From assembly GCA_002726275.1 (NCBI GenBank), contig PBSO01000005.1:2283-47696 (forward strand): 45,414 bases of DNA, in the 5' to 3' direction. The notes below the pieces were generated by a model. It saw only the letters and a program-made list of their open reading frames with translations. It was not told the DNA's origin and made no database searches. Made by a program: the position numbers and the translations under genes. Shown here piece after piece: positions 1-45,414 of this stretch. The DNA comes from Methanobacteriota archaeon (lineage in GTDB: Archaea; Thermoplasmatota; Poseidoniia; Poseidoniales; Thalassarchaeaceae). Every line of letters begins with the position of its first letter. The first letter of the stretch is position 1.

Positions 1-141
1 GGCCGGATTCTGGAGCAGAGGGAGGTTCCGGTGCTTAGCAATGACACAGAAACCGATCTGCAGGAGAGAATAAAGGTAGTCGAGCACAAGCTCTACCCGC
101 TTGCCCTTGACAAGCTCTCCACCGGCAGCTACTCACTCTAG
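1..141 (+). CDS. purN: Phosphoribosylglycinamide formyltransferase PurN, C-terminal fragment
   Basis: Frame 1 is open from the window edge to TAG at 139-141 and gives the last 46 residues of a protein. The segments GRILEQREVPV and RIKVVEHKLYPLAL match the C-terminal part of PurN, where the family has a 'Q..VPV' strand and an 'EH..YP' helix. PurN transfers a formyl group from 10-formyltetrahydrofolate to GAR in purine synthesis. The start and the formyl-folate site lie outside the window. The last 9 bases overlap the end of the convergent mobA-like gene. The identification rests on a short fragment. Confidence 0.75.
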   Translation, partial: GRILEQREVPVLSNDTETDLQERIKVVEHKLYPLALDKLSTGSYSL

Positions 142-684
142 GTCAGAGGGGCTATTCACGTTTCTGACCATTTTTGGGGAGGCCTCCACTATTGAGTGGC
201 GGGACTCAGTCATCTGGATGTGGAGGGGGCGACGGTCATCTCCTATCAAATCGGCTACTTCTGGCCTTACCAGTGCCAATAGGGGGTGGCTGCGCCCCTC
301 CGAGAAGGGTATGGCAAGGGGCTCCTCCGCAATCGCGCTAGCCAAATCCAAGAGCAGAGAAGCCTCGAGCCAGGGCACGTCAACAGGGGCCAATTGAAGG
401 GTATTTGCGCAAAGAGGGTCGTTCAGGGCATCCAGTATCGCTTCTATCGGTCCCGCACGGGGAAAAGAGTCCACTACCCACTCCACCTGCAATTCTCCGT
501 CTACGCACTCCCCATACTTCTCAATGTCCTCAGCACTCGCTACCGCTATCCTGATTGGCTCCAATCCAGCCTCGGCAAGAGCATTCGCGACTCTGTTGAT
601 GCAAGCAACCCCCCCGACCTCGATCAACGCCTTGTCGGCCCCCATCCTAGAGGACCTGCCCCCAGCAAGAATCAGAGAACGCAT
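133..684 (-). CDS. mobA: MobA-like nucleotidyltransferase (molybdenum cofactor guanylyltransferase family)
   Basis: A 183-residue protein opening with the signature LILAGGRSSRMGADKALIEV at about residues 4-23, the GTP-binding loop of MobA/GlmU-type nucleotidyltransferases. A metal-binding APVDVPWLEA segment follows near residues 98-107. MobA transfers GMP to molybdopterin to make Mo-bis-MGD in the cytoplasm. No other molybdenum cofactor gene is visible here, so another sugar- or cofactor-nucleotide role remains possible. The ATG lies 4 bp after the stop of a small upstream ORF, so the two are probably co-transcribed. Length is typical of MobA. Confidence 0.82.
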   Translation of the reverse strand: MRSLILAGGRSSRMGADKALIEVGGVACINRVANALAEAGLEPIRIAVASAEDIEKYGECVDGELQVEWVVDSFPRAGPIEAILDALNDPLCANTLQLAPVDVPWLEASLLLDLASAIAEEPLAIPFSEGRSHPLLALVRPEVADLIGDDRRPLHIQMTESRHSIVEASPKMVRNVNSPSDLE

Positions 685-688
685 TCAA

Positions 689-919
689 TCACCGCAGCTC
701 GTCCAGCCTGACAAGAGCGTGCTGTATCTCGTCCATCAGATCCAAAGCCCTGTTCATGAAAATCAAACGCTCTTTCCTACCATCGGACTCCTCCAGCCAA
801 CGCATGAGTTGTCGAATGTCCTTCGAGTTCCTCTTGACGGTCCATTCTAGGACACTCTCGGAGATGGGGTCCTCCGACGGCAGAAGGCGGCTTGACACGA
901 ATCGACCGAGCCCCACCAA
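689..919 (-). CDS. Small hypothetical protein upstream of mobA
   Basis: A 76-residue ORF ending 4 bp before the mobA start. The first codons are TTG (919) and GTG (916), so the start is not an ATG and is uncertain. The product is charged and helical-looking (segments such as DIRQLMRWLEESDG and ALDLMDEIQHALVRLDELR). There is no signal peptide, membrane segment or metal motif. I do not recognise a family. Tight spacing with mobA and lack of a competing ORF argue that it is translated. Confidence 0.5.
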   Translation of the reverse strand: MVGLGRFVSSRLLPSEDPISESVLEWTVKRNSKDIRQLMRWLEESDGRKERLIFMNRALDLMDEIQHALVRLDELR

Positions 920-1056
920 TCAAATTACTCCTACCCCCGAAAAACACCATTTCCGCCGATATCTACACCCTTTGGAAACGACTCGGGGCCTACATTGCCA
1001 CTAGGAGCGTTCTTGAAGGGAACGTGTCTCGGCGATTCAAGCTTAGGCCCACTCGA

Positions 1057-1123
1057 GGGTGCACCGCACCCATCACCACCGCTGTTTTAGCGGGATTTGG
1101 AACGAGGCCCCGGAAGTGGGGCC
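1057..1123 (+). promoter_or_regulatory. Three consecutive perfect hairpins in the dnaG leader
   Basis: Between the divergent small gene (919) and dnaG (1148) lie three perfect stem-loops in a row. GGGTGC/GCACCC with loop ACC is at 1057-1071. CCGCT/AGCGG with loop GTTTT is at 1079-1093. GGCCCC/GGGGCC with loop GGAAGT is at 1106-1123. The last ends 8 nt before the purine-rich ribosome-binding site (1131-1138, AAAGGAGA). They could be a 5' UTR control element of dnaG or the 3' end of a short stable RNA. I see no C/D or H/ACA boxes and no tRNA fold. The rest of 920-1056 shows nothing I can name. Confidence 0.5.
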
Positions 1124-1147
1124 GAGAGCGAAAGGAGAAATGAAAAT

Positions 1148-2314
1148 ATGACAAAAGAAGGAAAGTACGTGATACACGCAACTATCCGCACGGACGGCAA
1201 CGTCCAGCGGAAGGATGTCGTGGGTGCAATTTTCGGGCAGACCGAGGGTCTGCTTGGTGAGGCACTTCAACTTAGGAAGCTACAGAGAACGGGTCGAATA
1301 GGACACGTCGACGTGGTTCTCCATCAGAACAAGGGTAAGGTACAGGGAGAAATCCTGGTGTCTTCGTCCCTGGACCAAGTTAGCACCGCTGTAATCGGGG
1401 CGGCCTTGGAGACCATCGACAGAATCGGTCCATGCAAGGCAGTAATCAAGGTCAAGCTGATCGAGAACCAGCAATCGGCGAAGAGAGACCACGTTATCGA
1501 GAGAGGAAAGCAGTTGCTGATGAACATGGTCAACTCGGGTGTCGACGATTCGAAGAACATCCTAGACGAGGTCAGGGCAGTCCTGACACTGGACACAGAA
1601 ACGGACTTCCATGGAATGACCGCAGGCCCCATGGTGGGGGAATCAGATGCTATCATCATCGTGGAGGGAAGGAACGACGTTCGAAACCTCCTGAAGTTCG
1701 GAATCAAGAACGCTATCGCCACAATGGGTTCCGGAATCAAGCCGGAGCTAGTTGATCTAGCCAAGAAGAAGAAGGGAGTGACCGCGTTCGTCGATGGCGA
1801 CCGCGGTGGCAAGCTCCTCCTGATGGAGATCAGTGGCCAGCTAGGCAAGGCCCTAACGCATGTCGCACTTGCGCCCCAGAGTAGAGAGGTAGAGCATCTC
1901 GAGGGCAAGGTCATCACCAAGCACCTGCAACAGAAGGAGGCTGCTAGCAAAGCAGTCACTAGGATACAGTCAGAGCTGAATAAGGAAGATGACAAGTCCG
2001 TGGGACGAGGCAACGAGTCCCTCGTGGCACCAGAGCACGTCAAGGAGTGGGCTTCACACCTTGAGGGGCTGAAGAAGAATAATGCGATAATCATCCTTGA
2101 GGATGGCTCCGGGACCGAACCAATCGGCGCTAGGGGACTAGCAACCGCCATGGCAGATTCAGAGAACGCTGCGGGGCTGGTATTCGCAGGAAAGGTCAAC
2201 GACCGAATATTCGAACTAGCCTCTGGAGCAGGTATCGAGAACGTGCTGGGAACATCAGTCGGAGGCGTCACCCGCAAGGGCAACGTCCAGGCATACTCAG
2301 CTGAAGATCTCTGA
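1148..2314 (+). CDS. dnaG: Archaeal DnaG-type primase / exosome-associated protein
   Basis: A 388-residue protein from the ATG at 1148, chosen because AAAGGAGA lies about 10 nt upstream and the archaeal family begins at KYVIHATI. The ORF could open further upstream at 1097, but that would run through the hairpin leader. A central TOPRIM fold is visible: the catalytic Glu in IIIVEGRNDV at about residue 174 and the metal-binding FVDGDRGG at about 215. Length matches archaeal DnaG (about 400). In archaea DnaG is found with the RNA exosome and has primase-like activity in vitro. The window also carries PriL, the large subunit of the main archaeal primase, so both systems are present. Confidence 0.95.
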   Translation: MTKEGKYVIHATIRTDGNVQRKDVVGAIFGQTEGLLGEALQLRKLQRTGRIGHVDVVLHQNKGKVQGEILVSSSLDQVSTAVIGAALETIDRIGPCKAVIKVKLIENQQSAKRDHVIERGKQLLMNMVNSGVDDSKNILDEVRAVLTLDTETDFHGMTAGPMVGESDAIIIVEGRNDVRNLLKFGIKNAIATMGSGIKPELVDLAKKKKGVTAFVDGDRGGKLLLMEISGQLGKALTHVALAPQSREVEHLEGKVITKHLQQKEAASKAVTRIQSELNKEDDKSVGRGNESLVAPEHVKEWASHLEGLKKNNAIIILEDGSGTEPIGARGLATAMADSENAAGLVFAGKVNDRIFELASGAGIENVLGTSVGGVTRKGNVQAYSAEDL

Positions 2315-2420
2315 GTCTGAACCCCCCTATACGCGGCGGGACTATGTCCCGCCCCGAACGCACCTGTGACACCGCTCATTAGCAGAAGGCATCAAAAGTC
2401 CCATAGGTCCGCTGAGGGCG

Positions 2421-4721
2421 ATGGAACAGACCACCGCAGGCATCCTAGCCCTTTACGGGCTCTTGGGAGTCACCATCCTCGCACTGTGGCTGAGGCACCA
2501 GTCCGTTCTACGACAAAGAGACAAGATGGCGAACAGGATGGGAAACCTCCAGGCCGATCTTTCCGTAACAACCCAAAGGCTCGATCTCCTCTCCAGAGGC
2601 GTGGACACCATTCTCGGAGAGACTCCCCAAGTGCACAACCTCCTAGGTGTCCACAGGAAGCTCGAGAGCGCGGAGAACTTGCTCTTTGACCAGGGAGTAG
2701 CCGTTAGCTCCAGCGAGTCATGTGCCATAGCCACCCACGCTGCCAAGGCGATACTCGAGAAGCACCCCGGGTTGGATGCAGATGAGGCCGACGCTACGAG
2801 CCTCCCTGGGTTGCTGCCTCTCGTAGGAAGGCTGGACGCAATATTGACGGAGGCCGAGATGAAGGCCGAGGATCTGGAGCTAAATGGAAACGAGCAGCGG
2901 CTCCTCGGGGAACTTTTCCATGCCATCGAACGAGGAGAGAGGGCAGCCGACTCCTATAGAATGGCCAACGAACTCGATCCTGAGAATGCATCCTCGCTAA
3001 GGTCCCTGTCGTTGATTCAGAGAGAGTCCGGTGACCTCGACTCCTTGGACAGGACACTGGAGAGGCTGCTGGCCATCGACCCGGACGACGTGGCGGTCCT
3101 CGCCGAGCAATCAGTGTTGCTCGTCGGCACTGATCCCGACAGGCTAAGGAGAAACAAAACGCGACTCATGGCACTGGGCGAGGAAGTCAGTGAAACAGAA
3201 GAGACAGCAGAACTGTCAGAAATCGCCGTCAGAGCCCACGAAGCAAGACTCTCCACAGACCCTAGAGAGCTTGACCCGTCTGACGCAGCTAGGCTAGTTG
3301 AGAAGGCTGCCAAGCTATTCATGATGGGTGAAGCAGGAGCAGCCCTGGAGGCGGCAACCCTCGCTGTAAAGGTGCAGGAGGACAATGGCGCGGCATGGCT
3401 ATTGCATGCAAAGATACTGGCAGCAGGAGAGGGCAAGTCAAAGGAAGCCCTCCAGAGCATCCGAAGCGCACACGCCCTAGGCGAGTACACAGTAATCCTG
3501 GAATCGGAGATTCTGGAGAACGAGGGACGCTTGGACGCCTCGAGGGCGGTTTTGGAGGAATGGCTTGAGACTAAGCCCGAGGATGCCGAGGCTAGGTCGA
3601 GACTCAGCTTCGTCATGATGAGGGCCGGAGCTATCGATTGGTCGAGGAAGGTTCTGGAAGAGGCGCCCCCAATTTGCTGGGAACACTCATCGATGCACAC
3701 CATGGAAGGAAGGCTGCATCTTCACGACGCAGAAGGCCATCGGGACGCGTATGGTGTGCATGATCAGATAATGATTCTAGACGCATTGGTCTCATTCGAT
3801 GCAGCCATAGAACACGACAGAGAAAGCGGACTAGCGTGGCTTGGACGGGCCAAGGCGCTCCGCTATCAGGGGTCTTACAATGAGGCAGAGGTCGCTTTGG
3901 TCAGGGCAAGGAGACTAATCCCAGATCACCCGTCTATCGCTTTGGAAGAGTCACTTCTCTGCGTCGAGAACGGAAAGCTAGACCAAGCCAGTGCCCATAT
4001 CGCCGAGGCAGCAACACTACTCCACAACCACTCCGCCGTCCCCTTTGTCAGAGGTCTAATTGCCGCTAACCAAGGGAGACTAGCAGAGTCCCAGACGCTG
4101 TTCTCCAAAGTACTGGAGATGGAGCCAGACCATATCAGAGCCAGACTCAACAGATGCTCAGCATCCCTACTGAAGGAGGATTTGGAGATGGCACTCGACG
4201 ATGCCAATTACATCTTGGCCCGAGCCCCAGACTTCCTATTGGCCAGACAGAGGAGAGCCGAGATTCTGATGAACATAGGTGACTGGGCGGAGGCGGAGGC
4301 AGAGCTTCGCAGGCTCCTAGAGAGGAGAGAGGAACACGTCATGGCGCTCGTACACCTAGGAACGTGCCTCAATGCTATGGATAAGGCTGAGCAGGCCGAG
4401 AGGCCATTGAACAGGGCCCTCCAGATCGACCCCCTGAACTCAGATGCCTGGTACCAGAGAGGGCTGCTCTACCTCGATTTCGGAAGAGGGGATGAGGCAC
4501 TCTCGGATTTCGAGAGTGCCGCCAAGCATGACACGAAGCACATAGACGCGAGACTGATGATTGCTGCCATCCACCATGAGGGAGAAAACTCAGAGTTGGC
4601 CACAGCCTCGTGGAGAAAGGTCCTAGACATAGATCCACAGCACCGACTAGCTAGAAGGAGACTAGAGGAATGCAAGGACCAAAGCCTCGCCCGAAGCCAC
4701 ATTCTGAGGCCGGAGGATTGA
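2421..4721 (+). CDS. Membrane-anchored tetratricopeptide repeat protein
   Basis: A 766-residue protein. Residues 6-23 (AGILALYGLLGVTILALW) form one N-terminal membrane segment, followed by a positively charged linker and a short coiled-coil-like stretch. The rest is a helical solenoid with many degenerate TPR units, for example SDAWYQRGLLYLDFGRGDEA near residues 670-690 and SGLAWLGRAKALRYQGSYNEA near 475-495. There are repeated acidic 'DP/EP' turns. TPR arrays act as protein-binding scaffolds, and no enzymatic domain is visible. It follows dnaG by about 100 bp and precedes the redoxin gene by 25 bp. The partner cannot be inferred from the sequence. Confidence 0.85.
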   Translation: MEQTTAGILALYGLLGVTILALWLRHQSVLRQRDKMANRMGNLQADLSVTTQRLDLLSRGVDTILGETPQVHNLLGVHRKLESAENLLFDQGVAVSSSESCAIATHAAKAILEKHPGLDADEADATSLPGLLPLVGRLDAILTEAEMKAEDLELNGNEQRLLGELFHAIERGERAADSYRMANELDPENASSLRSLSLIQRESGDLDSLDRTLERLLAIDPDDVAVLAEQSVLLVGTDPDRLRRNKTRLMALGEEVSETEETAELSEIAVRAHEARLSTDPRELDPSDAARLVEKAAKLFMMGEAGAALEAATLAVKVQEDNGAAWLLHAKILAAGEGKSKEALQSIRSAHALGEYTVILESEILENEGRLDASRAVLEEWLETKPEDAEARSRLSFVMMRAGAIDWSRKVLEEAPPICWEHSSMHTMEGRLHLHDAEGHRDAYGVHDQIMILDALVSFDAAIEHDRESGLAWLGRAKALRYQGSYNEAEVALVRARRLIPDHPSIALEESLLCVENGKLDQASAHIAEAATLLHNHSAVPFVRGLIAANQGRLAESQTLFSKVLEMEPDHIRARLNRCSASLLKEDLEMALDDANYILARAPDFLLARQRRAEILMNIGDWAEAEAELRRLLERREEHVMALVHLGTCLNAMDKAEQAERPLNRALQIDPLNSDAWYQRGLLYLDFGRGDEALSDFESAAKHDTKHIDARLMIAAIHHEGENSELATASWRKVLDIDPQHRLARRRLEECKDQSLARSHILRPED

Positions 4722-4746
4722 ACCACCTCCTTACGTCCCCCATGGC

Positions 4747-5295
4747 ATGAGCCAAGTGATGGAGCCCGGTTCGAAAGCCCCAGAATTCAGACTTCCCAAT
4801 GCAAACCCCAACTCTGGTTCAGAGTCCATGTCCCTAGCAGAAGCGATGGGCGAGAACGGACTTATCGTGGCCTTCACCTGCAACCACTGCCCCTACGTAG
4901 TTGGTTCCGAGCCCAGGATAGAGGCCATTGCAGAAAAGGCCAGGTCCAATGGAATAGGATTCGTCGGCATAAACTCAAATGACCCCGTGATGTACGAGTC
5001 GGACTCATGGGATAACATGGTCAAGAGAGCCTCCAGGGGGATGACATACCCATACCTCCACGACAGCACCCAAGAGGCCGCTACATCATATGGCGCAGAG
5101 AGGACACCCGAGTTCTACCTGATTGGAACCGACACGAACGTCGTCTACAGAGGCAGACTGGACGACTCCCCGAGAGACCCCTCGCATGCTAAAACTAGCG
5201 AACTATCGGATGCTATAGATGACCACATCTCCGGAGCGAAAGTCAGGATTCCCAGAACCGATAGCATAGGGTGCTCGGTCAAGTGGAAGGCCTGA
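4747..5295 (+). CDS. Thioredoxin-fold redoxin (AhpC/TSA-like, PRX-like1 type)
   Basis: A 182-residue protein with the redoxin opening PGSKAPEFRLPN and the motif FTCNHCPYV near residues 37-45. This supplies a CxxC pair in a thioredoxin fold and is typical of the peroxiredoxin-like 'CNHCPYV' family. A segment GINSNDP and a cis-Pro-type strand ERTPEFYLI (about residue 118) complete the fold. There is no signal peptide, so it should be cytoplasmic. It is probably a thiol-disulfide or peroxide reductase; the substrate is unknown. It is plausibly co-transcribed with the upstream TPR gene (25-bp gap). Confidence 0.85.
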   Translation: MSQVMEPGSKAPEFRLPNANPNSGSESMSLAEAMGENGLIVAFTCNHCPYVVGSEPRIEAIAEKARSNGIGFVGINSNDPVMYESDSWDNMVKRASRGMTYPYLHDSTQEAATSYGAERTPEFYLIGTDTNVVYRGRLDDSPRDPSHAKTSELSDAIDDHISGAKVRIPRTDSIGCSVKWKA

Positions 5296-5348
5296 AAAAA
5301 CAACTTCTAATCAGCCATCTTTCCATTCAAAGGAAAAGTTGCGTTCAA

Positions 5349-5807
5349 ATGGGACCCTTAACTTGGAGCATCATGGTCGCGGAGGAGCCGATACACATGC
5401 TCCGCAAGCAGGAATACCTAGATGAGGTCTCAGAACTGGATTTGCCAGCATCATACGCAACGTGGTACAATCTCGATGTGGCGACCCTTCTGGCGAGAAC
5501 CAGGATCGTTGGCCACGAGGTGGATAGTGACACTGGCCAGTCCCTAGTATTCTTCGACAGGAGCCTGATGCTGTGCTGCCCAGAGTCAGGGAGGATGCAC
5601 CACTACCCCAAGCATCTCCTACACTGTTTCGTCGATGACAACAGGTGCGACTGCTCCGAGCACGACGGCGTCGTTTTCCGGGCGGAGCTGTTCTCCATTT
5701 CTCCAACCGGCGAGCAGCTATGTTGGGAGGCAAACTGCCGATCCGAGATGGAAGTGCCCAATGTACAGTCGAAGGTCTCTCGCTGGCTTAGTTGGCTCAA
5801 TCAGTAG
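5349..5807 (+). CDS. Hypothetical Cys/His-containing protein
   Basis: A 152-residue protein from the ATG at 5349; a second ATG at 5373 would give 144 residues. The upstream ORF extension overlaps the redoxin gene and is unlikely. The middle contains clustered Cys and His ([20 protein letters not shown] and [10 protein letters not shown], about residues 88-122), which could bind a metal. The spacing does not match a zinc ribbon that I recognise. There are no membrane segments or signal peptide. It lies between the redoxin and enolase genes on the same strand. Confidence 0.65.
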
Positions 5808-5854
5808 GCATATCCTGCGCAATCTTGAGAACAGGATGGAAGGTCGGCCAATCA

Positions 5855-7102
5855 ATGGGAACACGCATTACGCGCGTCCATGGGCGAATGGTCCTCGACT
5901 CCCGAGGCAATCCAACAGTGGAGGTTGATTGTCAAACGGAGGGCGGCACCACTGGACGAGCAGCAGTCCCATCCGGTGCTAGCACGGGACGGCACGAAGC
6001 CGTAGAACTTCGCGATGGGGGGTCCATGTGGTCCGGGAAGGGAGTCACAAAGGCTCTAGCCAACGTCAATGGCCCGATAGCCGATGCCATCATTGGCATG
6101 GACGTCACTAACCAAGAAGGGGTCGACCAAGCAATGAAATTGGCCGATGGAACAGCCAATAAATCGAAATTGGGAGCGAATGCAATACTCGGGGCTTCCA
6201 TGGCTTGCCTACGTGCAGCGGTTGGGCCCGCAGAGATTTGGCAGCGCCTCCCCTCCGAGAACCCATCACTCCCTGTTCCCCTGATGAACATCCTGAACGG
6301 TGGGGCACACGCCAACTCGAACGTCGATGTTCAGGAATTCATGATTGTTCCACACGGATTCGAAACATTCCCCGAGGCCCTGCGAGCAGGGGTTGAGATA
6401 TATCACTCACTCCGTGACGTCTTGAAGGCCGCTGGATTGCTCGGTGGGGTCGGCGATGAGGGCGGCTTTGCCCCCGACCTACCAAGAAACGAAGAGGGAC
6501 TCAGGTATGTCGTAAACGCGATATCCGCCGCTGGCTACAAGCCCGGTGACGAGGTGTCAATAGCACTCGATGTCGCTTCACAGGAGTTCCTCGAGGAGGA
6601 TGGTTACCACATCGACGGACGAGTCCTGACTGGCTCCGAACTTGGCGCCCTTTACTCCTCTTGGCTGGACGAGTACCCCATCGTCTCAATCGAGGATCCC
6701 TTCGGTGAAGACGACTGGGACTCCTGGGTAGAATTCACTTCCAGAGAGGGCCACAGGGTGCAGATTGTTGGCGATGACCTGTATGTCACAAACGCAGACA
6801 GGTTCTCCAAGGGAATAGAGATTGGCGCATCAAATGCCATTCTAATCAAACTCAATCAGATTGGTACGGTTACCGAAACCCTACAGGTTATCCAGATGGC
6901 CAAGGAAGCAGGTTTTGGGACCATAATCAGCCACCGCTCCGGGGAGACAGCCGACTCGATAATTTCTGATATTGCCGTAGGGACCAATGCAGGCCAAATC
7001 AAGACGGGAGCACCAGCTCGTTCGGACCGTACTGCCAAGTACAATCAACTTCTCAGAATAAGCGAGCAATGCGTCAATTACGCAAGCCTCCCCGACTACT
7101 AG
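5855..7102 (+). CDS. eno: Enolase (phosphopyruvate hydratase)
   Basis: A 415-residue protein from ATG 5855, where enolases begin ([20 protein letters not shown]). Diagnostic blocks are present: the mobile loop [29 protein letters not shown], the metal ligand in [12 protein letters not shown], and the C-terminal SHRSGETAD plus [12 protein letters not shown]. Enolase interconverts 2-phosphoglycerate and phosphoenolpyruvate in the cytoplasm. The upstream ORF extension (from 5792) overlaps the previous gene and is rejected as a start. Its stop codon overlaps that of the convergent deoxyhypusine-synthase-like gene by 4 bp (CTAG). Confidence 0.97.
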
Positions 7103-8043
7103 TGAAGACTTGCCAGGAGTAGCGGCAGAACGATTGTGGCATCTGACTCAATCATGAACCTAGGGGTGGCGACGTCTATTTTCTCCCAACTTATTTTCTC
7201 ATTGGGAGGGGCGCCCGAGTAACCGCCATAGGAGGCCTTGGATTCCGATATCTGTGCAAACCAAGACCACAGTGGGACGTCCATCCCTACATCCTGCCTC
7301 AGCATCGGAACCACTGAGATGGCAAAATCACCTGAGATTCCACCCCCTACTTGCAGTATTCCGGTGGGCGAGTCATCTTCCCTGTACCAGTCTGCCAGGG
7401 ACTGCATTGCCTCCAAACCACCCTTGACTATCGAAGCGTCCTTCAATGATCGATCCAAAACCCTCGCAGCCAATATGCTGCCAAGCGTTGAGTCCTCCCA
7501 TCCCGGTGTGAATATTGGTAGATTGGCGTCAGCGGCAGCCATGAGCCATGACTTTTCAGGGGAGGAGTCGAAATCCAAACCCCCATGCAGAAGCAGGTCA
7601 TACAGGTACTCGTGTGGGAATCTGCTATCCCCTGCGGCCTCGGCATCCTCCCACAAAGCCATCAGTGACTCCTCGAGTCCTCTGAATGACTCTTCGGGGA
7701 TAGCGACATCGGTGACCCTGTTCATTCCCCTATCTCTGAGGTTGGCATCGTCCTGTGCGGTCAAGTCCCTCCAGTTACTAATCTTCTCGTACTTGGAACG
7801 TGAAACCAAGCTGAAAACCTCTTCCTCAAGATTGGCCCCTGTGCAACAAATCGCATGCACCTTCTGGGCCCTGATCGCGGGTGCCAGACTCCTGCCCATT
7901 TCTGCAGTCGACATCGCCCCTGCCAGAGTGACCATGAGCCTGCCCCCCCCGTCCAGGAACTCCCTGAGAGACGAGGAACACCTAGCCAACTCCCCTGCGT
8001 TGAAGTGGAGATAGTGCTCGTCCATGAACTCCCTGATACTCAT
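7099..8043 (-). CDS. Deoxyhypusine synthase-like protein lacking the catalytic lysine
   Basis: A 314-residue protein of the deoxyhypusine synthase fold. It shows an NAD-site-like block (TGANLEEEV, residues 68-76), a GSI segment after [10 protein letters not shown] (179-190), and the C-terminal block [20 protein letters not shown]. In canonical enzymes GGG is followed by V-V-K, the Lys that carries the aminobutyl intermediate. Here the block is GGGISGDF (233-240), so the lysine position is Gly238. This pattern resembles the bacterial DHS-like branch, whose products are not securely known. It starts directly after the speD stop codon, so a polyamine-type reaction is plausible. Hypusination of aIF5A by this protein is doubtful. 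Confidence 0.85.
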
Positions 8044-8466
8044 TCAATCACCCGAAAAGAACCTAGGGACACTCTCCCTCCTGATTAGACGAATTCCCTC
8101 AGCTTCGGCCTCAAGGGAGCTATTGATGTAATCAGCGACCCCATCCGGAGAGTCTTCCCCGCAGGTGAACACATCTATGGCCAGCAAACCAGAGTCAGAG
8201 TAGCAGTGGGCCGTAACGTGACTCTCATCGATTAACACCACTGCGGCAAAGCCGGGGGGGCTCTCAATACCGTCGAAGCTCACGACGTGTGAGTGCACCT
8301 CTCTAATTCCCGACTCCTGCACTGCCTCTCTCATGACAGCGAGCATCCACTTGCCGTCATCTGGAACGGGGGAAGAGTACCCGACATAGTCCAAAAGGAC
8401 GTGCCTTCCTCTCGCCTCTTCGCCGCTCATGTGCAGACTGGGAACCTGCCGCAATTTCAAACTCAC
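8044..8466 (-). CDS. speD: S-adenosylmethionine decarboxylase, class 1b proenzyme
   Basis: A 140-residue protein with the self-processing motif DESHVTAH. Cleavage is expected between Glu81 and Ser82, creating the pyruvoyl group. His87 and Cys102 (in DVFTCGED) match the conserved processing and catalytic residues of the Thermotoga-type enzyme. It makes decarboxylated AdoMet, the aminopropyl donor for polyamines. The ATG at 8466 overlaps the stop of the upstream aminotransferase (ATGA), and the deoxyhypusine-synthase-like gene follows without a gap, indicating one operon. A later ATG at 8430 (MSGEEARGRHV) is an alternative start. Confidence 0.9.
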   Translation of the reverse strand: MSLKLRQVPSLHMSGEEARGRHVLLDYVGYSSPVPDDGKWMLAVMREAVQESGIREVHSHVVSFDGIESPPGFAAVVLIDESHVTAHCYSDSGLLAIDVFTCGEDSPDGVADYINSSLEAEAEGIRLIRRESVPRFFSGD

Positions 8467-9599
8467 TCATCTAACAGCCAATTTCGTAGCCTATCGAGCC
8501 CCTCTTCTATGGCCTCTTCATCAGTTGCGTAAGACACCCTAATGAAACCCTCCCCACCTGTGACAAGGGAGGCGGGAATCAACTGAACACCAGCCTCCAG
8601 TGCACCATCAGCGAACTCCGTGTCGCTCATCCCCGTTCCAGTGATGTCAGCAAAGATGTAGAAGGCCCCTTCCGGCTCGACGACCCTAATTCCAGGCAAC
8701 GCCGACAGCCCGTCCCTCATCATCACCCTCCTCTTGCGATATTCCCGGTTGAACTTCATGACTGCATCATCGCAAGACAGTGCCACCCTTGCAGCCTCCA
8801 TCATGAATGTGGGGACGTGCGAGGCTGAGTTTGCTTGGCTCTTCACCGCAGCCTTCACAGCATTGCGGGGACCTGTCAAGAATCCGAGCCTCATCCCTGT
8901 CATCGCCCAAGATTTCGACCACCCATTCACTACGATGGTCCTCTCCTTGCCCCCCGGCAGAGCAGCTGGGGACACGTGCGGCCAATCCACCCAAACCATT
9001 CGCGAGTATATCTCATCGGACACAATCCAGAGATCGTGCTCTATTGCAATATCTAGGATGCCCTGAATCTCATCAGGAGTGAAAACGGCACCTGTGGGGT
9101 TACAGGGTGAATTGAGGAGTATCATCCGCGTTTTGTCAGTAACAGCATCACGTATCGCCTGGAGGTCCGGATGGAAGTCCTCCTTCCTCACAGGTACGTG
9201 AACTGGGACCGCGCCAATGAATTCGAGCATGGGCTCGTAGGATGCCCATGAGGGAGCCAGAAGGATAGCCTCATCACCGGGCATCGTGGTAATCAGGAAT
9301 GAGTAAAGCATGGCCTGCTTGGCTCCCGGTGTGACCACTACGTCTTCCGCTGTCACGACTATGTCATGGTGCTTCGAGAGATAGTCGGCCACCGCTTGGC
9401 ACAGTTCCATAGAGCCAGCGCCACGAGTGTACTTCGTATTCCCCTCTTCCAGCTCCTTGATAGCCGCATTGAGGATCTCATCAGGTGTCGAGAACCCCGG
9501 TTCCCCGACAGTCCAGCGCACAACCTCGGGACCGGGAGGCTGGAGATAAGGGGCGAAACCGACACCCAACCCATCGAACCTAGAGGATATCTCCGGCAT
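8463..9599 (-). CDS. Class I/II PLP-dependent aminotransferase (aspartate aminotransferase-like)
   Basis: A 378-residue protein from the ATG at 9599 (MPEISSRFDGLG). The frame extends to 9629 but only adds a stretch not typical of the family. Seen are WTVGEPGFSTP (substrate loop), NSPCNPTGAVF, SDEIYSRMVW, the PLP lysine in NGWSKSWAMTGMR, and a C-terminal FIRVSYA with the substrate-binding Arg. The family transfers amino groups between amino acids and 2-oxoacids; the exact substrate cannot be read. It is the first gene of an operon with speD and the deoxyhypusine-synthase-like gene, so a link to polyamine or methionine metabolism is possible. Confidence 0.92.
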   Translation of the reverse strand: MPEISSRFDGLGVGFAPYLQPPGPEVVRWTVGEPGFSTPDEILNAAIKELEEGNTKYTRGAGSMELCQAVADYLSKHHDIVVTAEDVVVTPGAKQAMLYSFLITTMPGDEAILLAPSWASYEPMLEFIGAVPVHVPVRKEDFHPDLQAIRDAVTDKTRMILLNSPCNPTGAVFTPDEIQGILDIAIEHDLWIVSDEIYSRMVWVDWPHVSPAALPGGKERTIVVNGWSKSWAMTGMRLGFLTGPRNAVKAAVKSQANSASHVPTFMMEAARVALSCDDAVMKFNREYRKRRVMMRDGLSALPGIRVVEPEGAFYIFADITGTGMSDTEFADGALEAGVQLIPASLVTGGEGFIRVSYATDEEAIEEGLDRLRNWLLDE

Positions 9600-9684
9600 G
9601 CACCCCACGAGTGGCAGGACGACCATCAAGGTATGGAGTGCTTCGGATAGCCTTCAAGAGAGGATTGCGAGTCGCAGGGCTGCT

Positions 9685-9758
9685 GCACGGGTGGCAGAGC
9701 AGCTATGCAACGGACTGCAGATCCGTGGACCCGGGTGCAAATCCCGGCCCGTGCTCCA
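9685..9758 (+). tRNA. tRNA-Cys (anticodon GCA), CCA encoded
   Basis: A complete cloverleaf is visible. The acceptor stem is GCACGGG (9685-9691) with CCCGTGC (9748-9754). The D stem is GCA/TGC around a loop with GAGCAGCTA. The anticodon stem ACGGA/TCCGT (9710-9714, 9722-9726) closes loop CTGCAGA with anticodon GCA at 9717-9719. The T stem is CCGGG/CCCGG (9731-9735, 9743-9747). The discriminator T9755 is followed by CCA at 9756-9758. The T loop starts TGC rather than TTC. There is no intron. The gene ends 1 bp from the stop of the acetyltransferase gene on the other strand. Confidence 0.95.
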
Positions 9759-9759
9759 A

Positions 9760-10197
9760 TCAATCACTCTTCCATTCCATGTCGTAATGAAGGCCAATTC
9801 CCTCTATTTCGAATATGTCCGAGACAATTTTGAAACCACACCTCTCATACATTGTTACTGCCTTTATTCTGGCGTTGCACCAAATCCCCGAGCCATTCTG
9901 AGTAGCATGCTCTTGGAGGCCCCTCACTATCCTAGAACCAATCCCCCGATTGCGAAAACCGGGTGATACTGCCATACCTCGAATTCTGTACTTGCAACCA
10001 TCCCTACCATCCACCTGCAATGTGGAGCACCCAATGAGCTCACCGTTCTCATAGAAACAAAGGAAACTCGTCGTAGGGTCCTCGTCTATTCCGGGGTAAT
10101 GCTCCGTACCCCTGGGGAGCCCCTCTCTGAGGACATCATATCTCATATTCAAATGGGCGTCGTCGACATATTCCTCCCAGACCAGCCCCTGCTTCAT
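9760..10197 (-). CDS. GNAT-family N-acetyltransferase
   Basis: A 145-residue protein from the ATG at 10197 (MKQGLVWEEYVDD). The acetyl-CoA binding motif A is clear: RGMAVSPGFRNRGIGSRIV at about residues 74-92, followed by the ARIKAVTMYERCGFKIV block near the C-terminus. The fold and length are typical of single-domain GNAT enzymes, which acetylate amines of small molecules or proteins. The substrate is not predictable. The start lies 29 bp after the stop of the Pcc1-like gene on the same strand, so co-transcription is likely. Its end abuts the tRNA-Cys gene. Confidence 0.88.
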   Translation of the reverse strand: MKQGLVWEEYVDDAHLNMRYDVLREGLPRGTEHYPGIDEDPTTSFLCFYENGELIGCSTLQVDGRDGCKYRIRGMAVSPGFRNRGIGSRIVRGLQEHATQNGSGIWCNARIKAVTMYERCGFKIVSDIFEIEGIGLHYDMEWKSD

Positions 10198-10226
10198 GAC
10201 AGTGCGGAGAAGGGGGCCGAGAAGAA

Positions 10227-10472
10227 CTATTCTTCGCCTAGTGCGTCCAGACTCGACTCCACGGCCGAGAGGCAAGCCAGGATGTCATCCATCGTTGACC
10301 TCACGCCGGAGAGGCTCTCTGTGGAAACGACTATCCTCAACTCAGACGCACCATCTACATCCACGATCTCACCTTGGAAGAAACCCGGGTCATCCGGCTT
10401 AATTGAAGCCAGAAGCAGCTCTGCGCGTTCCCGAGAGCCGGCCCATACCAACTCTGCTTCCACACCCCCCAT
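10227..10472 (-). CDS. pcc1: KEOPS complex Pcc1-like subunit
   Basis: An 81-residue protein from ATG 10472 (MGGVEAELVWAG); the frame continues upstream to 10541. Pattern and size match CTAG/Pcc1 proteins: an N-terminal strand, an 'AELLLASIKPDDP' helix, a middle strand ELRIVVSTESLSGVR and a C-terminal helix STMDDILACLSAVESSL. Pcc1 mediates dimerisation of the KEOPS complex, which transfers threonylcarbamoyl to tRNA A37 (t6A). The TsaC/Sua5 gene, for the preceding step, lies at 41507-42109. The family is divergent, so this rests on overall pattern. Confidence 0.65.
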   Translation of the reverse strand: MGGVEAELVWAGSRERAELLLASIKPDDPGFFQGEIVDVDGASELRIVVSTESLSGVRSTMDDILACLSAVESSLDALGEE

Positions 10473-10555
10473 GATTGCCGGAAACACTGCATCCTTTTCA
10501 TTCCAATCTCCGATGCAGTGCATATTGTTATTAATCCACAAGAAAACCGGAAGGC

Positions 10556-11101
10556 ATGACTTGGACCCCTAACCAGATTTGGCGTTGGACACACATCACA
10601 TTCGCTACATTGTGGCTAGCCGAACTTCTATTCGGAGTTCCTTTGATGTTGATCGAGATTGTGTTTGGTGAGGCGCTAACCGAAAGGGAGGTTATGGGCC
10701 TCCCGTTCCAGGATGCCTTGTTCGTCCTCCTGTTGGTTCCAGTCGTAATTACAGGGTTTTCCAAATGGCCCCTTTATCCATGGTACAAGAAAAGGAAGAG
10801 CAAGTCGGAAGGGCGATTCAAATTCATTGGCCCCTGGAATGGAAATCAGATTTGGCGATGGATCCACATTACAACTGGCTCTTTGTGGGTAGTCTTGCTG
10901 GCAGACGGTTTGTTCCTCGAGGGCCTGATTTTCGGGGAGGACGAGGAAGCACTTCTGCCAATGGTGGCGTTTCTTATCGCATTCTTTGGCACAATAATAT
11001 CGGGTTGGGCCAAATGGCCGATATATCCATGGTACAAGAAGCGAAAGAATCGCAAAATGCGAGCAAAAAAGGAAATGGCGGCTGCTATCGAAGAAGAATG
11101 A
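10556..11101 (+). CDS. Four-TM membrane protein made of an internal tandem duplication
   Basis: A 181-residue protein built from two related halves, residues about 6-83 and 97-167. Each half opens with NQIWRW-[TI]-HIT and closes with a copy of KWP-[LI]-YPWYKKRK. Each has two hydrophobic stretches (near 14-38 and 52-68; 104-126 and 134-150), giving four predicted membrane segments. The basic WYKKRK tails follow the second and fourth. The C-terminus is a charged cytoplasmic-looking tail. I do not recognise the family; it vaguely resembles small integral membrane proteins of the DUF2269 kind. The stop TGA overlaps a possible upstream ATG of metK. Confidence 0.8.
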   Translation: MTWTPNQIWRWTHITFATLWLAELLFGVPLMLIEIVFGEALTEREVMGLPFQDALFVLLLVPVVITGFSKWPLYPWYKKRKSKSEGRFKFIGPWNGNQIWRWIHITTGSLWVVLLADGLFLEGLIFGEDEEALLPMVAFLIAFFGTIISGWAKWPIYPWYKKRKNRKMRAKKEMAAAIEEE

Positions 11102-11145
11102 AACTGTCCAACAACACTCATGAGCAAACCTCCCCCCCCGGAGCC

Positions 11146-12399
11146 ATGGCAGAGCGGCTACCTCCAGCTAAGACGGCTGAATCTGTAACGGCCGGCCATC
11201 CTGACAAGCTATGTGACTCCATATCTGACTCAATACTGGATGCTTGTTTGACCATTGACCCCAATGCAAGAGTCGCAGTCGAGACACTGGTTAAGGGGAC
11301 CAAGGAAAAGTCCTACATCGTACTGGCGGGAGAGGTAACGCTGGCAGGTGAAATCAGCGACGAGGAATACGAGTCGATAGCAAGGAGAGCCGCTAGCGAA
11401 ATAGGATACACCGATCATTCCATAGGCATGGATGCGACCAATTCAGAGACTTGTGAGGTGACTGTACTCATAACGACCCAGTCCCGATTCATCAGCCAGG
11501 GGGTCGATGGCGACATGGACTCCCAGGGGGCAGGAGATCAGGGCATAATGTTCGGCTATGCATGCAAGGAGACAGAGGGCACACCGGGGATGGATGGCAG
11601 GCTTTTCCCGCTCCCCGCAGCCTTGGCCCAGAGAATATGCAGACGACTGGATATGATAGTAGCGAGCGGCGAGATCCCATGGATTCGCCCAGACGGAAAG
11701 AGCCAGGTCACCGTTGAGTATGACTCCGAGGGCAATCCGAGTCACGTACAGACAGTCGTTGTCGCCGTCCAGCACGATGACGCGCTCAAGAACCGATTCG
11801 GGGGGGATGTAGACGCAGAGCAAGAGTTCGTCCATGAGCAGGTACGCAAGCACGTAGTCGAGCATGCGATACCCGGGAATTGGATTTCCTCCGGCTACAA
11901 GCTGATAGTCAATGGCACGGGGAGGTTCGCAGACCCAGGCGGCCCCTACTCGGATGCCGGGCTCACCGGTCGGAAGATCATAGTGGACACATACGGAGGG
12001 GGTATGCATGGAGGCGGAGCATTCAGCGGGAAGGACCCATCTAAGGTCGATAGAACCGCTGCATATCATGCTAGATGGGCAGCCAAGCATGTTGTTGCAT
12101 CCGGATTAGCTGAACGATGCGAGATACAGGTTTCCTACGCCATAGGAGTACCACACCCCATCAGCCTGCTCGCAGACACCTCGGGAACCGGGGCCATCCC
12201 TGACGAGGAGCTCTCTCACAGGCTCCTGAAATCATTCGATTGGAGGCCAGCTGCGATGATCAGGGACCTAGACCTGAAGCGACCCATCTACCGAAAGACG
12301 GCTTCAGGGGGGCACTTCGGAAGATCACCGACGAGCGAAGGCCACTTCCCTTGGGAGCAGATTCACCAAGATAGGATAGAAGCACTCCATAACTCGTAA
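11146..12399 (+). CDS. metK: S-adenosylmethionine synthetase, bacterial type
   Basis: A 417-residue protein from ATG 11146, placing AESVTAGHPDKLCDSISD at residue 10 as in bacterial/eukaryotic MetK. An in-frame ATG at 11098 overlaps the previous stop (ATGA) and would add 16 residues. Diagnostic blocks include GDQGIMFGYAC, the GGG-rich loop DTYGGGMHGGGAFSGKDPSKVDRT, and C-terminal GHFGR. It condenses ATP and methionine into AdoMet. Most archaea use a different, sequence-divergent MAT, so a bacterial-type enzyme suggests gene acquisition. It could supply the AdoMet used by SpeD at 8044-8466. Confidence 0.95.
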   Translation: MAERLPPAKTAESVTAGHPDKLCDSISDSILDACLTIDPNARVAVETLVKGTKEKSYIVLAGEVTLAGEISDEEYESIARRAASEIGYTDHSIGMDATNSETCEVTVLITTQSRFISQGVDGDMDSQGAGDQGIMFGYACKETEGTPGMDGRLFPLPAALAQRICRRLDMIVASGEIPWIRPDGKSQVTVEYDSEGNPSHVQTVVVAVQHDDALKNRFGGDVDAEQEFVHEQVRKHVVEHAIPGNWISSGYKLIVNGTGRFADPGGPYSDAGLTGRKIIVDTYGGGMHGGGAFSGKDPSKVDRTAAYHARWAAKHVVASGLAERCEIQVSYAIGVPHPISLLADTSGTGAIPDEELSHRLLKSFDWRPAAMIRDLDLKRPIYRKTASGGHFGRSPTSEGHFPWEQIHQDRIEALHNS

Positions 12400-12401
12400 T
12401 T

Positions 12402-12462
12402 AGCGTGAATTACTACCACTGTTGGACATGTCCGGTACGCCTACTTTGGTTCAATTCACGCT
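12402..12462. repeat. Inverted repeat with internal palindrome between metK and the giant surface protein
   Basis: AGCGTGAATT at 12402-12411 is perfectly complementary to AATTCACGCT at 12453-12462. The 41-nt interior holds the 10-bp palindrome GGACATGTCC at 12424-12433. The left arm begins 2 bp after the metK stop, and the right arm ends 10 bp before the start of the next gene. It could form a terminator-like stem-loop for metK, or be an operator or attenuator for the 5-kb gene downstream. Confidence 0.5.
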
Positions 12463-12471
12463 TGCCGTGGC

Positions 12472-15400
12472 ATGGTTCGAGCCACCGCAGACGGAAGCAA
12501 TAGAATATCAGCCAAGAGAAATACTGGCAAATCTCAGATGTCAGTTCTGATTGCAACAATACTAGTAGCCTCCCTATTCGCTCCTTCGGTGTCACTTGGT
12601 AGCATCTCCCTCGAACCAGAACAAACCAGGTACAACACCGCCAACAACACCACAGACGAGGCAGCCACGCAAGCGCTTCTCTCGAACCTGAACACATCCA
12701 ACCCGATAGAGGTAACTGGAATCATGGACGACCAGGGAAGGGTCCACCTGGTGTGGATTGAGAATGGCTCGTTACCAATGCTACAGTATGCGTTGATTTC
12801 CACAAACGGGATCGACTCCGTTCTCATTGCCAACACCCTAGTCGGCCAGAGCAACTACACAGAGGTCTCCAGCCCCTCCATGGTCCTCGACTCCGACAAT
12901 AACGCGCATATCGTCTGGGCAATCACTGATGTCGAGATACTTTACTCAATACTGGACCCTTCCGAGGATGATCAAGACGGCTCGACGGGCGATGTGTACA
13001 ACATGACGCTCACCAGCGAATACATCATTGCCGATGGCACTGGAATTCGCAACGACCCGGACATCGCAGTCGACTCGAATGATGCTATGCACATAGTATG
13101 GGTCGATACGTACGACCCTCAGGGACTCTACTTCGGAACGCCGCTGATCTACTACAAGATGGTTGCAATGAACTCCACCGGAGGGGTCGAGGTCGTGATC
13201 AACAACACACTCGTAACCCCTGCACTGGGGTACAAGGGTAACCCAGCAGTTTCGATAGGCGCCAACAACACTGTTATCGTGGTATGGGAGGACACCCGTG
13301 GAAGCCTGATTGAGTACGTAGGGCTCCTTGACACATCTGGTTCGATGACCGCCGAGTGGGAGGACATGTGCGCTGTCTTCTACGGAGGAAACCTGACCAG
13401 CGGCGAGTATTTCCAAGGAGTGAAGCCACTGCTGGAGACAGCGAGCATCACAGTTCTTGAGACACTCTATGCCCTGAGCGGACAGATGGCCCATGCATCT
13501 GGACACAAGAACTGCGAGGACGGCTACGCCACTGGTGGAAATGGTACTGCAGGACCAAGAACCGACTACCTCGGGCAAATTCCGACAGACAACTCCGGCG
13601 GAATCAGGGCACTCACTGAGGCCGTTTACAATGAAAGCGCTCTCAGCATCCCCACTGACTGGGGTTACTACAGTGAGATGTGGGGTCCAGCATCGACATG
13701 GGCCTGCACCTCATGGAGGGATTACTCGTCAATGACTCCCGGCAACCCCCCCTCATCTGCAGACCACTCGTGGAACCCAAATGCGACCAAGCTGATTATT
13801 CCTGTTTCTGATGAAGGGCCATATGGCGGTTCCGGCAATGGCTACCAGGCACAGGAAGCCGATGACTACCAGAGCATCAGAGAGGCTCACGACGCCTGCG
13901 TCAATGCGGGGATTATTCCAATCCCCATAGCTGGAACAACTTCCTACGGTGCTAATACCATATGGGCTAACGACACCCATGTACGATCCCATATGATGGA
14001 CCTAGCACAATGCAATGGAAACTTCACCGGCCTCGCAGACAGAACCTGTGACGGACTAACCACAGCCACAAAGGACGCAGGAGGCGAGATGTTCCTCTAC
14101 CCATCAGACAACATGGCCAACTTCGAGGGCGACTTCGAATCGGGTTACCTCACAAATGGTTGGGGGGTATCAGGATCCTCGGACGCGTGGTCAGTTGAAG
14201 CAGCCGACAATGGACTGGTCTACTCCCAGGCGAACCTGTGCGACATAGGTGGGACCACAGGCAACCCATCCTTCTACTCAGTTTCCTGCAACTACACACA
14301 ACCAGCTGGAGAGACCGTAGACTTGACGGTGAATGTGGACAACTGGGCTTCAGAGTTCAGCATGGACGTCCTACTTCCTGATGGCACGGTCGCCTCATTC
14401 AACAGTAGCTCAGTGTACAACCAATACAGCGGGGTTCTGGTAAGCTTCACCGGTGCCGGTAACTACACCATCTTCCTGAATGACACCTATGGAGACGGGG
14501 GGACCTCCGTATCAGCCGACTACACCTACGTCTCATCCACAAACCCATCTTCAACGCCAATATCAGGAATATATTCCGCGCAATCAGGCGCAATCACCCA
14601 TACGGAGAGCTCCAATCTCGAGTTCACAGGCGTCCTAGCCAACGGAACTGTCAGCTTCTCCTACAACGTATCTTCTGAGGCGGGCTACGACTTCCTCAAG
14701 TTCTACCTGGACGGCATTCAGCTTGCTCAGTGGTCCGGCTCCCAGAGTGGGAACTTCTCGACCCCAGTCTCCCTAGGTCAGCACACGCTGAAGTGGGCAT
14801 ATGTCAAGGACAGCAGCGTAAGCGTCGGGAATGACGCAGCATGGGTCGATGACGTCACCATACCGGTCGCGAATTACACGGAGGAGGTAAACGCGCTAGT
14901 CCAATCCATCATAGCGCTGACGACGAGTAGTGGCTCGACCGAGACATACCTGTCGGTGCTTGATCCGTATTCAATGATTAGCAACCCAAGGAGCACTTGG
15001 AGCATGGGCGACCCGGGCCACAGCGTGGACTCCGAAACAGGAGAGTATGTGGAGGACACAGGACCATCTGTAGACTACGTATGGCAGGATGGAATCGGTT
15101 GGAGCACTATCGGCCACTTGGTAATAGTAAACGACACCCGCCTCACCAACGGCCATGGCTGGAGCGTCAGCCCAGAGGTGAATAGCGACGACAATGGAAA
15201 CGTACACGTCGTCTGGGTAGATGGCCGCTCCGAGGAGCACAGCCGGACCGCTCCTTCACAATTGCACTACATGCAGATGGACCTGTCTCGTGCCGGGCCC
15301 TTCGATGGCGAGGCAGACGGACTTGACCTCAGCACAGTATCCGTAGTCACAGACTCACTCGTCCCGGGATCCGACATGACATGGGGCGCCAACCCGAGAG

Positions 15401-17637
15401 TGGACTTCGATAACGATGGCTCCGTGCATGTTACATGGTTCGAATCATCCCCCGACGCCGCTGATGGAGAGGGAGTCGTAGAGCTCCGATGGACCAGAAT
15501 TACAACACCCCAGCTCGATCAAAACGGCCAACTGCCACTTGGACAGAGCTTGGATGAAGCATATGGCGTAATTAACACCAGGATAATTGCCCAGAGCACA
15601 AGCAATCTGATGGGCGTGTTCGGGGATGGGATAAGCTCCGGCTCACAGCCCATTGTGAACTTCGATTGGCCAAACAGGGACATCGTGTGGACAACCCCTG
15701 ACTGCGAGGAATCGGAGACCGTTACAGAGGACCAGTGGGATGTATGCATGTGGTCAGAGAACGTGTATCAGATGGATCTAGATCTAGCTGAAAGCCAAGA
15801 GGAAGAGATCACGCTTTATCCGGGAGAGGCTACTACAATCAACTTCATACTAAGGGGAATCACCGTTCCAGGCGGAAGCGACATAGTAATTGCAGACTCT
15901 TCGGATGTACCGACAAACTGGTTCTTCGACATAGGTTTCTCTGGGAACTACCAGCCCACGACCACGTTAGTGGAAGGGATCAACTCGGATTTGGACCTCT
16001 TCTTGAGAGCACCCAGCCTAAGGGACGTCAATCAAGACCAGTTCTTCGAAGTCACGGTTTCGGTAACCTCATCCACGATGGAACAGGCCACAGCCGATAT
16101 CACCATCCTCGTAAATCTGGTCAACGAGGGCGACTGGGACGATGATGATATGGACGGAATACCCGATTGGGACGATGACTGCCAGTTCGGGGACACCGAT
16201 TGGACATCGAACTTCCAGTCCGACCACGACTCTGATGGCTGCCGAGACTCCACTGAAGACACGGATGACGACAACGACGGACTTCCCGACTCGGAGGACG
16301 CCTGCCCCTCTGGGGTCATTGGCGAATACCTCGATGCCGATGCAGACGGCTGCGATGACCTCACAGAGGATCCGGACACCGACGGCGATGGCGTAGAGAA
16401 TCACCTCGACCAATGCCCGAATGGGGCACAGTACTGGGCGGACTTCGCAGAAGATCACGATGGAGATGGCTGCAGAGACGGCGATGAGGACAACAATGAC
16501 GACAACGACCCGTTCGAGGACTCAGAAGATGAGTGTCCCAAGGGAGAGGTTGGTTGGTCCGATCCAATTTTCGACAATGACCAAGACGGGTGTCACGACC
16601 TAGCAGAGGACAGAGACGACGATAACGACGGAGTCCCAGATGAAAACGACCTATGCCCCCAGGGAATGACAGTATGGTTCTCCGAGCCATCCGGGGATTT
16701 CGATGCCGATGGATGTCACGACCTAGCAGAGGATGCAGACGACGACAACGACGGGGTCCCAGATGAAATCGACAGTTGCCTGATGGGGCTATCCAATTGG
16801 AAATCTACCCTGATAACTGATTGGGACTCTGATGGCTGCCATGACGAGATGGAGGACGCTGACGACGACAACGATGGCATATTGGACCACGCCGACCTTT
16901 GCAAGCGAAGCACCCCAATTGGCCCAGGTGTCGATTTGGATGTAGATGGGTGCAACGATGAAACGGAAGACACCGATCTGGATAATGACGGAGTAGAAAC
17001 CCCCTCAGACAACTGTGAGGACGATCCAACATCGGGATGGGTATCTACTACATGGAATGACGTTGACCAGGACGGGTGTGTTGACACAGACGACTGGGAC
17101 GACGACAACGACGGCGTACCCGACCCGATCGACGACTGCCCTTCAACGCAGTTCTTGACCGTCGACATGGACCGAGATGGCTGTATGGACGACACGGAGG
17201 ACTTGGACGACGACAACGACGGCGTACCTGACTCGAGAGACCTCTGCCCTGTTGGAATAATGAATTGGATCTCAGATAGATCGACAGACATTGACAACGA
17301 CGGCTGCATGGATTCCGTAGAGGACGACAATGTCCCCAATGCATTACTGGCCACAGTCACGGGAAGTGCATTCTCCACCCTGATGGTTGGAAGTGCTGCC
17401 ATACTTCTAGTAGCTGCTGCGGTGCTGGCTAGAAGGAGTCGCAACTCTCCCCTACGTGGCTATTCAGATGGAACATGGGAAGTCGAATCAACCATGTCAG
17501 AAGGTGAAAGGGCAGCTACTCAGAATCCCGATCCGAAGGAAGAGGGAATCAGAAAACTATCCGATATGGGGTATTCTCCAGAAGTAGCCAAGGCAATACT
17601 CGATGCCGAGGAAAGAGCTCGAAGGAGACGTAACTGA
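12472..17637 (+). CDS. Giant secreted, membrane-anchored surface protein with VWA-like, propeller and TSP3-like Asp repeats
   Basis: A 1721-residue protein. A signal peptide (MSVLIATILVASLFAPSVSLG) lies at residues 23-43, so ATG 12538 is an alternative start. Six 'VHVVW-D'-type strands, such as VHLVWIENG, MHIVWVDTYD and VHVVWVDGRS, suggest a sialidase/BNR-like propeller. A VWA-like segment with MIDAS motif DTSGS (about residue 287) and many N-glycosylation-type sequons lies between the fourth and fifth. Residues about 1220-1620 hold ten thrombospondin-type-3-like units pairing DDDNDGVPD..D.C with D.D.DGC.D, probably binding Ca2+ with disulfides. A TM segment (about 1623-1653) and a cytoplasmic tail follow. 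The tail ends in a UBA-like motif, KLSDMGYSPEVAKAILDAEE. It is presumably a cell-surface adhesin, sensor or structural protein. Confidence 0.88.
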   Translation: MVRATADGSNRISAKRNTGKSQMSVLIATILVASLFAPSVSLGSISLEPEQTRYNTANNTTDEAATQALLSNLNTSNPIEVTGIMDDQGRVHLVWIENGSLPMLQYALISTNGIDSVLIANTLVGQSNYTEVSSPSMVLDSDNNAHIVWAITDVEILYSILDPSEDDQDGSTGDVYNMTLTSEYIIADGTGIRNDPDIAVDSNDAMHIVWVDTYDPQGLYFGTPLIYYKMVAMNSTGGVEVVINNTLVTPALGYKGNPAVSIGANNTVIVVWEDTRGSLIEYVGLLDTSGSMTAEWEDMCAVFYGGNLTSGEYFQGVKPLLETASITVLETLYALSGQMAHASGHKNCEDGYATGGNGTAGPRTDYLGQIPTDNSGGIRALTEAVYNESALSIPTDWGYYSEMWGPASTWACTSWRDYSSMTPGNPPSSADHSWNPNATKLIIPVSDEGPYGGSGNGYQAQEADDYQSIREAHDACVNAGIIPIPIAGTTSYGANTIWANDTHVRSHMMDLAQCNGNFTGLADRTCDGLTTATKDAGGEMFLYPSDNMANFEGDFESGYLTNGWGVSGSSDAWSVEAADNGLVYSQANLCDIGGTTGNPSFYSVSCNYTQPAGETVDLTVNVDNWASEFSMDVLLPDGTVASFNSSSVYNQYSGVLVSFTGAGNYTIFLNDTYGDGGTSVSADYTYVSSTNPSSTPISGIYSAQSGAITHTESSNLEFTGVLANGTVSFSYNVSSEAGYDFLKFYLDGIQLAQWSGSQSGNFSTPVSLGQHTLKWAYVKDSSVSVGNDAAWVDDVTIPVANYTEEVNALVQSIIALTTSSGSTETYLSVLDPYSMISNPRSTWSMGDPGHSVDSETGEYVEDTGPSVDYVWQDGIGWSTIGHLVIVNDTRLTNGHGWSVSPEVNSDDNGNVHVVWVDGRSEEHSRTAPSQLHYMQMDLSRAGPFDGEADGLDLSTVSVVTDSLVPGSDMTWGANPRVDFDNDGSVHVTWFESSPDAADGEGVVELRWTRITTPQLDQNGQLPLGQSLDEAYGVINTRIIAQSTSNLMGVFGDGISSGSQPIVNFDWPNRDIVWTTPDCEESETVTEDQWDVCMWSENVYQMDLDLAESQEEEITLYPGEATTINFILRGITVPGGSDIVIADSSDVPTNWFFDIGFSGNYQPTTTLVEGINSDLDLFLRAPSLRDVNQDQFFEVTVSVTSSTMEQATADITILVNLVNEGDWDDDDMDGIPDWDDDCQFGDTDWTSNFQSDHDSDGCRDSTEDTDDDNDGLPDSEDACPSGVIGEYLDADADGCDDLTEDPDTDGDGVENHLDQCPNGAQYWADFAEDHDGDGCRDGDEDNNDDNDPFEDSEDECPKGEVGWSDPIFDNDQDGCHDLAEDRDDDNDGVPDENDLCPQGMTVWFSEPSGDFDADGCHDLAEDADDDNDGVPDEIDSCLMGLSNWKSTLITDWDSDGCHDEMEDADDDNDGILDHADLCKRSTPIGPGVDLDVDGCNDETEDTDLDNDGVETPSDNCEDDPTSGWVSTTWNDVDQDGCVDTDDWDDDNDGVPDPIDDCPSTQFLTVDMDRDGCMDDTEDLDDDNDGVPDSRDLCPVGIMNWISDRSTDIDNDGCMDSVEDDNVPNALLATVTGSAFSTLMVGSAAILLVAAAVLARRSRNSPLRGYSDGTWEVESTMSEGERAATQNPDPKEEGIRKLSDMGYSPEVAKAILDAEERARRRRN

Positions 17638-17691
17638 TTGCGGAGTAGCACCTATGAAGCACTTTGATAACCTCCACTATGCACTGGGGTG

Positions 17692-18348
17692 ATGAGGATA
17701 TCCATGAGGGCAGTCAGAGTTGAGTGCGCCGCTCCCTCGATAATCCACGATCCTCGAGCTGTAGCTGCAATGAACTGCATTAGCTGGGACTACAGGGGCA
17801 CCCTGGGAATAGAAAGAGGCAATTTACGGGCGATGTTTGAGTGTATCACGGCGGATGGCATCTGCCCCCAGGCTGGTACCAGCATTTCTGGAGTAACGAT
17901 AGTAGAGATACTCGAGGAATGGCAGACGGACTACCTGACACACCATCTCGTAACAGTGGAATTTTCAAGGGATTTCATCGGGCGCTTCTTCGAAAACGGA
18001 GACCTGACAATTTTGGCCGGATCGAATCTCACCAGTAATGGCCTCGTGATCCAAGTGGCGGGAAGGCAGTCATCAATGGTGTCCTTCCTGAGATCCATCA
18101 GAGAGGAGATACCCATAGAGAGGGTCACCAAGGCCACAAATTCAGAGGGAATAGCCCAGAACGGCCCCACACTACAGCAATTCAGAATTGTGAAGCTAGC
18201 ATACAAGAGCGGATGGTACGAGGCCCCGAAGAAGATATCCATAAGGGGCCTGGCAAGCAAGCTCGGCCTTTCCAAATCAACAGTTGCAGAGCAGCTAATC
18301 AAGGCAGAGAATGAGATAGTAGGGGACTTCCTTGGAAAGTCCAACTAG
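17692..18348 (+). CDS. HTH-10 (bacterio-opsin activator-type) transcriptional regulator
   Basis: A 218-residue protein from ATG 17692; the frame also allows GTG 17689 and ATG 17704. The C-terminal 55 residues carry the HTH-10 pattern: FRIVKLAYKSGWYEAPKKIS, then ISIRGLASKLGLSKSTVAEQ as the helix-turn-helix. The N-terminal part (about 150 residues) is the variable putative ligand-binding domain of this archaeal family. HTH-10 proteins regulate transcription in haloarchaea and Thermoplasmata; the ligand and targets here are unknown. It lies about 50 bp after the giant surface protein gene and may regulate it. Its stop overlaps the convergent nreA stop by 4 bp (CTAG). Confidence 0.9.
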   Translation: MRISMRAVRVECAAPSIIHDPRAVAAMNCISWDYRGTLGIERGNLRAMFECITADGICPQAGTSISGVTIVEILEEWQTDYLTHHLVTVEFSRDFIGRFFENGDLTILAGSNLTSNGLVIQVAGRQSSMVSFLRSIREEIPIERVTKATNSEGIAQNGPTLQQFRIVKLAYKSGWYEAPKKISIRGLASKLGLSKSTVAEQLIKAENEIVGDFLGKSN

Positions 18349-19562
18349 AATGAGTCAATCCTCGTCTGAATTCCCCTGTTCACGAACCACGATTTTTCCA
18401 ATTCGCCAGGCGAGGAAACCCTACTCGTGATGAATCGGACCGCCTCATTCACCGAATCGAAACTCCTCCCCCTGCCCTTCAGAGCCTCCCTCACGGTCTC
18501 TCGAATAAGCCAGACACCAACCGGCGCCCAATAACCGGGGCCGATATCCCTCCAAACCATACAAGCTCCGGATTTACCAATCGAATCAAGGTACTCCAGT
18601 ACCCCCAATCTCGCGGAGTAGTAAGCTCCAGTCACCCTGCTCGCATAATTGGTTCTAGGACACCCCTCTTCCCAGTCCCCCAGAACGCTGCCCCCGTCCG
18701 ACCAAAGAGAGCCGCCCGTCCAAGCCTCCATCATGTGGAAGGCCCACGTCCCCGGAGTGACCATGATGTGGAAGTGGTTGTCCAGGTAACTTGCTTCAAA
18801 GACGAGCACCTTGTCCAACGACGGAAGGTCACGGACCCTCTCCCAGAGCCTCTTGCCCAGTGTATCATCGGTTGCAGTAATGCCCCACCTAGTTGGAACC
18901 AGCCTCCTGCTCTCGGCCTTGCCCAATAAGCCAGAAGACAGCATTCTGGATATCTGGGCCTCCCCTGTGCCTGATTCGACTAGCTCCCCCATGGCATCCG
19001 ATGCTAGAACATCGACCTCCCCCGTTATCGAGTCGATCTTTCTGGATACACTGGCATGACCAACAACTTCTGCCCGAAGTACCTCTCCAGATGGGCCCAA
19101 GGGCGTGCTCATGCTGTCGAAGGTCGGATTACCGCCAATCGTAACCGGCTTCGCAAAGTCAAGCTCCACATCCACGCTGGAAGAAGCCTTGGCAATCAAC
19201 TGGGTGGCCTCTAGGACCAAATCAGGACAAACAGCGCTTGAAACCCTCATTTTCCTTCCCCCAGTGACAAGATTGGCGTGCCTTGCAGCAACCTCCTCCA
19301 GTGGCCTACCAAACATCTCTGCTGGGTCGCCGAACGAATCTGTCGAATTATCATCAGGGGCCAGTGAAGCAGTAAGGCCCGCTCTCACATCCGGATAGCC
19401 ATGCCTTCCAACGAACAGAGATGGAGGGCTCGGGCCAACCATCTCAACAACGCTCGAGGCCTGTGCAACAGGAAGCCTACTCTTCACTTCAGCGAGAAGG
19501 GGGCAGGGGTCAATTCCACACATCCCCTTCGTCCCCCTGCACTCTATGCACTCGGGGAACAT
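18345..19562 (-). CDS. nreA: Archaeal DNA repair protein NreA
   Basis: A 405-residue protein from ATG 19562. It begins with a Cys cluster, CIECRGTKGMCGIDPCP, a probable zinc site typical of Nre. The family signature SLFVGRHGYPDVRAG follows at about residue 50. Further conserved blocks are VTGGRKMRVS and VLVFEASYLDNHFHIMVTPG. The C-terminus ends in QTRIDSF, which fits the PCNA-interacting PIP pattern Q-x-x-I-x-x-F. NreA acts with PCNA in archaeal DNA repair (mitomycin C sensitivity phenotype in Haloferax). It is divergent from the zinc-ribbon gene at 19654, with a 91-bp shared promoter region. Confidence 0.93.
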   Translation of the reverse strand: MFPECIECRGTKGMCGIDPCPLLAEVKSRLPVAQASSVVEMVGPSPPSLFVGRHGYPDVRAGLTASLAPDDNSTDSFGDPAEMFGRPLEEVAARHANLVTGGRKMRVSSAVCPDLVLEATQLIAKASSSVDVELDFAKPVTIGGNPTFDSMSTPLGPSGEVLRAEVVGHASVSRKIDSITGEVDVLASDAMGELVESGTGEAQISRMLSSGLLGKAESRRLVPTRWGITATDDTLGKRLWERVRDLPSLDKVLVFEASYLDNHFHIMVTPGTWAFHMMEAWTGGSLWSDGGSVLGDWEEGCPRTNYASRVTGAYYSARLGVLEYLDSIGKSGACMVWRDIGPGYWAPVGVWLIRETVREALKGRGRSFDSVNEAVRFITSRVSSPGELEKSWFVNRGIQTRIDSF

Positions 19563-19653
19563 CGCCACACAATCAAATCGGACGCTCTTAGCGATAGCGA
19601 TTCGTGAACAGGTGTGGGACGGGATTGAAAGGGGATTCATTTGTCGCAGGTAC

Positions 19654-20082
19654 ATGGCAAAGATACCCGCCGTGATCCTCCAGCAGTTCGTAGGTATGGG
19701 TGACTATGAGAGGACTCTGGCCATAGACAGGGCCTCCAAGGACCTCAACATGTCTGTGTCCGACATACTATCCGAGTTGAGGGAGTTCGAGAATGGGCCG
19801 GCAAAGCCCCCTCAAGCCAAGCCCTCATCGTTCTCAGCTCCTGAGCGGAAGTCAATTTTCAAGGCTTCAGAAAATGAAGGAGAGGACTCCCCGAGCTTCT
19901 TGCAGGACACTCACAAATACAGATTCACTTACGATCCCAGTCAAGCGGGGAAGAAGAGGCAGGAGGGAGTTGAGCAGGCGATTCTGTGCCCTCATTGCAA
20001 CGCGGCCCTGGGGATACCATCGACAAGACCGATAAAGGTGACTTGCCCATCGTGCATGATGGACTCAACGTTTGAGACTTAG
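19654..20082 (+). CDS. Zinc-ribbon protein of unknown function
   Basis: A 142-residue protein from ATG 19654 (MAKIPAVILQQFVGMGD). The frame is open upstream to 19546, but that part overlaps nreA. The N-terminal 50 residues are helical. A Pro/Ser-rich linker follows, and the C-terminus is a zinc ribbon with CPHC (about residue 115) and CPSC (about 134). There is no membrane segment. It may be a DNA/RNA- or protein-binding factor. It is divergent from nreA, which suggests but does not prove a shared function. Its stop overlaps the convergent DUF373 stop by 4 bp (TTAG). Confidence 0.78.
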   Translation: MAKIPAVILQQFVGMGDYERTLAIDRASKDLNMSVSDILSELREFENGPAKPPQAKPSSFSAPERKSIFKASENEGEDSPSFLQDTHKYRFTYDPSQAGKKRQEGVEQAILCPHCNAALGIPSTRPIKVTCPSCMMDSTFET

Positions 20083-21257
20083 ACGCCGTAGAACTGATTG
20101 TCCATTGGACCATCATCGTCCTCTGTCAACGACTCCACCATCACGCTCAGCAGGTATCTTCCCAATATCGCCAAGACCGGGAGGGACCATGTGTCAGATA
20201 CCGATTGGACGCTCAGGTTCAGGTCCTGCCCGCCGAGCATTCCCAGTGCGACTTCGTTGATGGCTGATATCACAAAGAAAGCAACGGCTCCTGTGGCCAG
20301 CAGCATAACGCTCTGCCCGGTGAAGGAACCCTCCTTCCACCTGAGTACCCCCAATGAAAGGAATAGGGAGAAGAACGCTACTAGGAACCAAGAAAGGGCA
20401 TTGTCAATCGCAATGACCCAAACTGCGATGTCATTGTTGACCGCACCCACATCGAACCCCGTGGAGTCGGGGAGAATAGCCGAGGCCCACTCCTGAATCT
20501 CCAGAGATGTACCGTAGAAAACCTGGATTACCGTTACGGCTGCAATCATCAGTGAGACCAGAGCCAATGCCCACAGCAATGAGGTTAGCAGGCTCCCACT
20601 GGCAGCCGCCCGCATGTCACCAAGCAACCTTTCGAGCTGCTGCTCCCAACCCAGCCCCTTAGCCAGAACCCATATTCCAAAAATCAGGGGCATTGCACCG
20701 ATAAGCTTGGTTCCGTTTGGAATAATCAGTCCAAGACCAAGGATGATCATCACTGCCGCTATGGGCACGAGCAATCGGGCACGCCATCGGGGATCCTCAA
20801 TCGCCTTGACAACGTAGTAGTACGTGCTCTCTATTCCCTTTGATTGTCTAACTATCACCTTCTCGACGTGATCCACCCTTACTCTCGAAGTGATAATTGG
20901 AAGCGCCGCCTCATCATCAGCCCCATCGGTTACCAGGATTGCCCTATCTGGTTGAAAATCCTGTATCACCTCATCCAGCTGTATTGCGATCGCCCTGTCA
21001 CTACGAGCCCCCACGCGCACATCTCCAGTCAGAAGCGCGATCTGAACCTCGTCATCACCGACAATCTCCTCGTTCAGCTTGTCATGCCTGTGCAGAGCGC
21101 CAAGAATCGCGTTGGTATCCGACTCTTCTGGATCTGCAAGGCCTAGCCTAAGGGCTGCAGAGAGAGTTGCCTTCCTACCTATTACCGGCCCTCTGATACC
21201 AGCCTTAACTCCTAGGTCGTTGTCCCTGTCAACAGTTAGAACCAATGTTCGGACCAC
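20079..21257 (-). CDS. DUF373 family archaeal membrane protein
   Basis: A 392-residue protein. The N-terminal cytoplasmic half has the DUF373 signature VLTVDRDNDLGVKAGI (residues 6-21), a second block DVRVGARSDRAIAIQLDEV, and AILVTDGADDE. The C-terminal half has several hydrophobic membrane segments (for example VPIAAVMIILGLGLIIP, and others to about residue 360). The family is restricted to archaea and has no established biochemical role; the Asp-rich N-terminus looks like a nucleotide- or metal-binding fold. It follows priL on the minus strand with a 39-bp gap, so it is probably co-transcribed with it. Confidence 0.92.
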   Translation of the reverse strand: MVRTLVLTVDRDNDLGVKAGIRGPVIGRKATLSAALRLGLADPEESDTNAILGALHRHDKLNEEIVGDDEVQIALLTGDVRVGARSDRAIAIQLDEVIQDFQPDRAILVTDGADDEAALPIITSRVRVDHVEKVIVRQSKGIESTYYYVVKAIEDPRWRARLLVPIAAVMIILGLGLIIPNGTKLIGAMPLIFGIWVLAKGLGWEQQLERLLGDMRAAASGSLLTSLLWALALVSLMIAAVTVIQVFYGTSLEIQEWASAILPDSTGFDVGAVNNDIAVWVIAIDNALSWFLVAFFSLFLSLGVLRWKEGSFTGQSVMLLATGAVAFFVISAINEVALGMLGGQDLNLSVQSVSDTWSLPVLAILGRYLLSVMVESLTEDDDGPMDNQFYGV

Positions 21258-21296
21258 CTGACAACTCCCCCTCGTTCGTCGATGAAATCGATGACG

Positions 21297-22466
21297 CTAT
21301 GAAGAATTGCCTGAAACGCTCCCTGTAGGCTCCGATTCTTGCGACACAACATCTTCCGACGGTGCTTGGAACCTCCTCCTTTGTTTCGCTCTCAGATATT
21401 TCAGTGGATGGCTCATCCACTCTTGGTCGCACAGTGTGTCGTCACCGGCATTTACCGGGCATCTGGCCGATGTCTTGAGAGACGCACAGCCGTGTGGCGT
21501 GTATTCCCTTTCATACACATGAGCGACTTGGTAGGAGGTAGTCTCCGCATTGTAATCCGGCGCTCCTGAGAAGAAAGCACACGTCTGTTCTTGGGAATGA
21601 CCTAAAGATCTGGAGAAGGATGCTAGGAAAACCCTGCCTACATGATTTACGTTTACCCCCTGATTCAATTCTGAGACAGCAGACTCGAAACAAGGTGGCC
21701 AGTCCTCCCTTACAGCTGCAGACATCGGCATCTCCGCACTTACCCTCTCAGAAAGAAGCCCAGTAATCCTCTCGACGGGCTCGGAGAACAGGGCGGCGAA
21801 CTCATCGTCCATCCTCTCCATCCTCTCCCTGCACGAATCATTCAGGTACTCCCTGACCCTCTCCTTCAGAAGTCTAGACGTCCTTTGCCTGCTATCCTCG
21901 CCAGAGGATGAGTTCATGCACACCCACCCGCCTCTCACGGGACGATTGGCCAGTCTCCAGTAGTTACCCGATATCTTAGGGCACAGTTCGATGAAGTCGG
22001 ACATTGGGACCCAGTAGATCACTTCTTTAGATCCACTCTGACGTTCTTCCTTCAATCCAGAAATGTATGAAGTAGCTATACTGTTGAAATTGCCAGAATC
22101 CATACCAAACAATTGATCAGCCCTACTGGCCTCTCCCTCTATCCACCTAGCTAGCAAGCGCTCGTCGAAGGAGGCACAAACCACCAACATTGCGTGAAGA
22201 AACGAAAGAGCCTCGGTCATCCTCCCTAGGTCGGTTGAAAGATCCACCACCGTAGTAGCGTCCACCCCATCTCTGTGCATAACAGACTCAAGGAGGCGAA
22301 GCCTACCCCTGTTTCGCACATCTTCCAACCAAGGGGCCTCAATTAGATCCACAACGGAAATTCCATTTTCACCCAGGACATCCCTGATGTGATCCCTTCC
22401 TTGGGGCAGCATCGGATACCTTGAGAGCAGACTCAAGTCTGCGATCTCGGGGGGGTTAAGTGGCAT
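21297..22466 (-). CDS. priL: DNA primase large subunit PriL
   Basis: A 389-residue protein from ATG 22466; an in-frame GTG at 22505 would add 13 residues. The N-terminal block DLSLLSRYPMLPQGRDHI is characteristic. The C-terminal Fe-S domain has four Cys in the expected order: PPCFESAV, HGCASL, ARCP and LCDQEWMSHPLKYL. PriL partners PriS to start RNA/DNA primers at replication forks, and the [4Fe-4S] domain is needed for initiation. The gene is divergent from the MptE-like gene, with 70 bp between starts, and is followed by DUF373. PriS is not in the window. Confidence 0.92.
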   Translation of the reverse strand: MPLNPPEIADLSLLSRYPMLPQGRDHIRDVLGENGISVVDLIEAPWLEDVRNRGRLRLLESVMHRDGVDATTVVDLSTDLGRMTEALSFLHAMLVVCASFDERLLARWIEGEASRADQLFGMDSGNFNSIATSYISGLKEERQSGSKEVIYWVPMSDFIELCPKISGNYWRLANRPVRGGWVCMNSSSGEDSRQRTSRLLKERVREYLNDSCRERMERMDDEFAALFSEPVERITGLLSERVSAEMPMSAAVREDWPPCFESAVSELNQGVNVNHVGRVFLASFSRSLGHSQEQTCAFFSGAPDYNAETTSYQVAHVYEREYTPHGCASLKTSARCPVNAGDDTLCDQEWMSHPLKYLRAKQRRRFQAPSEDVVSQESEPTGSVSGNSS

Positions 22467-22536
22467 CGGCACAGTACTCAGTGGGCGAAGAGGGTTCTTC
22501 AACACTCACCGAGCCCTTCCACTGGAGAGTCACAAG

Positions 22537-23292
22537 ATGAAGAGGCCAACTGACCTTACTCCCGTAGATGACAGCCTGGTTACAATCCAAGATGAAATCA
22601 GGGACCATTTCGGTTGGCAGGTCGAGGAAGATTTGAGTAGCGCGCTAAATCTTCTTGATTATGTCGAATCATCACATGTGGAACAATGGTCAAGATTCCA
22701 GAGGGCATCCACTGTTGCAGGAATCCAACGACGAATGGTTTTGCGTGAGCAGGAAGTGGCAATACTGGGTGCGGCGATAGAGGTCGAGGAATTACTTGCC
22801 GTTCTAGAAGAGCCGATTCTTCTGGTGGCTGCTGATGGGGCTACGGGCGTACTATCACTCCTGCCAGAGACCACTTCCGAGAGAGCATGGTCGAGGTTGG
22901 CCTTCCTCGTCAGTGATGCAGATGGGGGCGATGGAACAATCTCTGCAGTGAAGAGGGGAGTTCCGGTTTTTTTGCATGCACATGGAGACAATGTCGACGA
23001 TTGGAAGGCGCTGCTGTCAATGGCAGCCGATTCAGCAACTCCCCCTGCCTTGATACTGACACACCAGACTTCTGAGGCGATAGAGGGCATTCACAATCCA
23101 GGGGGATTCACCGATGGGGATCGGGCCGCTTGTATCGTCAGGTCACTAGGGGTCCCTGTCGATAGGATCAGGATGCTGGGCACTAGAACGGATGTCGTCG
23201 GCAGGTGGTCCGGGGAAACAGATCCAGTGCAGAAGCTAGAGAAGCTCGGTTGGATGGAGAAAGTCCTAGTTTGTTTGGGATTAGATTTCTGA
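22537..23292 (+). CDS. mptE: MptE-like 6-hydroxymethyl-7,8-dihydropterin pyrophosphokinase (DUF115)
   Basis: A 251-residue protein. Motifs of the archaeal MptE/DUF115 fold are visible: VAADGATGVL (about residue 97), FLHAHGDN (about 145-152) and the C-terminal GGFTDGDRAACI (about 189-200). These residues bind ATP and the pterin substrate in the non-homologous archaeal replacement of FolK. The reaction gives 6-hydroxymethyl-7,8-dihydropterin diphosphate for tetrahydrofolate- or methanopterin-type cofactors. It is divergent from priL and convergent with the polymerase gene, whose stop codon follows directly. Confidence 0.88.
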   Translation: MKRPTDLTPVDDSLVTIQDEIRDHFGWQVEEDLSSALNLLDYVESSHVEQWSRFQRASTVAGIQRRMVLREQEVAILGAAIEVEELLAVLEEPILLVAADGATGVLSLLPETTSERAWSRLAFLVSDADGGDGTISAVKRGVPVFLHAHGDNVDDWKALLSMAADSATPPALILTHQTSEAIEGIHNPGGFTDGDRAACIVRSLGVPVDRIRMLGTRTDVVGRWSGETDPVQKLEKLGWMEKVLVCLGLDF

Positions 23293-26200
23293 CTAGATGA
23301 AGTCCTCTAGGGTCATCACAGTAACCGAGTCATTGCTGAATAGAGAGTCAACACTCTCAGACATCCAGCCAACCCTCTGTTTCGTGTAGTCGTCCACTCC
23401 ATATGTATCCATGACCTCCTTTGTCAAATTGATGTACTTTCTAACAGCACCCTCTGAAACGGTGAGTACCACGTTTCCATTGCAGGAAGACTCGCCATCG
23501 CCCGTGCCTGAGAATCCCACTGATCCGGACACCCTCTGAACGCACTTGCCTGCCAAGGGCATCCTCCTGTAAGAGTGACCACATTTGACACAACGGACCT
23601 TCTGTCTGGTGAACGCCATCATATTGCCCCGCATGTCTGGGAGGAAATGCGACTCAATCACTTGTGATGCAACCCTTCGGACACTCACAGATCTAAGGCG
23701 GCTGCCCAAAGCAAGCTGCTCCGTCATCTTGTCATTCATGGTCTCCAGAGTTTTGTAAGCAGAGTTTTCTGGACCAGCATCAAGAATCCCTGAGTCATGA
23801 GTCCATCCATATCCCCTGATATCTCCAATGCTGCCGAGCCTATCGCTAACCAGATCCACGAGTGAAGAAGCATCGTTGGGATGGGGTTGTGTCTGTGTTG
23901 CCTCGTAGAACGATCTTGAGTAGCTCCACGAACAATCGACGTTGAGGGCCTCTTTGTCAATCTCCTTCGGATTCAGGCGCGTAGTCAGGACGAGGGGGGC
24001 ATCCATTCTTCCTCCTCTTCCAGCCGGAAGGATTTGCTTGGAGAAGTTCAAAAGGCCATCAAGAAGCAACATTATGCTGTCCTCATCACCATCACAGTTT
24101 CTCCTCTTCGCAGCATGGAACAGGGGGTGGGCATAGCCTGCAGAGGAAGACGTCCACCCGATTATTCTGCAAAGAACGCCTCCAGACGTATGAGGTGCCA
24201 GACCAATCGCAAGCTGTCCTACCAGGTCAGCCTCGCTCGATGCATTGTAGAACGGCTCCATGCCATAGAACCTCACCAGTAGATCATCGATGAAATCGCA
24301 AGTGGACATTAGGTGACCTATCGATCTAGTTGAAGGGACGAAATCCTGGGGGAGAAGCTCTAGCATTTGTTCATCTGAGGAAACCGGCTCACCGAACATA
24401 TCATGCGTGTATCCCAATTCTGAGAGGACCTTCCAAGGAGTCCCAATCTCGCTTGGCTTGAAGTGAGTAATAGGCACGTCACTCATGTCATACCTTGCTG
24501 TTCCATCTCTGAATACCGACACGCCGTGCTTAGCCCTCAGAAGCCCCTTTTCTAGAGGCTCAGGTGTCTGATCTATCGAAATCAGCCCCTTGACAGCTTT
24601 CACTTTCTTGGGAAGCCTATCCATGCCGAGGGAACGCCTCTTGACTTCCAATACCGATGCGAGAGGGACATTAGTCAACTCGCCCTTCCTTCTTCTCCTC
24701 ATGCCCCTTCGCTTGCGCTCAACGGTCCTCCCGCCACACTCTACTGCAATATTCGGATCGGGCCGGTTGTGACATCTGATGTGAGGAGACTCCTTTCCGC
24801 ATAATTCACAGATTCTCGGACCCAATTGTACCCTGAGGCTCCCTTTGGCGGACGCGTGCCCGAGAAGCCTCTGGGGACCCCCGTTTTCCGCTATTGGATA
24901 GAGTGCGTGAACCAATGGCTTCATTTCCCTAGCTCCTGATTTCTCCGGCCTGCCCATCCTAGAACCGACCCTACATGGAACGGCATTTTCCCATCTTAGT
25001 TGTGAAAGACTCCTGACTAGCCAGAGGCATCTTTCAATCTCATGGTCATCGAGAAGCATTCTAGAACTTCTGAGAATCGACTTGTCCCTAGGTCCCGGAT
25101 CAGGAATCTTCGCTGCCGCCGCGTCTCCAATGGCTTCGGTTTCGAGGGTATCCTTTCCGGATTGCATAGCTGCAGTAGTGGCCTCAAGCCTTGCAACGGC
25201 CCTCTCAGCTTCCAACCTCTCGAGACGAGACTCTTCTTCGGTGATAATGGCGATAGATGACTTGATCTTCCCCATCCTGTCCGAGATATGGGGCGTGGCA
25301 TTGGCCACTGATTCAACCCCTCCTGCCCTGTCTTCCAGTCCAAGCCCCTCAAGAAGCCCCTCCCAATTATTAGGAATCAGGATGTCAACTCCATCGTGAA
25401 TATGCTGAATGCCCAAGGTCATCAGAGACGATTTTGCCAATCCATGAGTCCTTACTGATGTCCACCTAGGCCACTTCTCATACTCCAGTTCTTCCAAACC
25501 GGGATATTCCATCTCCCCATCATGGCTCCATCCATCCACAGCCCCTCTAATTCTTAGCCCATCATTACCTATCTCGGATTTCTTTAGAATTTCAATGAGC
25601 GGCTCTACGAACGAGATCGGTAGATCAGCCCACCAGTGATTCCAGGGAGGGGGTACCGCAGTTCCGAAGGAGACACAGATGTCTTTGCATTGTTTCCATG
25701 ACAGGTCAATATCTCTGAGGAAAATTACCCAGTCCCTACGCCGCCAGTTCCTATCAACCTCACTCTCTCCTCCTCTGCTCACTGCCCCATTGAATGGCAC
25801 TCCCGGGGGCAACTCATTCCTCTCCAGACCAATTATTTCTGAGAATCTCTGAACCTTTTCAGGATGATCCAGTATATCGACAAGATCTGCCGCCCACCAG
25901 TCTCTGGTGTATGCAGAGGGAACCAGATCCTTGTTGTTCTCAAGGAATTCACCGAATCCCAATAGGATCTCCCCATTGTCCCATATTGAAACCACCTCTC
26001 CATTAATGGCGTCCCACTCATCCAAGGAAGAAATCATCCGATAATCTCCATTGGAAAGTAATACAGTTGGTCCGTCTATGTCTATGCAGGGAGTAACCGC
26101 GCAGGCTTTACCAGGCCTCTCAATCTTCATTTGAGTACCAACTGAAATGAAACCCCCGGCCGCCTCCATGGAAATTGGATTTAGGCCAGCAGCCGCTAGG

Positions 26201-27282
26201 CCCGTCGCACGACTCCGTCCATATCTGAGGCGGAAACCACCCGGTTCTCCAGGCTCGCCAAAGATCGGCCTTCCCGCAATCACGTCGTCCATGTATCGTG
26301 AGATTTTTGGGATTGTCTTACTCTTGAAGCCACCAGATTTGGCCTCTTTCGGCTTTCCCTTTTCTGCGAACTGCGAAATGAAGTCCCATCCCGGAATTTG
26401 CATTCTCTCAGTATGCTTGACTATTTTTGGGGCTTTGAGGCACAGCCCCTCACCAATTACAAGCATAACACCTCCTCGTACTCGAGTCCGGAAAGATCCA
26501 TTCTCATTCTCGATATTCCTCACTTCCTTGTAGCCCGCACACTCTTGCTTCTCAGTCTCCTCCCCATTGACCATAACTGGACAAGCCCGAACAATCACAT
26601 CGACCTCTTCTGGAGGAGGCTTGTATTGAAGTCCAGATCTGTAGAGGCCGAACTCCTCCTTCACCCTCTCCACTTCGGGAGTAGAGGGAAGATACCTGCC
26701 CAGCCCAAGCTCCCTGCGAATCATATCTCCAATCAGTACGCAAAGGGCCTGGGCTGTCCCTCCCGCAGCGCGTATTGGACCACAGAAGTCGATGGATAGA
26801 AACTCAGACCCATCGCCGTTGTTCAGAATGCGAACCGCGCCAATTCCATCAAGCGGGGCAACTAGGACAGCCTCGGTCAGCACGGCAAGACCTACTCTCA
26901 GCCCGCAATCAATCGCATCTCTCAGATCACCATCCCTGACGTGCATCTTCTTTGCGACATCTACTGCTATCTGGATAGACGCGCTTTCCCTGTCTGTCGT
27001 CCCCAGTAGCTCGCGAAGCTCATCCTCAATCCTCAGGCCTTTCAGATACTCCTCAAGCAGTTTTTCTGTCCTGCTCGCCAAATCCGCGGCGCGCGGAATC
27101 TCAACCTCCCTGCTGAAGTCCAAGCCTTTTGACTTCGCCTTGGACGCTAATTCGTACTCTGCTTCGGCCCGCTCGTCAAGCCAGTTCTGATATTCCTCAA
27201 TCTCATTGCTCAAGCGCGTCATGTCATAGGGGGAATGAGGCCTATTTTCCACCACCATCACCATACGTCCCGCTGCGAACAT
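23293..27282 (-). CDS. polC: DNA polymerase D large (catalytic) subunit DP2
   Basis: Up to 1329 residues, within the family's normal range without an intein. ATGs at 27282, 27258 and 27222 are possible; family similarity becomes clear from MTRLSNEIEEY (27222). Conserved parts include SKGLDFSREVEIPRA, FCGPIRAAGGTAQAL, GRSRATGLAAAGLNP and the catalytic aspartates in NCDGDEDS (about residue 1064). A Cys cluster CGKESPHIRC and the C-terminal zinc module CVKCGHSYRRMPLAGKC (about 1230) follow. The end, VMTLEDFI, resembles a PIP box without its Gln. With DP1 it forms the euryarchaeal replicative polymerase; DP1 is not in the window. Confidence 0.97.
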   Translation of the reverse strand: MFAAGRMVMVVENRPHSPYDMTRLSNEIEEYQNWLDERAEAEYELASKAKSKGLDFSREVEIPRAADLASRTEKLLEEYLKGLRIEDELRELLGTTDRESASIQIAVDVAKKMHVRDGDLRDAIDCGLRVGLAVLTEAVLVAPLDGIGAVRILNNGDGSEFLSIDFCGPIRAAGGTAQALCVLIGDMIRRELGLGRYLPSTPEVERVKEEFGLYRSGLQYKPPPEEVDVIVRACPVMVNGEETEKQECAGYKEVRNIENENGSFRTRVRGGVMLVIGEGLCLKAPKIVKHTERMQIPGWDFISQFAEKGKPKEAKSGGFKSKTIPKISRYMDDVIAGRPIFGEPGEPGGFRLRYGRSRATGLAAAGLNPISMEAAGGFISVGTQMKIERPGKACAVTPCIDIDGPTVLLSNGDYRMISSLDEWDAINGEVVSIWDNGEILLGFGEFLENNKDLVPSAYTRDWWAADLVDILDHPEKVQRFSEIIGLERNELPPGVPFNGAVSRGGESEVDRNWRRRDWVIFLRDIDLSWKQCKDICVSFGTAVPPPWNHWWADLPISFVEPLIEILKKSEIGNDGLRIRGAVDGWSHDGEMEYPGLEELEYEKWPRWTSVRTHGLAKSSLMTLGIQHIHDGVDILIPNNWEGLLEGLGLEDRAGGVESVANATPHISDRMGKIKSSIAIITEEESRLERLEAERAVARLEATTAAMQSGKDTLETEAIGDAAAAKIPDPGPRDKSILRSSRMLLDDHEIERCLWLVRSLSQLRWENAVPCRVGSRMGRPEKSGAREMKPLVHALYPIAENGGPQRLLGHASAKGSLRVQLGPRICELCGKESPHIRCHNRPDPNIAVECGGRTVERKRRGMRRRRKGELTNVPLASVLEVKRRSLGMDRLPKKVKAVKGLISIDQTPEPLEKGLLRAKHGVSVFRDGTARYDMSDVPITHFKPSEIGTPWKVLSELGYTHDMFGEPVSSDEQMLELLPQDFVPSTRSIGHLMSTCDFIDDLLVRFYGMEPFYNASSEADLVGQLAIGLAPHTSGGVLCRIIGWTSSSAGYAHPLFHAAKRRNCDGDEDSIMLLLDGLLNFSKQILPAGRGGRMDAPLVLTTRLNPKEIDKEALNVDCSWSYSRSFYEATQTQPHPNDASSLVDLVSDRLGSIGDIRGYGWTHDSGILDAGPENSAYKTLETMNDKMTEQLALGSRLRSVSVRRVASQVIESHFLPDMRGNMMAFTRQKVRCVKCGHSYRRMPLAGKCVQRVSGSVGFSGTGDGESSCNGNVVLTVSEGAVRKYINLTKEVMDTYGVDDYTKQRVGWMSESVDSLFSNDSVTVMTLEDFI

Positions 27283-27393
27283 CTTCTTACCGGACTAGGC
27301 CGTCCAAGAACATTGACCGTAATCTTGGCATTATTGACAGATTAGCATTGCGAACCTTCATGCGACTCTATTGGCCCGGAGAGGAGGAAGAAG

Positions 27394-27981
27394 ATGCAGT
27401 CCATCAGCGCGGAAGAGGCGAAAGCACGACTAATAGACAGGGTAAGAGACCTGGCGTACTTGCATTCCCCAGATGATTTATTCACCCTTGCCAGCGGAAG
27501 GCAGAGCCCACATTTCTTCGACATGAAACCAGTCATGATGGACCCCAACTGTGCACACTTGCTAGGTGTGCTAATTCACCACCAATTGGAAACTCTCGGA
27601 GGCATCGATGCAGTAGGGGGCCTCGAGCTTGGGGCCGTTCCACTGACTGCAATAGCCATAGCGAAGGCAGGCAAGGGCTCAGAACTGAGGGGATTCATGG
27701 TTCGTAAGGAGCCAAAGGGCAGGGGGGGCCGCAAGACCGGAAATCCCCCTGGAATAGAGGGTGCAACTATCAAGCCAGGGGACCGAGTCGTGCTTCTCGA
27801 GGACGTCACTACAACAGGGGGCTCCGCCCTGAAGGCTGCACAGATGCTGACCGGGATGGGCTGCGATGTAGCTGCATGTATTACCATACTAGACAGACAG
27901 GAAGGCGGGGCGGACGCCTTCAGAGATGCTGGAATTGATCTCAGACCACTTATTCTGAGGTCTGATGTGGCCGGTGATTGA
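27394..27981 (+). CDS. pyrE: Orotate phosphoribosyltransferase
   Basis: A 195-residue protein from ATG 27394, preceded by a purine-rich GGAGAGGAGGAAGAAG that can serve as ribosome-binding site. Seen are LASGRQSPHFFDMK near residue 32 (the family's 'SG..S..Y.D' block) and VGGLELGAVPLTAIAIA. A basic catalytic loop with RKEPKGRGGRK follows, then the PRPP-binding motif VVLLEDVTTTGGSALKA near residue 137. It makes OMP from orotate and PRPP in pyrimidine synthesis. It is divergent from the polymerase gene and directly followed by csaA (TGA then ATG). Confidence 0.95.
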   Translation: MQSISAEEAKARLIDRVRDLAYLHSPDDLFTLASGRQSPHFFDMKPVMMDPNCAHLLGVLIHHQLETLGGIDAVGGLELGAVPLTAIAIAKAGKGSELRGFMVRKEPKGRGGRKTGNPPGIEGATIKPGDRVVLLEDVTTTGGSALKAAQMLTGMGCDVAACITILDRQEGGADAFRDAGIDLRPLILRSDVAGD

Positions 27982-28380
27982 ATGGGCCAGCACGTAATAG
28001 ATCCGGATGGTAATCCATACCATCCCGAGAATCTGGAGAGGAAGGAGTACGTGGGCGCATCTGCATACTTCGACTTGGACCTCAGGTCCGGCGTAATCGT
28101 CGAGGTCGAGCACTTCCCAGAGATGAGGAAGCCATCCTACAAGATTCAAGTCGATTTCGGCCCTGTTCTAGGTAGACTGTGGAGCTCCGCGCAGATTACC
28201 AATTACCCCCGTCACGACCTCATAGGGAGAACGGTCGTAGGCGCCGTCAATCTGGGTGACAAGACACTTCCAACGGGATTCATATCGCAGTTTCTGGTTC
28301 TTGGAGCCCTGGATCCGGATGGAACAGTCAGGCTCCTTGAGCTCCCTGAAGGCGTGATGCCCGGTTCCATGGTCGCCTGA
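27982..28380 (+). CDS. csaA: CsaA-like tRNA-binding (OB-fold) protein
   Basis: A 132-residue protein of the tRNA_bind / EMAP-II-like OB fold. The blocks DLDLRSGVIVEVEHFPEMRK, YKIQVDFGPVLG and WSSAQITNYPRHDLIGRTVV match CsaA closely, including the SSAQIT segment. A SEFLVLGA-like block (SQFLVLGALDPDG) lies near the C-terminus. CsaA-type proteins bind tRNA as dimers and have been linked to chaperone or secretion functions in bacteria. The N-terminal 25 residues are an extra extension. It starts immediately after the pyrE stop, so the two should be co-transcribed. Confidence 0.9.
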   Translation: MGQHVIDPDGNPYHPENLERKEYVGASAYFDLDLRSGVIVEVEHFPEMRKPSYKIQVDFGPVLGRLWSSAQITNYPRHDLIGRTVVGAVNLGDKTLPTGFISQFLVLGALDPDGTVRLLELPEGVMPGSMVA

Positions 28381-28382
28381 CC

Positions 28383-28481
28383 TCACCTGTGCTTCCAGCA
28401 GTAATTGGATTTGTACTTGACATTCTTTCCACATTGAGGGGACCCGGCCCGATCCTCGTCTATCCCCTTGCACCGACCCAT
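28383..28481 (-). CDS. Possible 32-residue zinc-knuckle microprotein
   Basis: A short ORF from ATG 28481 to TGA 28383-28385. Cys4, Cys17, Cys28 and His31 are spaced C-x12-C-x10-C-x2-H, and the protein ends YCWKHR. This resembles the short zinc-binding module found in DUF5763-type proteins, where 'G..YC..H' closes the site. It is convergent with csaA (2 bp between the ends), and its 5' end faces the cyclophilin promoter region. The ORF can be extended in frame to 28571, but that part overlaps the cyclophilin start. The short length makes it uncertain. Confidence 0.4.
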   Translation of the reverse strand: MGRCKGIDEDRAGSPQCGKNVKYKSNYCWKHR

Positions 28482-28560
28482 AACTAAGCGAGGCCGTTGC
28501 AATGTCATTATCCTTCTTACGGCAGTTACACTATTGGACTGGTTGCCACTCGCCCAATCC

Positions 28561-29046
28561 ATGAACACCATAGTTAGGATGACGACAAGCGCAGGACCGA
28601 TAGATATCGAACTTTACACCGAAGAATGTCCAGAGACCACAGGAAACTTCCTCCGTCTAGTAGACGACGGTTACTATGACGGCCTCCACTTCCATAGGGT
28701 CATCAAGGACTTCATGATACAAGGCGGCTGCCCCCATTCGAGGGACCCTCATAACGGCAGAGCTGGAACCGGGGGGCCCGGCTGGAAGATTCCCTGTGAG
28801 GCCTCAGCACTAGCCAAGAGGCACGATAGCCCAGGACTTTTCTCGATGGCCAATGCTGGTCCCAATACCGGCGGCTCGCAGTTCTTTCTGACCACCGTCC
28901 CCACGCCTTGGCTCGATGGCAACCATGCTGTATTCGGCAAAGTTGTGAAAGGAATGGAGAACGTATACAAGATCGAGAATTGTGATACTAAACCAGGAGA
29001 CAGGCCGTACGACCCCCAGAAGATAATAAAAGTAGAGAGATTTTGA
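28561..29046 (+). CDS. ppiA: Cyclophilin-type peptidyl-prolyl cis-trans isomerase
   Basis: A 161-residue protein from ATG 28561 (MNTIVRMTTSAGPIDIELY). The upstream 31 codons of the frame are not needed by the family. Conserved active-site blocks are present: YYDGLHFHRVIKDFMIQGG with the catalytic Arg, GLFSMANAGPNTGGSQFF, and FGKVVKGMENV. There is no signal peptide, so it should act in the cytoplasm on prolyl bonds during folding. It is a single-gene unit followed by the AT-rich promoter region of the fumarase gene. Confidence 0.95.
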   Translation: MNTIVRMTTSAGPIDIELYTEECPETTGNFLRLVDDGYYDGLHFHRVIKDFMIQGGCPHSRDPHNGRAGTGGPGWKIPCEASALAKRHDSPGLFSMANAGPNTGGSQFFLTTVPTPWLDGNHAVFGKVVKGMENVYKIENCDTKPGDRPYDPQKIIKVERF

Positions 29047-29071
29047 GAAATCGACCCACTAAGCGTAAATC

Positions 29072-29097
29072 AAATATTTTATTAATAACTAATTAAT
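29072..29097 (+). promoter_or_regulatory. AT-rich promoter with two ATTAAT palindromes before the RHH-fumarase
   Basis: A run of A and T directly upstream of the fumarase ATG (29107) contains ATTTTATTAATAAC, a likely TATA element. Two copies of the palindrome ATTAAT lie at 29081-29086 and 29092-29097, 11 bp apart, about one helical turn. Ribbon-helix-helix proteins often bind short repeated operators spaced this way. Since the downstream gene encodes such a domain, autoregulation is a reasonable inference. The stretch is much more AT-rich than its surroundings. Confidence 0.5.
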
Positions 29098-29106
29098 GCC
29101 GACTAT

Positions 29107-30702
29107 ATGGCAAAGCACCGTGCGGGGGACCGTAGGATAATCAGCATCAGCATACCAGAGGAGACGGCGAGGAAGCTAGACAGGAAAGTCGGCAAGGGAA
29201 TGAAGAAGGGGAGGTCCGCCACAATCGCTAGGATGATCGAGCAGGGTCTATCGCATGACACCAGCGCCCCTGTAGACGAGAACCCGCCTCAGAGATCAGC
29301 TAGGGCGGACCCTGATTCATACCGCACAGAGAAAGACACCATGGGGGAAATCGACGTTCCCTCAGATAGGTACTATGGGGCGCAGACTGCTCGTTCGCTC
29401 GTTAATTTTGACATTGGCGAGGACACGATGCCTAGATCAATCATCAGGGCCTTCGGCATACTCAAGGGCGCGGCTGCGAAGACCAACGTAGACTTGGAAC
29501 AGCTGGACTCAGAGATAGGTGCCCTGGTGATTTCTGCGTGCGAGGAAGTAATTTCTGGGACTCTGGACGAGCACTTCCCACTCAGGGTATGGCAAACAGG
29601 GTCGGGCACTCAGACCAATATGAATTCGAACGAGGTCATTGCAAACAGGGCAATAGAGCTAGCAGGGGGTGTACTTGGAAGCAAATCGCCCGTCCACCCG
29701 AACGATCACGTCAACAGGGCCCAGTCAAGCAACGATACCTTTCCCACAGCCATGCACATAGCCGCAGCCGAGGAGATCAGTCACAGACTCCTCCCTGCCG
29801 TGTCGCACATGAGGGAGGCTCTCTCTGCCAAGTCAGCAGAGTTCTCCAAGATAGTGAAGATCGGGAGGACGCACCTCATGGATGCAGTCCCACTCACATT
29901 GGGCCAGGAGTTTTCAGGATACGTCTCAATGTTGGACTCGGACATCCGTAGAATAGAGGCTTCCCTGCAGGACCTGTTTGAGCTGGCACTGGGAGGGACC
30001 GCAGTCGGTACCGGCCTGAACACCCATCCGGACTTCTCCGAGCAGGTCGCAGCAAGGATTGCCCAGAAAACGGGTTTGCCATTCGTCAGTGCGGATAATA
30101 AATTCGCACAACTAGCTGCCCATGACGCATTGGTTGCCGCATCTGGGACTCTAAACACATTGGCGGCATCACTGATGAAGATAGCAAACGACATCAGATG
30201 GCTGGGCTCTGGACCGAGATGTGGATTCGGAGAACTATCCCTTCCTGCTAACGAACCAGGGTCAAGTATTATGCCGGGGAAGGTAAACCCGACCCAGTCA
30301 GAGGCCATGACAATGGTCTGCTGTCAGGTCATGGGGAACCACACCGCCATCACCATCGGGGGCAGCCAGGGTAACTTCGAGCTTAACGTGTACAAGCCAA
30401 TGATGGTTCACAACATACTCCATTCCGTGAGGATACTCTCTGACACCTGCAGATCATTCACTGACAAGTGTGTAAAGGGGCTGGAGGCAAATGAGGACAA
30501 GATTGCTTCACACCTGGAGAATTCGTTGATGCTGGTCACAGCGCTAAACCCGCACATAGGATACGACAACGCAGCCAAGATAGCCAAGAACGCACATAAG
30601 AAGGGACTCACTCTGAGGCAGAGCGCATTGGAACTAGGGCTTCTTACCGATGAGCAGTTTGACGAGTGGGTCAGACCAGAATCGATGACAGGGCACGCAT
30701 AG
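29107..30702 (+). CDS. fumC: Class II fumarate hydratase with fused N-terminal ribbon-helix-helix domain
   Basis: A 531-residue protein. Residues 9-49 read as a CopG-type ribbon-helix-helix domain: strand RRIISISIP, helix [11 protein letters not shown], then [14 protein letters not shown]. After a Pro/Ser linker, class II fumarase begins at [19 protein letters not shown] (71-89). It contains [18 protein letters not shown], the HPNDHVN and SSND blocks and the signature [16 protein letters not shown]. The enzyme interconverts fumarate and malate in the TCA cycle. Between residues 50 and 78 there is no ATG, GTG or TTG in frame, while the fumarase core needs residues from about 71. The fusion is therefore real in this sequence unless there is a frame error. 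Confidence 0.93.
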
Positions 30703-30754
30703 AGTGACCTAACTCCCAGAAAATTATTGTTTGAATGGGCCATAAAGGGGTGGG

Positions 30755-30870
30755 AGCAGCAGGGGGTTCTGCTTGGGGAAGCTTTCCCCCCTGCGTACTC
30801 CGCAGGGTCCGGTTCCTCCTAGTCAGACTAGGATTTCCCGGGTAGACGACTCTGGGACCACTGGGGTCCC
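30755..30870. other. Five consecutive perfect hairpins after fumC
   Basis: Within 116 bp there are five perfect stem-loops: AGCAG/CTGCT at 30755-30773; GGGGAA/TTCCCC around GCT at 30775-30789; and CCCTGCG/CGCAGGG around TACTC at 30789-30807. The fourth is TCCTAGT/ACTAGGA around CAG at 30817-30833, and the fifth is GGGACC/GGTCCC around ACTGG at 30854-30870. They lie about 50 bp beyond the fumarase stop on one side and form the 3' part of the candidate minus-strand RNA on the other. Confidence 0.7.
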
Positions 30871-31030
30871 TTCGCCATTTTTCTGGACGTTTGGGTAATA
30901 TCCCCCCGGAGGATCGCTCCCCCGTCGCCCTTCTCGATTCCCTCCGTGGCTATTATCACCATTTTGTTTCTCGATCGGTACCGGTCCTCCACGGGTCTCC
31001 CCGCTCTTGTTCCCGGTGTGTTTCCCTCGA

Positions 31031-31058
31031 GCTTCCTTCCCCTTCCTTGCGTCCGGTT
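31031..31058. repeat. 28-nt direct repeat, copy 1
   Basis: A 28-base stretch beginning GCTTCCTTCC and ending GTCCGGTT on the plus strand. It is identical to copy 2 at 31212-31239, 181 bp away. In the minus-strand sense the unit begins AACCGGACGCAAGGAAGG and contains a GCAA tetraloop-like element. The duplicated element argues for a modular RNA. Confidence 0.85.
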
Positions 31059-31211
31059 CTCTCTACTTTCGTTCCCCACACCCGCTCTCTAGGTTCGTCG
31101 CCATCTCTGACTCTCCCCCTTCTTTCGTGTACCTTCGCAGCATGGTCTCCTGGTACGGTTTGTGTTTTCCCCCCGAAGGGTTCGGTTCCGTTTTCCCCAG
31201 TTTCCCCCCTC

Positions 31212-31239
31212 GCTTCCTTCCCCTTCCTTGCGTCCGGTT
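31212..31239. repeat. 28-nt direct repeat, copy 2
   Basis: The same 28 bases as at 31031-31058. The flanks differ on both sides, so this is a discrete repeated module and not part of a long duplication. Confidence 0.85.
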
Positions 31240-31420
31240 ATCCCCACGTTGGTTCTACTGCCGCCTCCTCGTCCACAGACGATTCGACTTTTCCCCGTTC
31301 ACCTTTCGGATCCCGGTTCTACCTCTCCGACTTTGCGGATCAGTTGTTGTGGCCCGCGGGTTTGCCGAAGCTCCCCCACACCACTCCCCCGGAGCGGCAA
31401 AGTCAACAGGGCAAGCGGCG

Positions 31421-31436
31421 GCAAATAAACCTTTCG
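31421..31436 (-). promoter_or_regulatory. BRE/TATA-like archaeal promoter for the candidate ncRNA
   Basis: On the minus strand the sequence reads CGAAAGGTTTATTTGC. CGAAA followed two bases later by TTTAT is close to the archaeal BRE plus TATA consensus (CGAAAnnTTTATATA) seen at strong promoters. An initiation site about 24 bp downstream would fall near 31400, where the first helix of the candidate RNA begins. Confidence 0.6.
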
Positions 31437-31449
31437 TTATATCACAGTA

Positions 31450-31493
31450 TTACAGTGGAAATATAGGTCTAGAAATGTTAATTTCCACTGTAA
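31450..31493. repeat. 13-bp perfect inverted repeat between propeller gene and ncRNA promoter
   Basis: TTACAGTGGAAAT (31450-31462) and ATTTCCACTGTAA (31481-31493) are perfect reverse complements with 18 bp between them. The element begins 5 bp after the stop codon of the propeller gene in its own direction and ends 14 bp before the BRE-like box. It may be the 3' stem-loop of that mRNA, or an operator for the RNA promoter. Confidence 0.7.
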
Positions 31494-31497
31494 ATTA

Positions 31498-32550
31498 TCA
31501 ACTACGTAGGCCTCTCAGTTTCTTTCTGAGTGCCGCAGAATGATCATCCTCATCTCCTCCGATATCGCCTTCTGCCATCCGCCTTTCTAGAAAATCTGCA
31601 TTAATTGAGAAAATTCTGCCTTTTTCATCTCCTAGAACAACCATCCCTTCTTGATGGGACGAGGCGTTAATTCTGCTTGGATGACTAATTTCTAGACTCT
31701 TCAGTGAATTATCAATTCCATGAATAGAGGTTTTTTCTCCCCAGGAAACTGCCCAAGCACCAATATTTCCTGGCTTCGGAACAATCGCGTCAATATTGCC
31801 GCCGACCTCCTCGTTCCAGCCATCGCTACCTACGGACCCCTCTTCCGTCCCATATACCCAGAAGTCGCCAATAACGGCCAATGACCGCACCGACTCACCA
31901 ACTCCGGGCCAGGACGAACCATGAAGGTCGCTTATCTTCCCATCACTGTGTCCAAACAACACTCCTTCGGCCCCCACTGTCCCAGTGGTTACTGGTGAGT
32001 CAACAGACAGCCCCTTGTGTATCGGCCCCTCATTTATCGTGGCCCTCAGATACCCACATCTCGGCCTTCCCAGGCCCAGAACCACTCCTCCGTGGGAGTG
32101 AGGCCCTAGGAACCAGCACTTCTCCTCGAAGCTCCAGCGGTTCAGAAGGGAGCCTCCTCGATCAAAGGCCCAGAGAGTCGACTCAACATAGTCCGAGACC
32201 TCGATCTCGTAAACAGATGAACAAGCCCAAACAACATCCCCCATGTGAAAAACGTAATCGCTAGACCCTTCGAGCTCCGATTGCCAGAGAACCCCCCCCG
32301 TCTCAACAGAAAGTGAAGAAATGCTAGATGATGAAGCAATAAACAAACCTCCTCCTTCAAGGCAGATGCTAGAAATGGGGCCATCTATGTCGACCTCCCA
32401 GTATTTCTCCCCGGTGGTTGATGACCAGCACATCACCATCCCTTCATGAGAACCGCCAACAATTAGCCCATCCCTGATTACAACAGATGTACAAGCACCC
32501 CCCATGTCACGAACGAAGGAGGCCACAGTGCCTAGGGCCAACGCACTCAT
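31498..32550 (-). CDS. PQQ/WD-like beta-propeller protein
   Basis: A 350-residue protein from ATG 32550; a GTG at 32568 is also in frame. Repeated blade-like motifs are visible: LIVGGSHEGMVMCWSSTTGE, LFIASSSSISSLSVETGGVLW, EGVLFGHSDGKISDL, WVYGTEEGSV and MVVLGDEKGRIFSI. The 'G-x-(V/L)-x-W/A-ETG' pattern is that of PQQ-like or quinoprotein-type propellers, used as interaction surfaces. There is no convincing signal peptide, so it is probably cytoplasmic. The C-terminal 30 residues are acidic then basic. Function unknown. It is located 19 bp downstream of the ncRNA-side promoter region and in tandem with the M32 peptidase. Confidence 0.75.
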   Translation of the reverse strand: MSALALGTVASFVRDMGGACTSVVIRDGLIVGGSHEGMVMCWSSTTGEKYWEVDIDGPISSICLEGGGLFIASSSSISSLSVETGGVLWQSELEGSSDYVFHMGDVVWACSSVYEIEVSDYVESTLWAFDRGGSLLNRWSFEEKCWFLGPHSHGGVVLGLGRPRCGYLRATINEGPIHKGLSVDSPVTTGTVGAEGVLFGHSDGKISDLHGSSWPGVGESVRSLAVIGDFWVYGTEEGSVGSDGWNEEVGGNIDAIVPKPGNIGAWAVSWGEKTSIHGIDNSLKSLEISHPSRINASSHQEGMVVLGDEKGRIFSINADFLERRMAEGDIGGDEDDHSAALRKKLRGLRS

Positions 32551-32587
32551 GACCCCTCTCGGGGACACGGCTCTTTCGTGCTTCCGC

Positions 32588-34129
32588 TTACGCGCCTATT
32601 CCATATAGGCGACTTATCTTGCCTACAAGGTACTCAACAAAAGCATCGGGAGATGGTGGCGACCCCGTCGCCTCTTCTATTAGATCAGCTGGCTTCAGAA
32701 TGCTTCCTCTTTGGTGGACATGCACCCTCATCCACTCCAGAAGGGGACCAAAGTCGCCATCTCTGACTTGTTCGTCGTGATTGGGAAGATCAGAGCGTGC
32801 AGCAGCCAACAACTGTGCCGAGTACAGGTTACCAAGTGTGTATGTTGGGAAGTAACCTATGGCACCCATAGACCAGTGTATGTCCTGCAGTATGCCAAGG
32901 CTCCTGCTTGAGGCCCTGACTCCTAGGTACTCCTCGTACATGTCGTCCCATTTGTCGGGAAGGTCATCCACCTCAAGCTCCCCGGAGATCATCATCTTCT
33001 CTATCTCGTACCTGATCATGATGTGGATGTTGTAAGTGGCCTCGTCGGCCTCGACTCTAATCAGACTCGGCTCCACTAGGTTCACAGATCTCCAGAGCTG
33101 CTCAGCAGAGACATTGGACATGTTCTCGGGAAATTGCTCCTTCCACAGCGGGAGGGACCATTCACAGAACTCCAATGAGCGACCAATCTGATTCTCCCAA
33201 AGCCTGCTTTGGCTCTCGTGAATGCCTAATCCGTTTGCAGTACCCGCTGGTTGGAAGTCAAGGTTCCTGGGCCTCCCCTGTTCGTAAGTGCCATGCCCGG
33301 TCTCGTGCATTGAACCGTATAGCGAACCAAATGGGTCACTGTCACTGTACCTGGTAGTCCATCGCACGTCGTCCGGATTTGGTCCACCGCAGAAAGGATG
33401 AGTCGATGCATCCCTTCTCCCTGCTTCGAAGTCGAAACCTATAGACTCTGAAACCTTCTGACTCAGAACCTCCTGACCACCCTGCTCCCATGTGTTTTCA
33501 TCTATCCATGACATATCCGGCCTCGTACCTCTTTCGTTTACAGCCTTGATTAGGGGGGCAACGTTGTTTCTCAGTCCTTCAAAGAGCGGATCTAGCCTGG
33601 AAACAGAGAGACCGGACTCGTACAGATCAAGAAGAGCATCATATCGAAGCTCATCATAACCGAGGTAATCGGCTTTCATTCTTGCCAGCTCAATAGACTT
33701 TGCAAGATCGTCTCTAAAAATAGAGAAGTCATCCTTAGCCCTCGCTTCTGTCCACGAAATCAGGGACTTGGAATTGTGCTTCGCCATTTCTATTACGAAC
33801 TCGGTAGGGAGCTTGGTAGCCTTGTCGTAGGACTCTCTAGCCAGTCTCACGTTCGCACTCTGAACCTCGTCTAGGTCTGTAATCTCCTCAAGGATTTCAA
33901 GGAGCTCGCCAATTCTCGTGTCCGTCTGCCTGGTGTGACCCTCCTTGGATATCCAAGCTAATTGTTCGGCTCTCAGTGCAGCGGCCTTCGGCGGCATCAG
34001 AACCTCTTGGTCCCAACTGAGCAGGCTCCCCACTTGTCCTACGAGAGCAATGTCCTTCAGCCTCTCCATCAGTTCCTCGTACTCGTCCATGAGGTCCGAG
34101 GGGGGTAGTTGCTTCATAACTTGAATCAT
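32588..34129 (-). CDS. M32 family metallocarboxypeptidase (carboxypeptidase Taq)
   Basis: A 513-residue protein, normal for M32 (about 500). The zinc-binding HExxH lies in [13 protein letters not shown] at about residue 273, followed by the third-ligand block [17 protein letters not shown] about 30 residues later. N-terminal blocks such as [14 protein letters not shown] and a C-terminal RYEIEK are also family features. M32 enzymes are cytosolic metalloproteases that remove C-terminal residues. There is no signal peptide. It shares strand with the propeller gene and is divergent from the S15-like lipoprotein gene. Confidence 0.95.
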
Positions 34130-34214
34130 TGCTCCCCTAACCCACCTTGGAATCTACAAGGTCCAATATCAATTAACCGAATCCATCATGTGTCTTTCCA
34201 TTTTCCAACATACC

Positions 34215-36026
34215 ATGCACCGACGCAGTGTGGCAACCATGTTGGCACTGCTTTTCCTAGTCCCGGCACTCTCGGGATGTTTTGGTTCAGAGGCTAAAGA
34301 AGAGGGGACAAAGGAGGAATCTCACTGGCTCCCTCCCGTCGAGGATCGCTCTGATATGATTTACAGGGACGATGACGTATTTAGCAGGGTCTCTACAAAC
34401 GGCTCTTATCAGATCGGAGAGGTAAGATCGGTGTATGTGCCGGTTCCAGCAATATCAGCTGTGGACGGAGGTGCAGGGCTCACAGGCGGGGCAGAGGTCC
34501 ACATGGGACTATGGCTGCCATTGATTGATGGCTGTGACATGGACTCAGAGAGCCTTGGGGAGGAATGCAGAGTTCCGATTATCGCTGAAATAGGCCCCTA
34601 CTATGACGATGGAGACGTAGACGCCCTTACTCCTGCAGACCGCTTGGGCCGATTCTTGATTGAGAACTTCGTCCCCCACGGGTTCGGCGTCGCACAGATC
34701 TCCGTCTTTGGGACAGGTGAGTCAAATCACTGCATGGATCTCATGGGGGATGACGAGCAAGAGGGAATTCACGCGGCGGTCGAGTATCTTGGAAAGGCGC
34801 AGTTCTCCAACGGAAACGTGGGGATTATCGGCAAGTCATACGATGGCTCTACCCCTTGGGAGGCCGCAGCAATGGGCTCCTCACACCTGAAGACCATCGT
34901 CCCAATGTCGGGGCTAATTGGTGTGCACGATCTAATGTGGAGGAATGGGAGCATGGAGGCACGCGGAGCGATAATGCACAACGGGGTTTACGGGAGCTTC
35001 GGCTTAGACGGCGATTTGGAAGACGCTCAAAATGCATGTGAGGGATACATGGAGGGTTACTACGCAGGTGTGGGCGCATACCTTACCGGCGACAACCTAG
35101 CGTGGACAGGAAGCGACTACTGGGAGGAGAGGCATTTTCTCACTAGGGCCATCCAGAATTACAATGGATCAGTGTACATTATCCACGGCCTCCAGGATTG
35201 GAATGTCGATCCCCACATGGCATTCCCTGTTCACAACATGGTCAGGGACGCAGGCATGGATGTCAAGGGGCTTTACGGACAATGGGGTCATGACTATCCA
35301 GACAGGAGGAGCGGACACGAGGGACTATCCAGTGGAAGAGGTGCAGAGGCCTTTCCATACACACTGAGATGGGATTGGGCGGATGATCTCCTCGAGTGGT
35401 TCGAATTCTACCTCAAGGAGACCGGCCAACAGCCCAGATTGATTGCCGAGGTTCAGGATAACATGGGAGGTTGGAGGGTCGAGGAAACGTACCCTCCCAT
35501 CGACTCATTATGGGTACCATACGGTATGGATGAATGCTCGATTATCGGAGGAAGTGACACCATCACTGCGACTTCAAGCCTCACCATAGAATGTCCTGAA
35601 TTCGACACCGAGACAAGGATAGCCGGAACTCCCACTTTCCATATCGAGGCAACGATCTCAATCTTCTCAACCGGGGGCCACCTATTCGTAGAGATGGTCC
35701 AGTCCAGCACTGGAATGCACCTAGGTCACGCAGTGATGGATTTGAGATTCCACGAGGGGGGGAAGGAGGGCGGGCCCCTAGTGCCCGGCTCCACGGTACT
35801 GGCAAAAATGGAATTCTTTGGAATGGACGTGGTGGTCCCAGAGGGAGATGGAATACAGTTGATAATCACACAAACCGGGGAAGACTACGTTCCGAGCCCC
35901 TCCTCAGTCATGCCAGTGTCACTTTCCCTAGGCCCGCAAAGCGTGCTAACTCTGCATACCTTGGAAAGGGGTTGTTCTGATCTTTTCCTTCCTCCCATGC
36001 AAGAAACATACCCCCAGTGCCCTTAG
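34215..36026 (+). CDS. Secreted lipoprotein hydrolase of the S15 / CocE family
   Basis: A 603-residue protein from ATG 34215. The N-terminus is a lipoprotein signal: basic MHRRS, hydrophobic core, and lipobox LSGC (Cys at about 24). The alpha/beta-hydrolase nucleophile is in [10 protein letters not shown] (about residue 206). A likely Asp lies in [11 protein letters not shown] and the catalytic His in QWGHDYP. The C-terminal beta-domain resembles the X-Pro dipeptidyl-peptidase C-terminal domain. The family cleaves X-Pro peptides or esters; the exact substrate is unknown. Lipid anchoring outside the cell fits peptide scavenging. It is divergent from the M32 peptidase. Confidence 0.88.
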
Positions 36027-36037
36027 AGTCCGAAATC

Positions 36038-37630
36038 ATGGCCCCGAACGCTTCATTCGGACATCACCAGTCGGACGGACACATGTCGAAAGGGGTGCCG
36101 AGAGTCAACGTCCCTGTTGTCGACCGAATAATGCTTCATCTATGGGAGCAGGATCACCAAGCTGACCACTACATCGTAACGCCAGAGGTCACTAGGCCCG
36201 GTATAGCGGAGGTTTGCGCCATGCACCCACCCAATGTTTCCAGGGCTATGCGCGATCTGATGTCTGACGGAATGGTCTCTGAGCACACCAGGAGCATTAG
36301 AGGTGAGGACCGACGACAGAAGACATGGCAACTTACCGATGATGGTAGGGGCGAAGTAAGAGAGAGGATCGAGACCCTCAGATTAACTCCAATCTTGCTC
36401 AGGGGCAGGGATGGCGACCTTCTTGAGGTCAGAGCCGACGAGGCATCTTCGAGGTTAGAGACAAACCTATCTCTGCTGCAGGTCTTGATGCACGCACAGC
36501 ACGAAGGAGTGCTGAACTTCGGCGATATCAGATTTGGCGCAATTGTCTCCTCGGGGGTGGATCAACAACAGCCTGGCTCAATCACACTTCTAGCAGGGGC
36601 CCACTCGACATATCACACGCATCCTCCCAAGACCAGGAATGTGCATGGGAGGGGCTCTGAGAAGAAACAGCTGGACAACTGGCTATCTTCAGAAATCCCC
36701 CTTTTCGTCCTTTCAGGAATTGCCGGATGCGGGAAGACAACACTGGCCTCACATTGGCTGGAGGGGGCGATGTCCCATGGCTTCAAACACCAAGTGATGT
36801 ATTACCCTTGCCAGCCTTGGGACTCTTCACTAGGAATTGCCACAAGCCTTCTGCATAGGCTGGGCATAGGGGTTGATGGGGAAAATAGCGATCCATACGA
36901 TGTACTCGAAGCCCTCCCTCTGAAGCCGGGAACCTCAATTGATTTGGACGCCTATCGCAGAAGGCTCAACGCACACCTGCTCGATGACTCAGGAAAACTC
37001 GATGGCACCCCCGAGGAACTCCTTGTCATTCTTGATGACGTTCACAATATTGGCACAGACGGGAACCATCTCTTCGGCGCCCTTCTCCAGATTGCGGAGG
37101 CGACCAAGCTCAGACTCCTGATGATATCCAGAACCAACTTATCGTTCTATGACAGAAGAGATGTACACACCAGGGGAAGGGTCCAGGAATTATCCCTGAC
37201 CGGACTAACTATCGAGGAAGTGGGTGACTGGATATCCTCATTGGATGTGCCCAGTTCTGCACCAATCGATGAAATTCACAAAGCCACCGGAGGTCACCCT
37301 CTAGCGGTGGAATTACTGGAGCTTTACGGACAGACGTTGCACGATGATTGGTTGAGGTTTCTGGATGAAGAGATATTGGATGTACTCCCAAGTGAAAGGA
37401 GGGAGTTGCTGGCCTTGTTAGCTGTAGCCGAGAGACCAATACCGTGGGAGTCCCTAGCCAAAGCCGCGGACTATGACGGACTCCCTCCGAACGACCTCAT
37501 AGAGAGGGGTTTGATGCTAGAATTATCAGATGGAATGTGGCTACACGAAGCACTTAGGGCGAGGTTATTGAGAGAGGTCGGAGAACCTCACGAAGAACGC
37601 CTAAGTAGGCTGAAGGACGCACTCCTCTAA
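36038..37630 (+). CDS. Winged-helix STAND-type ATPase (signal-transduction regulator)
   Basis: A 530-residue protein from ATG 36038; a GTG at 36017 would overlap the previous gene. Residues about 20-105 form a winged helix of MarR type (VCAMHPPNVSRAMRDLMSDG and KTWQLTDDGRGEVRE). A STAND/NB-ARC-like NTPase follows: P-loop FVLSGIAGCGKTTLASHW at about residue 230, Walker B LLVILDDVHN at about 333, a RISR-like sensor LLMISRT, and GHPLAVELLELYG. The C-terminal part is a helical effector or sensor segment without obvious repeats. Such proteins are ATP-dependent switches that may control transcription. The ligand and targets are unknown. Its stop overlaps the thioredoxin stop by 4 bp. Confidence 0.82.
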   Translation: MAPNASFGHHQSDGHMSKGVPRVNVPVVDRIMLHLWEQDHQADHYIVTPEVTRPGIAEVCAMHPPNVSRAMRDLMSDGMVSEHTRSIRGEDRRQKTWQLTDDGRGEVRERIETLRLTPILLRGRDGDLLEVRADEASSRLETNLSLLQVLMHAQHEGVLNFGDIRFGAIVSSGVDQQQPGSITLLAGAHSTYHTHPPKTRNVHGRGSEKKQLDNWLSSEIPLFVLSGIAGCGKTTLASHWLEGAMSHGFKHQVMYYPCQPWDSSLGIATSLLHRLGIGVDGENSDPYDVLEALPLKPGTSIDLDAYRRRLNAHLLDDSGKLDGTPEELLVILDDVHNIGTDGNHLFGALLQIAEATKLRLLMISRTNLSFYDRRDVHTRGRVQELSLTGLTIEEVGDWISSLDVPSSAPIDEIHKATGGHPLAVELLELYGQTLHDDWLRFLDEEILDVLPSERRELLALLAVAERPIPWESLAKAADYDGLPPNDLIERGLMLELSDGMWLHEALRARLLREVGEPHEERLSRLKDALL

Positions 37631-37944
37631 GCCATGTGCCTGTCCAACCAGGAATCCATAGCGGGTTTCGGCAAAGCCCCCGAAACCCTATCAACGACAG
37701 TGCCGTTGTTGAATAGAATAAGTGCAGGGATGCCTCTAACCCCGAATCTCCCCGAGCTCAGGGGGTTGACATCGGTGTTGACCTTCGCTATCGTGATCTC
37801 TCTTTCTTCGGAAATTTGCTTCAGAACAGGGGCTATCATTTTGCATGGCCCACACCATGGCGCCCAGAAATCAACCAAGACCCAATTGTCACTCTTCGTT
37901 ACAACGTCAAAATCAGCGTCACTTGTATCTACTACCTTTCCCAT
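37627..37944 (-). CDS. trxA: Thioredoxin
   Basis: A 105-residue protein from ATG 37944. It has the canonical active site DFWAPWCGPCKMIAP and the cis-Pro loop GVRGIPALILF. Length and fold are those of classical thioredoxin, a cytoplasmic disulfide reductase. The frame extends upstream to 38040, but that part overlaps the divergent epimerase gene and is not needed. It is convergent with the STAND ATPase gene. Confidence 0.96.
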   Translation of the reverse strand: MGKVVDTSDADFDVVTKSDNWVLVDFWAPWCGPCKMIAPVLKQISEEREITIAKVNTDVNPLSSGRFGVRGIPALILFNNGTVVDRVSGALPKPAMDSWLDRHMA

Positions 37945-37998
37945 AGGCTCACCAAACAGACGTGAGCGGGGCCATCCTATCAACATGCGGCTGAAATT

Positions 37999-38733
37999 AT
38001 GAATACAATAGGTATGAGAACTGGCTCCTCCACGGAACAACCGGGGAACAATTTGGAAGTTACACCGAGCATCCTCACTGCTGACTTTTGTGAACTGGGT
38101 AAAACGCTAGACGAGGCGTCTGCCGCAGGAATAAATTGGTTCCATATGGATGTCATGGATGGAAACTGGGTAGTCAACAAGACAATCACATTTGGACCAG
38201 CATTAATTCGTTCAGTGAGAGAAAGGCTAGGTCCCGAGGCATTCATCGACTGCCATTTGATGATAAACAACGCCGAGGAATCGTGGCAGCAGTATGTCGA
38301 TGCCGGAGCAGACATGGTCATCGCACACATCGAGGCAGTAGATGACTTCCCGAAGCTCATCGAGGACATCCACTCTGCCGGCGCCCAAGTTGGTTGCGTG
38401 ATGAATCCGGATACTCCAGCAGAATTGGTTATGCCACTTCTTCCCAACTTGGATCTCGTTCTCGTAATGTCAGTGGTCCCTGGAAAGGGCGGACAGTCAT
38501 TCATGCCAGATGTGGAGAGCAAGGTACGGTCCTTCCGAGCAGCCATAGATTACCAAGAGGAGTCAGGGGGGAAAACACCAATTCTGATGATTGACGGTGG
38601 AATAAAGGATCACAATGCTGCTACAGTTTCAGAATGGGGAATCGATATTGCAGTAGTTGGAAGCGGGCTAATCAACGACAAAGGCACAATAGCACAAAAC
38701 CTACAGTCAATACATTCCGCTCTTGGTAAATAG
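37999..38733 (+). CDS. rpe: Ribulose-phosphate 3-epimerase
   Basis: A 244-residue (beta/alpha)8 protein. Visible are TPSILTADF at the N-terminus, the metal-binding FHMDVMDGNWV, DCHLMI, the phosphate loop VMSVVPGKGGQSF and MIDGGI near the C-terminus. It interconverts ribulose-5-phosphate and xylulose-5-phosphate. The N-terminal 18 residues before the first strand are an extension; an alternative start at the second Met would shorten it by 5. It is divergent from thioredoxin with 54 bp between starts. Confidence 0.94.
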   Translation: MNTIGMRTGSSTEQPGNNLEVTPSILTADFCELGKTLDEASAAGINWFHMDVMDGNWVVNKTITFGPALIRSVRERLGPEAFIDCHLMINNAEESWQQYVDAGADMVIAHIEAVDDFPKLIEDIHSAGAQVGCVMNPDTPAELVMPLLPNLDLVLVMSVVPGKGGQSFMPDVESKVRSFRAAIDYQEESGGKTPILMIDGGIKDHNAATVSEWGIDIAVVGSGLINDKGTIAQNLQSIHSALGK

Positions 38734-38774
38734 AGGACAACAGCATTCAAATCTCACCCCTCACATCAACATTC

Positions 38775-39098
38775 ATGGTGACTGAGAGCTGGGTTGCAGA
38801 TGAGGTTTCGAAGATAGTCCCAGATGCAATCGTTGAGGCAACCGACCTCCACGGAACGGGGGACCACTTCCACGTGAGGATAATCTCCTCAACCTATGAG
38901 GGCGTGAGGCCCCTGCAGAGGCAAATGCCAATCCTCAGGCACTTCAAACAGCATCTTGAGAGTAATTTGGTACATGCTTTGGATTTGAAGTGCATGACCC
39001 CAGAGCAGGCGCAGAATAGTGGCACCACCACATTCGACCCACATTCGGGAAAGCAAGAGTTCTTTGGCATCCATGTCAGGCGAGAGGATGGGAAGTGA
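38775..39098 (+). CDS. BolA family protein
   Basis: A 107-residue protein of the BolA fold: an N-terminal helix, DLHGTGDHFHVRIIS (the conserved 'D..g..dHF.v.v.S' block, residues 24-38), a short variable helix, and the 'HAL.LK..TPEQA' block near residues 67-80. The His in HFH and the His of VHAL are candidate Fe-S ligands shared with glutaredoxin. The C-terminus has an extra FDPHSGKQEFFG stretch. It is followed 4 bp later by a CGFS glutaredoxin gene, strongly suggesting a BolA-Grx [2Fe-2S] complex. Confidence 0.9.
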   Translation: MVTESWVADEVSKIVPDAIVEATDLHGTGDHFHVRIISSTYEGVRPLQRQMPILRHFKQHLESNLVHALDLKCMTPEQAQNSGTTTFDPHSGKQEFFGIHVRREDGK

Positions 39099-39102
39099 CC
39101 CT

Positions 39103-39444
39103 ATGAGCGAGTTCAATTGGACCTCCGAGGAATTACAAGAAGTAGTCGACAGCAATCCACTGGTTATTTTCATGAAAGGAACTCCGGCACAACCCCAGTG
39201 CGGATTCTCAAACAGGGGGGCCCAGATTGTCAGCTCCTTTGCCAAAGAGGTGGGACTAGAGCAATTCGCATGTGTGAACGTTCTGTCGGATCCTAGGGCC
39301 AGGACAGCTCTGAAAGAGTGGTCCGAGTTCCCCACGATTCCGCAGGTATTTGTCCACGGGGAGCTAATCGGCGGGAGTGACATCGTCCTAGAGATGTACC
39401 AAGATGGGAGCCTCAAGGAGATGTTCGAATCCGGGATGTCTTGA
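39103..39444 (+). CDS. grxD: Monothiol CGFS glutaredoxin (Grx4/GrxD-like)
   Basis: A 113-residue protein from ATG 39103; in-frame Met codons at 39088 and 39073 lie inside bolA. The signature VIFMKGTPAQPQCGFS has the glutathione-contacting Lys and the monothiol CGFS site. FPTIPQVFVHGELIGGSD supplies the cis-Pro and GG-D glutathione site. CGFS glutaredoxins hold a bridging [2Fe-2S] cluster with glutathione and pass it on, often with BolA. The TTGA overlap at its end couples it to the EamA gene. Confidence 0.95.
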   Translation: MSEFNWTSEELQEVVDSNPLVIFMKGTPAQPQCGFSNRGAQIVSSFAKEVGLEQFACVNVLSDPRARTALKEWSEFPTIPQVFVHGELIGGSDIVLEMYQDGSLKEMFESGMS

Positions 39445-40385
39445 GTGAGGACATTGCCGAAAGGCGCCGAGTGATGGCAATAGCTCTCTTCGGCGCAGCG
39501 ATACTTTCCTTCGCCCCGCTTCTCTATATTCAATCTGATACCGCCCCATTAACAGGGGCATTCTACCGAATGTTGTACGCTCTACCTATATTGGCACTCT
39601 TGGTTTTAATTTCCAAAAAACAAGATTCCCGAGACTCGAACTCTCGTTGGCTTGCATTCGGAGCAGGAATCCTCCTAGCCCTTGATTTCGCGGGGTATCA
39701 CAGCGCTATCGACTACATCGGTAGCGGAATAGCTACGTTGATTGGTAATTCTCAAGTCATCATAGTCACATTGGTAACTTGGTGGCTTTTTGGGGAGCGT
39801 CCAAACCGAATCATTCTACTCTCCCTTCCAGTGGTTATGTTTGGTTTGGTGTTGATTTCTGGAATTTGGGACGATGCACCATACGGGGAAGACCCAGTTA
39901 AGGGAGTAATTGGGGGAATGGTTGCAGCGATATTTTATTCATCATTCCTGATTGTTTACCGCCAATCGAATAGGATTGGCGGACCCGCGGTTAATGCGCA
40001 ATTTGATGCCACTGCTGGAGCGACGCTAGGGATTCTAATTCTGGGCACAATGCCCCTAAACTCGCTTGGAATGGAGGCAATTGATCACACAATTAGTTGG
40101 CCTAATCATGGCTGGTTGGTACTATTGGCCATATCCTGCCAAGTAATTGGCTGGATAGCCATTACCTATGCGCTTCCAAGACTGCCTGCTGCTCATACAT
40201 CATTTGCAGTTCTGTTACAACCAGTTCTCACAATCATCTGGGGAATGGTGATCCTGGGTGAGGACCCATCCCCGCAGCAATCCGCAGGGATGGTATTGAT
40301 TCTATTTTCAGTGATTTCGGTTTCGGTGTTTGGAGACACCAAGGCTAACGCCGGTTTCGAAAAAGGTGTACAGGGCGAGAGATAG
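39441..40385 (+). CDS. EamA/DMT family transporter
   Basis: A 314-residue protein if it starts at TTG 39441, which overlaps the Grx stop; otherwise ATG 39474. It has about ten hydrophobic membrane segments in two halves, the EamA duplication. The first half includes ILSFAPLLYIQSDTAPLTGA and IATLIGNSQVIIVTLVTWW; the second ends with SFAVLLQPVLTIIWGMVILG. EamA proteins export or import small metabolites; the substrate is unknown. The gene is more AT-rich than its neighbours, compatible with separate acquisition. Confidence 0.92.
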   Translation: MSEDIAERRRVMAIALFGAAILSFAPLLYIQSDTAPLTGAFYRMLYALPILALLVLISKKQDSRDSNSRWLAFGAGILLALDFAGYHSAIDYIGSGIATLIGNSQVIIVTLVTWWLFGERPNRIILLSLPVVMFGLVLISGIWDDAPYGEDPVKGVIGGMVAAIFYSSFLIVYRQSNRIGGPAVNAQFDATAGATLGILILGTMPLNSLGMEAIDHTISWPNHGWLVLLAISCQVIGWIAITYALPRLPAAHTSFAVLLQPVLTIIWGMVILGEDPSPQQSAGMVLILFSVISVSVFGDTKANAGFEKGVQGER

Positions 40386-40514
40386 TTGCGAAGGGATGGG
40401 ATGCACTTAGCGAGAACCTGACGACCCTGTACGTGCCGATGTGGGGGCAGGGGATAGATAATCGTTGTTAGAATAATGTCGATTTTTAGGCTAATTGGTC
40501 ATGTTATTGCCAAT

Positions 40515-41528
40515 TTATGCTACAGTTAGAACTTCTGGACCACCCTCTGTAATGTACACAGAGTGCTCAAACTGCCCTACATTGCCCCCATCCTTGTCCT
40601 TCAGAGCAGCGTAGACTTCGAGGAACCTGATCGAAGTCAGTTTCTTGACAAGTGCGTTCCACTTCCTGCGAAGCGACTCCTCATCTGCCTCCGGGAATGG
40701 CTTCTCAAGCAATGGGTATGCCCACCTCTCTGCAAACGGGAGTGTGTTGTACCTCTCTTCGATATAACGTGCCATTGTAGCTCCCAAAGGCTTCAGTTTG
40801 CCCTTGTCAAGGGCCTTCCTTATTCTGACATCCCCAGTTACTCTGAGTATGTTCGAGGAGTTGGAGGGGCTAACATTCTCTATCATCCCGCTTGATCCAG
40901 TTGTATTGAATGGCTCAACGGCATATACTCCCCCTTCCTCCACAACTCCCTTGAAACCCGGATTATTGGCTCCACAAGCGTACATCGGGATTGAAACACC
41001 GTTGTGCAGGCTCCATCTTTCCATTTGATGCCCGCATAGGTTGGAAATTGGCATGAACCCAGCATCCTTGGCCACTTGCTCGGCCGCCGCCCCAACTTTG
41101 TGCCATGGTGTGCCCGGGTGCATCATCTCGATTGCAGCGTCCCGGCCCTCTTTGGCGGCTCTGATCTGTTCGGTGTGGTTCCCCCCATTACCGACTTCGA
41201 TTGTCATCGCATTGTCCCCAAGGGCGCCTTTGATGTGGACTCCAACATCTAACTTGACCAAGTCGCCCTTCTGGAATACCATTTCTCTGTCCCATCCTTC
41301 CGGCGGGGTCAGTTGTGTATTTGTGGTGTAGTGTGCAGCGAAGTCGTTTACTGAAATTGTAACAGGGAAGGCTGCTTGGCCTCCATGCCTCCGAATGAAC
41401 CTCTCTGCAGAATCGATTACCTCATTCCAGGACTTCCCCTCTACTATCTCTCCTTCTATGCCCTCAAGAGTCCTCCTAGCGACGTGACCAGCGTCCCTCC
41501 ACTGTTTCAAGTCCGACTCTTCGACCAT
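40515..41528 (-). CDS. map: Methionine aminopeptidase, type II
   Basis: A 337-residue protein. The five metal ligands and the catalytic His are visible: AAHYTT, the Asp pair in LDVGVHIKGALGDNA, CGHQMERWSLHNG, and the two Glu in VEPFNTTG and FEHSVYITEGG. An inserted helical subdomain between the third and fourth ligands makes it type II, as usual in archaea. It removes the initiator Met. The first 22 bp overlap the end of the TsaC/Sua5 gene, suggesting translational coupling. The 129-bp gap to the EamA gene (40386-40514) is non-coding and shows nothing I can name. Confidence 0.96.
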   Translation of the reverse strand: MVEESDLKQWRDAGHVARRTLEGIEGEIVEGKSWNEVIDSAERFIRRHGGQAAFPVTISVNDFAAHYTTNTQLTPPEGWDREMVFQKGDLVKLDVGVHIKGALGDNAMTIEVGNGGNHTEQIRAAKEGRDAAIEMMHPGTPWHKVGAAAEQVAKDAGFMPISNLCGHQMERWSLHNGVSIPMYACGANNPGFKGVVEEGGVYAVEPFNTTGSSGMIENVSPSNSSNILRVTGDVRIRKALDKGKLKPLGATMARYIEERYNTLPFAERWAYPLLEKPFPEADEESLRRKWNALVKKLTSIRFLEVYAALKDKDGGNVGQFEHSVYITEGGPEVLTVA

Positions 41529-42109
41529 TCCTGAACCTCTTCCATTCCAACTACTCCTTCTCTTAGAACCTCAATCTCAGACATGTCGGATGAACCATAG
41601 GAGTAATCCCAAGATATCAAGGTACTGGGTAAACCACCCTTGCACCTACCGGAAACGAAGGCTATTTCTTTATCGAGAGTAGAAATGAGGCCTGCTGCAA
41701 CTTCGCAATCCTCCACTGGAGGTTGCCCACTTACATTGGCACTGGTTGCAGTCAGAGGGCCAGTCTTCTCAAGCAGAGCAATTGCAGAGGGGTGGGACAT
41801 TACCCTGACCGCGACCATATTTCCACCAACCCTTGGATCAAGGGGCTCCTTCGCCCTCAGTAGAAGTGTCAGGGAGCCAGGGGGGAAGTCACCAAGGATT
41901 TCACTCGCAACGTCAGGAATTTCGACCAAATCCTCCACCTGCTCAATTTTTGCTACACCCAGACTAACAGGCTGGTCATAGCCCCTTTTCTTCAACTTGA
42001 AGAGCACGTCCAAAGAATCGGAATTTGGAATACAGCCCAAGGCCGGCTGTGTAGATGTGGGGTAGACTATGCACCCCCCCTCCAAGGCCACATTCACCGC
42101 TCTTTCCAT
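41507..42109 (-). CDS. tsaC: Threonylcarbamoyl-AMP synthase (TsaC/Sua5/YrdC family)
   Basis: A 200-residue protein from ATG 42109 (MERAVNVALEGG); an earlier in-frame start at 42169 would overlap the RDD gene. Typical motifs are GGCIVYPTSTQPALGC, KKRGYDQPVSLGVA (the KxR motif) and the C-terminal TATSANVSGQPP. It makes threonylcarbamoyl-AMP from Thr, bicarbonate and ATP for t6A37. It lacks the extra Sua5 domain, so it is TsaC-sized. The Pcc1-like KEOPS gene at 10227-10472 belongs to the same pathway. Confidence 0.93.
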   Translation of the reverse strand: MERAVNVALEGGCIVYPTSTQPALGCIPNSDSLDVLFKLKKRGYDQPVSLGVAKIEQVEDLVEIPDVASEILGDFPPGSLTLLLRAKEPLDPRVGGNMVAVRVMSHPSAIALLEKTGPLTATSANVSGQPPVEDCEVAAGLISTLDKEIAFVSGRCKGGLPSTLISWDYSYGSSDMSEIEVLREGVVGMEEVQEWSKSRT

Positions 42110-42116
42110 ATTGCAA

Positions 42117-42695
42117 CTACCTGATGTGTTTCCTAATGCCCGGAGGGAGGGAGTTGGCATGAGCGACAATAGTTCCCACCTTTAGATCAAGATTCGTTTG
42201 ATGGGTGTGGCGTTGGAAAATCCTTGCTACTTCGTAGACTGCAACCATGGCGTTTACCAGTGGAACTAGGTAAACAAGCTTCCAGAAAGCACGCCTGTCC
42301 CACATCTCACTGGTCACCTCACTTCCATCGGTGCAGACAATCGCAAGACCCATCATCTTCTGTCCGAATGATCTTGAGTACCACAAACCAGTCACCCTCC
42401 AGTACAGCCAGTGAGAGGAAAGAAGAACGAACGTGTATGCCAAGGAATGCTGAGGAGAGGTCCTCCAGGTCTCAAAAACCCATACGTGCAACAGTTCCCA
42501 CCTAGTTGCTAGCATGAGAACAGTGGTCACAATAACGATATCAATCACCAGGGAAGTCCCCCTTCTTACCCCTGAAGCCAATATTGTCCCCTCTGGAAGG
42601 TTCCAATGTTCGTCCACCTGACCAGAAACTATCGATTTTGCCAACGTGCTTCCACCAGAGGGGGATAGGGATATGGGGGAATCGTGGTCGACCAT
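42117..42695 (-). CDS. RDD family membrane protein
   Basis: A 192-residue protein with three hydrophobic stretches at about residues 48-66, 80-100 and 135-155. The first contains the RDD-type SGVRRGTSLVIDIVIV. The loop YSRSFGQKMMGLAIVCTDG matches the conserved 'g.T.Gk...gl.V' segment of the family. RDD proteins are small membrane proteins of mostly unknown role, some linked to ion transport. It starts 9 bp after the helicase stop and is followed by tsaC, so it sits in an operon-like run of four genes. Confidence 0.88.
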   Translation of the reverse strand: MVDHDSPISLSPSGGSTLAKSIVSGQVDEHWNLPEGTILASGVRRGTSLVIDIVIVTTVLMLATRWELLHVWVFETWRTSPQHSLAYTFVLLSSHWLYWRVTGLWYSRSFGQKMMGLAIVCTDGSEVTSEMWDRRAFWKLVYLVPLVNAMVAVYEVARIFQRHTHQTNLDLKVGTIVAHANSLPPGIRKHIR

Positions 42696-42704
42696 GGTAT
42701 CTCC

Positions 42705-44693
42705 TCAGGACATTCCGAGCATGTGCCAAGCCTCAAGGTTACGTTCCCTGACATGTCTAAGCCAGGACTCCCAATTTTCATCATGCCTCAATGTAGATGG
42801 GTCACCAATCACTATCAAACCCCTCTTTGCACGAGTCAAGGCCACATTCAATCTCCGTGGGTCAGAAAGGAAACCAACATTACCATCACTGTTCGACCTC
42901 ACACATGAGAAGATGATAACCTCCTTTTCACGCCCTTGATAACCATCAACAGTTTTCACCTCAATCTCCTGCATCGATTCAGGAAGAACATCTCTAATTG
43001 CCCTCACTTGGGCAGCATAGGGGGTAATCACTCCAATTTCACCCACCTCAACATCGCCAGTATCCACTAGCCCCTCGACTATCTTTGAGGCCCAGGAAGC
43101 CTCAACGGAGTTCTCCTTGGACTCCCCGTCCGGAGCCACCTTCTCTCCACCTTCAACGGGGATGAACGCAATCGGCGCGTCCCAGTCCGGCCAAAGGACT
43201 CCTGCTGGAGAGGGCCTCTGGGAACTTTCCACCCCATCAATCAGGCGACCCCCATAGAAAGAGTTGTTTGGAAACGACGATATCGCCGGATGCATTCTGT
43301 ATTGGGTGTTCAACAGATGAGCCTCCACGCCCATATCCAGTATTCTCTCAAACAGCGATCTCGACAGTCCTCCCTTTTCTGCTCGTCTGGAAATAACAGT
43401 AGGGGGGAGTTGCTTGTGATCACCGACCAGAACCAACTGTCTGGCGCCACGAACAATGGGCACCAGGGATGACGGCTCTGTCGCCTGTGTAGATTCATCA
43501 ATCAGGACTTGGGAAAATCGTCTGCCATCAAGGATTTCATGACCAGTCCCTATGCAAGTGCAGCAAAGAACCTGGGCCTTGTCAAGAATGTCGTCACGCA
43601 TCTGACCCTCAATTCTCCTAACCTCTTTCCAACCCCTGCTAAGATCCCTGTGAGCAAGCCCCTTCTCCTTTCCTCCTCTCATGCCCTTGATCTTTCTGCC
43701 CAACTTCTCATTGAGCTCCAGATGATCGACTAGATCCCTCCTCAGGGGGTGCCTCTCCATCAGTGCATCCATTGTCGCCTCTCGAAGCTCCTCTCTAACT
43801 TTGACAGGTTGACCCAATCTGACCGCCCTAACACCAAGCTTCAGTAAACCTTCCAACAGGTTGTCAACCGCCACATTTGAGTCGGCAACTGCTAGAACGG
43901 TCCCTAGGTCTTGTTGAGCCCAGGCCTCAAGTATCCTAACTGCAGTATGGGTCTTCCCAGTTCCCGGTGGGCCTTGGATGAGAGTCAAGCGCTGCTCTAC
44001 AGCCGCCTTAGCCGCCTTCCTCTGAGCTTCGTTCAACTTCATGTCTAGTGTGTAGCCCCTTCCTCTGACCCCTCCAAGTTGAGGTGGTAGAGAAGCAGTT
44101 CCTCCGGGGTCATGCACTAATCCAAGTATCAAATCCCTCAGTGGAACTCCACCTTCTTCCTGGAACAACGAATTTAGGGCATCCCTCATCCTATCGAATG
44201 CTACTCTGTTAGCCCCCCTGTCCATTCTCCAGCTATCCTTCCGAATGTCAGAAGGAAGCTCCGGTAGAACGACCCTTATCGAGTCCCTCCTCCTATCACT
44301 GACTATCGCCTCAACTGGTTTCTCTGAGAGAGGATCACCTCTACTCAGCATCACTATGTCTCCTTGTCTGAAACGATGAGAGCCCAAATCCCGCCTTCCC
44401 TTCTTGCTTAGTTTCACCACACGTTGATCAAATAGCCACCCATCCGGCTTTGCTACCAGATCAAAAAGCGCCACTCCGTTCGAAATCAGCCTTTCCTTGG
44501 ACCAATTCCTAAGTCTGCGTTCTGTAGATGCGAGCTCGTCTTCCAACTCCAATCTTATCAGCTTCAGGTAACCTTCATGATGATCCTGACTCCTCTTGAA
44601 CCTAGATGGCAGTCCCGCGGGCCCCTCTTCCACGATACGACGCGTAGAAGACGCCCCATCACCATTCCCCGAGGCAAACCTTCCATTTTCCAT
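42705..44693 (-). CDS. Superfamily 1 helicase (UPF1/IGHMBP2-like)
   Basis: A 662-residue protein. It has an N-terminal accessory domain of about 220 residues, then the SF1B helicase core: Q-motif-like NEAQRKAA, P-loop LIQGPPGTGKTHTAV at about residue 241, and Walker B VLIDESTQATEPSS. Also seen are GDHKQLPPTV, LNTQYRMHPAIS (motif IV), VKTVDGYQGREKEVIIFSCVRSN and LNVALTRAKRGLIVIGD. Relatives unwind DNA/RNA 5' to 3' in repair, replication or RNA turnover. The region between its start and the divergent zinc-ribbon gene is 78 bp. Confidence 0.94.
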   Translation of the reverse strand: MENGRFASGNGDGASSTRRIVEEGPAGLPSRFKRSQDHHEGYLKLIRLELEDELASTERRLRNWSKERLISNGVALFDLVAKPDGWLFDQRVVKLSKKGRRDLGSHRFRQGDIVMLSRGDPLSEKPVEAIVSDRRRDSIRVVLPELPSDIRKDSWRMDRGANRVAFDRMRDALNSLFQEEGGVPLRDLILGLVHDPGGTASLPPQLGGVRGRGYTLDMKLNEAQRKAAKAAVEQRLTLIQGPPGTGKTHTAVRILEAWAQQDLGTVLAVADSNVAVDNLLEGLLKLGVRAVRLGQPVKVREELREATMDALMERHPLRRDLVDHLELNEKLGRKIKGMRGGKEKGLAHRDLSRGWKEVRRIEGQMRDDILDKAQVLCCTCIGTGHEILDGRRFSQVLIDESTQATEPSSLVPIVRGARQLVLVGDHKQLPPTVISRRAEKGGLSRSLFERILDMGVEAHLLNTQYRMHPAISSFPNNSFYGGRLIDGVESSQRPSPAGVLWPDWDAPIAFIPVEGGEKVAPDGESKENSVEASWASKIVEGLVDTGDVEVGEIGVITPYAAQVRAIRDVLPESMQEIEVKTVDGYQGREKEVIIFSCVRSNSDGNVGFLSDPRRLNVALTRAKRGLIVIGDPSTLRHDENWESWLRHVRERNLEAWHMLGMS

Positions 44694-44771
44694 CGATGTA
44701 AATCGAGCACCTTCCCGTGAGGATTATACGATGAGTTTCTGGGAAGCAGAACGCGGGAGGGGTGCATACCG

Positions 44772-45414
44772 TTGTTTGACCGATTCAAATTCAATCGTAA
44801 GAAGGACGACGAGGGCATAGAGTGCCCACTCTGCCAACAAAAAAACTCCCCAGGTTCGGACACCTGCTCAAGGTGCTCATACCAACTCCAGAAGGCGACT
44901 CACCAACAAGAAGCATCCGTAGATGATGGCGCTGCATCTGATCTATTTGACGAGTTGCTGGGGGACTTCGAGGAAGACGAGGAGCAGGAGGTAGTGGACT
45001 GGTCAAAAACCACCTTCACAATGGATGATGTTACAATCGACGTCAAACAATATGGAAAGGACGACTCCGTTGTTACTAAGCAAAAACCGACCTTTGCCTT
45101 CAGTGTGGACCTCCCGGAAACTAACGATGAAAAAGAGGAAGAGGATTACGAACTAAAGCCCGAGGACGCTCCCGAATTCGTCACTAAGTTTGAGGTCCCA
45201 GATTCAGAGCCCGAGCCACTCGAGGAGATCTCTCCCCAACATGTTGAATTGATTCAACCCACATCCGAAGCAGCAGAAGAAGTAGAAGTTGTAGCGCCAA
45301 GTGAGATTCCAGAATCAAATGTCCAAATTGAAACTCCAATCCCAGATCCAGAGCCCGAGCCAGAGCCCGAGCCAGAGCCCGAGCCAGAGCCCGAGCCCGA
45401 GCCAGAGCCCGAGC
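44772..45414 (+). CDS. Zinc-ribbon protein with acidic tail and Glu-Pro repeat (cut by window end)
   Basis: An open frame running off the window. The first usable start is TTG 44772 (MFDRFKFNRKKDDEGIEC), preceded by GGGAGGGGTG at 44755-44764, a good ribosome-binding site; there is no ATG. Residues about 19-37 form a small zinc ribbon, CPLC..CSRC. The rest is very acidic, with DWSKTTFTMDD and later a run of EPEPEP repeats from about 45343 to the end. Disordered acidic linkers like this often join a zinc ribbon to a membrane or FHA-type domain, but nothing of it is visible. The function is unknown. Confidence 0.75.
   Translation, partial: MFDRFKFNRKKDDEGIECPLCQQKNSPGSDTCSRCSYQLQKATHQQEASVDDGAASDLFDELLGDFEEDEEQEVVDWSKTTFTMDDVTIDVKQYGKDDSVVTKQKPTFAFSVDLPETNDEKEEEDYELKPEDAPEFVTKFEVPDSEPEPLEEISPQHVELIQPTSEAAEEVEVVAPSEIPESNVQIETPIPDPEPEPEPEPEPEPEPEPEPEPE

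Follow-up and report, generated by a model that had tools for sequence, protein, structure and literature searches.

A large structured non-coding RNA between a propeller gene and fumC in marine Poseidoniales archaea

Large RNAs and a candidate archaeal counterpart

The closest described systems to the RNA discussed in this article are the large ornate RNAs of bacteria and phages, among which OLE measures 577 nt, ROOL 659 nt and many GOLLD RNAs more than 800 nt, and the functions of which are poorly understood (PMC12286853). The archaeal RNA resembles all three in its size and its extensive covarying structure, and in GOLLD, too, a terminal region is conserved and another region varies (PMC12286853). 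Unlike them, it lies on an archaeal chromosome at one fixed locus, and it would not be counted among them since a scan with all Rfam families gave no match, assuming that their models are in Rfam 15. It does have the features by which a large ornate ncRNA is described, namely a length of more than about 400 nt, a non-coding nature, extensive covarying structure and a promoter of its own. We know of no archaeal RNA of such sort that has been described, and we present this one as a candidate archaeal parallel to OLE, ROOL and GOLLD: lineage-specific, with a conserved promoter and with core-and-shell evolution.

Marine Group II (the Poseidoniales), in which the RNA occurs, is among the most abundant groups of ocean archaea and is represented here by environmental genomes; three of its families are referred to below as f1 (Ca. 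Thalassarchaeaceae), f2 and f3, and genera by g numbers. The window, meaning the whole stretch of DNA analysed here, comprises 45,414 nucleotides and belongs to contig 5 in a draft genome of 1.24 Mb. Within it, positions 30703-31497 (795 bases), between fumC and a beta-propeller gene, hold no convincing gene and form the longest unassigned stretch by a crude list of gene gaps, in keeping with the initial annotation, which was made from the letters of the sequence and had singled out the only long gene-free stretch as a candidate purine-rich, minus-strand RNA of about 650 nt at 30755-31401 with a BRE/TATA-like box just upstream. The RNA as delimited here (Table 1), its 5' end inferred from the distance to the TATA box and its 3' end from the terminal hairpin that homologues share, lies within about 10 nt of those ends and is nearly the same in size, the minus strand of the locus is indeed 63% purine, and the box was found again in homologues. 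The order propeller-RNA-fumC is conserved in f1 and f2, with fumC convergent in both families.

Table 1. Positions in the window of the RNA, its parts, its upstream elements and the neighbouring genes
Feature	Positions	Strand	Observation
Structured ncRNA, ~655 nt	30747-31402	-	compensatory base changes among homologues of two archaeal families
BRE/TATA-like promoter element, CGAAAGG-TTTATT	31424-31436	-	recurs in homologues
Upstream inverted repeat, TTACAGTGGAAAT-N18-ATTTCCACTGTAA	31450-31493		perfect 13-nt arms, 31450-31462 and 31481-31493
5' core hairpin P1, CCGCUCC/GGAGUGG	31380-31398	-	99% of cells paired, 51 sequences
5' core hairpin P2 and adjoining conserved GCGGGCCACA	31353-31379	-	95% paired
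Two covarying hairpins	31295-31316 and 31263-31288	-	3 double changes on the same branch in several pairs
Closing helix of the first interior domain, 31256-31261/31137-31142	31137-31261	-	domain holds repeat copy 1
Purine-rich repeat copy 1 (AACCGGACGCAAGGAAGGGGAAGGAAGC)	31202-31255	-	
Purine-rich repeat copy 2	31021-31074	-	83% identical to copy 1, 54 nt
Interior hairpin	30991-31004	-	strong covariation
Hairpin domain closed by invariant CUACCCGG	30809-30841	-	97% paired
3' terminal hairpin (3' core), GCGGAGU-(stem)-GCUCCCAC	30751-30804	-	
fumC (fumarase), convergent neighbour	29107-30702	+	Pfam Lyase_1 E 3e-112, FumaraseC_C E 4e-28
Beta-propeller protein (PQQ/WD40-like), upstream neighbour on the strand of the RNA	31498-32568	-	f2 has an ortholog in the same position

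RNase P RNA and SRP RNA are housekeeping structured RNAs of archaea, and the initial annotation had found signatures of neither at the locus. Scanning both strands of 30650-31500, as it had proposed, with covariance models of 4227 Rfam 15 families gave no match at E<=10, and both housekeeping RNAs were located elsewhere in the same genome (RNase P RNA, RF00373, in G000:C16 with E 1e-70; SRP RNA, RF01857, in G000:C21 with 131 bits); they are likewise structured archaeal RNAs and differ from the present one in being encoded separately. C/D and H/ACA guides, tmRNA and introns were rejected as candidates for want of an Rfam match, and so was an archaeal kink-turn RNA of the L7Ae-bound sort, since a simple kink-turn pattern occurs below chance (3.5 per f1 sequence, as against 4.4 in dinucleotide shuffles). 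Elsewhere in this genome, there is a match to the TPP riboswitch (57.8 bits) at L431:1161-1271 (G000:C8), and the genome's longest stretch without a predicted gene, 2,027 bases at L384:8857-10883 (G000:C22), has no Rfam match.

Conserved ends, changing interior and upstream elements

Folded as a single sequence, the minus strand is only mildly more stable than its shuffles (z -1.5, with 2 of 20 shuffles as good; the plus strand gives z +0.1), so the case for structure rests on homologues. For f1, 51 aligned sequences were compared with simulations in which the tree, and each branch's own substitutions, were retained, and we counted pairs that show at least 2 same-branch double changes keeping the pairing, are paired in at least 88% and stack on another such pair; there were 22 stacked pairs, where 80 simulations averaged 0.15-0.4 and never exceeded 2, and 18 pairs with at least 3 same-branch compensatory events, against a simulated mean of about 1. 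This stricter statistic, with the same kind of null, was chosen post hoc, after a more general G-test (average-product correction, tree-based null) had yielded no significant pair in f1, because genus-level clade signal dominates there; of its 100 best-ranked pairs, fewer than a quarter were predominantly Watson-Crick or wobble. The alignment of f2 provides an independent check, with a column-shuffle control that does not preserve neighbouring bases: the 11 sequences of f2 genus g15 support 232 pairs, with 95% of cells paired, and 88 of these are double-change pairs, compared with 16-31 in column-shuffled controls. In the 3' core, 13 of 20 pairs have changes on both sides, a count that averages 5.6 in shuffles and was reached by none of 500.

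Two observations place the RNA on the minus strand: G-U cells exceed A-C cells in the f1 helices (567 versus 111), and the alifold consensus is better by 55 kcal/mol on that strand (-286 versus -230 kcal/mol). The strand given by the initial annotation is thereby confirmed, and its internal repetition takes definite form in the two 54-nt copies of Table 1, while its other structural claims fared unevenly: the many stems it saw do covary in homologues, yet are weakly unusual in the single sequence, and the covariation it proposed to look for exceeds the tree-based null as compensatory change in f1, with support from f2, and is absent from the general G-test.

Both ends of the molecule are kept and the middle is rebuilt between genera, such that two conserved end domains enclose a rapidly changing interior. 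The P1 hairpin is also present in f2 and in genera g3, g5 and g8, as is the 3' core element; the region of P2 and GCGGGCCACA has a matching GGG-containing segment in f2 and g8; and both ends of the RNA hold invariant unpaired segments. Towards the 3' end, the domain at 30809-30841 changes from CCGG/CCGG to CCAG/CUGG in genus g11. Within the interior, the helix that closes the first domain is 93% paired with 2-4 pair types per pair, and the hairpin at 30991-31004 occurs with GC, CG and AU at alignment columns 405-412 and with GC, AU and UA at 406-411, each with 3 same-branch events. The purine-rich repeat varies in copy number, being present twice here and with additional copies in genus g9 (e.g., L046).

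Upstream, f1 homologues have a GAAAGGTTTAT-like box 20-30 nt ahead of the first conserved hairpin, and AAAGTTTAT is the TATA-like box of the f2 homologues. Further upstream, half-sites resembling the arms of the inverted repeat (CAGTGGAAA and TTTCCRSTG, one mismatch allowed) are found together in 67 of 73 homologues (~92%) from f1, g8 and f2, with a spacing in f1 of about 29 nt; of windows of 140 nt drawn at random, 0.6% have both. Within the genome, the exact 13-nt arm is confined to this locus, and it is possible, judging from these sequences, that a dedicated regulator acts through the element. We did consider a regulon built on a palindromic operator of this kind, and rejected it: the genome holds 7 matches, compared with 4 for scrambled palindromes.

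Taken as evidence from sequence, these results establish what appears to be a conserved, independently transcribed ncRNA of about 650 nt, whose hairpin domains at the 5' and 3' ends are fixed and whose interior is modular and covaries.

Distribution and a possible earlier sighting

The search for homologues in relatives that the initial annotation had suggested was productive. By blastn the RNA was matched in 46 of 98 related genomes; a covariance model of its 3' 109 nt (R1) gave exactly one match per genome in 88 genomes, all of f1; and a second model (R2) added 41 further genomes, 22 of them f2, extending to the f1 genera g2, g3, g5 and g8 and the f2 genera g15, g17 and g22. Together the two models place the RNA in 129 of the 293 genomes of the class, in all 11 sampled f1 genera and in 3 of 11 f2 genera. 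With both models and strict filters that lose weak matches, it was not found in 21 f3 genomes, and under strict filters of that sort a phylum-wide sample of Thermoplasmatota gave no match outside Poseidoniales.

The f2 copies were found by a degenerate pattern for the 5' hairpin, and those of g15, about 790-840 nt long, carry a TATA box of their own as well as the 3' hairpin seen in f1. Across Poseidoniales the RNA ranges from about 450 to about 1,000 nt, with a distance between the conserved ends of about 565-850 nt in f1, about 450 in g8, about 800 in f2 and near 900 in g3 and g5; in g3 and g8 the interior is strongly diverged and both ends are common with other homologues. In several g3 genomes (L180, L182-L185) the 3' hairpin domain appears twice, about 300-330 nt apart, and terminal domains can therefore be duplicated.

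The propeller gene and fumC are 19-160 bases apart in f2 genera g16, g20 and g21 and in one g13 genome, which leaves no room for the RNA; being missing from several f2 genera, it is therefore not needed by all Poseidoniales, and the genera in which the two genes abut are natural controls without it. The same interval was followed up in f2 genera g12, g13 and g19, where the gaps proved to be protein genes or unrelated sequence. Among the matches listed for a loose 5' pattern in GTDB contigs, most were chance bacterial ones, and the 3' core was present in only 10 archaeal loci of the 80 searched. A viral source was also considered and set aside: one exact scan of viral contigs for the f2 3' core came back empty, and 24 viral contigs that match the looser 5' pattern are without the 3' core.

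Part of this RNA may have been seen before. A 2016 Red Sea study describes Tan1 (Thalassoarchaea ncRNA 1) as an unknown, highly abundant 229-nt ncRNA of Ca. Thalassoarchaea, fifth in the RNA-Seq ranking of that group, with relatives at 75-79% identity, reported from 6 sequences and with a complex structure proposed; it further assigns 93% of archaeal RNA-Seq reads to 13 'intrinsically disordered protein' (IDP) genes (PMC5069720). We see a nearly even chance that Tan1 is the 5' part of the present RNA, in which case only the full length, the family and the locus would be new; this bears on novelty and not on mechanism. The archaeal group is the same, and the first 210-290 nt of our query (about 95 nt of these are promoter region, ahead of where the RNA is inferred to start) agree with other genera at 74-75% by blastn, close to the range given for Tan1. 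Moreover, among the conserved gene-free stretches inspected in a comparison with about half of the genome of a second genus, this one alone had no identified gene; the others were tRNAs or missed protein genes, and a second conserved unknown RNA in the genome was rejected as a candidate on that ground. Against the identity stands length, Tan1 being one third as long as this RNA. The two are alike in belonging to one archaeal group and in showing similar conservation between relatives. The original proposal of a large undescribed archaeal RNA is supported, with the qualification that Tan1 may be a fragment of it; the novelty lies at the level of the RNA family, which is without a catalogued relative, the broad kind being known in bacteria.

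The locus also carries long, spurious Ser/Pro-rich ORFs antisense to the RNA, 30891-31466 (+) and 31007-31543 (+), of 191 and 178 aa, and plus-strand ORFs of 100-290 aa recur in most homologues, stop codons being scarce opposite a purine-rich RNA. In genomes of marine archaea, such ORFs may have been annotated as genes of disordered proteins, and we conjecture that they could be the kind of sequence called 'IDP' genes in the Red Sea study (PMC5069720). Published marine RNA data could be re-read in this light: Tan1, and possibly the 'IDP' genes with their 93% of reads, could be this RNA.

Possible ways of working

The best explanation overall, and one that we regard as rather probable from the analysis as a whole, is a structural RNA that acts in trans, as a scaffold or by self-assembly. 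It would be made from its own TATA promoter under the upstream inverted-repeat element, would accumulate as a stable RNA and would work in the manner of OLE, ROOL and GOLLD RNAs; the core for function or assembly would be formed by the conserved ends, with the variable interior, which appears to gain and lose stems and purine-rich repeats, serving as a spacer or a set of multivalent arms binding protein or other copies of the RNA. More tentatively, and with appreciable doubt, it might be an archaeal counterpart of the ornate RNA particles: in Marine Group II cells, copies of the RNA would join one another, or a single protein (perhaps the neighbouring propeller), to build a large particle whose terminal core is fixed and whose shell evolves rapidly.

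That the RNA instead regulates by titrating a protein, as CsrB or 6S RNA do, with purine-rich motifs sequestering an RNA- or DNA-binding protein and repeat copy number tuning the capacity, seems to us unlikely, even though GGGGAA and AACCG are enriched in f1 (5.1 and 5.6 per RNA, against 1.6 and 1.7 in shuffles) and the repeat does vary in number, with its extra copies in g9. In homologues from f2 and g8, GGGGAA is depleted, so it is not a defining motif of the family; moreover, the entire molecule is structured, and it is the ends that are conserved and not the repeats. On the ground of that depletion, membership among CsrB-type RNAs, with their conserved array of GGA loops, was rejected: the CsrB/RsmZ RNAs are alike in their repeated GGA-rich purine motifs, but they form a bacterial system, and the repeats here are not the conserved part; GGA itself exceeds shuffles modestly in f1 (35 versus 30) and g8 (20 versus 17) and more so in f2 (37 versus 25). 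A large ribozyme would suit the size, the invariant unpaired segments at both ends and the elaborate folding, and yet we think catalysis quite improbable, as no Rfam ribozyme, intron or RNase P matches at E<=10 and the context is neither that of a mobile element nor of an intron. We give very little weight to reading the RNA as a cis-regulatory leader or as an extended 3' UTR belonging to the propeller gene: the RNA does lie just downstream of that gene on its strand, but in homologues a TATA box and the upstream element intervene between the propeller stop and the RNA, and the next gene, fumC, is convergent, leaving nothing to lead. Scarcely any credence attaches, finally, to a protein-coding reading such as the 191-aa plus-strand ORF, which could appeal to the recurrence of antisense ORFs in most homologues; these are accounted for by the scarcity of stop codons in pyrimidine-rich sequence, no Pfam family matches, and each of the 70 indels counted when this sequence was set against 11 congeners is of 1-2 nt, which would shift the frame and thereby exclude coding.

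The convergent neighbour deserves a comment of its own. The fumarase begins with a ribbon-helix-helix-like extension (29107-29270; Pfam RHH_1, E 0.009, a weak match below the curated cut-off), and in several f2 genomes fumarase matches begin only after residue 46-71; on the basis of its sequence, the fumarase of the window could possibly be a fusion of a DNA-binding domain and an enzyme.
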